DNA from: Mariprofundus sp. KV
GTDB lineage: Bacteria > Pseudomonadota > Zetaproteobacteria > Mariprofundales > Mariprofundaceae
Length of the DNA: 64,000 nt
NCBI RefSeq assembly: GCF_013387475.1
Contig: NZ_VWNB01000002.1
Coordinates: forward strand, 186,001 to 250,000
Direction of reading: 5' to 3'
Part shown: in pieces, positions 1-64,000 of the stretch
Numbering within the stretch: position 1 is the stretch's first letter
Layout: every line of letters begins with the position of its first letter
Notes under the pieces: model-generated
Told to the model about the DNA's origin: nothing
The model's input: only the letters and a program-made list of their open reading frames with translations
The model's database searches: none
Translations under genes and position numbers: made by a program

Positions 1-131
1 AACAGGGACATCGGGGTCAGGTCTACTATTGTACCGCCACATAGCTGTTATTTTGTTTTACTGATTCTACGGGCAGTGTTCTCGATATAAATATATTCAG
101 CAGATTTAAGGCTGACGAAAGGAAGTTAGCT
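1..131. other. Leading intergenic segment
   Basis: No gene is seen here. The first ~33 bases (GGGGTCAGGTCTACTATTG core, positions 14-32) resemble the conserved ends I associate with REP-associated Y1 transposase genes, but no transposase is in the window, so this may be only the tail of an element lying outside. The rest is AT-rich and leads to the GGAAG ribosome-binding site of the first gene. Confidence 0.3.
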
Positions 132-806
132 ATGATCCCGTTTAGACTGATTGATGAAGCCACTGAACACGGTACAACCATGCGCCTCTATAAACGTGGT
201 ATCGACTATTCGATTCGTGTGGACAAAGCCGGAGACCTGATGAACAGCCGACTGCACTACTCCGAAGATGTGCTGGCAGAGCTGGCCTGCAAAGCAATCA
301 GCGGACGCAAAAAGCCGCATCTGTTGGTGGGCGGTCTTGGCATGGGATATACGCTGGCTGCGGTACTTGCCAACACAACCGATTGCGCACGGGTTACCGT
401 CTCTGAACTGATGTCAGCAGTGGTTCGCTGGAATCGGGAGTATCTGGGGATTCTGGCCGGCTGCCCGATTGAAGATGAGCGCGTTCATATTCTGGAGCAG
501 GATGTCGGCAAGGTGATGTTTGAGAACAAAAACAGTTTTGATGCCATTATGCTCGATGTCGATAATGGCCCGGATGGCTTTACCCGTGATGACAATGATG
601 CGCTGTACGGCCTGCGTGGACTGAACAACGCCTATGATGCACTTAAACCCGGTGGTGTACTCACTGTCTGGTCGGCCTCCAAAGATCAGGCATTTACCCA
701 GCGCATGATGAAGGTCGGTTTCAAGGTGGATCAGAAACAGGTGCGCTCGCTCTCCCCCACACATGGCGTGCACCACACCATCTGGATTGGCATCCGTCCG
801 GGTTAA
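132..806 (+). CDS. Spermidine synthase-like SAM-fold protein
   Basis: This 224-residue protein has the Rossmann fold of the polyamine synthase/methyltransferase family. The nucleotide-binding motif I is visible as LLVGGLGMGYTL at about residues 61-72, followed by an acidic strand-2 residue (VTVSEL, ~85-90) and a strand-4 motif (DAIMLDVDNGP, ~137-147). It lacks the N-terminal beta-barrel domain of true SpeE and is shorter (SpeE is about 280-300 aa), so an aminopropyltransferase activity should not be assumed; a methyltransferase is equally possible. ATG 132 follows a GGAAG Shine-Dalgarno 7 bases upstream. It stands alone, about 125 bp from the next gene on the same strand. Confidence 0.75.
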   Translation: MIPFRLIDEATEHGTTMRLYKRGIDYSIRVDKAGDLMNSRLHYSEDVLAELACKAISGRKKPHLLVGGLGMGYTLAAVLANTTDCARVTVSELMSAVVRWNREYLGILAGCPIEDERVHILEQDVGKVMFENKNSFDAIMLDVDNGPDGFTRDDNDALYGLRGLNNAYDALKPGGVLTVWSASKDQAFTQRMMKVGFKVDQKQVRSLSPTHGVHHTIWIGIRPG

Positions 807-930
807 GTGAGGTGAATCCCCTCCAGCCTGTGGCATTACGAGACTTAAACCTGTTTGTTCGTATACTTCCCATCCTATTCCACGCATCCGCAAATAATGG
901 TAACGATCATCAGAGGAGAGAGCCCGGTTT

Positions 931-1200
931 ATGAATGAACAGCCCAACAACCCACTGCATGGCATGACCCTGGAGAAGATTCTCAATGCACTGGTTGAGC
1001 ACTATGGCTGGGGTGAACTGGGTATCTACGTCAGAATCAAATGCTTTAACAACGACCCATCAGTAAAATCCAGTCTGAAATTTCTGCGCAGAAATCCGTG
1101 GGCAAGAAGCAAAGTGGAGAACCTCTATCTCGATATGCTTAAAGAGATAGAGGATAAAAACAGACCCCGCTGGCCTTACACAAACAGCGTCGAAAAGTAG
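931..1200 (+). CDS. VF530 family (DUF2132) small DNA-binding protein
   Basis: This 89-residue protein matches the VF530/DUF2132 family, recognisable by the [21 protein letters not shown] block at residues 7-27 and the [22 protein letters not shown] block at about 39-60. The structure of the Vibrio fischeri member is known and resembles DNA-binding helical folds, but a cellular role is not established. A GGAGAG ribosome-binding site lies about 14 bases before the ATG. The C-terminus is basic and hydrophilic. It is transcribed alone or weakly with the upstream gene. Confidence 0.85.
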
Positions 1201-1454
1201 CCTCTTTCTCTTCCTCAATGCAGGCCTAATTGCGGGCTGCAGGCTGTGAGAAGCGTTGCAGTATTTAGCCCCAATCGCCCACCTCTTCGGGACACTTTAC
1301 AAATGCAGAATCTTACCCCATAAACGGCCTGCCCAGCTTCACAAAGCTGGCATATTAGTTAAAGAGATGTGGTAGTATCTGCAATCGCTGATGGAGACCA
1401 TCGGACAAAAGATAGACAAAATCTCTTATGAATCACGAATAGTGGGTGTGCTCA
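1201..1454. other. Intergenic region before the PEPCK gene
   Basis: About 250 bp without a gene. It carries a short hairpin, CCAGCTT-CACA-AAGCTGG (1333-1350), and then an AT-richer stretch leading to the next start. No convincing -35/-10 pair was identified. Confidence 0.4.
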
Positions 1455-4400
1455 ATGAATGAGACTGTATCATCAAACGACAATGACAAGCATGCGGCTC
1501 CTCCGCATGTATGGCATCAGCATATCAATCTCAAGCTGGCCGCATTGGGTCAGCCGACCTGCAAACTGGAAGGTGGTGACCACTCCTATCTGACCATCGC
1601 TGACAGCCTGCTTAAACACTACGCACGCCAGCGCCGTCTGCTATCGGCTTATCGCTGCCCTGCCGATCAGCGCATTCAGAACTTTCTCAACGCCTATCTG
1701 CGTGAGAACGGCGTAGAGCAGCAGGTGGAACTGCCCGGCACGACCTTCATTCTTGATCGTCCTGGCATGGCCCGTGAAGTATCTCTGCCGCTCAACGGCA
1801 CCCATTTCCACTCCGACCTGGTTGACTCCTACCGTCTGCTGCAGGGCGTGCTGCACAATCCGAAAAGCGACCGCCGCACTACCAAGGGTGTGTTCCATAT
1901 TGCTGCCGGCGGTCTGCCTGTGCCGGCCGACAAACTTGAGGTGCCGGTTGCCACCTTCGGCGCTCTGCTCAAAGAGGCGCTTGATCCCCCCCGCTCTCTG
2001 CTTGAACTGCCTGCTACCAGTGAGGAGGAGAAGAAGGCGGAAGTGTGGGTATCACTGCTACTGCGGCCGAAAGTGCGTCCGGGTGTACCGGGTGTTGTCG
2101 GTGTTGCAGGACTACTGTCTGAAAAGAGTCTGGAGGTGCGCATGTTTGCCCCCGGCGGTCTGGTCTCCAACCTTGATTTTGTAGAGTCGATCTTCGGCAA
2201 TGCCGGTGACCCGTTTTTGACTGAAAATGATGCCGCTGCCGATATCGAGCACTGGACCGGCCAGAGTGGCTGCATCATTCTCGCCCCGCATCTGGTGAAG
2301 CTGAAGAAGATGGATCTTGGCCTGCCACATATTGATGAGGCCAGCGACCGCCAGCGCCGTGACGGCATGTGCTGGCAGCATGAAGATGATCTGTATAATG
2401 ATGGCCAGGCATTTAAAGTGGTCTGCCGTGACAAACGCGGTGTCATCGTCACCATCATTGCCGACAACTATTTCGGCTACAGCAAGAAAGAGATTAAATC
2501 CCAGATCAGCTATTCAGCCAATCTCTTCGGAGGTTGCGAAGAGGAGCATGCCGGCGGCGCGCTGGCGTTTCCACGCTACAATCTCGGTGAGGTCTATATC
2601 CCGCGTGCCAGTGATATGCTGGAGAACCACACCTTTGCAGATCTCTCTCATCGACTGAACAATAAGATAGAGCTTAAACCGGAAGGTTATGCAGTTGATA
2701 AGCAGTATCCTGACATCATCTATCTGCCCGAAGATGCACAGATCAGCATGCATGACCTGCAGATCTGCTGGCAGGGCCCAAATGGGCCGTCACAGATCAA
2801 ACTGCTGGCCTCTAACACCTTTATCTACCCCAGTGGCTTCAGGGTACATATGGCGCGCCATGCCCATTCACCAAGCTGGCGACTGATCGGCACCATTGGT
2901 GAAGGCACCTTCTGTCACAAGCCAAGCACAGTATCCGGCGGTGGTAAGTCTGAAATATCCAAATCGATTGCCGGTGCGGTTATTTCCGGGCCAACCTACG
3001 TGGATAACTTTGAAGAGGACCTGAAACAGGTACGAGCCATCTTTGAGCGCAACTATAGTGACCGCTTCCGTCATCCTGAATCGGAGAAGCGTGATTCGCG
3101 AACGCTGCTGAGCAAGGAGCGCAGTCTTGGATCTGTCATCAAACTGCTGACCCCTTCCGTTCTCGACTACACCGATGAGTACAATCAGTGGCTGAAAAAC
3201 ATCCCGAGCCATATCCTCGCACTGGTCTTCATGATCAAGCGCTTCTACAGAACTACCTGGGGTGAGAACTGGCACGAGCACTTCTCTGTTGATACGGTCA
3301 ACGGCAGTCCCGGCCATGAACTGAGATACAATGGCCGTAAGCTGATGGCCAGCTATCTGCGAGTCGGCTTTGCCGATGATGGCAGCTGGCGCCTGTTCAA
3401 GTTGCGTCAGGACTTTATCGCATCGGATAAAATCCAGATGGAGGATGATATCAGTGCCTCGATTGTTATCCCTGCAAGTTATGTCAGCGGACTCAATCCG
3501 GAGTATAACCACCCCTGCATCAAACTGGTGGATAACTGTGAGATGAGACTTTTCCAGCGCCCGGATGAGGCGGTCAACAGAGGCTCGGATACGCAGACTG
3601 AGTCTGATCTCTCCAGTGGCAACAGCTTTATCTCCAACTTCCAGCCCATGCAGCGGAACGATGCCCGCGAACTGATGGAAGATGTGATGCATTTTGAGGA
3701 GTTCAGCGAACCTATGCAGGCGCTGATCCGTCACGCCTCAGAAATGGATGAGTCACTCTACTTCATCTCCTCAGCACATCCGAGAATTGTCGATGGCAAG
3801 CCGAGCCTGAATGTACGTTACCTTCAGCACCGCCCTGATCTTGCCGATCCGCGCTCGAAATACCTTGCTGAAGTCAGCACCCGCCTACACCGGGGACTAA
3901 AGCCTGAGCAACCGGTCTATTTCCCGGTCAATGCGGTACTGACCGGACGCCGCAATAACCCTGCAGAGCCGGGCATCCGGCCATTGGCGGTCTACAACCC
4001 GATCCATTATCAGGAGCTTCCCGAGCTGTTCATGGATTTCATCTGCAGCCTGACCGGCAAATCACCCTCAACCACCGGTGCCGGTTCAGAGGGCGCACTC
4101 ACCAAGGGACCTTTCAATCCACTTGCCGCTACAGCCGATCTTAACACGGCACTGGTCTCCTTTATTCTCTGTGGTTATGACGGCTTCTCCACTGCTGCCG
4201 GCTTTATCGGCTCAAAGCGGCGTATCGATCACGATATCAGCATGTTAATACCCGAGATCTGGTGTCGCCTTCCAGCCAAGGTTCAGAAACCCGCCTATAT
4301 GATCAAATGGGGCTATCTGAAAAAACTGGAGGATTTTGAATACAACGGCAAAACCGTGCTTGCCAGCCGACTCGGCTATCGCATCACCAAGCGTTTCGTG

Positions 4401-4922
4401 CGCAACCATTTCGGTAAACTGTTTGATACACCGGTAGCGGTGTTCGACAAAGCGATGCTGAAGCCGGAAACGCAGGATATGGAGAGCTATGTCGATGGCA
4501 TCAACAACATCTGCGAGGCGCATAAACGTGTTGCCCTCTCCTACTTCGAGGATGGCTCAATTGATGATGCATGCCCGCCACTGCATGCACTTCTGCATAT
4601 CATGGCACATGGTCATTATCAGGGGCGTGATATACATGATCCATCCATCCGCCAGATGTTCAACCGCGAGGAGTTGCTGAAGAGTGACTGGTACAAGGAG
4701 CGTCTGAACATAAAACAGGCTCGTGACACAAAGGTTTGGCTGCAGCATCGCGAGAACCTCAATGGTCAGATCGCAGCGCTTGATGAAGATGAACATGAGA
4801 GACGCGCTCATCTTGCCGAACGCATCAGCAAGACTGATCGTATGATTGAGCGGGTAACAAGTGTTGACTATCTGCAACGCCTGCAGGGCACCCTCGGTGC
4901 TGACTGGATTCACCGGGACTAA
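1455..4922 (+). CDS. PPi-type phosphoenolpyruvate carboxykinase
   Basis: At 1155 residues this cytosolic enzyme has the length (about 1100-1160) of the pyrophosphate-dependent PEP carboxykinases described from Propionibacterium and Entamoeba (EC 4.1.1.38): PEP + CO2 + Pi <-> oxaloacetate + PPi. It is roughly twice the size of the ATP- or GTP-dependent enzymes. The most family-like stretch is at about residues 336-378 (DNYFGYSKKEIKSQISYSAN and EEEHAGGALAFPRY), and a glycine/lysine loop (SGGGKSEISKS) lies at about 493-503. There is no signal peptide or membrane segment. ATG 1455 was preferred to the in-frame GTG 1446; the ribosome-binding site is weak either way. The gene ends in a strong terminator shared with the convergent glutamine synthetase. 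The assignment rests on remembered family sequence; hypothetical protein is the fallback call. Confidence 0.72.
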   Translation: MNETVSSNDNDKHAAPPHVWHQHINLKLAALGQPTCKLEGGDHSYLTIADSLLKHYARQRRLLSAYRCPADQRIQNFLNAYLRENGVEQQVELPGTTFILDRPGMAREVSLPLNGTHFHSDLVDSYRLLQGVLHNPKSDRRTTKGVFHIAAGGLPVPADKLEVPVATFGALLKEALDPPRSLLELPATSEEEKKAEVWVSLLLRPKVRPGVPGVVGVAGLLSEKSLEVRMFAPGGLVSNLDFVESIFGNAGDPFLTENDAAADIEHWTGQSGCIILAPHLVKLKKMDLGLPHIDEASDRQRRDGMCWQHEDDLYNDGQAFKVVCRDKRGVIVTIIADNYFGYSKKEIKSQISYSANLFGGCEEEHAGGALAFPRYNLGEVYIPRASDMLENHTFADLSHRLNNKIELKPEGYAVDKQYPDIIYLPEDAQISMHDLQICWQGPNGPSQIKLLASNTFIYPSGFRVHMARHAHSPSWRLIGTIGEGTFCHKPSTVSGGGKSEISKSIAGAVISGPTYVDNFEEDLKQVRAIFERNYSDRFRHPESEKRDSRTLLSKERSLGSVIKLLTPSVLDYTDEYNQWLKNIPSHILALVFMIKRFYRTTWGENWHEHFSVDTVNGSPGHELRYNGRKLMASYLRVGFADDGSWRLFKLRQDFIASDKIQMEDDISASIVIPASYVSGLNPEYNHPCIKLVDNCEMRLFQRPDEAVNRGSDTQTESDLSSGNSFISNFQPMQRNDARELMEDVMHFEEFSEPMQALIRHASEMDESLYFISSAHPRIVDGKPSLNVRYLQHRPDLADPRSKYLAEVSTRLHRGLKPEQPVYFPVNAVLTGRRNNPAEPGIRPLAVYNPIHYQELPELFMDFICSLTGKSPSTTGAGSEGALTKGPFNPLAATADLNTALVSFILCGYDGFSTAAGFIGSKRRIDHDISMLIPEIWCRLPAKVQKPAYMIKWGYLKKLEDFEYNGKTVLASRLGYRITKRFVRNHFGKLFDTPVAVFDKAMLKPETQDMESYVDGINNICEAHKRVALSYFEDGSIDDACPPLHALLHIMAHGHYQGRDIHDPSIRQMFNREELLKSDWYKERLNIKQARDTKVWLQHRENLNGQIAALDEDEHERRAHLAERISKTDRMIERVTSVDYLQRLQGTLGADWIHRD

Positions 4923-4930
4923 ACCAAACA

Positions 4931-4962
4931 AAAAAAAAGGCCGCTTCTCAGCGGCCTTTTTT
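4931..4962. terminator. Bidirectional rho-independent terminator
   Basis: An A8 run, the stem GGCCGC-TTCTCA-GCGGCC and a T6 run form a terminator that works on both strands. It lies between the convergent PEPCK and glutamine synthetase genes and can serve both. Confidence 0.9.
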
Positions 4963-4984
4963 CTGTTCACCTGCAGATCAATTA

Positions 4985-7159
4985 TTACTTGATAAACAGC
5001 ATCTCGCGATATTTAGGCAGAGGCCAGAGTTCATCAGAGACCTCTCCCTCAAGTGCATCGGCATGCAGACGCACCTCATCCATCAGGGCACGTACATCTT
5101 TGGCAAGGAACTGCATATGCTCTTCAGTTGATGCAAAATCGTGCAGCTCAAGCGCGGCACTGAGTTTGCCTACCGCTGCCATCATCGCATTGGTTTGAGC
5201 AGCAACAGTTTTAGCTGTTGAACTATCCAGTTCAATACCCATCTCAACCATACTTACACTGGCTGCTGCGAGTTCCGAAAGATAGGAGATTGCAGCGGGA
5301 TAGATGCTCGATTTTGCCATCTCCACAACCAGCCTGGCTTCCAGTTCAATGGCCAGAATATACTGCTCAGAGTAGACCTCAAAACGACTCTCCAGCTCAA
5401 CAGGTGAGAGCACACCGGTCGATGAAAAGAGCTTTTTGACAGACGCTTCACGCAGTGCAGGCAGTGCATCAGCAGTGGTCGGAATGTTTTTCAAACCACG
5501 CTCATCAACAGCTGCAGTATGCCACTCCGACGAGTAGCCATCGCCACCAAATATGGCGTTACCATGTTCATTGATAAGTTCTTTAAGTACCGCCAGTACT
5601 GCAGTCGCCTGATCACTACCTGTTGCCAGTTCAGATTCAAGCTTGCCTGCAACCCACTCAAGAGAGTCAGCCAGCATGGTGTTCATTACCACCAAAGGAC
5701 CGGAAACGGATTGGCCAGAACCTACAGCACGGAACTCAAAACGGTTGCCGGTGAAGGCAAAAGGAGATGTTCTGTTCCTGTCTCCGGGATCGCGTTTGAA
5801 GTTGAGAATCTGGGATAGACCGAGATCCATCACCCCTCCCTCTTCTGTCACACTGAGTTTTCCCTCTTTAATATCCTTAAACAGCTTTTCAAGCTGATCA
5901 CCGAGGTAGACAGACATAATCGCAGGTGGAGCCTCATTCGCACCCAGACGGTGATCATTAGAGGCGGTAGCAATTGCAGCACGAAGCAGCGGCCCATGCA
6001 GATGCACACCACGTACGACAGCGCCGCAAAAAAGCAGGAAATTGAGGTTATCATGCGGGGTATCACCCGGATCAAGAAGGTTACCCTGTGTGGCATTACC
6101 AACCGACCAGTTCACATGTTTGCCTGAGCCGTTAATGCCGGCAAATGGTTTTTCATGGAGCAGACAGAGGAAGCCGTGTTTCTTGGCTGTATTCTTCAAA
6201 ACGGTCATCAGCAGCTGCTGATGATCGGCAGCAACATTGGCCGCTTCGAAATAGGGAGCGATCTCAAACTGACCCGGGGCAACTTCGTTGTGATGCGTTT
6301 TAGCCGGAATACCGAGTCTGTAAAGGTACTCCTCCAAATCCTGCATAAAGATCTGCACGCGCTGAGGAATAGCGGCAAAATAGTGGTCATCAAACTGTTG
6401 ACCTTTGGCTGAGGGAGCCCCAAACAGGGTGCGCCCTGCCAGCAGAAGATCGGGACGTGCAGCGGCAAAGTTGGCATCAACCAGGAAATACTCCTGCTCG
6501 GCACCACAGCTGGAGTTCAGCGGTGCAATATCGGTTTCGCCCATCAATTTCAGTACTTTTTGCGCAGCCTTGTTCATCGCCGCATTGGAGCGCAGCAACG
6601 GAATCTTCTTATCCAGTGCTTCACCGGTCCATGACATAAAGACACTCGGAATCGTCAGGGTAGCACCATTCTCGGTCTGCATAATATAGGCCGGGCTGGT
6701 TGGATCCCAGGCAGTATAACCACGCGCAGCATTGGTCATGCGGATACTACCATTGGGGAATGAGGAGCCATCAGGCTCACCCTTGATCAACAGGCTACCG
6801 CAGAACTCCGTAATTGCGTTGCCCTCTGAGTTGGTGACGATGAAGCCATCATGCTTTTCAGCAGAGGCATTGGTCATCGGATAGAAGATGTGAGAGAAGA
6901 ATTTGGCACCCTTGCCCATCGCCCACTCTTTCATGGCTGCAGCAACAACTTCGGCTGTGGCCGGATCAAGAGGTGCACCGGTCTGCACGGTTTTCTTGAT
7001 TGCTTTGAAGGCATTCTTGGAGAGGCACTCCTCCATCTTTGCCAGATTAAATACATCAGTTGCCCAGATTTTGCTCAATGGCTCAGGCTGCGCTACAGGT
7101 GTAGCCTGACGATTGATGATCTGATGAATTGCTTGAAGTCTTGATTCGTTTCCACTCAT
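4985..7159 (-). CDS. glnN: Glutamine synthetase type III
   Basis: This is a 724-residue glutamine synthetase of the long type III class (GSI and GSII are about 350-470 aa), which condenses ammonia and glutamate using ATP in the cytosol. GSIII features are the N-terminal block FSHIFYPMTNASAEKHDGF (~95-113), the ATP-binding signature GINGSGKHVNWS (~340-351) and the catalytic region EQEYFLVD (~220-227). ATG 7159 (MSGNES) was chosen over the longer frame to 7243 because AGAGGAAA sits 7 bases upstream and the extra residues are not family-like. A perfect-looking sigma-54 promoter lies 45 bases upstream, which implies nitrogen control. It is transcribed alone and ends at the shared terminator. Confidence 0.95.
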   Translation of the reverse strand: MSGNESRLQAIHQIINRQATPVAQPEPLSKIWATDVFNLAKMEECLSKNAFKAIKKTVQTGAPLDPATAEVVAAAMKEWAMGKGAKFFSHIFYPMTNASAEKHDGFIVTNSEGNAITEFCGSLLIKGEPDGSSFPNGSIRMTNAARGYTAWDPTSPAYIMQTENGATLTIPSVFMSWTGEALDKKIPLLRSNAAMNKAAQKVLKLMGETDIAPLNSSCGAEQEYFLVDANFAAARPDLLLAGRTLFGAPSAKGQQFDDHYFAAIPQRVQIFMQDLEEYLYRLGIPAKTHHNEVAPGQFEIAPYFEAANVAADHQQLLMTVLKNTAKKHGFLCLLHEKPFAGINGSGKHVNWSVGNATQGNLLDPGDTPHDNLNFLLFCGAVVRGVHLHGPLLRAAIATASNDHRLGANEAPPAIMSVYLGDQLEKLFKDIKEGKLSVTEEGGVMDLGLSQILNFKRDPGDRNRTSPFAFTGNRFEFRAVGSGQSVSGPLVVMNTMLADSLEWVAGKLESELATGSDQATAVLAVLKELINEHGNAIFGGDGYSSEWHTAAVDERGLKNIPTTADALPALREASVKKLFSSTGVLSPVELESRFEVYSEQYILAIELEARLVVEMAKSSIYPAAISYLSELAAASVSMVEMGIELDSSTAKTVAAQTNAMMAAVGKLSAALELHDFASTEEHMQFLAKDVRALMDEVRLHADALEGEVSDELWPLPKYREMLFIK

Positions 7160-7204
7160 TAGTGATTTCCTCTGGTTATGGGTATTAGTAATCAAAATTG
7201 ACTG

Positions 7205-7220
7205 AGCAATAGTAGTGCCA
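7205..7220 (-). promoter_or_regulatory. Sigma-54 (RpoN) promoter of glnN
   Basis: On the minus strand the sequence TGGCAC-TACTA-TTGCT matches the sigma-54 consensus TGGCAC-N5-TTGC at every conserved position, including GG and GC separated by ten bases. It ends about 45 bases before the glnN ATG. A possible activator half-site pair (GCAC-ACG-GTGC) is seen near 7286-7296, but its spacing differs from a classic NtrC site. Confidence 0.8.
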
Positions 7221-7390
7221 GATTGAGGGCCTATATTTTGCAACGTTTTTCAGGCCGAACAGGAAAGGTTGTGACTACATATTAAGCACACGGTGCCTGT
7301 TTTGTAATCAATAAATACAAATAGCCTCTTCCTGGCCGGCAGGCAACTTTTCAACTTTACGCGATGAATCATGCGCTGCTCTCAGAAGCA

Positions 7391-7421
7391 GCAAAAGAGA
7401 GAGCCCCTGCGGGGGGGCTCT
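7391..7421 (-). terminator. Terminator of cbbQO
   Basis: On the minus strand AGAGCCCC-(CCCGCA)-GGGGCTCT is followed by a pyrimidine tract TCTCTTTT. It lies 10-40 bases beyond the cbbO stop. Confidence 0.75.
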
Positions 7422-7431
7422 GTTTACATAT

Positions 7432-9702
7432 CTATTTGGTCAGTGAGATAAACAGCTCGGGTAGCTTCTCAGGAAGACGATCAACATGATCGATAATGGT
7501 GTACTGCTTGCCAAAGATATCTGCCACATACTCATCCGCCTTGGGATCAAGATTGATACAGTAAGTATAGATACCGTCACCACCCAGTTCTTTCACTGCC
7601 TGCTTGGCGTCCTGAATCAACAGCTGATCATCATCAACATCAATATCGGCCGGTTCACCATCGGTGAGGATTAGCATCAGCTTTTTATCAGCCTGCTGCG
7701 CTTTCAGGTAGTGGCCTGCATGACGCATCGCTCCACCCATTCGGGTAGAGAAACCCGCCTCCATCGCCGCCAGTCGTGATTTGACTTCATCATTCCAAGG
7801 CTCGTTATAACCTTTCATATGGAAATAACGAACGTTGTGACGTGTATCAGAGTGGAAGCCCGCAATAGAGAATTTATCACCCACCTGGTCTACAGCCCAG
7901 GAGAGCAGTGAAACCGCCTCCTGAGAGAGCTCCAGAATGGTCTGATTACACCCCTCCGCTCTCTCATTGAGCGATTGCGACAGATCAAGCAGCAACATCA
8001 CCGCCACATCACGCCCATCGGTTTTATGACTCATATTAATACGTGTATCGGGTTGTGAGCCACCTTTGAAATCAATCAATGAGCGAATAGCCACATCCAG
8101 ATCAAGCTCAGAGCCCTCCTCCTGATAGCGGATACGCACCTTATCCTGAGGCTTAAGCATATCGAGCATCGCTTTCAGGCGTTTGGCCAGAGCACTGTGT
8201 TTGGCAAGAAGGTTATCAATTTTTGCTGCATTGCCACGCGGGTGCAGTGACTCATAGACACTTACCCAATCCGGACGATAGTGGGCAGCGTTGTAATCCC
8301 ACTCGTGATAATGACGCGGTGGAAGACCTTTCAGCTCTTCATTATCCTGCTGTTTTTTGTCGAGATGCTCAAAGGTGGTCTCTTCATCATCACCCTGTTC
8401 GATATAGATCCAGAGATGACGGTTATCATCACGATAATCGACCTCTGTATTTTCGAAATAGGTGTTGGGAAGAGCATCCGACTGCTTGCGGGTTCGGCCG
8501 ATAAAAGAGAGCGCAATCATCGCCATATCCATGCTCTTGGAGCCATCCTTCTCCATCTCGGCAAAGAAGCGACCGACAAACTCACGCACATCTGCATTCT
8601 CATACTGGTAATCAGGGTCAAGGATTGCCCTTGAAACCATCGCCAGACGCAAATTGATCAGGGAAGTATCCTCAAGCTGCAACGCCTTCTCATCCGGGAT
8701 CGGATGCAGGGCAAGGAATATCTTTCTCAGACCAGGGAAGCGCTGCATGGCCAGATATTCAACACGGGAGTCTTCAAAGGTCTCAACAGCCAGACGCTGG
8801 AACGGGCTCCAGTTATCCACCACCATCTTCTGACTCCAGCGACGGTGCGCCGCCATATGGGCCAGTGCGGCACGATAACGGTTGATGCCAGAGACACCAC
8901 GATCATCATCATAGACATCCGGAATACGGATACCCAGATCATCGTAGTAAGGCATCGGCTTGCGCAGTTCATCAAAGGCCAGCGAATATGGCACCAGATA
9001 ATCGTGATCACCCCACAAACCACGCATGTATGAATCCAGCTTACGCTCATGATCCATCAACAGCGTGCCGTGACGCTCGCGCTGCATCACAGCATGTGCA
9101 TCCGGTGACTGGAAACTGAAGTAGTCCACCTGACGTCCGGGATGGGTGCTATAGTAGTTGATACCATACTCTACCCAGTTCCTGAACCCTTCAAGAGAGA
9201 GCTCAATCAACAGCCTTGGTGCCTGCTTAAGAAGGTCGGGCAAACCCGGGCTCGGGAATGTTGTGTGATGACCAAGTACAGAGACAGAAGTCTTCTCCAC
9301 CATATCACGTAACACTTCAATATACTGACGAAACAGTTCATGGGTTTTCAGGCGTCGTGCTACAGCACTGCTGGTCTGCAGAAAAGGCACCATCGCCTTG
9401 AAGTTGGTATGGGTCGAGAGGTAGTGAGCAAAATCGCGCAGATCCGCCAGCGCCTCTTCACCCACCTCGGAAGCAACAACCGGAGCCTCTTCCAGATAGA
9501 CCAGAACAGGCTCAGGGCCACGCCCCAGCTTGCCAAGAAAACCTGCATGTTCGATATAACTGACCAGTCCCTGCTTCGAAAGCCGAGCTTTGGCTTCCAC
9601 CATGCAATCATCAAAGACCTTATCAACCTGAGCAAACTTGCAGTTCAGGCGCTGCCAGTACATCTCGACGTCCATCTTTCTTCTTATAACTGTTTCAACC
9701 AT
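7432..9702 (-). CDS. cbbO: RuBisCO activase adaptor CbbO (VWA protein)
   Basis: This 756-residue cytosolic protein is the CbbO half of the CbbQO-type RuBisCO activase, which uses AAA+ ATPase action to remove inhibitory sugar phosphates from RuBisCO. It has a long N-terminal region and a C-terminal von Willebrand A domain (~560-750) whose MIDAS motif DLSQS is visible in LLLLDLSQSLNER, with further metal-site residues in ILTDGEPADIDV (~690). The length fits the family (~750-780). It lies 51 bp after cbbQ and is almost certainly co-transcribed. ATG 9702 is used; the ATG nine codons later (MDVEMYWQRL) has an AGAAGAAAG sequence nearby and is an alternative. The RuBisCO it serves is not adjacent but lies 17 kb away. 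Confidence 0.93.
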   Translation of the reverse strand: MVETVIRRKMDVEMYWQRLNCKFAQVDKVFDDCMVEAKARLSKQGLVSYIEHAGFLGKLGRGPEPVLVYLEEAPVVASEVGEEALADLRDFAHYLSTHTNFKAMVPFLQTSSAVARRLKTHELFRQYIEVLRDMVEKTSVSVLGHHTTFPSPGLPDLLKQAPRLLIELSLEGFRNWVEYGINYYSTHPGRQVDYFSFQSPDAHAVMQRERHGTLLMDHERKLDSYMRGLWGDHDYLVPYSLAFDELRKPMPYYDDLGIRIPDVYDDDRGVSGINRYRAALAHMAAHRRWSQKMVVDNWSPFQRLAVETFEDSRVEYLAMQRFPGLRKIFLALHPIPDEKALQLEDTSLINLRLAMVSRAILDPDYQYENADVREFVGRFFAEMEKDGSKSMDMAMIALSFIGRTRKQSDALPNTYFENTEVDYRDDNRHLWIYIEQGDDEETTFEHLDKKQQDNEELKGLPPRHYHEWDYNAAHYRPDWVSVYESLHPRGNAAKIDNLLAKHSALAKRLKAMLDMLKPQDKVRIRYQEEGSELDLDVAIRSLIDFKGGSQPDTRINMSHKTDGRDVAVMLLLDLSQSLNERAEGCNQTILELSQEAVSLLSWAVDQVGDKFSIAGFHSDTRHNVRYFHMKGYNEPWNDEVKSRLAAMEAGFSTRMGGAMRHAGHYLKAQQADKKLMLILTDGEPADIDVDDDQLLIQDAKQAVKELGGDGIYTYCINLDPKADEYVADIFGKQYTIIDHVDRLPEKLPELFISLTK

Positions 9703-9753
9703 AGGGATACCTTAACCTCTCAGCAGAGTCGTAAGCCTGTGTGAAATATGCAA

Positions 9754-10557
9754 TTAACCGAATACCGCATCAATGGCGTGATCAAGTGTATCGCGGATGT
9801 CTACGTCATCGGTAATCGGACGTACCAGTGCCATGCGGCATGCAGCCTTTGGCTCTACGCCACCCTTAATCAGAGCAGCAGCATAGGTCAGAAGACGGGT
9901 AGAGATACCCTCATCCAGACCATGCCCCTTGAGATTGCGGGCTGTACCACCGATGCTGACCAGTTTGGCCGCCAGTTCGGTATCAATACCGGTCTCAGTG
10001 GCAACAATACCGGTCTCAACTGCAGCGGCTGGATAATCGAACTCAAAGCCGGCAAAGCGCTGCTTGGTCGACTGCTTGAGATCTTTCATCAGGCTCTGGT
10101 AACCCGGATTATAGGAGATCACCAGCTGGAAATCGGGATGGGCTTCGATCAATTCGCCTTTCTTGTCCAGCGGCAGTGTACGGCGGTGATCCGTCAACGG
10201 ATGAATCACAACAGTGGTATCCTGGCGCGCTTCCACCACCTCATCGAGGTAGCAGATCGCACCAATACGTGCTGCAGTTGTCAGCGGGCCATCCAGCCAG
10301 CGGGTACCATTAGCATCCAGAAGATAGCGCCCGACCAGATCCGATGCTGTCATATCTTCGTTACAGGCAACGGTAATAAGCGGCTTAGCCAGCTTCCAGG
10401 CCATATATTCAATAAAACGTGATTTACCACAACCTGTTGGCCCTTTTACCATGATCGGCAATCGTGCGGCATACGCGGCTTCATAAAGCTCGACCTCGTC
10501 GTCCTGTGCCTGGTAAAATGGCTCTTCGTGAATCTTGTACTGATCTTTATCGGTCAT
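9754..10557 (-). CDS. cbbQ: RuBisCO activase AAA+ subunit CbbQ
   Basis: This 267-residue MoxR-class AAA+ ATPase is the motor of the CbbQO activase. Walker A is GPTGCGKSR (~39-47), Walker B is AICYLDEV (~98-105), and a sensor-1 asparagine is in LVISYNPGYQ (~148-157). The length matches CbbQ (~265-270). ATG 10557 (MTDKDQY) was chosen because GGGGGCAG lies just upstream; a longer frame from 10569 lacks a ribosome-binding site. NirQ/NorQ proteins are close relatives, but the following cbbO and the presence of cbbM in the window support CbbQ. It heads the cbbQO operon and is divergent from the metal transporter. Confidence 0.93.
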   Translation of the reverse strand: MTDKDQYKIHEEPFYQAQDDEVELYEAAYAARLPIMVKGPTGCGKSRFIEYMAWKLAKPLITVACNEDMTASDLVGRYLLDANGTRWLDGPLTTAARIGAICYLDEVVEARQDTTVVIHPLTDHRRTLPLDKKGELIEAHPDFQLVISYNPGYQSLMKDLKQSTKQRFAGFEFDYPAAAVETGIVATETGIDTELAAKLVSIGGTARNLKGHGLDEGISTRLLTYAAALIKGGVEPKAACRMALVRPITDDVDIRDTLDHAIDAVFG

Positions 10558-10625
10558 AACTGCCCCCACATATAAATCTTGGGGATAGTCTAGCCGATCT
10601 TTACAAAATAACTAACTTATAAAAA

Positions 10626-10640
10626 TTATAGATTACATAA
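10626..10640. promoter_or_regulatory. Possible LysR-type site in the cbbQ upstream region
   Basis: TTAT-AGATTAC-ATAA is an inverted repeat containing a T-N11-A core, the general form of LysR-family operators such as CbbR sites. It lies about 70 bases upstream of cbbQ in a very AT-rich stretch, where chance matches are common. Confidence 0.25.
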
Positions 10641-10670
10641 GCTATAGTTATATACCTCGTTGTGGTAAGT

Positions 10671-10686
10671 TGGCACTAAACCTGCT
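10671..10686 (+). promoter_or_regulatory. Sigma-54-like promoter before the metal transporter
   Basis: TGGCAC-TAAAC-CTGCT keeps the invariant GG-N10-GC of sigma-54 promoters and differs from consensus at one base (CTGC for TTGC). It lies about 80 bases upstream of the binding-protein gene on the same strand. Confidence 0.4.
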
Positions 10687-10764
10687 TATTTATAGGGAAA
10701 CAGATGATGAAACCAGATCGTTGCCGGGGAAAATAATGATAAAGCCTAAGCATAATGGAAAATC

Positions 10765-11700
10765 ATGGCCCTGCTGAAAAAGTCAGCACCGCTTCAGTCG
10801 ATCTGTACAGCAGCAGCAATCCTGCTGCTGCTCCTTCTTTCATCCTACTCCCCTGCCAATGCCAGACCTGTTGTGGTCGCAACAGTCCCGGCCCTTGCTC
10901 AGATTGCACAGGCAGTTGGCGATATAGATATTGATGTTAAAACACTCACCAGCATCGGCCACGATCCCAATGTCTTCTCGCCGCGTCCCGGCCATGCCCG
11001 TACACTGAGCAATGCAACGCTGCTCTTCAGCGTAGGTTTTGGACTGGAGGCCTCTTGGCTACCCTCACTGATCAAACGCTCAGGCAACTTCAAGATTATC
11101 CCCGGCAGTGATGGTTATCTCAGCGGCGGTGATGCTATCGAAGCCATTGGCGTACCGCGCGGCATGAGCAGCCAACAGATCAGCCAGTGGTCACCTGACA
11201 AAAACCCCTACTGGTGGCTGGATCCCGAGATGGGTATCAAGGTTGCCCATGCATTGGCTATTCGCCTGAGTGAACTTGATGCCGTCAATGCTGAACGTTA
11301 TCTGCAGCGGGCCACTGCGTTTGAAAAGGCAGTCAAAGAGAGACTGCCGGTGTGGCGTGATTATATGAATATTCATACCGGCGTTGTCATCACCTATCAC
11401 AATACCTATGTCTATTTCATGGAAGCGATGAATATCGAGCTGGGCGGTTTCATTGAACCGCGATCCGGCATCGAGCCCTCAACACGCTATATGGATGACC
11501 TTCTCACTCTCATCAGAGAGAAAAACGTCAAGCTGATCTGGGTGGAACCCTACAACAACAGAGCTATCGCCCAGCGTCTTGCCGGTGCGGCAGGTATTAA
11601 AATGATGGTCTTGCCAGATGCCGTTGAGGGCTATGGTACAGAAGGGTACATCGGCATGTTTGATTTAATGGTAGAGCGCGTAGCGAGGTGGAGCCAATGA
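10765..11700 (+). CDS. Metal (Zn/Mn) ABC transporter substrate-binding protein
   Basis: This 311-residue periplasmic protein belongs to the ZnuA/TroA cluster A-I family that captures divalent metals. A signal peptide is clear (residues 1-33: basic start, LLLLLL core, ending near PANA-RP). Family blocks are GHDPNVFSPRPGHA (~64-77), NPYWWLDPE (~149-157), TYHNTYVYF (~210-218) and GFIEPRSGIEPS (~228-239). The second block has Tyr where many ZnuA proteins have the metal-ligand His (NPHVWLDP), so the metal cannot be named. GGAAA precedes the ATG. The stop overlaps the start of the permease gene (ATGA). No ATPase gene accompanies the pair. Confidence 0.85.
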   Translation: MALLKKSAPLQSICTAAAILLLLLLSSYSPANARPVVVATVPALAQIAQAVGDIDIDVKTLTSIGHDPNVFSPRPGHARTLSNATLLFSVGFGLEASWLPSLIKRSGNFKIIPGSDGYLSGGDAIEAIGVPRGMSSQQISQWSPDKNPYWWLDPEMGIKVAHALAIRLSELDAVNAERYLQRATAFEKAVKERLPVWRDYMNIHTGVVITYHNTYVYFMEAMNIELGGFIEPRSGIEPSTRYMDDLLTLIREKNVKLIWVEPYNNRAIAQRLAGAAGIKMMVLPDAVEGYGTEGYIGMFDLMVERVARWSQ

Positions 11701-12512
11701 TTTTACTGACTGTTTTAATTGCCACACTGGTGATCGCTATCACCCTGCCGGTGCTTGGCCAACGGGTACTTGAGCGACGCATCGTATTTGTCGATCTCGC
11801 TCTGGCTCAGGTGGCAGCAACCGGGTATGCCATGGGCATGGCGCTGCAAATACCTGGTGTGTATGCCGCTGCGGCAACCACCTCTATTGCACTGGTTCTG
11901 ATGGCACTGATGGATGAGGATACGCCGCTACCCAAAGAGGCTGTGATGGGTGCGGTATACGCCTTTGCAGCATCAGTGGGCATGGTGCTGCTCTCCCTGC
12001 TCCCCTATGGAGAGGGGCAGCTCATGGGACTGCTGTTCGGCAGCGTACTGGGCATCGACTGGCAAGGCATTATTGAACTCTCTGTATTTGCCGGACTCGG
12101 GCTACTGCTCGCCCTGCCGGAGCACAGCAACACCTTCACTGGCCGCCTGCGCTTTTATGCCGGTTTAAGCCTGATTATTGTGCCTGCCATCTATGCTATT
12201 GGTGTACTGCTGGTATTCGCCTATCTGGTCATGCCTGCACTCTCAGTCTGGCGACGCGGCCATAACGGACCGACATGGCAGGCGCTCACGCTCGCCGTTA
12301 TTGCCAGCACCGCCGGAACACTTCTGGCTGACTTTCTCGACCTCCCCCCTTCTGCCACTGTTGTACTAACACTGGCCTTTATCGCCGTCATCACAGGCTT
12401 GATCATCTACTTTGTCGATAGAAACAACCCCGAAGAGGTTGAGGAAGATGAAGAAGAGGATGATGAGAGCGAAGAAGAGGATGGCCCGGAGAGAGGCAGC
12501 CTGACAGATTGA
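11697..12512 (+). CDS. Metal ABC transporter permease
   Basis: A 271-residue polytopic inner-membrane protein of the ABC-3 (ZnuB/TroC) family with about eight hydrophobic segments, the partner of the preceding binding protein. ATG 11697 overlaps the upstream stop and follows GAGGTGGAG; an in-frame GTG at 11688 is less likely. After the last membrane segment (ending ~240) there is an unusual acidic tail rich in Glu and Asp (EEVEEDEEEDDESEEEDG at ~247-264), predicted cytoplasmic. The tail might bind metal or simply be disordered. The downstream gene starts within 20 bases, suggesting one operon. Confidence 0.85.
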   Translation: MILLTVLIATLVIAITLPVLGQRVLERRIVFVDLALAQVAATGYAMGMALQIPGVYAAAATTSIALVLMALMDEDTPLPKEAVMGAVYAFAASVGMVLLSLLPYGEGQLMGLLFGSVLGIDWQGIIELSVFAGLGLLLALPEHSNTFTGRLRFYAGLSLIIVPAIYAIGVLLVFAYLVMPALSVWRRGHNGPTWQALTLAVIASTAGTLLADFLDLPPSATVVLTLAFIAVITGLIIYFVDRNNPEEVEEDEEEDDESEEEDGPERGSLTD

Positions 12513-12529
12513 TAACCAGGGAGATTTTC

Positions 12530-13402
12530 ATGAAAGCAGTCTGGATATTACTATCTATATTTTGGCTGCCAGCCCCGCTGCTGGCACAGTCGGATCAGCA
12601 GCAGACTCAACAACTGATAAAAGAGCTCAAGCAGTTAACCGATCAGGCAGAGCGTGACCGGTCTGCCAGTTACCGCTTTATTGATCAACTTCGCGATCTC
12701 TCCTCACGCTACGATGCCCCCTGGCGCAAGCAGGTTCTCTATGATGATTTCAGCGATGGCGAACTGACCAGAAACCCCGGCTGGCAAGGCAACATGGACT
12801 ATTTTCGCCTTAGCCGTTCAGGCATGCTGCGCTCCCGCCTTGATCTCAGTCAGCAACCGGCATCAACAAACCCACCTCGCCAGTCCAGTCAGGAGGCGAT
12901 TCTTGGCATACTGCTGGAGGGGGTACTGCAGCCCAATGGCAGAACGGATACTCCGCCAGCTACCATGCATCCTGATCAGGCCGATCTTTTCACCACCACT
13001 CAGATCAGCAACGCCTTTGCGATTACGATCGAATTCGGACTGCGCGGCATAAGTAGAGAGGGCAGCTTTGAATGGGGAGCCTATCAGGGCCGGCAGCGTG
13101 ATTCCGGTTACCGTATCGCCTACGAGGGCGGCGACCGCCCTGCTATTAAAGTTATCCGCTATCGCTCAGGCATGTCGGCAGTAATTGAGCGTTATGACCA
13201 GACTCCACTGTTTGCTGATGGCAAGTTGCACAATATCAGTTGGTTACGCGCTAACAGTGGAGTGATGACCATTCAGGTTGATGGCAAAGAGATTATCCGC
13301 GTACGCGACAGAAGCTACAGGGATCCCTTCAGTGGTTTCATCATGAGCAATCGCGGAGGTGATTATACCATTAGATCTGTCTCTGTATTTGCAGAAGAGT
13401 GA
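12530..13402 (+). CDS. Secreted protein of unknown function
   Basis: A 290-residue protein with a typical signal peptide (MKAVWILLSIFWLPAPLLAQ, cleavage near residue 20). The mature part starts with a Gln-rich helical segment (~22-60) and continues into a beta-rich domain with DDFSDGELTRNPGW (~76-89) and VQVDGKEIIRVRDRSYRDPFSGF-like strands near the end (~245-270). This resembles concanavalin A-like/LamG-type folds that bind sugars, but I do not recognise a named family. ATG 12530 follows AGGGAG; it starts 17 bp after the permease stop and is probably co-transcribed with the transporter, which suggests an envelope role. Confidence 0.65.
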   Translation: MKAVWILLSIFWLPAPLLAQSDQQQTQQLIKELKQLTDQAERDRSASYRFIDQLRDLSSRYDAPWRKQVLYDDFSDGELTRNPGWQGNMDYFRLSRSGMLRSRLDLSQQPASTNPPRQSSQEAILGILLEGVLQPNGRTDTPPATMHPDQADLFTTTQISNAFAITIEFGLRGISREGSFEWGAYQGRQRDSGYRIAYEGGDRPAIKVIRYRSGMSAVIERYDQTPLFADGKLHNISWLRANSGVMTIQVDGKEIIRVRDRSYRDPFSGFIMSNRGGDYTIRSVSVFAEE

Positions 13403-13451
13403 TAAAAAACTTGCTGATAACTATAACTTGCGACGAGATAATCTGCCTTTT

Positions 13452-14522
13452 TTAACTCAGATTCATCTGATAACACTTCACCAGCGCACCACGGTTCTTC
13501 ACCTTGATATCACCTCTGGGCTGCATGGCAATAAGATGATGACAACGGTTATATGTCTCTTCGCCAACAAGAATCACCTCACCCTCTGCCATCTGCTCAA
13601 GGCGGGCTGCAACATTCACGGTGTCACCGATCACCGTATAATCCATTCTGTTCTTTGAACCGACATTGCCCATCACAACATCACCCGTATTCACACCAAT
13701 ACCAACCTCAAATACCGGATAACCTTTCAATCTGAATTCGGGCATAAGTGCTTTCACACAGTGCTGCATCTCAATGGCTGCCTGCAGAGCGTTGAGAGGC
13801 CCCTCCTCCTGATCACCGACCACACCAAAGGTCGCCATCAGCTCATCACCGACAAATTTATCGAGAATGCCGTTGTGTTTGAAAATAATCTTCACCATCG
13901 CATCAAAATAGTCATTGAGCATGCCGATCACCTCGGCAGGACTCATATGCTCTGAAATCGATGTGAATGACCGAATATCGGCAAACAACACTGTTACTTC
14001 GTGCTGCATGTTCTGCAGAGGAATATCCTCTTCTGAACTGATGATCTTTTCGACAAGGCTCTTATCGACATAACGGCTCAAACGGCTGCGCGACAGACTC
14101 TCCTCCCTGAGTTTCTTCTGATAACCCTCAATTTCACGGGTATAGAGCAGTAGCTTGGTTGTCATCTCCTGAAAATTGCGCGATGAACGTTCTGATTCAG
14201 CCAATACCGTATTAAAATGCTCAATAATGCCAACCAGTTCATCGGGGGTATTCTCATGGATTTGAATCGACTGTTTTTGGTCAGACATGGCTGCCTGACC
14301 GGTAATATCGTGCACATTACGCAGTTGCCTGCCAAATTTCCGGATCACTGAAAATCCAATCAGATGCGCAATAAGCGCGGAAAGCGCTATCAGCAGCAGC
14401 GTCGGGGTGATCTCGGCATCAAGATAGATCACCAGATAAAAGGCCAACAGATAGGGAATAAAGCCAATCAGGCTGTAACTGGCCTGTTCAATATCTCTGA
14501 ATCGAACCCCTTTTTTCATCAT
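13452..14522 (-). CDS. Membrane-bound class III adenylate cyclase
   Basis: This 356-residue protein has two hydrophobic segments near the N-terminus (~18-60), a HAMP-like linker (~65-125), a short coiled coil and a C-terminal class III nucleotide cyclase domain (~180-355). All expected active-site elements are visible: the first metal Asp in LFADIRSFTS, the second in DKFVGDELMATFG, the Lys of that motif and the Asp of MDYTVIGD (the Lys/Asp pair typical of ATP use), and the transition-state Asn and Arg of NVAARLE. cAMP production is therefore likely. Its ATG overlaps the stop of the PilZ gene by one base (TGATG), so translation of the two is probably coupled. Confidence 0.88.
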   Translation of the reverse strand: MMKKGVRFRDIEQASYSLIGFIPYLLAFYLVIYLDAEITPTLLLIALSALIAHLIGFSVIRKFGRQLRNVHDITGQAAMSDQKQSIQIHENTPDELVGIIEHFNTVLAESERSSRNFQEMTTKLLLYTREIEGYQKKLREESLSRSRLSRYVDKSLVEKIISSEEDIPLQNMQHEVTVLFADIRSFTSISEHMSPAEVIGMLNDYFDAMVKIIFKHNGILDKFVGDELMATFGVVGDQEEGPLNALQAAIEMQHCVKALMPEFRLKGYPVFEVGIGVNTGDVVMGNVGSKNRMDYTVIGDTVNVAARLEQMAEGEVILVGEETYNRCHHLIAMQPRGDIKVKNRGALVKCYQMNLS

Positions 14523-14911
14523 CAGAGCCCGGACTCTTTGATATCGTCAGTTGCAGAAAACTTGTGACTCTCAAAGGTAAACGGATCGTTCAGAGAGAGA
14601 CCGATGAAAACGACCCTGCCTTCAGACTCTGTTGCCTCAGCAGTGTGAACCCATGCCACAGTAGCACTACAGACCATATATGCTGCAAGTCTGTCTGTAT
14701 CAGGCAGGCGAATTCTTAAGTGAACCTCCTGCCCAAGTGCATAATAGGCAGGGTAATCCGTTAACAGGCAGACACCACCGCCGGAGATATTACGTAACAC
14801 ACTCTTGTCAACGAAGGCATCACCGGCCGGAGAAACCCCGCCAATCTCCGCATCAAAGTCGATGGGATAACGCTCAAAACTCCTGTGTTCACTATAATCC
14901 TGATCCGGCAT
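14522..14911 (-). CDS. PilZ domain protein (c-di-GMP binding)
   Basis: A 129-residue single-domain PilZ protein. The c-di-GMP-binding motifs are present: RSFERYP (RxxxR, residues ~10-16) and the NISGGG element (D/NxSxxG, ~43-48), followed by beta strands such as EVHLRIRLP. It has no membrane segment. It lies directly upstream of, and overlaps, the adenylate cyclase gene. Its likely role is to pass a c-di-GMP signal to a partner; the coupled cyclase is the obvious candidate. Confidence 0.85.
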   Translation of the reverse strand: MPDQDYSEHRSFERYPIDFDAEIGGVSPAGDAFVDKSVLRNISGGGVCLLTDYPAYYALGQEVHLRIRLPDTDRLAAYMVCSATVAWVHTAEATESEGRVVFIGLSLNDPFTFESHKFSATDDIKESGL

Positions 14912-15058
14912 AGCACCTCAATATTTACCGGCAGAAACCGGTTTCTGATATCGCAAACAAATCAGCTTACCATACTACTATCAATATCTGTGCCAAAACA
15001 GTAGCAGTGTAAGATTGTCAGCAACCCATAACGCATGACATATATTGAACAGATCAAA

Positions 15059-15316
15059 TCAGGCGAACATATCCAGGCTGCTCCGATTCTCTGCGATAGG
15101 TGCTGGCAGCCCCTGCAGGTTATAGGTTAAAAAGAAGATATTATGCCTGTAGCTGAACTCAAACCCCTGAGCAGGTTGCGAGGCGGCTTGCAGATCAATG
15201 ACGGTATCTTTACTGACGGGAATAACCACACCTCTCTCATCTTCGAGCGGCATAACAGCATGAGCATGTGGTCTACTGCTGTCGTACTGCAGCCCCAACG
15301 CAACAGTCAGTTTCAT
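15059..15316 (-). CDS. Small hypothetical protein
   Basis: An 85-residue soluble protein with no recognised domain. The upstream sequence CCGGGGTGATCA directly before the ATG is an acceptable ribosome-binding site and the residue composition is protein-like (mixed beta pattern, VALGLQYDSSRPH near the start). It lies alone between the PilZ gene and ppdK. It may be real but could be a chance frame. Confidence 0.5.
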   Translation of the reverse strand: MKLTVALGLQYDSSRPHAHAVMPLEDERGVVIPVSKDTVIDLQAASQPAQGFEFSYRHNIFFLTYNLQGLPAPIAENRSSLDMFA

Positions 15317-15715
15317 TGATCACCCCGGAGAGTAGGCAAAACTTTCCCTTTAGCAGCGGCAAACATTACCGCTCCAAATCGAATCACGATCCATATAGGG
15401 CATTAACAAAGCAACATATCCACCTGTTTTAATTATATTTTTTAGCCCACCTCCAAAAATTCATACAACAACATTTACACCCTTACTGCATATATTCGGC
15501 CATATTCGAGCAGCGACGAAAGCGTTATGAATCAAATTTAAATATGAGGTACTGCAGATTGATGCAAAATGTCCCTGATCAGAAATACTCCCTTTTCAGA
15601 AAAGCCTTTCAGGCGTATGATGCTCGTGTTCGGCGTAAGCCAATTCTGACTTGCCCAATACACTTAATAACCATGAACACCAACCGTGTTTCGATGGACT
15701 TCAGGGAAAGTAATA
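15317..15715. other. Upstream region of ppdK
   Basis: About 400 bp with no long gene. The first half is AT-rich and includes TTTTAATTATATTTTTTAG (15428-15446). The second half holds a possible small reading frame that runs into the ppdK start. The ppdK ribosome-binding site CAGGGAAAG is at 15700-15709. Confidence 0.4.
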
Positions 15716-15723
15716 ATGACTAA
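15544..15723 (+). CDS. Possible small upstream ORF overlapping ppdK
   Basis: A 59-codon frame (ATG 15544, second in-frame ATG 15562, stop TAA 15721-15723) overlaps the first codons of ppdK by 8 bases. The product would be basic (RKAFQAYDARVRRKP in the middle) with no recognised domain. A GAGGT lies about 10 bases before the second ATG. It may be a translationally coupled leader peptide or a chance frame; the overlap with the ppdK start is the main reason to list it. Confidence 0.25.
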   Translation: MRYCRLMQNVPDQKYSLFRKAFQAYDARVRRKPILTCPIHLITMNTNRVSMDFRESNND

Positions 15724-18475
15724 TGAGCAAAAGAAATACGTCTACTCTTTTATGGAGGGAGACGGCAAAGCGAGACAACTTCTTGGTGGCAAAGGTGCCA
15801 ACCTCTGTGAGATGACACAGATCGGACTGAATGTCCCTCCGGGCTTCACCATCACAACAGAGGCATGCCTGGCCTATATTGAGGGGGGCAATGTCCTGCC
15901 AGATGGCTGCATGCAGGAGGTGAAGGAGCAGATGACAGCCCTTGAGAAGCTGACCGGCAAGGGCTTTGGAGATGCGCACAATCCTCTGCTGGTATCTGTA
16001 CGATCAGGTTCCGCAATGTCGATGCCCGGCATGATGGACACCATTCTCAACCTCGGCATGAACCGTGATACATTGCAGGGTGAGATCGAACAGACTGGCG
16101 ACGAACGTTTTGCCTACGATGCCTACCGCCGCTTTATCCAGCTGTTCGGAAAAGTAGCTCTCGGCATTGCTGATGAGCACTTTGACGAGCCGTTTGAAGC
16201 GATCAAAAAGCGCGAAGGCGTCAAAGAAGATGTCGGCCTCTCCGCTGAAAACCTGAAAGAGATCTCTGCTGTATTCCTGGATGTCGTACATGCACAGACT
16301 GGCCGCGCCTTCCCTGAAGACCCTTACGAGCAGCTGGATTTGGCGATCAAAGCCGTTCTCGGCTCATGGTCAGGTAAACGCGCAGTGGATTACCGCCGTG
16401 AATTTAACATCACCCCGGATCAGGCCAATGGTACGGCTGTAAATATCTGTACTATGGTATTTGGTAACCGTGGTGATGACTGTGCAACCGGCGTGGCCTT
16501 TACCCGCAACCCGGGTACCGGTGAAAACATCTTTTACGGTGAATATCTGGTCAATGCTCAGGGTGAAGATGTGGTGGCAGGAATCCGTACACCTAAGCCG
16601 ATCGCCCAGATGGCCGATGAGATGCCGGACCTCTACCGCCAGCTTGAAGAGCTGCGTAACAAACTGGAGACCCACTACTCCGAGATTCAGGATTTTGAGT
16701 TCACCATTGAGAAGGGCATCCTCTACTGCCTGCAGACCCGCAACGGCAAGATGAACACGCAGGCGATGGTTCGTACCTCAGTTGAACTGGTAGCAGAAGG
16801 CTTGATCACCAAAGAGCAGGCTCTGATGCGTATCGCACCTGAATCACTGGAGCAGATGCTCTTCCCCCGCCTCGACCCCAACGCCAAAGTAACGGCACTG
16901 GCCACGGGCCTTCCAGCCAGTCCGGGCGCAGCATGTGGTCATGTTGTCTTTGATGCTGATCGGGCGGTAGCACAGAAAGCGGCACACGACCGCCCTCTGA
17001 TCCTGCTCCGTGAAGAGACCAAACCGGAAGATATCCACGGCTTCTTTGTATCTGAAGCGATCCTGACCAGCCGTGGCGGCAAAACCAGTCATGCAGCAGT
17101 TGTGGCTCGTGGCATGGGCAAACCGTGCGTGGCCGGTGCTGATGGTATCGAAGTGGACGTTATGTCCCGTCGCGCCCATATCGGCGATGTTGTCATTAAA
17201 GAGGGTGATCTGATCACCATCGATGGCACATCAGGCAATGTCTATCTCGGTGCAGTGGCAACCGTTGAGGCTGAGTTCTCAGAAGAGCTTAAAACCCTGC
17301 TCTCCTGGGCTGATGAACGTGCACACCTGAAAGTAATGGCCAATGCCGACATCCCTGAAGATGCAGAACGGGCACTGAAATATGGTGCTATGGGCATCGG
17401 ACTGTGCCGTACAGAGCGCATGTTTAATGCCGCAGAGCGTCTGCCCATCGTACTGGAGATGATTGTCTCCGAGACACTCGAGCAGCGTCAGGCAGCCCTC
17501 GACCGGCTGCTGCCTATCCAGCGTCAGGATTTCGTTGAACTGTTCACAACCATGTCACCAAATCCTGTGACTGTACGTCTTCTTGATCCTCCGATTCATG
17601 AGTTCCTGCCTTCAGAGAATCAGCTGATCGATGATCTGGTACAGCTGAAGCACCTGAAAGATACCATGCGTGGTTCAGAGGTGTTGACTGCAACACTGAG
17701 TCTGCTCTCCACCCGCAATGGTACCCTGGCACCTATTCAGCAGCTGGCTGACTCATCCCTGGTCGATGAGGCGATTGAGAAGAAAGAGGCGATCCTTAAA
17801 AAGGTGCGTGCACTGTTTGAGGTCAACCCGATGCTTGGTCATCGCGGTGTACGCCTGGGCATCACCTTCCCTGAAATCTACGCTATGCAGATTCGTGCCG
17901 TACTTGAAGCTGCCTGTGTATGCCAGAAAGCCGGCACCGAAGTTCATCCTGAAATTATGATTCCTCAGGTATGTACATCTGAAGAGCTCATCGCAATCAA
18001 GGCCATCGTTGAAACCATCAGGCAAGAGGTTGAAGAATCACAAGGTATCGCACCAATCTTCAAATTCGGCACCATGATGGAGGTGGTTCGTGCCTGCATG
18101 CGTGCTGAACAGCTGGCCGAGGAAGCTGACTTCTTCAGCTTTGGTACCAATGACCTGACGCAGGCCACATTCTCCTTCTCACGCGAGGATGCCGAGAACA
18201 AATTCCTGCCGATGTATAATGAAGCAGGAATCCTTCAGGACAATCCATTTGAAGTGCTCGATGCCAATGGTGTCGGCAAACTGATGGAGCTGGCCGTAAA
18301 CTGGGGTCGCGGTGTTAAACCGGGCATGAAGATCGGTATCTGTGGCGAACATGGTGGCCATCCAGCCTCCATCCGCTTCTGCCACAGCATCGGCCTGACC
18401 TATGTCTCATGCTCAGGCCCACGCGTGCCTATCGCACGTCTGGCAGCAGCGCAGGCAGCTCTGCTGGCATCCTGA
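15716..18475 (+). CDS. ppdK: Pyruvate, phosphate dikinase
   Basis: This 919-residue cytosolic enzyme interconverts pyruvate + ATP + Pi with PEP + AMP + PPi. The N-terminal ATP-grasp domain begins with LLGGKGANLCEMTQIGLNVP (~19-38); the swivelling domain carries the catalytic phospho-histidine in LTSRGGKTSHAAVVARGMGK (~451-470); and the C-terminal TIM barrel contains the pyruvate-site motif GICGEHGGHP (~876-885). The length agrees with the family (~870-930). ATG 15716 follows CAGGGAAAG; the longer frame from 15686 has no signal. It stands alone and ends in a strong terminator. In an autotroph it probably works toward PEP, yielding PPi that the PPi-PEPCK of this window could use. Confidence 0.96.
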   Translation: MTNEQKKYVYSFMEGDGKARQLLGGKGANLCEMTQIGLNVPPGFTITTEACLAYIEGGNVLPDGCMQEVKEQMTALEKLTGKGFGDAHNPLLVSVRSGSAMSMPGMMDTILNLGMNRDTLQGEIEQTGDERFAYDAYRRFIQLFGKVALGIADEHFDEPFEAIKKREGVKEDVGLSAENLKEISAVFLDVVHAQTGRAFPEDPYEQLDLAIKAVLGSWSGKRAVDYRREFNITPDQANGTAVNICTMVFGNRGDDCATGVAFTRNPGTGENIFYGEYLVNAQGEDVVAGIRTPKPIAQMADEMPDLYRQLEELRNKLETHYSEIQDFEFTIEKGILYCLQTRNGKMNTQAMVRTSVELVAEGLITKEQALMRIAPESLEQMLFPRLDPNAKVTALATGLPASPGAACGHVVFDADRAVAQKAAHDRPLILLREETKPEDIHGFFVSEAILTSRGGKTSHAAVVARGMGKPCVAGADGIEVDVMSRRAHIGDVVIKEGDLITIDGTSGNVYLGAVATVEAEFSEELKTLLSWADERAHLKVMANADIPEDAERALKYGAMGIGLCRTERMFNAAERLPIVLEMIVSETLEQRQAALDRLLPIQRQDFVELFTTMSPNPVTVRLLDPPIHEFLPSENQLIDDLVQLKHLKDTMRGSEVLTATLSLLSTRNGTLAPIQQLADSSLVDEAIEKKEAILKKVRALFEVNPMLGHRGVRLGITFPEIYAMQIRAVLEAACVCQKAGTEVHPEIMIPQVCTSEELIAIKAIVETIRQEVEESQGIAPIFKFGTMMEVVRACMRAEQLAEEADFFSFGTNDLTQATFSFSREDAENKFLPMYNEAGILQDNPFEVLDANGVGKLMELAVNWGRGVKPGMKIGICGEHGGHPASIRFCHSIGLTYVSCSGPRVPIARLAAAQAALLAS

Positions 18476-18494
18476 TCAGCACAGGGTAAACGCT

Positions 18495-18529
18495 AAAAAA
18501 AAGGGCAGCGATTTCGCTGCCCTTTTTTT
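18495..18529. terminator. Bidirectional rho-independent terminator
   Basis: The stem AGGGCAGCG-ATTT-CGCTGCCCT is flanked by A and T runs on the two sides. It lies between convergent ppdK and the hybrid kinase gene and can serve both. Confidence 0.9.
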
Positions 18530-18551
18530 GTGTCTGGCGAACAGGTCGACT

Positions 18552-20570
18552 CTATGGCAAATCCAGCTGCTCCCTAACAATTCGACTCAAATAACTGATG
18601 GGACAGGGTTTATTAATCACCACTTCGCGACTGCGATCCAGCTGTGATGTCAAAGCACCTTTGGAGTCATATCCAGTCAGATAGATCACCTTTACCCTGG
18701 GATCGATCTCTCGCATCTTTCTTACAGCCGCAGGCCCGCTCATCACCGGCATTACCACATCCATAAATACCAGATCGACTTTGCCGGGATTGGCAGCAAA
18801 ACAGTCAACAGCCTCCCTGCCATCGCTGGCAACAAGCACCTGATAACCCAGACTTGTCAGAATAGCACTGTTTGTTGTTCGCAAATGCATATCATCATCA
18901 ACCAGCAGAATTATTTCACCCCTGCCCTTGTGAATATTATCATCTTCGTGATCAGCATGGCTTACAGCCCCCTCCTCTAAAGGCAGATAGACCCTGAACC
19001 GGCTGCCTTCTCCCTCTACGCTCTCAACCTCAAGAACACCACCATGATCCCTGACAGAGCCATAAACCATCGCCAGACCCAATCCCGTTCCTTTGCCAAC
19101 CTCTTTGGTACTAAAAAACGGATCAAACAACTTTGGCAGGTTCTCATCAGGAATTCCCTCACCACTATCCTGAACCTCAATCACCGCGAAATGTTCACCT
19201 TTTATCTCCGGATGCCGCTCTCTAAAAGCAGCATCAACCTCAAATTTCTCCAGACTTACAATAATCTCAGGAGCCTCACTGCCGTGCAGGGCATCACGAG
19301 CATTATTCACCAGATTAAACAGGATCTGTTGCAACTGGGTGGAGTTGGCGTTAACTAAGAGCTCACCACAATTGATTCTGGTGGTGAACCGGATATTCTC
19401 CTCCAACGCTCTGCCTACCAGTTTGTTGGCCTCCTTAAAGAATGGCACAAGCGAGAATATTTTTTTGTTCACCTCCTCCTGACGGGCAAACGTGAGCAGT
19501 TGTTTGATCATATCAGCCGCACGAAAGCCAAGCTCATCAGCAGATTCAAGCGATTTATTTACCATTTCAGAATCATCTGATGAGTTTTTAGCCAGATAGA
19601 TCGAGCCCAGCATGGCGGCCAGAATATTATTGAAATCGTGGGCGATACCGCCGACCAGCGTGCCGAGCGCCTCCATCTTCTGCGCCTGGCGAAAATTCTT
19701 CTCACTCTCGGTCAACTCTGCCGTCCTCAGTTTTACCAGATCCTCAAGATGGAGGCGGTATTGCCTTAACTCCAGATGCGTCCGAACTCTGGCGTGCACC
19801 TCATCAATATCGAATGGCTTAGTGATATAGTCAGCGCCACCAATGGCAAAACCACGCACCTTTTCAATGGGTTCATCCAGAACACTAAGAAATATAATGG
19901 GAATACTGCGCCCCTTCTCATCTGCCCTGATACGCTGACACACCTCATATCCATCCATGCCGGGCATCTTGATATCCAGAAGAATCAGGTCGGGAGCATT
20001 GGCACTGTTAACGACCTCTATCGCTCTCGCGCCACTCTCAGCCACCATAACGCGATACTCATCTGACAAGGCACTGACCAGTCCATGTACATTTTCCGGC
20101 ATATCATCAACCACCAGAATTCCCGGAGAGGTTTGTGGCATCTGCTCCTCATCGATTCCAAACACCAATGGCGTTCTGCGATAGTGTTTCAGTTCAAGCT
20201 GCGTGAGCACTCGCCTTTTAAGCAGATCGGCATTCACAGGCTTGGTGATATAGTCAACAGCTCCCAGATTCAATCCTCTGGCCTCATCCGTAGCCTCTGA
20301 CAGCGCCGTGACAAAAATAACCGGAATCATGGCCGTAGCAGGGTCACTCTTGAGCCTCTTGAGCACCTCATAGCCATCCATGCCCGGCATTTTGATATCC
20401 AGCAGGATCAGATCGGGTTGCGGCTCGTTGGCTGCCAGCGCCAACGCTCTCTCACCACTGGTTGCCACAAGGAGGGAGTAGTGATCACGCAATATATTCA
20501 TCATGGCATGCAGATTTTCAGCCACATCATCAACAATCAGTAGCCTGTATTTTTTATTGCCCTCACCCAT
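18552..20570 (-). CDS. Hybrid histidine kinase REC-REC-HK-REC
   Basis: A 672-residue soluble hybrid kinase with no membrane segment. Order: receiver 1 (~8-125, phospho-Asp in [13 protein letters not shown]), receiver 2 (~145-262, the same motif), a coiled coil (~265-300), a HisKA domain with phospho-His in [14 protein letters not shown] (~320-333), an ATPase domain ([22 protein letters not shown]; ~420-540) and receiver 3 (~555-670, [12 protein letters not shown]). ATG 20570 follows GGGGGTTGGAG and overlaps the end of the upstream giant kinase gene by 8 bases, so translation is probably coupled. There is no DNA-binding output. With two receivers at its N-terminus it is well placed to take phosphoryl groups from the partner's HPt domain. 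Confidence 0.9.
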
Positions 20571-23500
20571 CTCCAACCCCCTTACTACTGACCAGCTCAC
20601 CTTCACCAATTTGCTCGAGCAATCTGTCGAGCTGATTCAGCACATCATCGATCTCAAACAACTCCATGCCAGCGCTCATCTCAGACACGGCTTGCTCTAC
20701 GACCGTTCCGGTGACTCCTGCACGAATTTTACCCAGCAGGTCTTCTGCAGCACCCACATCACGTTTCAGCAGGACTTTCAATGCTGCAAGCTTGGCCAGC
20801 AACTCTTCCCGGCCCAACTCCTCTGCTGCCAGCGGCTGTACAGATGCTGAAATGGTCAATCCATCAATCTCATGCATCGCCTGCTGAAGCAGCACTCGCA
20901 TACCTTCAAACTGCTCAGGCAAAGGCATTACACCCTCTTTGAGCAACATATCTATACTGGTTGCACTATCAAACAGCGCATCCGCCCCGAGCGCGCCAAA
21001 TACACCCTTGATAGCATGGCAATAATCTTCGGCAGCCTGCATCCCCTTGCTGTTGATCAGCAGCTGCAATTCATCTACGGCATCGGGATAACGATCGCGG
21101 AAGCGGTGCAACTGCTTGCGGTAGGCTTGCGCTTTACCACCGATGCGGCGGATTCCCGCTACGGCATCAAAATGCATAAGGGCCATCAGATCGGCAGGGT
21201 AGTCGGTGAGTTCTGCATCAACAGCACTTTCCGCAGTGGCCGATTTAGCTTTATCTGTCACCGGCAACCATTTGCTTAACGCCTGAGTCAATCGCTCCGG
21301 CGAGACCGGCTTGGTGATGTGGTCATTCATGCCTGCTTGCAGGCACTTCTCAGCATCTTTCACCATCGCCATGGCGGTCATTGCGATAATAGGCAGATCA
21401 GCAAAACGCTTCTCCCCCAACGCATCTGCCAGCGCGCGGATTTTTCGTGTTGCCTCTAACCCATCCATGACCGGCATCTGGATATCCATCAAAACACCGT
21501 CGTAGGTACGCTGCTGCACCATCGCCAGCGCCTCTTTGCCATTGACCGCTTCATCAACAGTCACATGCATACTCTGCATCAGTTCTCTGGCAAATTCGCG
21601 ATTGATATCGTTATCTTCAACCAGTAGCAGATGAGCCCCTGAAAAGCTAAGAGAGTCCATAGAGAGGTTCTCTCTCACGTCATGCCTGCTGTCAGTGAAG
21701 ATCCGGCCCCGCCCCAATACGGAGAGCGTTGTATCCAGCAGGGTGGATGGTGACACCGGTTTAAGGAGGAATCCATCCACACCAGCCTGCGCAGCCAGAC
21801 TCATTACCTCTTCACGGCCGAATGAGGTTACCATGACCACTTTCGGCTGAGGTTGAATATTGCTATCGGCATGAATGCGCCTGGTCACCTCATCACCGTT
21901 CATGCCGGGCATTCGCCAATCCATCAACACCATATCGAATGGCCTCTCGCCACTCTGCTGCAGCATCTCAATGGCAGCCGCGCCAGTATGAACACTTTGG
22001 GTATCGATATGGAAAAACCGTAACATCTCACCAAGAATTTCACACGAGGTCTCATTATCATCGACCACCAGTGCGCGCACCCCTTTGAGCAGAGGCCCAG
22101 CCTGTTCGGCCAACGCATGTTGATGCACCTGCGCCTTACGGGAGAGATCAAGTTTCACCGTAAAGCAGAAGGTACTCCCCTCTCCGGGCACCGAATCTTC
22201 AACCCAGATTCGTCCCCCCATCAACTCGACCAGCAACTTGCTGATCGCCAGACCAAGGCCTGTTCCACCAAACTGGCGGGTGGTGCTGTCATCGGCCTGG
22301 GTGAATTTCTGGAATATCAGTTCTTGCATCCCTGCGGCCATGCCGATGCCTGTATCGCGAACTGTAACCTGAAGTGTCATACCTTTCTTGCTTCTCTTCA
22401 GGCAATGGAATGAGAGCTCCACTTCACCCGCTTCTGTAAACTTGATGGCATTACTGCACAAATTCAGCAGCACCTGCCCCAGACGCAGTGGATCACCCAC
22501 CAGCGTAATGGGGATATTGGCATCATAGCGAATGAGAAACTCAACCCCCTTCTGCTCAGCCTGAAAACCGATGGCATCGGTTAACTGCTCAATCACGCTA
22601 TCGAGAGAAAATTCAATCGACTCAACATCCAGCTTGCCCGCCTCAATTTTGGAGAAATCAAGAATATCGTTGATAATGGAGAGCAGTGAGTTGGCTGCCC
22701 CCTGAGCCTTGGTAAGATAATTATGCAGAGCCGGAGGCATCTCGGACCTGAGGGCAAGATAGAGCATGCCCAGTACGGCATTCATGGGCGTACGCAACTC
22801 ATGCGACATATTGGCCAGAAAATCTGCTTTTGCTCGCGTTGCCTCTTCAGCCTGCTCTCTGGCTTGCTCCATCTCCAGCATAATTTCACGCTCTCTGGAG
22901 ATATCCTCAACAACCATCACAACACCTTTGCTAAGATCATCATGATCAAGCGCGTGAATGCCCGAACGGGCCCAGAAGCGACTGCCATCCTTTCGCACAG
23001 CCCACCGCTCGCAGCGATGGGTCTCATTCATGCCTAATTTCTCATACACCTCACGATCAATTCGTGCATAGATCTCATCATCCTCATACCACATGCGGGT
23101 GGAGTGCCCCACCTGCTCCCCCGCTTCGTAACCATACATCTCATCCATGCGTCGGTTACAACTGATGATGACCCTGTTGTTAATCATCGCAATACCGGCG
23201 CTGGCTGAATCAAAGATAGCATGCATCTGCATATTGGCCTGCTCAATCTTCACTCTGGATGCTTCCATCTCCTGCATGATTGCCCGTTCTCTGCTGATAT
23301 CCTCAACGATGGCAACAGAGCCTTTGCTCAGGTCATGATGATCAATAGCATGAATGCTCGCTCTGGCCCAGAAGCGACTTCCATCCTTGCGCACCGCCAG
23401 TGTCTCACCGACATGGGTCTCATTACGGGAAATGTGTTCATACGCCTCTCTTCCAACCTTTTCATAGGTCTCATCATCGGTGTACCAGATGCGCGTAGAC

Positions 23501-26097
23501 TGCCCTATCTGCTCACCAGATTCGCAGCCATACATCTCATCCATGCGACGATTACAACTGGTGATCATTCTCTCTTTAATCATCACGATGCCAGCACTGG
23601 CTGAATCGAAGATGGCATGCATCTGCATATTGGCCTGTTCAAGTTTTTCTTTGGCCTCTTCGGCCTCATCGCGAGCAGACTGTGCCAGACGTTTCTGTTG
23701 GTTTATCTTATAGTTCCAGATCAACACAGCCAGAATAATCAGTACAAAGGCCAACACCAGCTTCCAGACCAGCGCATAGTCAGTGACGGCTTCATATTTG
23801 ACGTTGACCCATTTCTCGGAAATCTGTTTTCGCTCTGCCTTGCTGATGGTAGCCAGTCCTTTGTTAATCATGCTGGTCAATTCCGGCCAATCCTTCCTGA
23901 CTGCAAAATGGAGGTTTCCAGGCTCATGCGAAAGCGCACCGGCAACCTTGAGGTTGGTCAGATTCATTTTTCGAATCCAGTACATCGCCGATGCCAGATT
24001 ACCCACAATCACGTCATTTTTTCCCGAGGATACGGAGAGAATCGTCTCCTGCAGCGTCGGGAATATTTCCGGAACAATGGAAGAATGATCGCGCAGGTAG
24101 CCTTCGTGCGAGCTATTAGCCTGCACAGCAACCCGCTTATCTTCGAGATCGCTTAAATCCACGACAAAGGGCGCATCCGAACGGGTAATAGCTACCCGGT
24201 AGTATTGAATATATGCATCGGAGTAATCAAAAAACTTTTGACGCTCCTGGGTCAGGCCGATACAGGGCAAGGCGTCTAAATCACCGGCCTTGGCCTTTGC
24301 CACGGCCTCTTTCCACCCGCTTTGATGAGCAATCACCATATTCGTTCCGAGACGCTCATTAAGCAACTTGATATAATCGGAAACCATGCCGCTATATTGG
24401 CCAGCCTCATCAACAAATTCGAACGGGATAAATTCAGGGTCAATGCCCAGTCGAATGATGGGATGGTTCTTTATGAATGCCTTTTCATCATTGCTGAGTT
24501 GAATGGTTTTATCTTCGCTCTGATCAGGTTTTATCCAGCTATGCACTATCTGTTGATGGCGCGGGTAGGAGATGGCGGCCAAAGCCTTTTGCAGAATCGA
24601 AACCCATTCAGGCCAGTCATCACGCACGCCCATAGCAAGCCCTTTGGCATCAATATCGGTAAACCCTGACACTTTAAGAGAGACCATACTGAACTCTCTT
24701 ATTTTATAGGCCATGGAGCCTACATCAGCCACCATCGCCACAGCATTGCCCTGGACAACAGCTTTAAGCCCGTCAAGTACGGTGTCAACATAGTAGGGTT
24801 GTATATCTGGCCCTGCCTGCAACACAAGCTCTGTAAAGGCATACCCCTTTACCAGGGCGACCTGTTTTCCTGCCAGGTCCTTTAACGTCTGGAATCGGTT
24901 CTCACCCTCCTGGGTAACAATGGCAACCTGATATTGAATATAAGGATCGGTGAATGTGAGAAAAGCTTGTCGTTCTGGTGTTGGTGTTGCTGCAGCCAGC
25001 ATATCAATTTTTTTATCTCTGGCGTCAGATAGCACCTGCGTCCAGCTGAGATCAGGAACAACCTCAAATGTCACCCCCAGAAGTTTCGCAAGCACGGTGA
25101 GGTAATCGCTTGAAATGCCGACATGATTATTTTGTGCATCGACGAATTCATACGGTGCAAAATCCGGATCAACACCAACCCGAATAACCGGGTGATTTTT
25201 TATAAACGCTTTTTCACTGTCGCTGAGTTGAATGGTCTGATCTTCTACCTCAACAGGCCTTATCCAGTTTTCTAATATCTGCTGATGCCGATACTCAGGT
25301 ATAGCGCTCAATGCTTTATCTAAAATACCAGTCAATTCAGACCAGTCATCGCGCACCCCCATGGAAAAACCCTGAACGGGTATCTCTACAAAGCCGGAAA
25401 GGCGCAAGGGAGTCAGGCCAAATTCCCTGATTTTGTAACTCATGGTGCCCGCGTCGGCCACCATTGCCACAGCCTTCCCGTCCAACACTGCGTTCAAACC
25501 CTCAATCACCGTGGCTACATAATAGGGTTGAATCTCTGGCTGGCGTTCAAGCACCTGCTTACTGGCCGCATAATCCTGAACCAATGCCACTTTCTTTCCT
25601 GCCAGATCGGCAAGCGTCTGTGCAGAAGCAACAGTTGTGGGCGATGATACAATGGCCAACTGATAGCGAATGTAAGGGGTTGTGAAGGAGAGATAATTGC
25701 CACGTTCCGGTGAGGCCGTAACAAGTGGTAATAAATCAATCTGTTTATCTTTTGCCCGGTTCAGAACCTCTGACCAGCTTAGATTCGTTGCAACCTCAAA
25801 TTTAATACCCAAAACCTTCGACATCTCTTTGAGATAGTCACTGGATATGCCGCTGTGTGTATTGTACTGATTAATAAATTCATAAGGGGGAAAATCAGCA
25901 TCTAAACCCACCCTTATCACGGGGTGTTGCGCAAGCCATGCACGCTGCTTCTGATTCAGCTCTATCAGATTACTCTCTGCTGCTGCATCTTTTACCATCT
26001 GGCCACTCACTTCGGCCAGCGTGACGCTTGCTGCTATGGAGATCAGCGTAAGCATGTACAACGTCTTCAGAGCTGATTTCAATACGCCATTATTCAA
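20563..26097 (-). CDS. Giant hybrid sensor kinase with three solute-binding domains
   Basis: This 1844-residue protein has a signal-anchor/signal peptide (~9-28), three successive periplasmic solute-binding (SBP_bac_3-like) domains (~58-280, ~303-525, ~550-770), one membrane helix (VLAFVLIILAVLIW, ~785-800) and two very similar PAS domains (~825-950 and ~960-1085). The kinase core follows, with the phospho-His in NMSHELRTPMNAVLG (~1110), the ATPase domain with GTGLGLAISK (~1320), two receivers (MDWRMPGMNG ~1425; MDIQMPVMDG ~1570) and an HPt domain with CHAIKGVFGALGA (~1715). Each binding domain starts with the same HPxIRxGxDxxFxPxEF pattern. It resembles BvgS-type sensors (which have two binding domains) with one extra. 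The ligand is unknown, perhaps amino acids. Confidence 0.92.
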   Translation of the reverse strand: MNNGVLKSALKTLYMLTLISIAASVTLAEVSGQMVKDAAAESNLIELNQKQRAWLAQHPVIRVGLDADFPPYEFINQYNTHSGISSDYLKEMSKVLGIKFEVATNLSWSEVLNRAKDKQIDLLPLVTASPERGNYLSFTTPYIRYQLAIVSSPTTVASAQTLADLAGKKVALVQDYAASKQVLERQPEIQPYYVATVIEGLNAVLDGKAVAMVADAGTMSYKIREFGLTPLRLSGFVEIPVQGFSMGVRDDWSELTGILDKALSAIPEYRHQQILENWIRPVEVEDQTIQLSDSEKAFIKNHPVIRVGVDPDFAPYEFVDAQNNHVGISSDYLTVLAKLLGVTFEVVPDLSWTQVLSDARDKKIDMLAAATPTPERQAFLTFTDPYIQYQVAIVTQEGENRFQTLKDLAGKQVALVKGYAFTELVLQAGPDIQPYYVDTVLDGLKAVVQGNAVAMVADVGSMAYKIREFSMVSLKVSGFTDIDAKGLAMGVRDDWPEWVSILQKALAAISYPRHQQIVHSWIKPDQSEDKTIQLSNDEKAFIKNHPIIRLGIDPEFIPFEFVDEAGQYSGMVSDYIKLLNERLGTNMVIAHQSGWKEAVAKAKAGDLDALPCIGLTQERQKFFDYSDAYIQYYRVAITRSDAPFVVDLSDLEDKRVAVQANSSHEGYLRDHSSIVPEIFPTLQETILSVSSGKNDVIVGNLASAMYWIRKMNLTNLKVAGALSHEPGNLHFAVRKDWPELTSMINKGLATISKAERKQISEKWVNVKYEAVTDYALVWKLVLAFVLIILAVLIWNYKINQQKRLAQSARDEAEEAKEKLEQANMQMHAIFDSASAGIVMIKERMITSCNRRMDEMYGCESGEQIGQSTRIWYTDDETYEKVGREAYEHISRNETHVGETLAVRKDGSRFWARASIHAIDHHDLSKGSVAIVEDISRERAIMQEMEASRVKIEQANMQMHAIFDSASAGIAMINNRVIISCNRRMDEMYGYEAGEQVGHSTRMWYEDDEIYARIDREVYEKLGMNETHRCERWAVRKDGSRFWARSGIHALDHDDLSKGVVMVVEDISREREIMLEMEQAREQAEEATRAKADFLANMSHELRTPMNAVLGMLYLALRSEMPPALHNYLTKAQGAANSLLSIINDILDFSKIEAGKLDVESIEFSLDSVIEQLTDAIGFQAEQKGVEFLIRYDANIPITLVGDPLRLGQVLLNLCSNAIKFTEAGEVELSFHCLKRSKKGMTLQVTVRDTGIGMAAGMQELIFQKFTQADDSTTRQFGGTGLGLAISKLLVELMGGRIWVEDSVPGEGSTFCFTVKLDLSRKAQVHQHALAEQAGPLLKGVRALVVDDNETSCEILGEMLRFFHIDTQSVHTGAAAIEMLQQSGERPFDMVLMDWRMPGMNGDEVTRRIHADSNIQPQPKVVMVTSFGREEVMSLAAQAGVDGFLLKPVSPSTLLDTTLSVLGRGRIFTDSRHDVRENLSMDSLSFSGAHLLLVEDNDINREFARELMQSMHVTVDEAVNGKEALAMVQQRTYDGVLMDIQMPVMDGLEATRKIRALADALGEKRFADLPIIAMTAMAMVKDAEKCLQAGMNDHITKPVSPERLTQALSKWLPVTDKAKSATAESAVDAELTDYPADLMALMHFDAVAGIRRIGGKAQAYRKQLHRFRDRYPDAVDELQLLINSKGMQAAEDYCHAIKGVFGALGADALFDSATSIDMLLKEGVMPLPEQFEGMRVLLQQAMHEIDGLTISASVQPLAAEELGREELLAKLAALKVLLKRDVGAAEDLLGKIRAGVTGTVVEQAVSEMSAGMELFEIDDVLNQLDRLLEQIGEGELVSSKGVGDG

Positions 26098-26377
26098 GGT
26101 TATATTCTCTCTGCACGCTGCTCAGCATCCCACACCAACATAAAAACCATAAAATAGATCAACCTACTAACGTCATAAGCTACGATATTAGAAGCACTCC
26201 CCATCAACAACTCCCACGGGTCACAAAAAAAGAAGGATGACTACGTTACTGTAGTTGAAAACTGTCAAAAACTCTAGAACAGGCAAAAAAAAGGTTCTTC
26301 GCGGAAGTCCGGGAAAACAGTCTTAGTAAATCAAAACTGGAGGCGTATCCTCTCCTGCTATAATGGTAGATTTATCT

Positions 26378-26736
26378 GTTCATTTCTTTTCCAGAAAAGA
26401 AACGAACCAAAGAAAGCCCGGCAATCTGCTTCTCCCTGCGTATTTATCGTTCAATGGGGCGAAACTATTTTCGCCTCTTTCCATTGAACAATAAATACTC
26501 CGGCGCATCTTGGAGCGGGATTAAAAGGCAACTCAATCTTGCGGCTGGAACAGTGTCGTTTGATCCCCCGTTAGCAGGCTGCCGAGACAAATATTCAAAA
26601 TCGGAGAAGAGCGGCGGAGCCGCGGCCGATTTTTAATATGCAGGATCGGGAACCCGAAGGGCTGGCTGGTTCCGGGTGGCTTTCTTTCGTTCTTTCTTTG
26701 CCATCAAAGAAAGGACAAGTGAATATATATTCACTT
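26378..26736. repeat. Composite palindromic repeat element
   Basis: Several inverted repeats are nested here. GTTCATTTCTTTT/AAAAGAAACGAAC forms a hairpin at 26378-26407. An 18-base arm at 26440-26457 pairs, with one mismatch, with 26481-26498 around an inner GGCGAAA/TTTTCGCC hairpin. CAAAGAAAGCC near 26408-26418 is mirrored by GGCTTTCTTTCG at 26678-26689. CTTTCTTTG-CCAT-CAAAGAAAG lies at 26692-26713. A perfect 20-bp palindrome follows at 26717-26736. The outer complementarity suggests one mobile or structured unit of about 320-360 bp without a transposase (MITE-like) or a structured RNA. Confidence 0.6.
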
Positions 26737-26806
26737 ACATTGCCTTTGGTTTGAATGAAGCAACTCAGTTCCTATGAGGATCATTCCCGTAATTGCGCGA
26801 TGAACC

Positions 26807-26840
26807 AAAAAAAAGGCCCCCGCTTGCGCGGAGGCCTTTT
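26807..26840 (-). terminator. Terminator of cbbM
   Basis: Read on the minus strand, AAAAGGCC, an inner CCGC-GCAA-GCGG stem with one mismatch, and GGCCTTTTTTTT form a strong intrinsic terminator about 26 bases after the cbbM stop. Confidence 0.88.
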
Positions 26841-26866
26841 CATTTTTTCGACTGTGAGGTCGGAGC

Positions 26867-28282
26867 TTACTTATGAGCGCCGATTTTCTCACGCCAGTCA
26901 GCGCCGTAGATCTTGTCAGCGTCGGCTGGGAATGAGTCGAATGCACGTGCGAACTCGTTATGAGTCTTGGCGTATTCGATTGGATCAGTACCATCTTTCC
27001 AGCACTCGTATGCCTGGCTAAGAGACTTAGCACCAGCAGCAGGGCTGTCGATATGGCCGAATGAACCACCACCACAAGTGTTGATGACGTTGCCGTGACC
27101 AAGGTTCTCGAAGAAACCTGGCAGACGCAGTGCGTTCATACCACCTGAGATGATTGGAGCAGTTGGCTTCATGCCATACCACTTCTGGTTGAAGTAGTGA
27201 CCCATGCACTCGTCACGCTCAAGCATGTATGCCAGAACAGTCTCATTGCCGTGGCCTTCCATCTTACCGTAGCCCATGGTACCAGTGTGGATACCTGAAG
27301 CACCTGAGAGACGAGAGATCTTCATGTAGCAAAGTGGATCCATGCCCATTGGCGACTTATAAGAAGTCAGAGCGCCATGACCGGCACGGTGGAAGTGCAG
27401 GAAGGTATCTGGGAATGCACGACGTGCAGTGGTAACACCAGCAGGACCTGTTACGAATCCATCAATCAGGAATGCAACATGCTTTTCGTTGCCGTACTTG
27501 GCGAAAGACTCAAGAATGAAGTCACCACGTTTGATGCACTCTGTATGCCAGTCAGCTGTTGCATTAGCAGAGAAGATCTTGGCCTGGCCAGTCTCCTGCT
27601 GAACGCGATCCATGGTCTCAGCAACCATAGGAATAACAGTTTCCATTGGGCAGAACGGCTGGTTAGCCTGAGGCTCATCATTCTTGATGAAGTCGCCGCC
27701 AAGCCAGAACTGGTAACATGCCTTAACAAAAGGCTCAGGACGCAGGCCCAATTTAGGTTTGATGATAGTACCGGAGATGTAACCACCGTCTACTTCAGGA
27801 CGGCCCAGAACTTTCCACATATCAGAAATACCGGTACTTGGACCATCAAATTTCTTGATCATTACTTCTGGAACCATGAAGTCGAGCATACGCAGACCAT
27901 TATGGTCACCCATGCCCTGATTATTACCCAGAATCAGAGACCACATATGAGAAACATTGAAGTGACCATCAGTCAGGTTCGGATCGAACAGATCAACAGG
28001 GTAAGCGATCTTCATCAGGCCGCCACCCTTCACAGGATGATCACCAAATGCGGTTTCGTCTACTTCATATACCAGTGCGTCAACACCACGGGTGAAATCA
28101 TCAGTGGTAGACACTTCTACGTTGGTACCTGTTGAAGATTCAGCAGCAACGTGTGCAGCTACTTCCAGAAAGCCATAACCTGGGGCTGGAATAAGTTTAT
28201 AAGCAACAAGCAGATGCTTGCCACCTGCAATCAGATCTTCTTCTTTAAGACTAAGATCGGCGTAACGATTCGATTGATCCAT
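26867..28282 (-). CDS. cbbM: Form II RuBisCO large subunit
   Basis: This 471-residue enzyme fixes CO2 onto ribulose 1,5-bisphosphate. It is form II: about 470 aa, no small-subunit gene nearby, and form II signature stretches. Active-site residues are visible: catalytic Lys175 in [10 protein letters not shown], the carbamylated Lys200 with Asp202/Glu203 in [10 protein letters not shown], His in HFHRAGHGA (~295) and loop-6 Lys in [12 protein letters not shown] (~338). GGAGGGT lies 10 bases before the ATG. It is monocistronic, with its own terminator, and divergent from cbbR. The CbbQO activase that usually neighbours cbbM is encoded 16 kb away. Enzymes of this form have low CO2/O2 specificity and suit low-oxygen, high-CO2 habitats. 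Confidence 0.98.
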
Positions 28283-28290
28283 TAGAGTGT

Positions 28291-28345
28291 ACCCTCCAAA
28301 TTTATTTATAAAACAAGGAGGCTATAAGACCCCCTCCTTCGCGGT
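28291..28345 (-). promoter_or_regulatory. cbbM 5' leader hairpin with Shine-Dalgarno-like stem
   Basis: In the predicted cbbM leader, AAGGAGG (28333-28339) can pair with CCTCCTT (28315-28321) on the minus strand. The true Shine-Dalgarno GGAGG (about 28291-28295) follows about 20 bases later and could also pair with the same CCTCC. Two mutually exclusive pairings are therefore possible. Confidence 0.45.
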
Positions 28346-28378
28346 AGAGCACTTTAGTCCTCTTTGGCGACGATGTGA

Positions 28379-28406
28379 AGTATAGAATCGGGTTCCATAA
28401 TGTAAA
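28379..28406 (-). promoter_or_regulatory. cbbM promoter
   Basis: On the minus strand TTTACA (-35, 28401-28406) and TATACT (-10, 28379-28384) are separated by 16 bases. Predicted transcription would start near 28372, giving a leader of about 90 bases. Confidence 0.6.
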
Positions 28407-28414
28407 ATCAAAGG

Positions 28415-28432
28415 TTATAATGCGCATCATAA
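28415..28432. promoter_or_regulatory. CbbR-type operator between cbbM and cbbR
   Basis: TTATAATGCGCATCATAA is an 18-bp near-perfect palindrome with one mismatched pair. It lies just upstream of the cbbM -35 box, where LysR activators bind their recognition site, and it overlaps a TATAAT that could be the cbbR -10 box, the usual arrangement for activation of the target and autorepression of the regulator. Confidence 0.65.
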
Positions 28433-28454
28433 ATTTTACTTATAGGTGGACTTT

Positions 28455-29393
28455 GTGAATATTACCCTCAAGCAGCTGAAGATTCTCGAAGCGGTCGTCG
28501 AACACAACAGTTACACCGATGCCGCCAAAGCACTGTTCATGACTCAACCGGCGGTCTCCATGCAGATTAAACAGATGGAGCTGCAGATCGACCTGCCGCT
28601 ATTTGAGAGAGATGGCAAGCAGGTAACGCTGACCGAAGCAGGCAGTGAACTGCTACACTATGCCCGCAATATCCGCCAGCAACTGGATGAAGCAGAGCTG
28701 ATGCTGGAAGAGCTCAAAGGACTCAAACGCGGCAAACTTCACCTGACCATGGCCTCTACCGCCAACTATTTTGCCCCGCAACTGATTGCAGCATTTCATC
28801 ACGACTATCCCGGCGCACAGGTCACGCTGGATGTAACCAACAGAAGTGGCCTGCTTGCTTCTCTCGATAATAACACCACCGACATGGTGATCATGGGCAA
28901 ACCACCCAAGGGGCACAATGTTACCGCCATCCGCTTTATGGATAATCCACTGGTTGTTATTGCTGCGCCGACGCACCCGCTGGCCAAACAGAAGAAGGTG
29001 ATTCCACTGCGGGATCTGGCTGATGAGCCGTTTATTGTCCGTGAACGCGCCTCCGGCACACGTATGGCTGCCGAAAAGTTTTTTGCAGTACATGAGATGC
29101 AACTGAAGACCGGCATGGAGATGAACCGATCTGAAGCGATCAAGCAGGCTGTAATGGCAGAACTCGGACTCGGCATTGTCTCTCTGCACACCATAGAGAT
29201 GGAGCTGGCACTGAAAAGGGTTGTGGTTCTAAAAATCGAAGATTTCCCGATTATGCGCCAGTGGCACATCGTCTACCGTAAAGGCAAACGTTTTGCCGCT
29301 ATTCCGGAAGCATTTAAAAATTATGTGCTTGAACATGCCGAAGCATTGATCAATATCGTGCCCCTAGAGATCAATCATAAGGATACCCCATGA
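28455..29393 (+). CDS. cbbR: LysR-type RuBisCO operon regulator
   Basis: A 312-residue LysR-family regulator: N-terminal winged helix-turn-helix (~2-62, ITLKQLKILEAVVEHNSYTDAAKALFMTQPAVS region) and a C-terminal effector-binding domain (~90-295). It is divergent from cbbM across a 160-bp region with a palindromic operator, the standard CbbR arrangement. The GTG at 28455 was chosen because AGGTGG lies 5 bases before it; the earlier GTG 28446 overlaps that ribosome-binding site. The following gene starts within its stop codon (ATGA). CbbR proteins sense metabolites such as RuBP, PEP or NADPH in other species; the effector here is unknown. Confidence 0.92.
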   Translation: MNITLKQLKILEAVVEHNSYTDAAKALFMTQPAVSMQIKQMELQIDLPLFERDGKQVTLTEAGSELLHYARNIRQQLDEAELMLEELKGLKRGKLHLTMASTANYFAPQLIAAFHHDYPGAQVTLDVTNRSGLLASLDNNTTDMVIMGKPPKGHNVTAIRFMDNPLVVIAAPTHPLAKQKKVIPLRDLADEPFIVRERASGTRMAAEKFFAVHEMQLKTGMEMNRSEAIKQAVMAELGLGIVSLHTIEMELALKRVVVLKIEDFPIMRQWHIVYRKGKRFAAIPEAFKNYVLEHAEALINIVPLEINHKDTP

Positions 29394-29800
29394 AAAACAG
29401 TCTGCAGGCCACTCTTGAGTTCGACTTTCGCGGTGAGCGATTCACCCCCAGTATCAGCGTTGACCTGGATCAACTCATCATCAGAGGTGGCCATCTGGAC
29501 AACCTCTACGACATGCTGGCCGCATCGATTGGCCTGGACTCCTACAGTTATGAGTACGATGTCCTGGTGATGCAGGAGATCACCTATTCAGCCCCCACAG
29601 GACTTGCCTGCGAATTCGTCAGCGATGGCAAATTCGATTTTGACAACTTCGCCCTGCAATGGGCACAACAACAGATTATTGAATCGATTCGACCGATTGC
29701 CGAAAAGCATCTGAAGATATCGGACCTCTCACAGCATAAAGAACTTCAAGCCGCCCTCATCGAGTGCTATCAGGCAGGGCAGAAAAACCCGTCCAAATAG
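29390..29800 (+). CDS. Conserved-looking hypothetical protein coupled to cbbR
   Basis: A 136-residue soluble, acidic protein I do not recognise. It begins with alternating beta-strand patterns (SLQATLEFDFRGERFTPSIS, ~3-22) and ends in helices (~85-130). Its ATG overlaps the cbbR stop by four bases (ATGA) with AAGGATA upstream, so the two are surely co-translated. A role in regulating or assembling the RuBisCO system is possible by position only. Its stop is 5 bp from the stop of the convergent Na+/Pi transporter gene. Confidence 0.75.
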   Translation: MKNSLQATLEFDFRGERFTPSISVDLDQLIIRGGHLDNLYDMLAASIGLDSYSYEYDVLVMQEITYSAPTGLACEFVSDGKFDFDNFALQWAQQQIIESIRPIAEKHLKISDLSQHKELQAALIECYQAGQKNPSK

Positions 29801-29805
29801 CTGCT

Positions 29806-31560
29806 TCAGTTTTTTTCTGAATACTCAGACTCTACCGGCAGGGCATCCTCTACTACCTCATCCCGAGTGAGTTCGCTGACATCCGCCTGCTCAGCGGCCT
29901 GCTCCTGCTCCGTTTCAACACCATATTCCGGTTTAGCGTCATCCACAGACTGCTGTGAAAACAGCTGCAGCGTAGCCTGCCCTTTGACACAGTGGCTTGC
30001 CTGCCGCTCAATATTTTTCATCAATTCAATCAATGAAACCATATGTCTGGCGGTCAGTTTACCCGTAGCACCGGCACGCAGCAGCTGTGCCTTGATGGCA
30101 TTGTAGTTGTTTTCAAGTGCCGCTATAGCGGCACTCTCCCGAGCTAAAGACTCCTCACTGGAGGGTGACTGCCTGACATCCTCCAGAATCGCAATGGCCT
30201 GACGACGCATATCCGCCAAAGCCTCTTCCAACTCCTGAAATACTCCTGTCACCTCTTTACTCTGAAGCTGATCGATCTCCTCAGCCATCTCAGCCACATC
30301 TATAAAGTAGCGCATCGATGCCAATGCCATAGGCAGAGCATCTGCAATCTCTTCAGGCAGCCCCTGACTACGCAACTTGGAACAGAACAGACCTACAGCA
30401 TCCGAGAGCTTATGCAGCACCTCCAGATCGACCTTCAGACGGGGACTTAGACTCGCTTCGGTATTGATCGCATCCTCAGCCATGCGAATCGCTATCGCCT
30501 GAATACGCTGCAACTCCTTAACCAGCGCCTCATGAGCCAGCTGTGGTGTTCCGATCAGCGTATTATCAAGAAATTTCGGCTGTGCCTCATCCTCTTCTGC
30601 CGCCACAAACAAGCGCTTGAGAAACTTCACCAATCTGCCGGTAAATGGCCAGAGCAGCAGCACGCCCATAAGATTAAAGGTGGTGTGAAACAGAGCCAGG
30701 AAGGTTGCTGGCCCCCCGTCCATGCCGCTGAACGCCTGAAACCAGTTGATACCAAATAGCAGTAGCGGCAGCAGCAGCAGTGCAGCCACACCGGTAATCA
30801 CATTGAAGATCACATGGCCTGCCGCCATCCGGCGCGCATTGGGCGTTGCACCGATCGCCGCAATCACAGCTGTTGAGGTTGTCCCCACATTGGCACCAAT
30901 CACCATGCAGGCAGCAGATGCGATGGTAATCACGCCACCGGCAGCCGCGGTCAGGGTAATGGCAATCGCCGCACTCGATGACTGCATCATCAGCGTCATC
31001 ACAAATCCGACAGCGATAAAGATAATCAGGCTTAGCAGCCCCCCCTCTTCAATAGCTTCAAGCGAGATGACACCTTCAAGACCCTCAAACCCTGCTTTCA
31101 TCATATCAATACCGAGGAAAAACAGGCCAAAACCGGCTATCACCTTGCCGATAGCGGCATAACGACCATTCTGAATCAGCAGGGTCATCAACATACCGAC
31201 ACCGATTGCAGGCAGGGCAAAGGCTTTCAGATTGACATGGAAGCCGATAATCGCCACCAGCCAGCCGGTCATGGTGGTACCAAGATTACTACCATATGCG
31301 ACACGAATGGCATGCTTGAGTTTGAGAAGGCCTGCATTCACAAAACCAATTGTTGCCACTGTGACTGCACTGGAGGACTGTACAAGCGAGGTGATCAGAG
31401 CACCGGACAACACACCGCGCAGCGGTGTACTGGTGGAGCTTCTGAGGATGCGCTGCAGAGATTTACCCGCTGATAGCTTCAGACCATCGGTCATCAACTC
31501 CATACCAAGCAGGAAAAGTCCAACGCCACCAGCCAATCCGGTAATAATCTGCCAGCTCAA
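29806..31560 (-). CDS. Na+/phosphate cotransporter-like protein with PhoU-like tail
   Basis: A 584-residue inner-membrane protein. The N-terminal ~310 residues contain about eight to nine hydrophobic segments with the duplicated Na_Pi_cotrans signature, seen as SLVQSSSAVTVATIGFVNAG (~59-78) and MMQSSSAAIAITLTAAAGG (~190-208). The C-terminal ~250 residues are helical and PhoU-like (~335-530) with an acidic end. Phosphate uptake or export coupled to sodium is likely. The start is a TTG preceded by GAGGTG at about 7 bases; the first residues then match the family (WQIITGLAGGVGLFLLGMELM). Confidence 0.9.
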   Translation of the reverse strand: MSWQIITGLAGGVGLFLLGMELMTDGLKLSAGKSLQRILRSSTSTPLRGVLSGALITSLVQSSSAVTVATIGFVNAGLLKLKHAIRVAYGSNLGTTMTGWLVAIIGFHVNLKAFALPAIGVGMLMTLLIQNGRYAAIGKVIAGFGLFFLGIDMMKAGFEGLEGVISLEAIEEGGLLSLIIFIAVGFVMTLMMQSSSAAIAITLTAAAGGVITIASAACMVIGANVGTTSTAVIAAIGATPNARRMAAGHVIFNVITGVAALLLLPLLLFGINWFQAFSGMDGGPATFLALFHTTFNLMGVLLLWPFTGRLVKFLKRLFVAAEEDEAQPKFLDNTLIGTPQLAHEALVKELQRIQAIAIRMAEDAINTEASLSPRLKVDLEVLHKLSDAVGLFCSKLRSQGLPEEIADALPMALASMRYFIDVAEMAEEIDQLQSKEVTGVFQELEEALADMRRQAIAILEDVRQSPSSEESLARESAAIAALENNYNAIKAQLLRAGATGKLTARHMVSLIELMKNIERQASHCVKGQATLQLFSQQSVDDAKPEYGVETEQEQAAEQADVSELTRDEVVEDALPVESEYSEKN

Positions 31561-31686
31561 TAGGCACCTCTAAACACCCTTAACGGGCTTTAACCTCCCT
31601 ATAATAGCACGACACAGATAGAAATGTGTAGCATTAACTATTTTTTCTATATGCCCATTTAATAAGGAGTAAATCACATACAATCT

Positions 31687-32163
31687 TTACAGAATAGCGT
31701 CTCTGGAGATAACAATGCCATCTTCATCTGCGTAGATATATTCTCCGTCAACAAACAGCACATCAGCAAAACCGAGCGGCACATGCATGACCCCCTGATC
31801 CCGCTTAACCGTTTTCCGGGGAGTCGTTGCCAGTGCCTTGACGCCGATATTCACCCCGGCCACATCTGCAGAATCACGAATGCAGCCGTTGATAACCACC
31901 CCCTCCCAACCATGAGAGGCACCAAGCGCCGCCATCACATCGCCCATCATGGCGCAACGCATGGAGCCTGCCGAATCAACCACCAGCACCTTACCCCTGC
32001 CGTCGGCCTCAAATGCAGCCTTGAGAAAAGTATTATCCTCGAACGCTTTCAGCGTAACAATCTGGCCATAAAACCGCTGTTTACCGCCAAAATCCCTGAA
32101 TATGGGTGCCGCCACCTGCAGGTTTTCAAGATGCACATCGTACAGATCAGTGGTTTTAAACAT
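31687..32163 (-). CDS. rraA: RraA family protein
   Basis: A 158-residue protein of the RraA/DlpA fold, known either as an inhibitor of RNase E or as 4-hydroxy-4-methyl-2-oxoglutarate (oxaloacetate) aldolase. Typical stretches are VLVVDSAGSMRCAMMGDVMA (~72-91) and GWEVVINGCIRDS-like (here EGVVINGCIRDSADVAG, ~99-115), which hold the Mg2+/substrate residues of the aldolases (Arg and Asp of CIRD). ATG 32163 with GGAGAGGG upstream gives the standard length; the longer frame to 32250 is not family-like. Oxaloacetate decarboxylase activity is known for some members, interesting beside oadGAB, which starts 230 bp away on the other strand. Confidence 0.88.
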   Translation of the reverse strand: MFKTTDLYDVHLENLQVAAPIFRDFGGKQRFYGQIVTLKAFEDNTFLKAAFEADGRGKVLVVDSAGSMRCAMMGDVMAALGASHGWEGVVINGCIRDSADVAGVNIGVKALATTPRKTVKRDQGVMHVPLGFADVLFVDGEYIYADEDGIVISRDAIL

Positions 32164-32392
32164 TGGGCCCTCTCCAGCACTGCAGTTTCTGGAACGATAG
32201 CCAGTTCCACCTTTATTGCACAGCCCAGAAGCATTATCATGCGCCTCCAATCCGGATCGGGACAGTAAACATTGTTGTTCATATCAGGCAGACCATATCA
32301 GAAGTGGAAATTCAGAGCCTCTTAACATAGAGTCCTCTGTTTTTAATTTTAAGAGATTCCGGTCTCAAGCAGTATGAGGAGCGTTGTCAGTA

Positions 32393-32620
32393 ATGAATGA
32401 ACTATTAGCAGCAGGCTTTCAGTTAATGGGCGTGGGAATGGGAGTTGTCTTCCTGTTTCTCGGTCTTCTCGTAGCTGTCATTTCACTGGTTTCCCGCCTC
32501 ATCCAGAACTTTGAAGCCAAAACTGCCGCTGCTGCCAGTTCCGCTACAGGTAATGACGAAGATTTGATTGAAGTGGTTACAGAAGCTGTAAAGCGCTATC
32601 GCGCCGATCACCACCGATAA
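32393..32620 (+). CDS. oadG: Na+-pumping decarboxylase gamma subunit
   Basis: A 75-residue single-span membrane protein of the OadG family: one N-terminal helix ([20 protein letters not shown], ~13-32) and a hydrophilic tail with an Ala-rich linker. It anchors and assembles the decarboxylase complex. ATG 32393 lies 11 bases after AGGAG. It is 31 bp upstream of oadA and is the first gene of the operon. Confidence 0.88.
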
Positions 32621-32651
32621 GCCGAATAGGATATTTAGGAGAAGTTTTCAG

Positions 32652-34433
32652 ATGAATCAACCACTGGGAATAACAGAACTCGTCCTGCGTGACGGCCATC
32701 AGTCACTGCTTGCCACACGTATGCGCATTGACGACATGCTACCTATCGCAGAGAAGCTGGACCGTGTTGGTTTCTGGTCTGTGGAGATGTGGGGTGGTGC
32801 CACCTTTGACTCCTGCATCCGCTTTCTCGGTGAAGATCCCTGGGAGCGCCTGCGCATCTTAAGCCAGGCGATGCCTAATACCCGTAAACAGATGCTGTTC
32901 AGAGGCCAGAATATTCTCGGTTATCGTCACTATGCCGATGATGTTGTAAATGCCTTTGTTGAGCGCGCCGCCAAAAATGGCATGGATGTATTCCGCATCT
33001 TTGATGCCATGAATGATATGCGCAATCTGGAAACAGCCGTAAAAGCCACGCTGAATGTAGGTAAGCATGCTCAGGGCACCATCTCCTATACCGTTAGCCC
33101 GGTACATACGCTTGATATGTGGATTGATATGGGCAAACAGCTGGAAGATATGGGCTGCCACTCGATCTGCATCAAGGATATGGCTGGCCTGCTCAAACCT
33201 TATGTCGCTGAAGAGATAGTCAAACGCCTGAAACAGTCTGTCTCTATTCCAATCTCCCTGCACTGCCATGCCACAACCGGCATGAGCACCTCTACGATCT
33301 TGAAAGCGGTTGAGGCCGGCCTGGATGTTGCTGATACCAGCATCTCATCGATGAGCCACACCTATGGTCACTCTGCGACTGAATCTGTCGTTGCCATCCT
33401 GGAAGATGAAAAACGCGCAACAGGCCTTGATCTGAAACTGCTGGAAGAGATTGCCGGTGACTTAAGAGAGATTCGCCTTAAATATGAGAGCTTTGAAGGC
33501 TCCCTTCGCGGCATCGACTCTCGCATTCTGGTTGCCCAGGTGCCCGGCGGCATGCTCACCAACCTTGAGAGCCAGCTGCAGCAGCAGAACGCTTCCGACC
33601 GCTTTGATGAGGTGCTAAAAGAGATTCCCAAGGTTCGCGAAGACCTCGGCTTCCTGCCACTGGTAACCCCTACCTCGCAGATTGTCGGCACCCAGGCTGT
33701 ATTTAATGTGCTTACCGGTGGTCGTTACCAGACCATCACCAAAGAGACTGCCGGTGTACTCAAAGGTGAGTACGGTAAAACACCTGCAGATGTGAACAAA
33801 GAGCTTCAGATTCAGGTGCTTGATGGTGGCAAACCGATCACCTGCCGTCCTGCTGACCTGATCGCTGATGAGATGGATCGTCTGACCGTTGAGCTCTGTG
33901 CCATAGCCAATGAGAAAGGCTTTGAACTCTCCGATAAGTTGATCGAAGATGTACTGATCTATGCCCTCTTCCCTCAGGTTGGCCTGAAGTACCTGAAAAA
34001 CCGTGATAACCCGGAAGCCTTTGAACCGGAGCCATGGCTGGAGAAAGAGCAAGCTGCCAAACCTGCCACGCCTACCGTCGCTGAGCGTTATAACATCACG
34101 GTAAATGGCAAGGATTACAGTGTTGTGGTCTCTCCGGATGGTGAAGTCACCTCATTGAGTCCGGCAGCGAGCGCACCCTCTGCACCAGCACCTGCTGCCA
34201 CACCGGCAGTGAACACACCAGCTACCGCAGTCGGCGCCCCTATGGCCGGCAACATCTTCAAGGTGAATGTCACCCCCAACCAGCAGGTTAAAGATGGCGA
34301 TGTCATTCTGATCATGGAAGCGATGAAGATGGAGACCGAGGTACGCTCTACCCACAGCGGTACCATCATCAGTGTTGAAGTCAGAGAGGGTGATGCTGTA
34401 GATGTTGGTCAAGCACTGGTCACCATTGCCTGA
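32652..34433 (+). CDS. oadA: Biotin-dependent oxaloacetate decarboxylase alpha subunit
   Basis: A 593-residue peripheral subunit that carries out carboxyl transfer from oxaloacetate to biotin. The N-terminal carboxyltransferase TIM barrel begins with [16 protein letters not shown] (~10-25); a PYC_OADA domain follows (~290-460); an Ala/Pro-rich linker (~505-530) leads to a biotinyl domain with the biotinylated Lys in [10 protein letters not shown] (~557-566). The same architecture occurs in subunit B of two-subunit pyruvate carboxylases, but the flanking oadG and oadB indicate the sodium-pump form. GGAG lies about 8 bases before the ATG. Confidence 0.95.
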
Positions 34434-34468
34434 TAATTCCGATAAGCAAAGCGAGATAAGAAGTCATT

Positions 34469-35608
34469 ATGCAGAATGAACTGTTAGACAAACTCTGGGT
34501 CACCACCGGCATTGCCAACTTTGAATGGGGGCAGCTGCTGATGATCGGCGTTGGCCTGCTACTGCTCTACCTTGCCATTGTCAGGAAATTCGAGCCCCTG
34601 CTGCTGGTACCAATCGGTTTTGGTGCTGTCCTGAGTAATATTCCGGTAGCAGCTATTTCAGGCCCTGAAGGCATGCTTGGCATGATCTACCATGTCGGCA
34701 TTGAAACCGGCATCTTCCCGCTACTGATCTTTATGGGTGTCGGTGCCCTCACCGACTTTGGTGCCCTGATCGCCATGCCGAGAACGCTGATGCTCGGTGC
34801 TGCCGCCCAGTTCGGCATCTTCACCACCCTGCTTGGTGCCCTGGCACTCAATGCCATACCCGGCTTTGAGTTCAGTCTCGCTGATGCTGCCGCTATCGGC
34901 ATTATCGGTGGTGCCGACGGACCAACGGCCATCTTCCTTGCCTCCCGCCTTGCCCCTGATCTGCTTGGCGCAATTGCAGTTGCCGCCTACTCCTATATGG
35001 CACTGGTACCACTGATTCAGCCTCCGATCATGAAGCTGCTGACCACAGAGGCCGAGCGTAAAATTAAAATGAAACAGCTGCGCCCTGTCAGCCGCACAGA
35101 GAAGATCGTCTTCCCACTCACCGTGCTGCTGCTCTGCGTGATCTTCCTTCCTACTGCAGCACCACTGATCGGCATGCTCACCTTCGGTAACCTGCTGCGT
35201 GAATGTGGCGTTGTGGATCGTCTGTCAAATGCATCACAAAATGAGATTATCAACATCACCACCATCTTCCTTGGTCTGGCTGTTGGCTCCAAACTCTCAG
35301 CTGATAAGTTCCTCAATGTCGAGACGCTGGGTATTCTGATTCTCGGCATGCTGGCCTTTGCTGTGGGCACTGCTGCAGGCATCCTGATGGGTAAACTGAT
35401 GTGCCGCTTAAGTGGCGGCAAAATCAATCCACTGATCGGTGCTGCAGGTGTGTCTGCTGTACCAATGGCTGCACGTGTTGTGAACAAGGTTGGTCTGGAA
35501 GCGGATCATCACAACTTCCTGCTGATGCATGCTATGGGCCCGAATGTGGCAGGTGTCATCGGCTCCGCTGTTGCCGCCGGTATCCTGCTGGCCATTGTCG
35601 GCGGTTAA
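34469..35608 (+). CDS. oadB: Na+-pumping decarboxylase beta subunit
   Basis: A 379-residue polytopic membrane protein with roughly nine to eleven hydrophobic segments, the OadB/GcdB/MmdB subunit that decarboxylates carboxybiotin and exports Na+. Conserved elements are [20 protein letters not shown] (~144-163), which contains the essential Asp of the family, and [19 protein letters not shown] (~319-337). The gene lies 35 bp after oadA. The complex could couple oxaloacetate-to-pyruvate conversion to a sodium gradient, or run in reverse to make oxaloacetate. Confidence 0.95.
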
Positions 35609-35637
35609 CCGCTCTTCAGTCACAGAACCGTTCTGAG

Positions 35638-36090
35638 ATGCCAATATCTGCCAATGCAGTCGTATCAATTCACTATACGTTAACCCACCCGGGTGGCGAT
35701 ATCATTGAATCCTCACGTGATGGTGCCCCCCTTACCTATACCCACGGTACAGAAGCACTGGTCCCCGGTCTTGAAAGAGCATTGCATGGTAAAACTGCCG
35801 GTGAACGGATCACTGTCAGCATCAAACCTGAAGAGGGATATGGCCTGCGCAGCGATGAACTGATCCAGTCGATTCCACGCAGCGTCTTCCATTTTGATGG
35901 TGAGATCGTACCCGGCATGCGTTTTCAGGCTGATTCAGGGCGTGGCATCGAGCTGGTAACCGTGATGCAGGTGAATGAGTCGGATATTATCGTTGATGCC
36001 AATCACCCCATGGCCGGTGAAACCCTCAACTTTGATGTCGAGATCATTACTGTCGAAGAGGGACAAGAGGAAGAGATTCCAGTCTCATAA
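35638..36090 (+). CDS. SlyD-like FKBP peptidyl-prolyl isomerase
   Basis: A 150-residue cytosolic FKBP-type cis-trans isomerase with an inserted IF domain as in SlyD. The FKBP half is visible in SIHYTLTHPGGDIIESS (~9-25) and EALVPGLERALHGKTAGERI (~38-57); the insert covers ~70-120. It lacks the His-rich metal-binding tail of E. coli SlyD. ATG 35638 overlaps the non-coding end of the oad operon 29 bp after oadB; the ribosome-binding site is weak. It may be co-transcribed with oadGAB. Confidence 0.9.
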   Translation: MPISANAVVSIHYTLTHPGGDIIESSRDGAPLTYTHGTEALVPGLERALHGKTAGERITVSIKPEEGYGLRSDELIQSIPRSVFHFDGEIVPGMRFQADSGRGIELVTVMQVNESDIIVDANHPMAGETLNFDVEIITVEEGQEEEIPVS

Positions 36091-36104
36091 CAGCTCATTT
36101 CTGG

Positions 36105-36133
36105 TTGCAAAAAACGATCAATTCTGGTATAAA
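36105..36133 (+). promoter_or_regulatory. Promoter of small gene at 36177
   Basis: TTGCAA (-35) and TATAAA (-10) are separated by exactly 17 bases, a good sigma-70 match, 44 bases upstream of the small gene. Confidence 0.65.
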
Positions 36134-36176
36134 TATTCCTGCTTGGAGAGTAGATCTCACAATAAGGAGAACGCTT

Positions 36177-36368
36177 ATGCTAGGTAGACACCAACGCACC
36201 TCCCCTGAGGAGACCACACTGATCACCGTAGGCTGGAAACAACTTCACAGTTGGCATACTCAGGAGAAAAGACGTCTGAAAAGAGCCATGAATAAACGTC
36301 TGAGGCGAGATGAAAAACTAGAGATCAATCGGGATCTCCTCCTTACAGCCACGTTAATTAACAACTAA
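36177..36368 (+). CDS. Small basic hypothetical protein
   Basis: A 63-residue protein with a strongly basic centre (EKRRLKRAMNKRLRRDEK, ~30-47), predicted helical; it may bind nucleic acid. It has its own promoter, an AAGGAG ribosome-binding site 8 bases before the ATG and an intrinsic terminator directly after the stop, so it looks like a real monocistronic gene. I do not recognise a family. Confidence 0.75.
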   Translation: MLGRHQRTSPEETTLITVGWKQLHSWHTQEKRRLKRAMNKRLRRDEKLEINRDLLLTATLINN

Positions 36369-36372
36369 AAAC

Positions 36373-36415
36373 AAAGCCCTCCGATTGCTTCTAAATAAAA
36401 GCCGGAGGGCTTTTC
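36373..36415 (+). terminator. Terminator after the small basic gene
   Basis: AAAGCCCTCCG pairs with CGGAGGGCTTT across a 19-base loop and is followed by T residues. Confidence 0.85.
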
Positions 36416-36479
36416 TGTATTTGAGTGCGATAAACAATCAACTATATGGTTATATATTCAGAACGAATATAATTCCCAC

Positions 36480-36851
36480 ATGATACTCTACAAGGCATTG
36501 GGCTTTCTCTTTCTCGGACTCGGTTTTATCGGTGCTTTTCTTCCCTTGCTACCCACCACGCCATTCATCCTTCTGGCCGCAGGCTGCTTTGCAAAATCTT
36601 CCGAACGCTGGCATCGCTGGTTGTTGGCCAACCGAACCTTCGGCCCGATGATCAGAAACTGGCAGCAGCACCAGTGCATCTCCTGTAATTCAAGGCGCAT
36701 TGCACTGCTGTCGGTGATTCTGTTTGGTGGTTACTCCGTGGCATTTACTCTAGCCAACCCCTATCTCATCGCCTTTGGTGCAGCCCTGATCCTCTTTACC
36801 GTCACCTACCTGCTGCGCATGAAACTATGCGATGTAGAGCAGTCAGAATAA
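36480..36851 (+). CDS. DUF454 (YbaN family) membrane protein
   Basis: A 123-residue inner-membrane protein with three to four hydrophobic segments. The YbaN/DUF454 signature GFIGAFLPLLPTTPFILLAAGCFAKSSERW occupies ~18-47 (short forms GAFLPLLPTTPF and AAGCFAKSS). Function is not established. Its stop is one base from the stop of the convergent ASCH gene. Confidence 0.9.
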   Translation: MILYKALGFLFLGLGFIGAFLPLLPTTPFILLAAGCFAKSSERWHRWLLANRTFGPMIRNWQQHQCISCNSRRIALLSVILFGGYSVAFTLANPYLIAFGAALILFTVTYLLRMKLCDVEQSE

Positions 36852-36852
36852 T

Positions 36853-37182
36853 TTAGACCTTACGCTGAAAACAGTGTACCCAAACCTGAGCATCACTTTG
36901 CCACTGCATACCTTTATGCATCCTCAGAATCAGCGATTTATAAGCTTCAAATGATTCATAACCTTCAGCTTTTGCATCCGCATCACTCATGTCACCAAGC
37001 TTTTGTCGTTTCAGATCAGTCACAATAAATGGCACACCATCAAGCTCAAACACTTCACCCGGATAGGCATATATGCCATCACGTCTCTGCTCGGTTTTAC
37101 TGTCTGCCAATGCAGCAGACACCAACTTCGGATGCCTTACAAGTCGATCTGTTTCACATGTTTTCTCAGGAAATCCACTCAA
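36853..37182 (-). CDS. ASCH-type RNA-binding-like protein
   Basis: A 109-residue soluble protein with an ASCH/PUA-like pattern: YPGEVFELDGVPFIVTDLKR (~40-59), an acidic helix (MSDADAKAEGYESFEAYK) and a C-terminal WVHCFQR strand. Such domains often bind RNA or modified nucleotides. The start appears to be a TTG (37182) after GGTGG. It follows pqiA by 11 bp at the end of the recA-alaS gene run. Confidence 0.75.
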   Translation of the reverse strand: MSGFPEKTCETDRLVRHPKLVSAALADSKTEQRRDGIYAYPGEVFELDGVPFIVTDLKRQKLGDMSDADAKAEGYESFEAYKSLILRMHKGMQWQSDAQVWVHCFQRKV

Positions 37183-37193
37183 ATTTTAACCAC

Positions 37194-37688
37194 CTATGAG
37201 ACGGGCCTTAATGCATAATCTTTTAACAAGCGATGTACAAGCAGCATACTGGTGATAACACCTGTGCCAAAGACAAATAGCCCCGCATGCACTTCAAGAG
37301 TGGCGATCAAACCCAGTTTTACCGTAGCCGCCAGAATGGCAATCACAAACACATCTGTCATCGACCACTTTCCGACAATAGCCAGACGATTCACAATTGT
37401 TAGTTTGCGTTCCGTATTCTTGATACTGTTACTCACCAGTAGAAATGAGAGCACCATTTTGTAGATCGGCAGTGCAATACTGAATGCAAAGAGAATCAGA
37501 AACAGAAACAGCTCCCCCTCCTCAAGCAGATAGATCACACCGCCGAGTAGAGAAAAGGTGTCATCAAAGATGTAGAACTTATGAAAGGAGAACATCGGCA
37601 GAGCCATACCGGCCAGCAACAGCAGTGACGACGTAAGCCATAGCAGGTATCCGGGCAAATCACTTTGAGAAGAAGCGCCTGAGTTCAC
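37194..37688 (-). CDS. PqiA-like paraquat-inducible membrane protein
   Basis: A 164-residue inner-membrane protein with four hydrophobic segments, corresponding to one PqiA domain (full PqiA has two). The signature GKWSMTDVFVIAILAATVKLG lies near residues 106-126 (GKWSMTDVFVIAIL is the core). PqiA proteins work with MCE-type lipid transport systems, but none is adjacent here. The start is a GTG overlapping the rmuC stop (GTGA). Confidence 0.85.
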   Translation of the reverse strand: MNSGASSQSDLPGYLLWLTSSLLLLAGMALPMFSFHKFYIFDDTFSLLGGVIYLLEEGELFLFLILFAFSIALPIYKMVLSFLLVSNSIKNTERKLTIVNRLAIVGKWSMTDVFVIAILAATVKLGLIATLEVHAGLFVFGTGVITSMLLVHRLLKDYALRPVS

Positions 37689-39118
37689 AACTGCTCTTCT
37701 GGCTGATCCTGCAGTGCTGCTGTTTCAGTCAGATGTTTGGGCAGCTCTTTTTTGGTCTTGCCTGCCAGCTTACCCAACGTATCAATCTGGCTAATCACAT
37801 TGCCCGGGCCGGTTTTGATACGATTCAGTGATGTGTCAAAGGCCTTCTGGGCCTGATCCAGACGCATGCCGATCTCTTCAAACGACTCCACAAACGAGGC
37901 CATCTTGTCATGTAACTTTCCGGCACGATCAATCAACCTCACCATATTCTCACTCTGCTTTTCCGCTCTCCAGAGCTGCTCAACCAGCTTAAGTGTTGCA
38001 TAGAGCGTTGAGGGGGTTACCACAGCCACTCCCTTCTCAAAGGCCGCTTCGAATACGCCCTGGTCTGCCTCGATGGCCATCATGTAGGCACCTTCAATGG
38101 GCATAAACATCAACACATAATCAGGTGAATTCAGGCCGGGAAGATGTGCATAATGTTTATCAGCAAGCCCCTTGATATGGCTCTTCATGCTGCCCACAAG
38201 AGCCTTTATATGCCTGCTTCGCTCACTTGTGTCAGAAGCGGAGATCGCCCTCTCATAATCGGTCAGTGAGACCTTGGAGTCGATAATGATGTGCTTCTCA
38301 CCGGGCATACGAACAATCACATCCGGGCGCAGACGTCTGTTCACATCAATCGTAGTGGAATCCTCACGCAGAAACTCGTGACCTTCACGCAAACCGGACG
38401 TCTCCAGTATCCGCTCGAGAATCATCTCACCCCAGTTACCCTGCGCTTTACTCTCACCTTTGAGCGCCTGAGTCAGACCAACGGCATCCTCACTCATTTG
38501 GCGATTAAGCTTCTCCAGTTGCGCCAGATGCTCTTTCAGGGAGGCGCGATCTTTGGAATCGGTCAGGTGGACATCATCCACGCGCTTGCGGAACTCACTG
38601 AGCTGTTCACGCATCGGCTTGAGCACTTCATCGATACTGTTGCGGTTCTGTTCGGAGAAGGTTTTACCGCGCTCCTCAAAAATCTGGTTAGCCAGAATTT
38701 TGAATTCGTTACCGAGTTTACTCTTCGCATCTTCAAGAAGTGCCAGCTTCTCAGCAGCAGCTTTTCGCTCCTCGCTACTGCGCGTTTCAAGCTCACGGAT
38801 ATTGGCTTTGGCGTCGGAGATTTCCCGGTTCAACCCATCAACAGCGGCACTGCTCGCTGCCAGCCTCTGCTCAAGATCAGCAATATGCATCTCTGAGTTG
38901 CGCAGCTGTTCTGAGAGCTGAACACGGTTCATCTTCAGTTCAGTGGACTCCTGAATGTGGGAGCCCACCAGCAGCTCCTTCGAAGCCAAATCCGCTTCAA
39001 GTTCGTTGATCTTCCTGTTCTGATTATGACAGGTAAGCAGCCAGCCAAGCAGGAGTAGTGCAGTCAAAATAAGTAGCCCAATGACTACAGGCTCGTTAAC
39101 TACTCCCCAATCAATCAA
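37685..39118 (-). CDS. rmuC: DNA recombination protein RmuC
   Basis: A 477-residue protein with an N-terminal membrane anchor (VIGLLILTALLLLGWLL, ~12-28), a long coiled coil (~30-170) and the RmuC nuclease-like domain (~200-440, including GNWGEMILERILETSGLREG and HIIIDSKVSLTDYERA). RmuC limits sequence inversions. It starts 3 bases after the alaS stop and is co-transcribed with it. Confidence 0.93.
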   Translation of the reverse strand: MIDWGVVNEPVVIGLLILTALLLLGWLLTCHNQNRKINELEADLASKELLVGSHIQESTELKMNRVQLSEQLRNSEMHIADLEQRLAASSAAVDGLNREISDAKANIRELETRSSEERKAAAEKLALLEDAKSKLGNEFKILANQIFEERGKTFSEQNRNSIDEVLKPMREQLSEFRKRVDDVHLTDSKDRASLKEHLAQLEKLNRQMSEDAVGLTQALKGESKAQGNWGEMILERILETSGLREGHEFLREDSTTIDVNRRLRPDVIVRMPGEKHIIIDSKVSLTDYERAISASDTSERSRHIKALVGSMKSHIKGLADKHYAHLPGLNSPDYVLMFMPIEGAYMMAIEADQGVFEAAFEKGVAVVTPSTLYATLKLVEQLWRAEKQSENMVRLIDRAGKLHDKMASFVESFEEIGMRLDQAQKAFDTSLNRIKTGPGNVISQIDTLGKLAGKTKKELPKHLTETAALQDQPEEQL

Positions 39119-39121
39119 TGG

Positions 39122-41737
39122 TTACCCTTTCAAAAGCCCTGAAACAGCCGCCAGCGCCTCTTTCAGTTTATCAGGCTCGGTACCACCGGCCATCGCCATG
39201 TCGGGTTTACCGCCGCCTTTACCACCACAGATGATCGCCACTTCACGGACAATATTGCCTGCATTGTACGTGCCAACCAGATCAGCCGTAACACCGGCCA
39301 CCAGCTGTACCTTCGGGCCATTTTTCATACCGAACACCAGCACACCGGATTTCATCTTACCCTTGGCTTTATCCATGAAGTCGCGCATATCCTTCACGCC
39401 ACTCACTTCAGCAGCCAGCAACTTCACACCATTAACCTCAACAGCTGTTGTAATCAGATCATCGAGCAGTCCGGTAGACTGTTTGGCACGCAGGCTGGTC
39501 AGCTCTTTCTCACTCTCTTTGAGTTTGCTCTGCAGATTTGCAACCGCATCAGCAGCCTCAAATGGACGTACCTTTAATGCACCGGCCGCCTCATTCAGCG
39601 TATCAATATCGGCAATCAAACTCTGATAGGCTGCTGGTCCTGTCACCGCTTCAATACGGCGCACACCTGCTGCAATACCGGTTTCCGAAAGAATACGGAA
39701 CAGGCCGATATCACCGCTACGTTTGACATGCGTACCACCACAAAGCTCGGTAGAGAAGCCTGCAGAGACCACACGCACCTCATCACCATACTTCTCGCCA
39801 AACAGTGCCATAGCACCGGAAGCAACCGCCTCATCCTGTGTCATCAACTTGGTCTCAACAGGATCATTGGCCCAGACTGCCGCATTCACCGCCGCCTCAA
39901 TCCTCTTCAAATCTTCTTTAGAAACAGGCTGGAAGTGATTGAAATCAAAACGTAATCTTTCAGGATTAACAAGCGAACCCGCCTGTTTCACATGCTCACC
40001 CAGAACATCTCGCAACACTGCATGCATCAGATGTGTTGCCGTGTGATTGCGACGAATCGCATCACGGCGCTCACCGCCTACAGAGAGTTGCCCGACACGC
40101 TGAACAGCAAATGAACCACGGCTCACCCTGCCCACATGCACGAACAGATCGGAGAGAAGTTTCTTGGTATCGGTGACCACAAACTCCGCCTCTGCAGAGA
40201 TGATCAAACCGGTATCACCCACCTGACCGCCGGACTCGCCATAAAACGGGGTCTGATTACAGATCAACCACGCCTCTTCGCCCTCAACGATCGATTCAAC
40301 AGCTTCACCATCTCTGATCAGGCCGGTAATCACACCTTCGGCATTGAGGGTGGTATAACCGAGGAACTCGGTCGGGCCATGTTTCTCGCGCAACTCAAAC
40401 AGCGCCTTGGGCAGACTCGCTTCGCCACTCCCGCCCCATGCCGCACGCGCTCGCGTACGCTGCTCATCCATGCAGGTTTCAAAACCGGCCATATCAAGAG
40501 CAATATTCGAACCTTTAAGAATATCGGCAGTCAGATCGGTCGGAAAACCGAAGGTATCGTATAAGGTAAACAGGGTTTTGCCCGGAATTACACCACCCTC
40601 GCCTGCATCGGCTACGGCCTGCTCCACCAACTTCAAACCCTTATCCAGCGTTTTGATAAAACGCTCTTCCTCAATACGAATCACCTGCTCAATATTGCCC
40701 TGGCTTTCGCGCAGTTCGACATAGTGGTTGCCCATCTCACGAACCAGTGCATCAACAAGTTTGTAGATAAATGCTTCCTGCTTACCAAGCAGGCGGCCAT
40801 GACGACAGGCACGGCGCAGAATTCGCCTCAGCACGAAGCCGCGCCCCTCATTGCTGGGTAACACACCGTCAGCAAGCAAAAACGCCACAGAGCGCAGATG
40901 ATCGGCCAGAACACGCAGGGATACGTCAGCCTCTGCATTGGCTCCGAACTGAACACCGGTCTCTCTGCATGCAGCAGCAATCAGGGCTTTGAACAGATCG
41001 ATATCGTAGTTGTTGTGAACGCCCTGCATCACTGCAGTGATGCGCTCCAGTCCCATGCCGGTATCCACCGATGGTTTAGGCAGTGGCGTCAACTCCCCCG
41101 CTTCATTGCGGTCATACTGCATAAAGACGAGATTCCATATCTCGATAAAACGGTCGCCATCCTCTTCCGGTGTGCCCGGAGGGCCACCCCAGACATCTGC
41201 ACCGTGATCAAAGAATATCTCGGAACATGGGCCACAGGGGCCGGTATCACCCATCGACCAGAAGTTATCCTTGGCACCGATACGGGCAATTTTGTCGACA
41301 GGCACACCGATCTCATTCACCCAGATATCGTAAGCCTCATCATCCTCTTCAAAGACGGTGACAAACAGGCGATCGGCATCAAGCTTCATCTCAACAGTCA
41401 GGAACTCCCAGGCATAGCGAATTGAATCATGCTTGAAATAGTCGCCGAAGGAGAAGTTACCAAGCATCTCAAAAAAGGTGTGGTGGCGGGCAGTATGGCC
41501 GACATTTTCCAGATCGTTGTGTTTACCACCGGCACGCACACACTTCTGACTCGAGGCGGCAGTCACATAGGGGCGGGACTCATTACCGAGAAAAACATGT
41601 TTAAACGGAACCATGCCTGCATTGGTAAACATCAGGGTAGGATCACCATGCGGTACCAGTGAGCTTGAAGCCACGACCTCGTGCCCTTTGGATGCAAAGT
41701 AATCTAAAAATTTCTGTCGAATCTCGGACGTTTTCAC
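39122..41737 (-). CDS. alaS: Alanyl-tRNA synthetase
   Basis: This 871-residue cytosolic enzyme charges tRNA-Ala. It has the class II catalytic core (motif 1 region TFFEMLGNFSFGDYFK ~86-101), the tRNA-recognition region, the editing domain with the zinc-binding HTATHLMHAVLR (~560-571) and CGGTHV (~662-667), and the C-terminal DHHA1 domain with GGKGGGKPDMAMAGG (~835-849). The length is standard. It lies 55 bp after recX; the order recA-recX-alaS is common in proteobacteria. Confidence 0.98.
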   Translation of the reverse strand: MKTSEIRQKFLDYFASKGHEVVASSSLVPHGDPTLMFTNAGMVPFKHVFLGNESRPYVTAASSQKCVRAGGKHNDLENVGHTARHHTFFEMLGNFSFGDYFKHDSIRYAWEFLTVEMKLDADRLFVTVFEEDDEAYDIWVNEIGVPVDKIARIGAKDNFWSMGDTGPCGPCSEIFFDHGADVWGGPPGTPEEDGDRFIEIWNLVFMQYDRNEAGELTPLPKPSVDTGMGLERITAVMQGVHNNYDIDLFKALIAAACRETGVQFGANAEADVSLRVLADHLRSVAFLLADGVLPSNEGRGFVLRRILRRACRHGRLLGKQEAFIYKLVDALVREMGNHYVELRESQGNIEQVIRIEEERFIKTLDKGLKLVEQAVADAGEGGVIPGKTLFTLYDTFGFPTDLTADILKGSNIALDMAGFETCMDEQRTRARAAWGGSGEASLPKALFELREKHGPTEFLGYTTLNAEGVITGLIRDGEAVESIVEGEEAWLICNQTPFYGESGGQVGDTGLIISAEAEFVVTDTKKLLSDLFVHVGRVSRGSFAVQRVGQLSVGGERRDAIRRNHTATHLMHAVLRDVLGEHVKQAGSLVNPERLRFDFNHFQPVSKEDLKRIEAAVNAAVWANDPVETKLMTQDEAVASGAMALFGEKYGDEVRVVSAGFSTELCGGTHVKRSGDIGLFRILSETGIAAGVRRIEAVTGPAAYQSLIADIDTLNEAAGALKVRPFEAADAVANLQSKLKESEKELTSLRAKQSTGLLDDLITTAVEVNGVKLLAAEVSGVKDMRDFMDKAKGKMKSGVLVFGMKNGPKVQLVAGVTADLVGTYNAGNIVREVAIICGGKGGGKPDMAMAGGTEPDKLKEALAAVSGLLKG

Positions 41738-41792
41738 CGGGAATCCTCCGCCTTATTCAAATAACAGCTGTGTGCAAAGCCTTGGCTCTTCA

Positions 41793-42266
41793 TCATCGCT
41801 GTTTTAGTACGCGCAGAATCGTAGCACTGTTATGCCCCTTATTCCGCAAAAAACGGGCCTGACGCTGCCAGACCCGCTCCTCTTCAAACCTTATACCACC
41901 CGGATCACGCTGATCCAGCAGTTCACGACAGGCCTGCTCATCATCGTAATCCTCACTAAGCTCAGCAAGCGCTGCCTGCAGTGCAGAGGATTCAGCCCCT
42001 TTCTGTCTGGCCTTCTGCGCCGCCAGCCATGGGGCTTCGCCCCGTTTCATGCGCGAGCGCAGAAAAGCCTCGGCATAACGCTGTTCACTCAGGTAGTTGT
42101 CAGACTTAAGTTGCCTGATAACCACGTCAACGATCGCTTCATCATAATCGCGAGCGGCAAGACGCTCACGCATCTCACGGGTATTAAACTCACGCTGACT
42201 CAATAATCGGACAGCATAACTGTATGCTGCCAGCTGCTCTTTATTCAGCGCCTGCAACCTCATCAA
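41793..42266 (-). CDS. recX: RecA regulator RecX
   Basis: A 157-residue RecX family protein that modulates RecA filaments. Three tandem helical repeats are visible, with [23 protein letters not shown] near the N-terminus (core [16 protein letters not shown]) and [15 protein letters not shown] at the C-terminus. The start overlaps the end of recA by 26 bases. No odd features. Confidence 0.93.
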
Positions 42267-43248
42267 TCAAACCGAGCTCGCTGCGCACCTTGTTCTCAAT
42301 CTCAGCCAGAATCTCAGGGTTGGCCTTAAGGAAATTGATGGTGTTATCCCGGCCCTGTCCAATCTTCTCATTATCCTTGGCATACCAGGCTCCGCTCTTA
42401 TTCACGAAGCCGTACTGCACGCCCATATCAAGTACTTCACCGGCATGGGACACACCCTCACCGTACATGATCGAGAACTCAGCTTTTTTGAACGGAGGTG
42501 CCATCTTGTTTTTCACAACCTTCACACGCGTCTCATTACCGAGGATCTCATCACCCTTCTTGATCGAACCGGTACGGCGCACATCAAGCCTCACTGAGGC
42601 GTAAAACTTCAGCGCATTACCACCGGTGGTGGTTTCCGGATTGCCGAACATCACACCGATCTTCATACGAATCTGATTGATGAAAATGATTGTTGTCTTA
42701 GAGCGCGAAATCGAGCCGGTGAGTTTACGCAACGCCTGACTCATCAGGCGTGCATGCAGGCCCATGTGCGAATCGCCCATGTCACCTTCCAGCTCCGATT
42801 TCGGCGTCAGGGCCGCTACGGAGTCGACCACGATCACATCAAGCGCACCTGAGCGGGTCAGCATATCCACCACCTCCAGCGCCTGTTCGCCGGAATCAGG
42901 CTGTGAAACCAGAAGGTTATCCACATCCACACCAAGCTTTTCAGCATAATTGGGGTCCAGGGCATGCTCTGCATCAACAAAGGCAGCCGAACCACCCATA
43001 CGCTGCGCTTCAGCAATGGCGTGCAGCGCCATCGTGGTCTTACCTGATGACTCAGGCCCGTAGATCTCAATGACACGACCGCGTGGGTAACCACCGATAC
43101 CGAGTGCAACATCGAGTGCCAGAGAGCCACTTGGAATCACCTCGACAGGCACCTTGGCATTATCACCCAGACGCATCACCGTGCCTTTACCGAACTGACG
43201 TTCAATCTGGCTCAGTGCGGATTCCAGTGCTTTACTTTTATCAGACAT
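42241..43248 (-). CDS. recA: Recombinase RecA
   Basis: A 335-residue recombinase for strand exchange and SOS induction. Walker [10 protein letters not shown] (~64-72), Walker [11 protein letters not shown] (~138-147) and the loop-2 region [25 protein letters not shown] (~191-215, core [14 protein letters not shown]) are all intact. GGGGAAAAT precedes the ATG. The start overlaps the end of thpR by 8 bases. No LexA box was identified by eye. Confidence 0.99.
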
Positions 43249-43846
43249 ATTTTCCCCTCGTTCGAAATCCCGAACTGTTCAATTCAAATCTTTCCAGCCG
43301 CCGGTATTGTGGCCCCTTCGGGCCTAAAATGGACTGGTACAGGTTAATCCTGTCCGCACGCCAGCTCACCTCTGGCACATCCGCCATCATCTGCAGCCGC
43401 TGCAGATCTACAGCCTCATGGTGCGTGATGGATCTGGCAACCGTAATATGGGGTTGAAAAGCCGCCTCTCTGGCAGTGCGTTTGCGAACCGTAGCATGCC
43501 CAGCCCGTCTGCAACAACGGGCAAGATGTTTAAGGCTATTGCAATCGGAGTCTTCCTCAACGCCCACCCAGAACACGCGTGCTTTTGATGGCTTGGGAAA
43601 CAGGCCGGATGCAGCCGTTTTCAGTCTGAGAGGCGCCACATCAGATGTGCACCGGAGCAGTTCTTCGGCAATATTGTCGGCCTCAAAACCGGAGACCTCA
43701 CCATAAAAAGCCAGCGTCAGATGCCACAGGTGCGGTGACACTGGTCGCCACAAATCGGGATCCAGTGCGCCACCCACCCCTGCCCACCAGAGCATGATCT
43801 GATCTTTGACAGGCGTGGGGATCTCAATTCCGGCAAACAGGCGCAT
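43241..43846 (-). CDS. thpR: RNA 2',3'-cyclic phosphodiesterase
   Basis: A 201-residue 2H phosphoesterase of the ThpR/LigT family. Both catalytic HxTx motifs are present: HLTLAF (~42-47) and HITVAR (~128-133). The family start [10 protein letters not shown] fixes ATG 43846; the ribosome-binding site is weak. It overlaps recA, so it leads the thpR-recA-recX-alaS-rmuC-pqiA run. Confidence 0.92.
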
Positions 43847-43990
43847 AGCGGAATCATAGAAGAGTGTCAGATAAAACACCCACTTATTTCGAGCCACAAA
43901 AAAGGCAGAAGTTTACACTCCTGCCCTGTCACTCTGCTATCAGACTGCATCAACTGTGCAGCCAATTAACGATTTATGTGTTGATGGCGT

Positions 43991-44110
43991 TTAGAAGCCG
44001 CCGTTCAGCCACTCCGGCACATCATACATCACACCGTTATAGGCGCGCTGAAATACAGCATCACTTCGGTCGTCCATCTGAATCATTACTGTTTTTTTGC
44101 GAAAACTCAT
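43991..44110 (-). CDS. 39-residue small protein
   Basis: Reading from ATG 44110 to TAA 43991-43993 gives a 39-residue peptide starting MSFRKKTVMIQMDDR and ending VPEWLNGGF. GAGAGGAGATCAA directly before the ATG is an excellent ribosome-binding site. It lies 31 bp after another small gene with an equally strong site. The peptide is basic at its start and acidic afterwards, with no membrane segment or Cys motif. Family unknown. Confidence 0.6.
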   Translation of the reverse strand: MSFRKKTVMIQMDDRSDAVFQRAYNGVMYDVPEWLNGGF

Positions 44111-44141
44111 TTGATCTCCTCTCTGTTGTTCGAAATCGCGA

Positions 44142-44318
44142 TTAAACCATCACCTGATAAGATGCGTAAAAACACGCTCCGGAACTATCTTCATAACCAT
44201 GGGCATCTGCAGGTTCATCACCGAATATCTGGCAAATTGCAGTTGCAGCCACCACCTGGCTCTCATACTTAAGGCTGTTGATTGCAATGCTATCCATCAT
44301 ATTGTTAAGAAAACCCAT
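44142..44318 (-). CDS. 58-residue small protein
   Basis: A 58-residue protein beginning MGFLNNMMDSIAINSLKYES with ATG 44318 preceded by the near-perfect Shine-Dalgarno AAGGAGGT 4 bases upstream; the longer frame to 44342 is therefore rejected. It contains two Cys (AICQIF, GACFYA) and an acidic middle (GDEPADAHGYEDSS). No family recognised. It pairs with the 39-residue gene downstream in what looks like a two-gene operon. Confidence 0.65.
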   Translation of the reverse strand: MGFLNNMMDSIAINSLKYESQVVAATAICQIFGDEPADAHGYEDSSGACFYASYQVMV

Positions 44319-44478
44319 GTTGACCTCCTTGCCGGCGACCACCAGATCACCTGCTCACAGAGCGAATCATAGTGATCGAGAATGAGCCGGATGTGAGTCC
44401 AGTCACACGCAGAAGATTTAAAATCATGCACGCTAAGTGCTTGATGTTGTGAGCAAAGAAACAATAACACAAGGTGAA

Positions 44479-44518
44479 TGCCGCGAAGCGGCAGAGAAGG
44501 CAGCCTGGGCTGCTTTTT
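44479..44518 (+). terminator. Orphan plus-strand terminator
   Basis: TGCCGC-GAA-GCGGCA is followed by GCAGC-CTGG-GCTGC and TTTTT. On the plus strand this is a good intrinsic terminator, but no plus-strand gene precedes it, so it may end a small non-coding RNA. Confidence 0.5.
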
Positions 44519-44528
44519 CATTTGCGTG

Positions 44529-44558
44529 CTGAATATCTACACGGATGTAGTTATTCAG
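44529..44558. repeat. Perfect-stem hairpin
   Basis: CTGAATA-T-CTACA-CGGA-TGTAG-T-TATTCAG forms a 12-bp stem interrupted by one mismatch. It lies about 30 bases beyond the kinase stop and may protect or end that transcript, though no T-run follows on the minus strand. Confidence 0.5.
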
Positions 44559-44585
44559 AGCATCCTTAATATTACTAAAGATGGT

Positions 44586-46433
44586 TCAAGAGAGTTTGTC
44601 GCGAATCGCCCTGCACAACTCATCAACAATAAGCGGCTTGTTCAGGACACTTTCCCATTCGCTAACCATTTCACAAGTCGATTGATGGTCTCTGTCGTAG
44701 CCGGTCACAAAAAGAATTTTCACGTCAGGATTAATCTTACGTATCTGCTCAGCTGCAGCAGGCCCACCCAGCACAGGCATTACCACATCCATCAATACCA
44801 GGTCGATGGTTTCACCACGGTGGCGATAAATATCCAGCGCCTGAAATCCATTTTTTGCTGTCATCACCTGGTAACCAAGCTCGACAAGCAGCTGTTCATT
44901 TGCCTCCAGCAGTGATTCATCATCATCGACCAGAAGAATCGTCTCCTGACGACCCTCTTCAATCACACTGTTTATTGGATGTGCTTCCTCCTGCTCATCC
45001 ACGATGGGGAAATAGATACTGAAGCGTGTGCCCGACTCCGGATAGCTGACCACATCAATATAGCCACCGTGAGAGTGAACAGCGCCATAGACCATAGCGA
45101 GCCCGAGTCCGGTTCCGGAACCGATCTCCTTGGTGGTATAAAAGGGTTCAAAAATGTGGCTGACTTCAGAGTCACTCATGCCACAGCCGTTATCCTGTAC
45201 CGAGAGGATGGTGTAGTTCCCGGGCAGTATCTCCTGCTGGTTTTTGGTAATCGACTGATCAACCCTGCTCGGTGTCAGAGAGACTGATATGAAAGGAGCC
45301 TCGACACCTTTAAGTGCATCACGGGCATTATTCATCAAGTTCATCAGAATCTGCTGAATCTGGGTCGCCTCCCCCCGGATCATCTGATCCTCCTGTGGAA
45401 ACTGACACTCACAGCGAATATCGGCAGGTATGGATATCTTCGCCAGCTTGTACGCCTCTTTGATATAGAGACTCAGATCAAACACCTTAAGCTGCACATC
45501 ATCTTTGCGGGCAAAGGTCATCAGCTGACGGATCATATCTGCCGCATGCATGGTCAGATCACCGATCTTATCGATTCGCTTCTTGAGGTCAGGAGCTTCT
45601 ACTTTACGTTGCAGCAGATAGAGGTTTGCCGAAATCCCGGAGAGCATATTATTAAAATCGTGGGCAATGCCTCCCACCAGTGTACCAAGTGCATCCATCT
45701 TCTGGGCATGCTGATATTTCATCTCAGCAAGTTCAAACTGCTGAATCGCCTTGATCTTCTCATCCACTTCGCGGCTCAGTTTTTCATTGATCTGCTGCAA
45801 CTGGAGCGTGCGAAGTTGTACAACATGTTCCAGGTCCGCCTTGGACTCTTTAAGATTCTGTTCACTCTCTTTCAGTCTCTTGTTAACACCATTAAGATGA
45901 AACTGACGCCTCTCCTGTTGACGCTGAAACAGGAAAGCAATGGCAGCAAAAACCAGGAACATGGTGGGTGCAAAACTGAGGGTGTCGTGATGATAGGTAA
46001 AATCGATTACCTTCAGACCATGCAACAGAAGTAGCGAAGCATAGAACAGGGTAAATGCACCACACCAGTACCACCCCAGACGAACCCCCATCAACATAAA
46101 TGCCGCAAACGGGAATATCTGGGCCCAGTAGATGCCTGTATTGCCAATGCCGCCATCAATAATCAGCAGCCCCAGAACAATAAAAAGAGTACTGAGCAGA
46201 ACTTCCCGAGGATAGGGCAACCATCGCTGTTTGAGACCCGTTAGCAGCCACGGGATCAGCACAACAGCAGAGATCATCTGTGTCAGTGAAAGAAGTTGCA
46301 GGCCATGCATGTAGTTGATATAACTGAATAAGATCTCAAGCAGCACCGAGAAGGAATAGAAGACAAGCAACAGGCCATGCTGACTCTTCTCATCTGGTGC
46401 AGCGCCTTCGTATCCGGAAAAAATATAGTTCAT
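44586..46433 (-). CDS. Membrane hybrid histidine kinase (7-TM-like sensor)
   Basis: A 615-residue hybrid kinase. The first ~170 residues contain about six hydrophobic segments (for example LLLVFYSFSVLLEILFSYI, VLIPWLL, LLSTLFIVLGLLII), a membrane sensor without a large periplasmic domain. A coiled coil (~180-240) leads to HisKA with phospho-His in [17 protein letters not shown] (~250-266), an ATPase domain (~360-475, [18 protein letters not shown]) and one receiver (~490-612, LVLMDVVMPVLGG). The core closely resembles the kinases at 18552 and 53468. GGAAGGG lies about 12 bases before the ATG. No regulator gene is adjacent. Confidence 0.92.
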   Translation of the reverse strand: MNYIFSGYEGAAPDEKSQHGLLLVFYSFSVLLEILFSYINYMHGLQLLSLTQMISAVVLIPWLLTGLKQRWLPYPREVLLSTLFIVLGLLIIDGGIGNTGIYWAQIFPFAAFMLMGVRLGWYWCGAFTLFYASLLLLHGLKVIDFTYHHDTLSFAPTMFLVFAAIAFLFQRQQERRQFHLNGVNKRLKESEQNLKESKADLEHVVQLRTLQLQQINEKLSREVDEKIKAIQQFELAEMKYQHAQKMDALGTLVGGIAHDFNNMLSGISANLYLLQRKVEAPDLKKRIDKIGDLTMHAADMIRQLMTFARKDDVQLKVFDLSLYIKEAYKLAKISIPADIRCECQFPQEDQMIRGEATQIQQILMNLMNNARDALKGVEAPFISVSLTPSRVDQSITKNQQEILPGNYTILSVQDNGCGMSDSEVSHIFEPFYTTKEIGSGTGLGLAMVYGAVHSHGGYIDVVSYPESGTRFSIYFPIVDEQEEAHPINSVIEEGRQETILLVDDDESLLEANEQLLVELGYQVMTAKNGFQALDIYRHRGETIDLVLMDVVMPVLGGPAAAEQIRKINPDVKILFVTGYDRDHQSTCEMVSEWESVLNKPLIVDELCRAIRDKLS

Positions 46434-46553
46434 CTACAACTGCCCTTCCTGGACCATGGCAACTCCTGTGACGAATCAAATTGGGCTGTCTCCATCATAC
46501 TACGACGACAGCTTGCATCTGTTATAGCACAAAATATTAAAACCACCTAAGCA

Positions 46554-46587
46554 TAGTCTTTTCCAATATGAAATAATGAGTCTGAAA
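46554..46587 (+). repeat. IS left terminal inverted repeat
   Basis: TAGTCTTTTCCAAT followed after a short variable part by ATGAGTCTGAAA; it mirrors the right end with a few mismatches and a one- to two-base gap. Confidence 0.8.
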
Positions 46588-46609
46588 TCAAAGTTGTTCT
46601 GTCCATCAT

Positions 46610-47872
46610 ATGGAGATGCTGATCCAGATGGACGAAAGGAAAATCAAAACAGTTGCAGATATTTCTGCCCTGCTGGCAGGAACAGATCAAGCTGACCTGA
46701 AACTTCAGGGCAGCAAAGATGACATTTATGCTTGGGTAGAACGGACGCTGAATCGACTCCGATATGGCAGGCTGAGTAAAAAAGAAAAAGGACAGGTTCT
46801 GCGATATTTGATTCAGTTGTCAGGTTACTCCAGGCAACAGATAACACGTCTGATTACCCGCCACCGGGAAACAGGGCACATTCACCGCAGACAACGCACA
46901 ACCAATGGCTTCAAGCCGAAGTTCACACGCGAAGACATCATACTTCTGGCCGAGGTGGATCAGCTCGTCGATAGTGCTTCCGGCACAACCATCAAGGTCT
47001 ACTGCCAAAGGGCTTATGAGCTATTCGGAGATCAGCGTTTTGCCAGGCTGGCTAATATCTCCGTCTCACACCTGTATAATCTGCGAGCGAACAATATCTA
47101 TCGTCGTTGCAGGAGGGTTTATACCAAAACCAATCCTGTTCAGGTGCCTATAGGAGAGCGCCGCAAACCAAGACCAGACGGTCAACCGGGCTACCTGCGT
47201 ATTGATAGTGTGCATCAGGGCGATATGGACAAGAAGAAAGGCGTTTATCACATCAATGCCGTTGATGAGGTGACCCAGTGGGAGGTGGTTGTAACTGTGC
47301 AGCGCATCCAAGAAGAGTTCACCATCCCCGCTCTGAAATCACTACTCAAACAGATCCCGTTTGAGGTCAAAGGGTTTCATTCAGATAACGGTTCAGAATA
47401 CATCAACCGCTACGTTGCTGAGCTGCTCAATAAGCAGATGATTCGGATGACCAAATCACGCTCTCGACACTGCAACGACAATGCGTTGGCTGAAAGCAAG
47501 AACGGAGCGGTAGTGCGCAAGGCATTCGGGCGGGTACATATCCCGCAACTCCATGCTGAACTGATCGACAGCTTCAACAGGAAACACCTCAACCCCTGCC
47601 TGAATTACCATCGTCCCTGCCACTTTCCGAGTATCGAAACTGATGCCAAAGGAAAACAGAAAAAACGCTATCGCGTCGAGGATATGATGACGCCTTATGA
47701 GAAGCTCAAATCACTAAAAAATGCCGAGCAGTATCTCAAGCCGAACCTCTCATTCCAGTGGCTCGACACTATCGCAAAAAGATACTCCGACCTTGACGCA
47801 TGGAGGCAATTACGAAACGCTCGCAGAATCTTGTTCAAAACAATCTTTGGGCAGAACAACGAAGCAGCATAA
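46610..47872 (+). CDS. IS transposase with rve (DDE) domain
   Basis: A 420-residue transposase. Helix-turn-helix segments occupy ~55-165, and an integrase-core (rve) domain follows with the catalytic triad Asp199 (LRIDSVHQGD), Asp259 (GFHSDNGSEY) and Glu295 (NALAESKNGA), a DD35E arrangement. It looks intact. Two later in-frame ATGs (46616, 46628) could be the true start. This family occurs as single-gene IS copies in many proteobacteria; I cannot name the IS family with certainty (IS481-like or unclassified). Confidence 0.88.
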   Translation: MEMLIQMDERKIKTVADISALLAGTDQADLKLQGSKDDIYAWVERTLNRLRYGRLSKKEKGQVLRYLIQLSGYSRQQITRLITRHRETGHIHRRQRTTNGFKPKFTREDIILLAEVDQLVDSASGTTIKVYCQRAYELFGDQRFARLANISVSHLYNLRANNIYRRCRRVYTKTNPVQVPIGERRKPRPDGQPGYLRIDSVHQGDMDKKKGVYHINAVDEVTQWEVVVTVQRIQEEFTIPALKSLLKQIPFEVKGFHSDNGSEYINRYVAELLNKQMIRMTKSRSRHCNDNALAESKNGAVVRKAFGRVHIPQLHAELIDSFNRKHLNPCLNYHRPCHFPSIETDAKGKQKKRYRVEDMMTPYEKLKSLKNAEQYLKPNLSFQWLDTIAKRYSDLDAWRQLRNARRILFKTIFGQNNEAA

Positions 47873-47893
47873 ACTACAAAACATGCTCTCAGC

Positions 47894-47925
47894 TTTCAGA
47901 CTCATTTATGGATTGGAAAATACTA
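47894..47925 (-). repeat. IS right terminal inverted repeat
   Basis: TTTCAGACTCAT, a short variable part, then ATTGGAAAATACTA; reverse complement of the left end with a few mismatches. Confidence 0.8.
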
Positions 47926-47928
47926 GCA

Positions 47929-49464
47929 TCAACGCCAGCGGTGGTACCGCCCCACCTCTCGATCCAGCTGACCGCTGCGCAGACGAGCCATATAATCTTT
48001 CAGGGCATCGCCCACCTTGTCCTGTAACAGATAGAGGGCGAGGAAGTTCGGGAATGCCATGGAGAGCAGCAGGAGATCACTGAAATCAAGGATATTGCCT
48101 GCACTCACCAGCGAGGCCAGTACAATGAACATAAGAAACATCAATCGATAGACCATCGAGAAACGCTCCCCGAAGACATAGGTCCAGCAGCGCTCACCAT
48201 AATAGGACCATGAGATCATCGTCGAGTAGGCAAACAGCACCACTGAAACAGAGAGAATTACCGGGAACCATGAGATGACCGAACCAAAGGCTACAGCAGT
48301 CAGCGCGGCGCCCTTGCTGGCCTCAACCAGTGTGGCATGTTCCGGCGCGTTATAAACACCGGTCAGGATGATCACCAGCGCTGTCATGGTACAGATCACC
48401 ACCGTATCGATGAACGGTTCATAGAGTGCTACAAAGCCCTGACGTACCGGATATTTCACCGATGCTGCAGAGTGGGCAATCGCCGCAGATCCGATTCCCG
48501 CTTCACTGGAGAATGCAGCGCGTTTAAAGCCCTGTACCAGTACACCGATCATACCTCCGGCAACCGCAGTCGGTGCAAATGCTTCGGTAAATATCAAACC
48601 GATGGCAGCCGGAACATCGGCAATGTAGGTCAGGATAATCCACAGACATGCCGTGAGATAGATAAACACCATTGTCGGCACCAGTGCCTCTGCAGCATGT
48701 GCAATGCGTTTGATACCACCGATAATCACGATACCCACAGCTGTCGCCATAAACACACCGAATACCCACGGATAATCTTTGAAGAAGGAGATCTCATTCT
48801 GAACTGCACCCAGCGCCTGAGATACCTGAAAGGCATTGCCGCCACCCAGAGAGGCACCAACACAGAGAATAGCAAACAGCACCGCCAGAGCCTTACCTGT
48901 CCCGGCCATCCCCTTCTCGGCAAAACCTCTGGAGAGATACTGCATTGCGCCACCCATCACATGGCCATCAGGGCGGAATTCACGGTAGATCTGGGCCAGT
49001 GTTACCTCTGTAAACTTGGCGGTCATGCCGAAGAATCCGGCAACTATCATCCAGAAGGTTGCACCGGGGCCACCAATACTGACTGCGATGGCCACACCTG
49101 CGATATTTCCCAGCCCCACGGTTGCTGAGAGTGCTGTGGTCAGCGCCTGGAATGGGGAGACCTCACCGATATCGTCTGTTGATCGGTATCTGCCTCTGAG
49201 CACCTGCAAGGCATGGCCCATCATACGCAGATTGATAAAACCAAAACGGATGGTGAGATAGACGGCACCGACAATCAGCCAGGCGACAATAAACGGCATC
49301 GCACCATCGCCCGGCATCACATCATAAAAGAGTACCGATGCCAGATAACCGTTCAGGGTACCAAAAAATGCATCTACACCTACCGCTTCGCTTTCGGCGA
49401 AAGCAAGCTGGGCCGGTAGCAGCAGCGAAATGAACAGTGTTATTTTAAGCATGATCTCTCGCAT
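47929..49464 (-). CDS. Sodium:alanine symporter family (AGCS) protein
   Basis: A 511-residue inner-membrane transporter of the AGCS family (AlsT/DagA), which imports alanine or glycine with Na+. The N-terminus is a signal-like helix ending in AFAES (~1-24). About ten further hydrophobic segments follow, with family stretches ATVGLGNIAGVAIAVSIGGPGATFWM (~114-139, core GLGNIAGVA) and AAFSSEAGIGSAAIAHSAA (~318-336). ATG 49464 follows GGGGAGGG. Its stop is 3 bp from the inserted IS, so its original terminator may have been displaced. Confidence 0.93.
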   Translation of the reverse strand: MREIMLKITLFISLLLPAQLAFAESEAVGVDAFFGTLNGYLASVLFYDVMPGDGAMPFIVAWLIVGAVYLTIRFGFINLRMMGHALQVLRGRYRSTDDIGEVSPFQALTTALSATVGLGNIAGVAIAVSIGGPGATFWMIVAGFFGMTAKFTEVTLAQIYREFRPDGHVMGGAMQYLSRGFAEKGMAGTGKALAVLFAILCVGASLGGGNAFQVSQALGAVQNEISFFKDYPWVFGVFMATAVGIVIIGGIKRIAHAAEALVPTMVFIYLTACLWIILTYIADVPAAIGLIFTEAFAPTAVAGGMIGVLVQGFKRAAFSSEAGIGSAAIAHSAASVKYPVRQGFVALYEPFIDTVVICTMTALVIILTGVYNAPEHATLVEASKGAALTAVAFGSVISWFPVILSVSVVLFAYSTMISWSYYGERCWTYVFGERFSMVYRLMFLMFIVLASLVSAGNILDFSDLLLLSMAFPNFLALYLLQDKVGDALKDYMARLRSGQLDREVGRYHRWR

Positions 49465-49599
49465 AGATTACCCTCCCCGGCATGTTGAAACTATGCCTAA
49501 ACAAGGCAACAATGAAAACCCGACAGCTGCGACGCTTAAAGTCATCTCAATGCCTGCTCTGTTTTCACTGAAGCGGCATACAAATTCAAACCCGCGGTT

Positions 49600-51459
49600 T
49601 TATGCCTCCTGTTCGAAAAACCAGCGCACTTCAGCCAGATCATCCTTGATCGGGGCCGGTGGCAGGTTTCTGGCTACTTCACGGCCATAACCCTTCACAT
49701 AGAGACGCGAATCAAGCAGCGCCATCACACCACGATCATGTACCGAACGAATCAGCCGCCCTGCCCCCTGCCTGAGTGTGGCAATCGCTTCGGGCAATTG
49801 AATATCGCCAAAGCCGCTCCCCCCCTGCTCCTCGCAGCGCCGGATACGCGCCTGCAGCAGCGGGTCATTGGGTGGTGCAAAGGGCATTTTATCGATAATC
49901 ACCAGACTCAGCGCCTCACCCGGCACATCCACCCCCTCCCAGAAACTTCGCGTGCCACAGAGCACAGAGTGGGTATCGTTACGAAAGGTTTCGAGAATTG
50001 CATCACGACTACCGCTCTCCCCCTGAATCAGCACATTCCACGGCAGCCGTCGGGCAAGTTCCGGGCCAATCTGATTGAGCGCCTGCCAGGAGGTAAACAG
50101 GACAAAGGCACGACCGTGAGCGGCACGGATCAGTGTCTCCATCTCATCGGTCATCGCATCCAGCCCCCGCTCTGAACGGGGATCAGGCAGATTGCGTGGC
50201 AGATAGATCATCGCCTGAGTGCCGTAATCAAACGGGGAGGCATGGAAACTCTCACTCGCCTCTTCAAAGCCAAGGCGCTTTTTCGTGTAGGCAAATGAAC
50301 CGGAGACCCGCAAGGTGGCCGAAACCAGTATAAATGCTGCGGGCCGCTCCCATAAGTGCTGCCTGAGAACCGGGCCTGTCTCTACCGGTGCCACCACATA
50401 CCTGCGATTATCCACATCACCATCACTCCAGCCCACGAATCCTTCTGCCGGTTTCCGAACCATGGCGATCTCAGCAACAATCTGCACGGCACGATCAGCC
50501 ATTCTGGCCATCTCTTCACTGCGTTCGCGTCGTGATTCGGCATGTTTGGTCATCTGCTGCCAATGCTCGTCAACAGCTTCCAGATCACTCTTTTGCCAGG
50601 CCTCAAGAAGCTCACGACCGAGCAGAACGGCATCCTGTTTCAGCGCCGGCTCATCACCCAGCTCATCCAGCAGCGCCTGCATATCATTGAGCCACTGAAT
50701 CAGGGTAAGGCGGGTCAACTGGATACCAAAATGCTGACAGGCCAGCTCAGGCAGTGAGTGCGCCTCATCAATCACATAGACATCAAAACCGGGCAGAATC
50801 TCTCCGTACTCACCCGATTTCAGCGCGGCATCGGCAAGCAGCAGGCTATGATTGGTGACCACAATATCAGCCACCTGCGCCTTCTGGCGCGCTTTCATCA
50901 GCGGACAATCCTCAAAATCACCACATTTTGAACCCAGACACTGATCGGCTGTCGTCGTCACCATCGGGCCAATGCCTTTGGCAAAGACATCAAAATCGAG
51001 TCCGGAGAGATCACCATCGCTGCTTGTCTGCGACCACTCCAACACCTTAAGCAGCGACTTCTTCTGCCATATCTCCAGCTGCGCACCGCTTGCCGAACGA
51101 CGCAGATTTTGCGGGCAGAGGTAGTTACTGCGCCCTTTCAACAGCGCCACCCGGCGCCGGACTCCCAGCGCCTTCTGCACGGCAGGCAGATCACGATGCA
51201 CCAGCTGATCCTGTAGTGAACGGGTATGGGTTGAGATAAGTACTTTATCGGAGGAACGCAGTGCAGGAATCAGATAGGCCAGCGTTTTGCCGGTACCTGT
51301 TTCCGCTTCAGCCAGCAGCATACTCTTCTGATCAAAGGCTGCGGCAATCTCACCGGCCAACTTGATCTGCTCCTCGCGCCGGGCATAACCGGGCAAGCTA
51401 TCAACCAATGCAGACGCATCATCGAAATCATGCCGGACAGTACCGACCAGATTACTCAT
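49600..51459 (-). CDS. DinG/YoaA-type ATP-dependent DNA helicase
   Basis: A 619-residue XPD-like superfamily 2 helicase. Walker A AETGTGKTLAY (~52-62), the DEAH box VIDEAHSL (~229-236) and four Cys that can bind a 4Fe-4S cluster (one in YLCPQ ~113; three in CLGSKCGDFEDC ~173-184) are present. The C-terminal helicase motif VI is GAGRLIRSVHDRG (~565-577). The Fe-S cysteines suggest YoaA-type rather than Cys-less helicases. Its start overlaps the end of the upstream ABC ATPase gene by 8 bases. Confidence 0.9.
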   Translation of the reverse strand: MSNLVGTVRHDFDDASALVDSLPGYARREEQIKLAGEIAAAFDQKSMLLAEAETGTGKTLAYLIPALRSSDKVLISTHTRSLQDQLVHRDLPAVQKALGVRRRVALLKGRSNYLCPQNLRRSASGAQLEIWQKKSLLKVLEWSQTSSDGDLSGLDFDVFAKGIGPMVTTTADQCLGSKCGDFEDCPLMKARQKAQVADIVVTNHSLLLADAALKSGEYGEILPGFDVYVIDEAHSLPELACQHFGIQLTRLTLIQWLNDMQALLDELGDEPALKQDAVLLGRELLEAWQKSDLEAVDEHWQQMTKHAESRRERSEEMARMADRAVQIVAEIAMVRKPAEGFVGWSDGDVDNRRYVVAPVETGPVLRQHLWERPAAFILVSATLRVSGSFAYTKKRLGFEEASESFHASPFDYGTQAMIYLPRNLPDPRSERGLDAMTDEMETLIRAAHGRAFVLFTSWQALNQIGPELARRLPWNVLIQGESGSRDAILETFRNDTHSVLCGTRSFWEGVDVPGEALSLVIIDKMPFAPPNDPLLQARIRRCEEQGGSGFGDIQLPEAIATLRQGAGRLIRSVHDRGVMALLDSRLYVKGYGREVARNLPPAPIKDDLAEVRWFFEQEA

Positions 51460-52417
51460 CGGTGGTAATATTCAGTGGGTGCAGGCAGGCGAAACCCTGT
51501 GCATTGAGCCTGGCATCAAAACCGGCGCAATCACTCTGTGCAACAGTACAGCGGTTTCTAAACGGACAACCGCTCTCAGCCACACCTTCATCGGTAGCTG
51601 CAAGCGTATCAACCGGACTGCGCTCATCAGGATGGGCGATCGGCCGCGCTTTAAGCAGGGCATCGGTATAGGGGTGTCGGCAGTTGCCGAAAACATCAGC
51701 CACAGCCCCCTGCTCCACCACATGGCCGGCAAACATCACCGCCACATGATCGGCAATATGTCGCACCACTGAGAGATCGTGCGAGATAAACAGATAAGAG
51801 AGACCACGATCCTTCTGGATATCATTGAGAAGATTAAGAATCTGAGCCTGTACCGATACATCCAGAGCTGAAACCGGTTCATCAAGCACCAGCACCTTGG
51901 GCTCGACAATCAGTGCCCGAGCAATACCGATACGCTGGCGCTGACCGCCTGAAAACTGGTGCGGATATCGATCCATACCGCCCTCATCAAGACCGCACTG
52001 ATTCAACACTGCAGCTACCGCATCGCGGCGCTGGCCTCGGCTTAACGATGGCTGATGCACCTTCAACCCTTCAGCCACACTCTCCCAGATTTTCATGCGC
52101 GGATTAAGGCTGGCAAACGGGTCCTGAAACACCATCTGGATATGACGGCGACGCGATCGCAGCGCAGAGCCTGAGAGATGTGTCACCTCTTCATCACCCC
52201 AGAAAATCTCACCACTATCGGCAGCAAGCAGCTGCATCGCCATACGCGCAACAGTCGACTTGCCACTGCCCGACTCGCCAACGATAGCCAGCGTCTGGCC
52301 TGCCTGCAGATCAAAGGAGAGATCAACCACCGCTTTCTTATCTGCACCGATGGCGCGGAACATGCCGCCAGCGGCAAATGTTTTATTCAGGCCTGTAGCT
52401 CTGAGTACGCTGCTCAT
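51452..52417 (-). CDS. Peptide ABC transporter ATPase (OppF/DppF type)
   Basis: A 321-residue cytoplasmic ATPase. Walker A GESGSGKST (~48-56), signature SGGQRQRIGIARAL (~155-168), Walker B VLVLDEPVSALD (~175-186), and a C-terminal oligopeptide-family tail with GCPFRNRCTVAQSDC (~280-294). The ATG overlaps the upstream OppD-type gene (ATGA). No permease or binding-protein gene is present in the window, so the partners must lie elsewhere or the substrate differs. Confidence 0.9.
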   Translation of the reverse strand: MSSVLRATGLNKTFAAGGMFRAIGADKKAVVDLSFDLQAGQTLAIVGESGSGKSTVARMAMQLLAADSGEIFWGDEEVTHLSGSALRSRRRHIQMVFQDPFASLNPRMKIWESVAEGLKVHQPSLSRGQRRDAVAAVLNQCGLDEGGMDRYPHQFSGGQRQRIGIARALIVEPKVLVLDEPVSALDVSVQAQILNLLNDIQKDRGLSYLFISHDLSVVRHIADHVAVMFAGHVVEQGAVADVFGNCRHPYTDALLKARPIAHPDERSPVDTLAATDEGVAESGCPFRNRCTVAQSDCAGFDARLNAQGFACLHPLNITTDE

Positions 52418-53376
52418 CGGGCCTCTCCATGCACACAGCGGGCAGTGTGACGACCCTCATGCCAGGCATCAGTCGCAACTGGCGCAGCACAACTTGCATC
52501 AGCCAGTGCGCAGCGCGGTGCAAAGTGGCAACCGGTTGGCCAACGACCCGGTGGCGGCACCTGTCCGCCGATCACCGGCAGTGAACCACCGCTTTGTGAA
52601 ACCTCTGGCCGACAGCCCATCAGTGCGCGTGTATAGGGGTGGGACGGGTGGTCAAAAATCTCTTTTACAGGACCGGACTCAACAATCTGACCGGCATACA
52701 TCACCGCCACATCATCACACATCTCAGCCACCAGACCGAAATCATGCGTTACAAGCAAAAGTCCTAAACCTCTTTTTTTCTGAAGGTTTAGCAGCAGTGC
52801 AATAATGCGTTTCTGCACTGATACATCCAGTGCCGTGGTCGGTTCATCGGCAATGATATAATCGGGATCGGCAGCCATAGCCATGGCAATCAGCACACGC
52901 TGACGCATGCCTCCGGAGAGTGAGTCGGGGTACTGCTTCAGCAGCTGTTCGGTATTCTGCATACCGACATCATTGAGCAGATCAATCGCCCGCTGCCGAG
53001 CCTGCTGCTTACTCAGATCCAGATGCAGACGGATCACCTCAATGATCTGACTGCCGATCGAAAAGACGGGATTAAGTGCGGTCATCGGCTCCTGAAAGAC
53101 CATCGCGACATGACCACCACGGGTGCGACGCAACTGTTCATCACTCATCTCAAAAAGGCTTTCGCCATCAAGCAGAATATCGCCGCTGCTCTTCTCTACA
53201 CCCTGAAACTCGCCAAGGCGCAGAATCGCCTGAGCTGTCAGCGATTTACCGCAACCGGACTCCCCCACCAGACCAAGCACACGTCCGGGCTCCAGTTGAA
53301 GTGAAACACCGGAGACGGCCTCAACCCGGTTTCCCTGAATCGAAACGGAGAGTGATAGATTACGAACTTCAAGCAT
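52414..53376 (-). CDS. Peptide ABC transporter ATPase (OppD/DppD type)
   Basis: A 320-residue ATPase: Walker A GESGCGKSLT (~38-47), signature LSGGMRQRVLIAMAM (~150-164), Walker B IIADEPTTALD (~170-180) and the oligopeptide tail GCHFAPRCALADASC (~285-299). ATG 53376 (MLEVRNLSL) matches where family members begin, although no clear ribosome-binding site is seen; an in-frame ATG at 53436 is the alternative. It is the first gene of a three-gene run with the second ATPase and the helicase. Confidence 0.9.
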   Translation of the reverse strand: MLEVRNLSLSVSIQGNRVEAVSGVSLQLEPGRVLGLVGESGCGKSLTAQAILRLGEFQGVEKSSGDILLDGESLFEMSDEQLRRTRGGHVAMVFQEPMTALNPVFSIGSQIIEVIRLHLDLSKQQARQRAIDLLNDVGMQNTEQLLKQYPDSLSGGMRQRVLIAMAMAADPDYIIADEPTTALDVSVQKRIIALLLNLQKKRGLGLLLVTHDFGLVAEMCDDVAVMYAGQIVESGPVKEIFDHPSHPYTRALMGCRPEVSQSGGSLPVIGGQVPPPGRWPTGCHFAPRCALADASCAAPVATDAWHEGRHTARCVHGEAR

Positions 53377-53467
53377 GGCGGCAGTGTGACCGATGCGCCT
53401 GCCCCTTTCCAGAAGAATTGAGCAACGCTCATTCATGTGATGAAAACAGTGATGGTCTAATCCTGAT

Positions 53468-56400
53468 TTAGCGCGATACCCTGCGCATAATCAACTCCAT
53501 CAGAACAGAAATCACCACAGGCTTCTGTATGGCATCACTATGAGGAATGGAAGCCGCGGCCTCCAGTTGAGTCGCTTCGCCATAACCAGTTTGGAATATG
53601 ATCGGCACAGTTGCATCGATATCTCTGATCTCTTTGGCTGCAGTCACGCCACCCTTATTCGGCATCACAACATCCATCAACACAAGATCGATCTCTGACT
53701 GTTGTGTTTCGAACACCTCAACCGCCTGTTCACCGTCAACAGCCTGTAATACGCTAAAGCCGCTGTGCCTGAGCACCTCTGCCAACACCTGACGCAAGCT
53801 CTCTTCATCATCAACCAGCAGGATAGTGAAACCGGCACCGTCAACTACGGCCTCATCATGCCCCCTGATTTCGACAGGCTCAGCACTGTATAGCGGCAGA
53901 TAGATCGAAACCTGCGTGCCCTTGTCAGGTTCACTTTGCAGATCAATAAAACCGCGATGGTTCTGCACTGCCCCATAGACCATCGATAGCCCCAGACCTG
54001 TGCCCTCACCCACCGGCTTGGTTGTAAAAAAGGGCTCAAATACCCGATCCAGAAGCCCTGCATTCATACCACGACCATTATCACTACAGCTTAGACAGCA
54101 CCAGACTTCTTCATTCGCCATCTCAGGGAATCTGGTTACTAATCGACTATCGCTCTCTGGTCTTACCACTGCCAGTTTCACCTCAATCTCAGGTTTTTCA
54201 CAACCGCTTACTGCATGTTGCGCATTGGTAACCAGATTTAGTAGCACCTGCTGCAGTTGCCCTGCATCACCTTTGATCCACATTTCATCAGATCGAGGGT
54301 AATCAAGCCTGAACGAAATATTCTCAGGAACTGAGGCGTGTGCGAGTTTATGTGCCTCTTTCATAAACACCTTCAGATCCATCGCTTGCATCTCAGTTCT
54401 ATCCTTGCGCGCAAAGGTGAGCATCTGCTGAATAAGCTGTGCACCGTGTTGCATGGAGGACTCCATGCTCCTGATCCGGCTCACTGTTCTGGCATCATCC
54501 TTGTGATGGTTACGCATCAGATAAAGATTGCCAACAATACTGGCCAGAAGATTATTAAAATCATGGGCCACACCACCAACCATGGTACCAACAGCCTCCA
54601 TCTTCTGTGACTGCATCACCTGCTTCTGCATCGATTCAGCCTCGCTTAAATCCTCATGCACTGCGACAAAATGGGTAATCTCCTGCTGATCATTGAAAAT
54701 TGGAGCCACAGAGAGGTGCACAGGAAAAATGGTCCCATCCTTTTTACGGTCCAGGATACGCCCGACCCATGGTTTGCCATCCTTAAGGGTTTGCCAGAAC
54801 TGCTGATAAAATCCTTTTGGCTGCTGCTTACTGTTTAGAATTGCAGGTGTATTGCCAATCGCGTCCCCTATCGAAAAACCGGTATTCTTAGTAAATCCCG
54901 GATTCACATACTGAATGGTGCCTTCAGCGTCCGTAATGATGATGCTCTCACTTACCGATCCTATGGCACTGGTCAGTAGACGCATCTTCTCATCCTGCTC
55001 AAGGCGCTCGGTAATATCACGCGCGATACCAGCAGTGCCGACCACATTCCCATCAGCATCTAACACTGGCGACTTGAAGGTTTCATACCAGCGCAGTTCC
55101 CCATCCACCTTCACCAGCTCTTCCACCTGCTTAGGTTCACCCCGCGCCATGACATCACGGTCATCCGATTGATAGGCAAGGGCAAGCTCTTGCGGCCATA
55201 CATCCAGATCGGTTTTACCTACCAGTGACTCTGCACTGACCATGCCACAGGCTCTGGCAAAGTTTTCATTGATTGCAAGATAGTTCCCCTGTTCATCCTT
55301 CAGCCAGGCAAGGAATGGAAGGTTATTCAATATCGCATGTAAGGAGCTACGTTCGCTTTCAGCCTGCTTAAGCGCCAAGGTCAATTGCTGCTGCGCCTCT
55401 CTTCTTTCGGTGATATCACGGATAACTGTCACCGTGGCAGGCCCACCTTCCCACTCCATAGCCGTAGCAATTACTTCAATCGGAAATACTTTGCCATCAC
55501 TTTTACGGAGCCCTTCGATTTCAGAAGGGCCTATAGGCATCTTAAAACGGTGTGCACGTCTATCCGCCATTTCATAAAAACGTCTAAATCGTTTACTGGC
55601 ATAGTCACGGGCATCACTGCCGATGGCAGCATCAAGTGACGGCACACCAAACATCTCCAGTGCCGCCCTGTTGGCAAATACCACCTTCTGATGCTGATGC
55701 ACCACTACCGCATCAAAATCCGCATCAAGAATACGTTGCATTCGTTCTGCAGTTTTAGCGACCTTCTGCTCAGCCAGCTTTCTCTCCGTAATGTCTCTAA
55801 AAACACCCTGCAGTACAGGTCTGCCATTTATTTCAGTCTTATTGGTACTGATATCAACCGGCACATCTTTACCATCAGCACGGCGCACCACGACATCAGG
55901 AATAAATGAACGCTCTTCATGAGCGTGATCAGCAAATACCTTCTTATAACGCTCAAGCTCTTCAGGTGGATGTAGTTGTCCCTGATGCATGCCGATAATC
56001 TTCTCACGTGGTAGACCCAGCATCTTCTCTGCGCGTTCATTCACATCAATCAGGATACCGGTCTCTACATCACCGACGAATATCGCATCATTGGATGATT
56101 CAACCATCCTACGATACTTCTCTTCTGATGCTTTCAACTTGTTCTCTGCAGCTTTGCGTTCACTGATATCACGGAAAACGGCCTGAACAATGCCTTTTCC
56201 ATTCGCCTCTGTGACATTAGCACAAATATCTACCGGCACATCAGTACCATCGGCTCGGCGCACCAGCAGATCAGGCATAAAGGCCCTGTCATCTTGGACA
56301 TTATCAATAAATATCTGCTTATATCTCTCTTTCTCTTCGGGGGGATGAAGCTCTGATTGATGCATACCGATAATCTGATCACGTGGTAAGCCAAGCATTT

Positions 56401-58516
56401 TTTCAGCCTGTTCATTGGCATCAATCAAAATACCGGTTTCGGTCTCTGCTACAAATATCGCATCATAGGATGACTCTATCATCTTGCGATACTTCTCTTC
56501 TGATGCTTTCAGTTTATTCTCTGCAGCTTTACGCTCGCTGATATCGACATGGGTTCCCACAAGGCGGGGAGGGGTAAGCGGCTTGCCATCAGCATCTACC
56601 GCCAATCTGGCGCGCGCCAGGATATCTACCCAGTGTCCGTCTTTGTGGCGCATGCGAAATTCGACTTCATACTTGGACGATTTTCCGTCGATATAGGCTT
56701 GGGCATGGCTTAGTACTTCTTCCTTCTGAGCCGGATCAACGAGTTTTGCCCACACATCCAGCGTGTTACCCAGTTCATCTTCCTTATAGCCAAGCATGGC
56801 CTTCCAGCGAGGCGAGTAATAGACCCCATTGGTTTCCAGATTCCAGTCCCACAAACCATCATCGGCACCCTGCAGGGCAAAATCCAGTCGAGCACGGCTT
56901 GTGAGTAAAGCCTTCTCGGCCTGCTTACGCTCGGAGATGTCCCTGATAATCGCTCGACCTGCAATAATAACACCATCAGCATCATACTGTGGCGTGGCTG
57001 AGACTTCGACATCAATGCAACCGCCATCCTTTTTACGCAGTGCTGTCTCCGCCAGAGGGTGGAGTTCCCCTGCAAACACACCTTTGATGCGCTTGCTTGT
57101 TTCCTCCTGGAATTCGAGGCAAATAAGCTCCATCACGGGCATGCCAATCATCTCTTCCCGGGTATAACCCAACGTATCGAGTTCCATCTGATTCACATCT
57201 ATAATGCGGCCATCGACATCTACAATATGCATCATATCCCGAGCCTCATTGAACAGACTACTATAGCGCTGTTCAGTATCACTCAACTTGCGTTCAACCT
57301 GCCTGCGACCTGTAACATCCAGCCACGAACCCACCATCTCGACAGGTACTCCGTGCGAATCTTTAATCACACGTGCATGATCCAGGATCAGCATCCAATC
57401 GCCTGAGTGCGCTCGCACCCGATAGGTTAAATCAGTCTCTCCCTTCTCAACAACACGATTCAGGCATTCTTCTACAGCGGGGAGATCATCAGGGTGCACA
57501 TGCTCCTTCCACCACGGCGTCTCAATAAATGTGCAGGGGGAGTAACCCAGAACATCCTGCATCTGGGGACTGAAATAGGTCGGTACAAACGTACCTTCGC
57601 CCTCCACCTGCCGCCATTCACAGCGGTACAAAATAGCCGGAGAAACGGCAACGATGCGCTCCAGTTCAGATTTCAGGGCCAGTAGCTTCTGGCTCTCAAC
57701 CAGCTTCTCTTCAGCCTGCTCATAAAGTTGTTTAAAACGTTTAATGCGATCACCTTCAAGACCGCGAATCACATCAAATTGAGTCAAAATACCCGCAGGT
57801 TTACCTTCATCATCGACAATCACCATGCGACGAATACCTGATTCGCGCATGGTCACAGAAGCCTCCAGAAGAGAGGCGCTTCCTAGCATCGTTTTGATCG
57901 GTGATGTCATCACCTCAGAGACAGTAATCTCAGCAAGGTCAACGCGTTCAGCCACCAGTCTGGCTGCATCGCGCTCGGTAAATATCCCAACTGCTCTGTC
58001 GCCACTACTGATGACCACACAACTGATCGAGCGATCATGCATCAAGGAGAGCGCATCAAGCACACTGGCTTCAGCATCAACGGTCGCCACATTACGGCTC
58101 ATCGCATCTGCAACCGGTTTGGCTTTCAGGAAATCATCATAGGAGACTGCTCTGAGAATATCAGTGAAGGTGACCAGCCCTTCAAGCTTACCATGGTCAT
58201 CCACCACCAGAAGGTGTCGAATATGGTGCTCAGCAAGAAAATCAAAGGCTTCGTAGACGTTCTGGTTACTCTCCACGGTTACCGGACCGTGCCTGATCAT
58301 CTCAGAGACCAGCGTTTTATCCACATCCCGCTGCTGACTACCTGCATGCACCAGATCACTTTCAGTGATAATGCCACTGGGTTTACCTGCATCGGTGACA
58401 ACAACCAGACAGCTGATTTTATGGCTGGCCATCAGATGTGCAGCTGCACTCAGTGTGGTTTCAGGTGAAACCGTGATCACATTGTGCGTTATAATATCTG
58501 CAATCGTCAGCGTCAT
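53468..58516 (-). CDS. Giant CBS-PAS hybrid histidine kinase
   Basis: A 1682-residue soluble hybrid kinase with no membrane segment. Four CBS repeats (two Bateman modules, ~1-255; e.g. MASHKISCLVVVTDAGKPSG and MRESGIRRMVIVDDEGKPAG) come first. Eight PAS domains follow (~285-1260), of which the fourth and fifth are near copies (KYRKMIESSYDAIFV, KYRRMVESSNDAIFV). Then HisKA with phospho-His in GTMVGGVAHDFNNLLAS (~1280), an ATPase domain (GTGLGLSMVYGAVQNHRG) and a receiver (LVLMDVVMPNKGG). CBS pairs bind adenine nucleotides in other proteins, so energy state is a plausible signal. GGAAGGATGAAACT precedes the ATG. Confidence 0.93.
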   Translation of the reverse strand: MTLTIADIITHNVITVSPETTLSAAAHLMASHKISCLVVVTDAGKPSGIITESDLVHAGSQQRDVDKTLVSEMIRHGPVTVESNQNVYEAFDFLAEHHIRHLLVVDDHGKLEGLVTFTDILRAVSYDDFLKAKPVADAMSRNVATVDAEASVLDALSLMHDRSISCVVISSGDRAVGIFTERDAARLVAERVDLAEITVSEVMTSPIKTMLGSASLLEASVTMRESGIRRMVIVDDEGKPAGILTQFDVIRGLEGDRIKRFKQLYEQAEEKLVESQKLLALKSELERIVAVSPAILYRCEWRQVEGEGTFVPTYFSPQMQDVLGYSPCTFIETPWWKEHVHPDDLPAVEECLNRVVEKGETDLTYRVRAHSGDWMLILDHARVIKDSHGVPVEMVGSWLDVTGRRQVERKLSDTEQRYSSLFNEARDMMHIVDVDGRIIDVNQMELDTLGYTREEMIGMPVMELICLEFQEETSKRIKGVFAGELHPLAETALRKKDGGCIDVEVSATPQYDADGVIIAGRAIIRDISERKQAEKALLTSRARLDFALQGADDGLWDWNLETNGVYYSPRWKAMLGYKEDELGNTLDVWAKLVDPAQKEEVLSHAQAYIDGKSSKYEVEFRMRHKDGHWVDILARARLAVDADGKPLTPPRLVGTHVDISERKAAENKLKASEEKYRKMIESSYDAIFVAETETGILIDANEQAEKMLGLPRDQIIGMHQSELHPPEEKERYKQIFIDNVQDDRAFMPDLLVRRADGTDVPVDICANVTEANGKGIVQAVFRDISERKAAENKLKASEEKYRRMVESSNDAIFVGDVETGILIDVNERAEKMLGLPREKIIGMHQGQLHPPEELERYKKVFADHAHEERSFIPDVVVRRADGKDVPVDISTNKTEINGRPVLQGVFRDITERKLAEQKVAKTAERMQRILDADFDAVVVHQHQKVVFANRAALEMFGVPSLDAAIGSDARDYASKRFRRFYEMADRRAHRFKMPIGPSEIEGLRKSDGKVFPIEVIATAMEWEGGPATVTVIRDITERREAQQQLTLALKQAESERSSLHAILNNLPFLAWLKDEQGNYLAINENFARACGMVSAESLVGKTDLDVWPQELALAYQSDDRDVMARGEPKQVEELVKVDGELRWYETFKSPVLDADGNVVGTAGIARDITERLEQDEKMRLLTSAIGSVSESIIITDAEGTIQYVNPGFTKNTGFSIGDAIGNTPAILNSKQQPKGFYQQFWQTLKDGKPWVGRILDRKKDGTIFPVHLSVAPIFNDQQEITHFVAVHEDLSEAESMQKQVMQSQKMEAVGTMVGGVAHDFNNLLASIVGNLYLMRNHHKDDARTVSRIRSMESSMQHGAQLIQQMLTFARKDRTEMQAMDLKVFMKEAHKLAHASVPENISFRLDYPRSDEMWIKGDAGQLQQVLLNLVTNAQHAVSGCEKPEIEVKLAVVRPESDSRLVTRFPEMANEEVWCCLSCSDNGRGMNAGLLDRVFEPFFTTKPVGEGTGLGLSMVYGAVQNHRGFIDLQSEPDKGTQVSIYLPLYSAEPVEIRGHDEAVVDGAGFTILLVDDEESLRQVLAEVLRHSGFSVLQAVDGEQAVEVFETQQSEIDLVLMDVVMPNKGGVTAAKEIRDIDATVPIIFQTGYGEATQLEAAASIPHSDAIQKPVVISVLMELIMRRVSR

Positions 58517-58543
58517 AGTTTCATCCTTCCATGGATTCCTAGT

Positions 58544-59923
58544 TTATGCCTGCGGTTTTAACATAGTAAGCGGATCAAGCAGGCGATCAAGCTCATCGGC
58601 ATCAAGCAGCGCATCATCCAGACAGACCTGACGCACAGTTTTACCTTCACTCACAGCCTGCTTGGCGATTTGCGATGCTCTGTCATATCCGATCACCGGT
58701 GCCAGCGAAGTCACCATGCTCATGCTCCACTCAATCTGCTCGGCACAACGTTCTCTGTTTGCCACAAGACCGTTAATGCATTTATCGGTAAACATACGCG
58801 AGGCAGAGGCCAGCAGACGCTCTGATTCAAGCAGGTTATGCGCCATCATCGGCAACATCACATTCAGATCCAGCAGCCCCGAAGCACCACCAAAAGCGAT
58901 CGCCGCATCATTACCGATCACCTGTGCACAGACCTGAGCCAGCGATTCGGCAATCACCGGGTTTACTTTACCCGGCATAATCGATGAACCGGGTTGCACT
59001 GAAGGCACAGTGATCTCACCAATGCCACAGCGTGGACCGGCATTGAGCAGTCGCACATCGTTAGCGATCTTGACCAGAGAGACTGCCACCGTCTTCAGCT
59101 GGCCTGAGAGCTCAACTGCTGCATCCTGGGCTGCCTGCGCCTCAAAATGGTTGGCTGCTTCATGGAACTCAATACCGTAACTTTTGGAGAGTTCAGCAGC
59201 CACTTTTGCACCGAACTTCGGATGTGTATTCAGCCCTGTACCAACCGCTGTACCACCCTGAGCCAGCTCGGTGACTCTTGGTAAGGTGGATTCAAGCCGT
59301 TTAATACCGAGTTCAATCTGGCGTGCCCAGCCGGAGATCTCCTGTCCCAGCGTAATCGGTGTGGCATCCATCAAATGGGTACGGCCTATCTTCACGGCAT
59401 CCATGGTTTCAGCTGCTTTTAACTCAAGTGCGCTGTGCAGGTAGCGAAGCGCAGGCAGCAGTTCGTGTACCAGCAGATCGGCAGCCGCCAGATGAATCGC
59501 AGTAGGAATCACATCATTGGATGACTGCCCCATATTGACATGATCATTGGGGTGGACGTAGATGCTCGCATCGATCTGGGCACAGCGATGCGCAATCACC
59601 TCATTGGCATTCATATTGGTTGAGGTGCCGGATCCGGTCTGGAAGATATCAACAACAAACTCCTCATCCCATGCACCCTCCACCACCTCTGTGGCGGCCC
59701 TGGCAATCAGCTCAGCCTGATCTTCAGCCAGCTTGCCCAGTGCACTGTTGGCTGTGGCTGAGGCCTGCTTAATACGGCCGAGTGCGCGAATAAATTCCCG
59801 CGAGAAACGCAGGTCAGAAACAGGGAAATTCTCCACTGCCCGCGCCGTTGAAGCACCATACATGGCGTGCTCCGGCACCATCATCTCCCCCATCGAATCC
59901 TTTTCTACTCTCATCTTCGACAT
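58544..59923 (-). CDS. fumC: Fumarate hydratase class II
   Basis: A 459-residue oxygen-stable fumarase (fumarate + water <-> malate). The family signature GSSIMPGKVNP (~315-325), the substrate-site stretches TGSGTSTNMNANEV (~96-109) and SSNDVIPTA (~136-144), and the catalytic His of GRTHLMDATP (~185-194) are visible. ATG 59923 overlaps the upstream stop by one base (TGATG) after GGGAGAAG, so it is translationally coupled to the phosphatase gene. It lies 27 bp before the giant kinase gene, which may be in the same transcript. Confidence 0.96.
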   Translation of the reverse strand: MSKMRVEKDSMGEMMVPEHAMYGASTARAVENFPVSDLRFSREFIRALGRIKQASATANSALGKLAEDQAELIARAATEVVEGAWDEEFVVDIFQTGSGTSTNMNANEVIAHRCAQIDASIYVHPNDHVNMGQSSNDVIPTAIHLAAADLLVHELLPALRYLHSALELKAAETMDAVKIGRTHLMDATPITLGQEISGWARQIELGIKRLESTLPRVTELAQGGTAVGTGLNTHPKFGAKVAAELSKSYGIEFHEAANHFEAQAAQDAAVELSGQLKTVAVSLVKIANDVRLLNAGPRCGIGEITVPSVQPGSSIMPGKVNPVIAESLAQVCAQVIGNDAAIAFGGASGLLDLNVMLPMMAHNLLESERLLASASRMFTDKCINGLVANRERCAEQIEWSMSMVTSLAPVIGYDRASQIAKQAVSEGKTVRQVCLDDALLDADELDRLLDPLTMLKPQA

Positions 59924-61542
59924 CACTTCTCCCGTCTTACGCAGAGGATGGTCAAATCGTCATCCTGCTCATTGCGTCCATATTCATTCAACTCATCCAA
60001 CAACATGGTTGGATAGTGATCAAGCGGATCATGCAGATGATCCTTCAACCACTGTCTCAACCTGGCCTCACCAAACATCTCCTTACCAAGACGACTGGAG
60101 GTTTCGGTAACACCATCGGTATAGGCCAGCAGTGTATCACCGGGATGCAGCTCGGTGCGTACCACCTCATAGGTAATCCCTTTCATCAGGCCCAGCGGTG
60201 GAGAAGAGGCCTCCAGCGGCCTGATCCCATCGGCATTGGCCAGAAGTGGCGGCACATGGCCTGCATTCATCCAGACCAGTGAGTGGGTCTCCGGCTGCAA
60301 CTTACCCATAAACAGCGTCACAAAACGACCGGCAGCCATCGAATCGCAGAGCGTTTCATTAAGATAGTTGGCTGCCACCTCAATCGGCCAGTCGACAGCC
60401 GCCAGACCGCGCAACATCGCCTGCAGGTTGGCCATGGTCAGCGCCGCCGGATACCCCTTACCCGACACATCAGCCACCATCAGCCATACGCGTCCATCCT
60501 CAAGCTCGATATAGTCATAATAGTCGCCACCAACCGAATAACAGGTCTGCTGAAAACCCTCCAGCTTATAAAACGGGATCACCGGCGCATATTTGGGCAG
60601 CAGCCCCTGCTGAATCTCTGCAGCAATGGCCATAGAATCCTTCAGATCCTCACGCTCCTGCAGCCCGAGCATGGCGGTATTCAGGCCTCTGGCCAGCTCT
60701 CCGAACTCATCATCAAGCAGCACCGGAATCCGTCCGGAAAAGTGGCCTTCGGTGAGGTGATGAAGCCCTTTTTTCAACGACAGGGTCACCTGTTTAAGGA
60801 TATGGCTGATAAAGCCAACCAGAATCACACCGGCAGTAATGCTCATGGCCAGCAGCACCATTGCCTGAGCGAGAATGAAACGCTCTTCGGCGACCTGTCC
60901 CTCCTGCGAAAGGTATACAAACAGCCCGAGAATCAGAGTCGGAATAAAGCCGGTAACCAGAAAAACAAGCCATGGCCGATATTGTGATGAGGTGAGGTAG
61001 CGCTCTACATGTTCACTACCCAACTCAGAGACGAACAACCCCTGATGGGCAAACTTTGCCCGCAGACGCGTGCTGTAAACCACCGAACTGGCTACTGCCA
61101 GAGCCGGAGCCAGCACACCGGCACCGAAACTGAAGTTCAGGGTCAGGGCGAGAAACATACGCCATGTGAACAGATGCTCTCCCATCAATGCAACTGAGCT
61201 GATCACGATGATCAGATAAAAGGCAAATATCCAGCCGACAATGGTATAGGCCTTAAGTGTTCGCCAGGGGAAATCGGCCATCACCGATTCGATCAGACGA
61301 CGATGCTTTTCCGGGTTATCACGCGAGATAAGGAAAGTTTTCAGCGGCTGAAAGGACCACCATGCGGCACCACAAAAGAGTACGGTAAACACTGAAATAT
61401 CGAGCAGTGACAAAGCAAAGGAGATGCCCAGATCCGAGGCGTTACCATTGACCCGCATCACCAGCTGTCCGAGCATAAAAATAAGCGGCAGCGGCCACAG
61501 ATAGAGCAGGTAATTGCGGAAATGTTTATTGAGAATCCCCAT
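59923..61542 (-). CDS. Membrane SpoIIE-type PP2C phosphatase
   Basis: A 539-residue protein with several N-terminal membrane helices (~10-260), a HAMP-like linker (~255-305) and a C-terminal PP2C/RsbU-like phosphatase domain (~325-538). Metal-binding Asp residues are visible in GGDYYDYIEL and LMVADVSGKGYPAAL, and in LLAYTDGVTETS near the end. Such proteins usually dephosphorylate an anti-anti-sigma factor in a partner-switching cascade, but no anti-sigma or STAS gene is adjacent. The stop overlaps the fumC start. Confidence 0.9.
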   Translation of the reverse strand: MGILNKHFRNYLLYLWPLPLIFMLGQLVMRVNGNASDLGISFALSLLDISVFTVLFCGAAWWSFQPLKTFLISRDNPEKHRRLIESVMADFPWRTLKAYTIVGWIFAFYLIIVISSVALMGEHLFTWRMFLALTLNFSFGAGVLAPALAVASSVVYSTRLRAKFAHQGLFVSELGSEHVERYLTSSQYRPWLVFLVTGFIPTLILGLFVYLSQEGQVAEERFILAQAMVLLAMSITAGVILVGFISHILKQVTLSLKKGLHHLTEGHFSGRIPVLLDDEFGELARGLNTAMLGLQEREDLKDSMAIAAEIQQGLLPKYAPVIPFYKLEGFQQTCYSVGGDYYDYIELEDGRVWLMVADVSGKGYPAALTMANLQAMLRGLAAVDWPIEVAANYLNETLCDSMAAGRFVTLFMGKLQPETHSLVWMNAGHVPPLLANADGIRPLEASSPPLGLMKGITYEVVRTELHPGDTLLAYTDGVTETSSRLGKEMFGEARLRQWLKDHLHDPLDHYPTMLLDELNEYGRNEQDDDLTILCVRREK

Positions 61543-61821
61543 CCCCTGACCCTATCCGCTTTTTTTCTGGAATTCACCTGCAACCTGCAGCTTAATATCC
61601 TGTCGCTCACCATTTTCCGCCAGGTGTCAGCGCCCTGATGCAGCATCACATCACGTTCACAAAGCTCATATCTACCCCTCAAAACGGATAGACGCTGATC
61701 CATCTTTTCTGTATGCTTTTCTAATCATCGGGAACAGGTATGTACAGAGCATTCACAGCCGGCTTGCTGCTTTATCAGATATGGATATTCACCATGTTCC
61801 CCACACATCAGGGAGGCTCTC
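61543..61821. other. Divergent intergenic region
   Basis: 279 bp between the phosphatase and EF-G-like genes. No gene is supported. It must hold both promoters, but no clear -35/-10 pair was recognised. The ribosome-binding site AGGGAGG of the plus-strand gene is at 61810-61816. Confidence 0.4.
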
Positions 61822-63828
61822 TTGGATCAGTTCAACAGCTCACAAATCAGAAACATTGCACTACTTGATCATGAAGGCGCAGGTGAAACCACACTGCTGG
61901 AGTCGATGCTGCATGCGGCCGGTGTGACGACCCGCATGGGCCATATCGGTGCCCACAATACCGTCAGCGATTTCGATCCTGATGAGAAGCAGTATGAGAA
62001 GTCTCTCTACTGCTCCACCCTCTCATTTGATTACAACGACCTGCATTTTAACTGTCTGGATGTGCCGGGTTCACCCGATGCCATCGCCGAAGTGATGACC
62101 GCCCTGCATGCAGCTGAGACGGCACTGATCTGTGTCGATGCCTGCGATGGTGTGAAGGTCAACACCCGCAGGGTATGGCGACTGGCCAGTCAACGCGGCA
62201 TCCCGCGCATCATTGCTCTGACCAAGCTTGATGCTGAAATGGCCGACTTCCCGACCGCACTAGAGGCACTGAAAGCTGAATTCGGCAACCGCTGTATCCC
62301 TCTCTATATTCCCAACGCCTCATCCTCTGCATTCACAGAGGTCTATTCGGTTTTGCACAACAGCGATGCCAACGCTGAAACTGCTGCAGCTTATGAACAT
62401 ATCGTTGAAGCCATTGTCGAAACCGATGATCTTCTGATGGAACGCTATCTTGAGGGTGATCAGATCAGCGAAGAGGAGCTTACAGGTGCACTGAAAGAGG
62501 CGCTGCTGCATGGCAACCTCTTTCCGGTCATACCGACTGCCGCAGAACATGAAACAGGCACCAGAGCGCTTCTGGACCTGCTGAGCAAACTGGCTCCTAC
62601 CCCTGATGAGATTGAACGCATCGTCGAGCAGCGAGGTGAACCTGTTTCGATTCACGACATCAAAGGCTTCTCTGGTTATGTCTACCATACCGAATCCGAT
62701 GAGTTTGTCGGCCGCATCTCCTATCTTCGTGTTCTCTCCGGTTCAATCTCGGCGCACGACTCATTCATCAACCGCCGTTCAGGCAAGGAGGAGAAAGCGG
62801 GCCATATCTTCCGGGTAATCGGCAAACAGCAGCAGGATATCAGCCGCGCAGTTGCCGGTGACCTTGTGGCTATCCCCAGGGTTGCCGATATGCACGCCTG
62901 CGATCTCATTACCGATGCGGCTACCGATATCAAGCTTGATGAGATGAAATTCCCGATGCCTATGGTATCGCTGGCCATTCGTCCTAAAACCACAAAAGAT
63001 GACCAGAAACTGGGCACTGCCCTGCACGAATTTGAAAATGATGACCGCACCTTCCATGTGCACAGTGATTCACAGACCCACGATCTGGTTATCAGTGGCA
63101 TGTCCGATCTGCATCTGCGTCTGATTCTCAACAAACTCAAACGTCGTTACAGGGTGGATGTGGAAACGTCCACGCCGCAAGTCGCCTATATGGAGACTAT
63201 TACCGGCAGTGTACAAGGTGTTGAATACACGCATAAAAAGCAGTCCGGCGGCGCAGGCCAGTTCGGGCGCGTTGTGATCAATGTCGAGCCGCTTGCACGC
63301 GGTGAGGGTTATGAGTTTGTCGACAACATCCATGGTGGCGTCATTGATGCAGTATTCCGCACCTCGGTGGATAAAGGGGTACAGTCAGCCATGCAGGAGG
63401 GGGTGATGGCCGGTTATCCGGTGGCCGATGTACGCGTCACGCTGGTCGATGGTAAAACCCACAGCGTCGACTCCAAGGATATCGCGTTCCAGATTGCCGG
63501 ACATAAAGCCTTCAGAAAGGCCTTTAAACTGTGCCAGCCGGTACTGCTGGAGCCGATTGTGAAAATGTCGATCTCTGTGCCGCAGGATCATATCGGTGAT
63601 ATCATGGGTGATCTCAATTCACGCCGGGCACAGATTCTCGCCACGGATATGAAGCGAAATAGCGCCATCATCGAAGCTCAGGCACCCATGGCAGAAATTC
63701 AATCCTATCAGGCACAGCTTAAAGCGATGACCCGTGGTGAAGGTAGTTACACCATTGAGTTTGATCATTACGATGTGGTTCCTGCTGCGATTCAGAAGCG
63801 TATTCTGAATCCATCGGCTAACGACTAA
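61822..63828 (+). CDS. EF-G-like GTPase with altered P-loop
   Basis: A 668-residue member of the EF-G-like (FusA2-type) translational GTPases: G domain (~10-260), domain II (~285-375), and domains III-V (~385-665, with the domain IV stretch SGGAGQFGRVVINVEP ~475-490). In the P-loop, DHEGAGETTL has Glu (codon GAA) where GKT/S Lys is nearly invariant; G3 is DVPGSPD and G4 is TKLD. Nucleotide binding may therefore be impaired. The start is TTG 61822, supported by AGGGAGG 6 bases upstream and by the absence of any ATG until residue ~29. It is shorter than true EF-G (~690-700 aa). Confidence 0.88.
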   Translation: MDQFNSSQIRNIALLDHEGAGETTLLESMLHAAGVTTRMGHIGAHNTVSDFDPDEKQYEKSLYCSTLSFDYNDLHFNCLDVPGSPDAIAEVMTALHAAETALICVDACDGVKVNTRRVWRLASQRGIPRIIALTKLDAEMADFPTALEALKAEFGNRCIPLYIPNASSSAFTEVYSVLHNSDANAETAAAYEHIVEAIVETDDLLMERYLEGDQISEEELTGALKEALLHGNLFPVIPTAAEHETGTRALLDLLSKLAPTPDEIERIVEQRGEPVSIHDIKGFSGYVYHTESDEFVGRISYLRVLSGSISAHDSFINRRSGKEEKAGHIFRVIGKQQQDISRAVAGDLVAIPRVADMHACDLITDAATDIKLDEMKFPMPMVSLAIRPKTTKDDQKLGTALHEFENDDRTFHVHSDSQTHDLVISGMSDLHLRLILNKLKRRYRVDVETSTPQVAYMETITGSVQGVEYTHKKQSGGAGQFGRVVINVEPLARGEGYEFVDNIHGGVIDAVFRTSVDKGVQSAMQEGVMAGYPVADVRVTLVDGKTHSVDSKDIAFQIAGHKAFRKAFKLCQPVLLEPIVKMSISVPQDHIGDIMGDLNSRRAQILATDMKRNSAIIEAQAPMAEIQSYQAQLKAMTRGEGSYTIEFDHYDVVPAAIQKRILNPSAND

Positions 63829-63887
63829 AGTAACGCTGATTAATTCAGTGTTTGTAAGCAAAGGTAAAATCACACTATCACCATTGC

Positions 63888-63923
63888 GAGCTGATTTTTG
63901 CCAAGACGGCAATAAATCAGCTC
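63888..63923. repeat. Long hairpin after the EF-G-like gene
   Basis: GAGCTGATTTTTGCC pairs with GGCAATAAATCAGCTC around AAGAC, nearly perfectly over 15 bp. There is no T-run after it on the plus strand, so it may be a repeat or attenuator rather than a terminator. Confidence 0.6.
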
Positions 63924-63938
63924 CCTCCTAGCGAGTGC

Positions 63939-63978
63939 AATAACTCCCGGCCACCTGCGTGGCTGACCGGGAGTTATT
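63939..63978. terminator. Large hairpin / possible terminator
   Basis: AATAACTCCCGG pairs perfectly with CCGGGAGTTATT, with an inner CCAC-CTGC-GTGG stem. The sequence TTATTCA follows. It may terminate the EF-G-like transcript or a gene entering from beyond the window. Confidence 0.55.
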
Positions 63979-64000
63979 CACCCCGCCCCTAACTGCTGCT

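Follow-up and report, generated by a model that had tools for sequence, protein, structure and literature searches.

Two adjacent small genes on the minus strand of the iron-oxidising marine bacterium Mariprofundus, here called A and B, are virtually certain to be genuine protein genes, and we read them as a lineage-restricted, dispensable pair. The explanation that best accounts for the whole of the data, to which we give about even confidence, is a bicistronic, CRP-activated operon whose small products bind partner proteins. The features of the pair are listed in Table 1, with positions in the window, that is, the whole 64,000-nucleotide stretch of DNA that was analysed.

Table 1. Features of the A-B gene pair in the order of transcription (positions in the window)
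Feature	Position	Strand	Basis
CRP-consensus operator TGTGA-N6-TCACA	44392..44407	-	Exact in 6/6 pair genomes
Predicted -10 hexamer TATGAT, 20 nt past the operator core	44366..44371	-	Same spacing in 6/6; predicted from sequence
Shine-Dalgarno site of A, AAGGAGGT	44323..44330	-	Sequence and anti-SD pairing energy
Gene A, 58 aa, ATG start, invariant C29 and C49	44142..44318	-	ORF reading, conservation, selection
Shine-Dalgarno site of B, GAGGAGAT	44114..44121	-	Sequence and anti-SD pairing energy
Gene B, 39 aa, ATG start, NGV.YD(I/V)P.WL motif	43991..44110	-	ORF reading, conservation, selection
Terminator-like hairpin with T-run, between B and thpR	43902..43927	-	One found in window, shuffles mean 0.8

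Using A and B as queries in a search of 100 genomes, both were found at E < 1e-5 only in G000 (the genome of the window), G001, G016, G019, G020 and G022. When profiles built from the six sequences were run against 78 genomes of the order, they picked out these six again, all of them within the genus (6 of 23), and none of the 55 genomes beyond it. Weaker matches (E 0.03 to 1) were dropped, as they were scattered, never placed A and B together and in many cases lay in long frames or contained stops. A pattern-based scan with the B alignment across a collection of genomes from 84,980 species, which is blind to distant relatives and may omit the window's own genome and its near ones, gave four loci, matching G016, G019, G020 and G022. 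In all six pair genomes, A lies upstream of B, side by side, and each gene has an ATG and a purine-rich Shine-Dalgarno site.

The comparison of the frames indicates that both genes are under purifying selection. For A, 18.0 changes per 29.2 synonymous sites stand against 1.0 per 129.8 replacement sites between G019 and G016, and 10.0 per 34.2 against 13.0 per 139.8 between G000 and G001; for B, the corresponding values are 12.0 per 23.3 against 4.0 per 90.7 and 11.0 per 20.5 against 3.0 per 90.5. Across six comparisons, one-sided Fisher p-values ranged from 0.0041 (A, G000-G001) to 8.8e-17. It is the conserved frames, together with this excess of synonymous over replacement change, that identify A and B as protein genes. 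An earlier note on this DNA had singled out two tiny genes of no recognised family with near-perfect Shine-Dalgarno sites, and this holds: the frames lie where it placed them, they are conserved in 6 of the 23 genus genomes, and in none of the six are they broken.

Separated by 31 bp, with A first, the two genes have anti-SD pairing energies of -12.1 kcal/mol (A) and -9.1 kcal/mol (B). The site of A is stronger than those of all 35 non-overlapping ORFs of at least 150 aa in the window, while that of B exceeds 31 of the 35 when the first ATG is used and 30 when the comparison uses, for every long ORF, the best start within its first 60 codons. Start choice in this comparison set was mechanical, and the values are a ranking rather than an annotation. 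Sites of this strength suggest that A and B may be highly expressed, and their transcription probably needs an activator.

The two proteins are new to the libraries searched, although ordinary as a kind of thing. No significant profile match was found for either in Pfam, NCBIfam, PHROGs or PADLOC, the best sub-threshold E-values being 0.044 for A (PADLOC) and 0.12 (NCBIfam) and 0.15 (PHROGs) for B, with no hit in Pfam. Neither protein has a relative among the PDB sequences, where two matches to A at E 1.6 were taken as chance, or among the phage records and viral contigs. Over the six sequences, 13 columns are invariant in A, including C29 and C49, and 14 in B, including NGV, YD, P and WL, but G016, G019 and G020 are nearly identical, so this invariance rests on few independent lineages. 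The AlphaFold model of A is weak (mean pLDDT 53.5, two helices). That of B has a mean pLDDT of 64.0, with strands at residues 19-24 and 27-32 and an average of 80 over residues 21-30; a beta-hairpin in B is weakly predicted. In five of the six sequences of each protein, no membrane-span-like stretch was detected, the highest 19-residue hydropathy being 0.92 in A and 0.46 in B. An amphipathic-peptide reading was set aside after a crude test on the same number of sequences, in which the best helical moments were 0.23-0.31 for A and 0.35-0.52 for B. In what one library of open-licence literature displays, nothing appeared on small proteins of Mariprofundus beyond a passage on CydX (PMC4325964).

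Upstream of A, the operator has GACTCACAT as its right half, and a TANNNT hexamer follows at exactly 20 nt in all six pair genomes. The specific pattern TGTGANNNGACTCACA-N18-22-TANNNT occurs in 7 of 65 genomes, namely the six pair genomes and G073, which belongs to the phylum but not to the order, has one such site and lacks the pair. PMC10328515 gives TGTGA-N6-TCACA as the CRP consensus and counts a distance of 41.5 bp upstream from the start among the common activating positions. The geometry of operator and hexamer appears close to that of a class II activator site, with a -41.5 position that we infer together with the start site itself; the 20-nt spacing is one short of what we expect for class II. 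Activation of the pair by a CRP-family regulator is likely.

A genus-wide regulon of CRP type with class II promoters is suggested by the wider distribution of the operator. The general pattern (operator, N19-22, TANNNT) was detected at 43 sites in the 23 genus genomes, against none in the reversed control, and six of these sites are the pair promoters themselves. Exact 16-bp operators are weakly enriched in the genome of the window (five, against two in the control), and four of the five carry a -10-like hexamer at 18-22 nt. The fifth, at C11:112580, lies within an apparent aminotransferase gene and was set aside as chance. Of 27 operator loci read by script (with no output for L136), four stand ahead of PD40 beta-propeller genes, an assignment that Pfam confirmed, and most of the remainder precede genes of various kinds or no evident gene. 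The CRP-like class II patterns before PD40 genes are those at G000:C6:57518-57561, L138, L142 and L144 (in G000, G015, G003 and G010), and G001 has a site closely matching that of the PD40-type promoters. A second type of operator, near TGTGAANTANTTCACA, was observed at G000:C25:61015-61058 and G000:C21:37131-37174, as well as in G001, G006 and G009, and may be the target of a different Crp/Fnr regulator. One site of this type, in both G000 and G001, precedes genes for a small secreted protein and an OmpA-family lipoprotein.

A candidate for the regulator is encoded at G000:C11:110121-110819. Its product exceeds the Pfam cut-offs for cNMP_binding, HTH_Crp_2 and Crp, gives full-length PDB matches to CRP/FNR-family regulators and E. 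coli-type CAP, and has the recognition helix SRETISR. We take the RE...R residues of this helix, and those of the cAMP pocket, to have their familiar roles. Homologues were found in 19 of the 23 genus genomes and in five of the six pair genomes. In G019, which has both pair and operator and is 92% complete, none was detected at E<=1e-30. The G020 copy is intact, as the stop flagged in it corresponds to the third codon of the query start, ahead of the next ATG. Given that G000 has 17 cNMP_binding matches, and that at least two others of these (L051 and L054) look by eye to have a Crp-like C-terminal region, the site may be bound by another paralogue instead. Nine PF00211 cyclase domains were detected in the same genome. 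One PF00211 adenylate/guanylate cyclase domain is encoded within the window (13464-14006, minus strand, E 1.9e-32). Among the titles and opening lines of abstracts that one library of open-licence literature provides, no account of cyclic AMP in Zetaproteobacteria was noticed.

The earlier note had also tied the pair to the thpR-recA run downstream, and on this point the data argue the other way. In favour of the pair as the front of a thpR-recA transcript, serving RNA or DNA repair, is the arrangement in the window, G001, G016, G019 and G022, where it adjoins thpR on the same strand. The terminator-like hairpin of the window is not beyond chance when taken alone (one found, against a shuffle mean of 0.8), and a stem with a T-run stands, by eye, at the same place before thpR in the other five pair genomes as well. 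In G020, an RND cluster encoding an outer-membrane efflux protein, a CusB/HlyD-type adaptor and an AcrB-family pump separates the pair from thpR. Moreover, thpR was found in 20 of the 23 genus genomes, and 14 of these 20 lack the pair. The hairpins, the promoter-like element of its own and the arrangement in G020 together argue that the pair is very likely a transcription unit separate from thpR-recA, and a role at the front of that run is very unlikely. The promoter-like and terminator-like elements of the pair would suit a small regulatory RNA with incidental frames, but this is extremely unlikely given the synonymous excess in both frames, and the window has no Rfam match.

Two further explanations, both unlikely, concern what the proteins do. 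A toxin-antitoxin or other antagonistic pair, one product harming the cell and the other neutralising it, might look like this: two linked small genes that are patchily distributed and have been lost in places. Against this, no family match was found in PADLOC, Pfam, NCBIfam or PHROGs, phage and viral relatives are lacking, and in the pair genomes read, the two genes keep to a constant chromosomal location near thpR instead of spreading on mobile elements. Autoregulation is typical of toxin-antitoxin pairs, whereas here the operator is of CRP type. The small size of the products, the two conserved cysteines of A and the moderate helical moments of B (0.35-0.52) would fit secreted peptides or precursors of modified peptides, such as a two-peptide bacteriocin or a signal. 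We judge this improbable as well: the ORF lists of the window, G019 and G020 contain no processing, transport or immunity gene beside the pair, the efflux genes of G020 being of RND type, the net charge of A and B ranges from -7 to 0, and the moments of A are small (0.23-0.31). Both explanations are ranked below the reading of A and B as partner-binding accessory proteins. Many characterised bacterial small proteins bind a larger partner, and for A and B this function is a guess by analogy, possible but less likely than not.

The history of the pair was approached through the region before thpR, which was examined in 12 of the 14 thpR genomes without the pair (G006 and G007 were left out). One of the 12, G014, carries, by eye, a relic of the locus, with an operator half-site changed to TCAGA, the hexamer TAATAT, the leader and the terminator, and with both A and B absent. 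A thpR tree built from 19 genomes places G014 and the pair-bearing G022 as sisters (support 97/96), and the presence of the pair on this tree requires at least three changes. The pair appears to have been lost in G014, and this apparent loss implies that it is dispensable there. An old presence with repeated loss would fit the pattern, a matter that a single small-gene tree cannot settle. A further ORF in the window (46610-47872, plus strand) resembles an rve transposase, with an E-value of 2.3e-7, just under the curated cut-off, and is flanked by genes for a hybrid sensor kinase (44586-46433) and a sodium:alanine symporter (47929-49464).

Under the bicistronic, CRP-activated explanation, A and B, two small proteins restricted to the lineage, would be made from a single operon. 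The activator would be of the CRP family, most likely the homologue at G000:C11:110121-110819, and would bind TGTGA-N6-TCACA near -41.5 and recruit RNA polymerase to the TATGAT promoter in the class II manner. Translation would then be high, from a leader of some 40 nt and very strong Shine-Dalgarno sites, the hairpin would end the transcript ahead of thpR, and each small product would bind a larger partner protein in the energy or carbon state reported by cyclic AMP. Within this scheme, the data establish the coding status and linkage of the genes, the conserved geometry of operator and -10 hexamer, and a CRP homologue and cyclase domains in the genome; we infer that this CRP is the binder, that it uses cAMP, that it activates and does not repress, that expression is high and that the products bind partners. 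A bolder version, in which A and B are an obligate two-part microprotein switch, produced in response to a cAMP-CRP signal, that binds and retunes a central enzyme or a respiratory complex of Mariprofundus, seems quite unlikely.

Compared with known class II CRP promoters, such as that of murQP in Vibrio cholerae (PMC10328515), the promoter of the pair has the same TGTGA-N6-TCACA near a putative -41.5 and a -10 element at nearly the right distance, but here it is defined by its sequence pattern, and the binder could be another Crp/Fnr paralogue. These findings provide two small-protein families with firm coding evidence, together with a concrete type of regulator, in iron oxidisers. Many characterised small proteins have a membrane-span-like stretch, which A and B lack. 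A and B resemble lineage-specific bacterial small proteins in being shorter than 60 aa, in their strong Shine-Dalgarno sites, in the purifying selection that they are under and in their restriction to few species; they differ from that class in being two linked proteins behind one CRP-type promoter.
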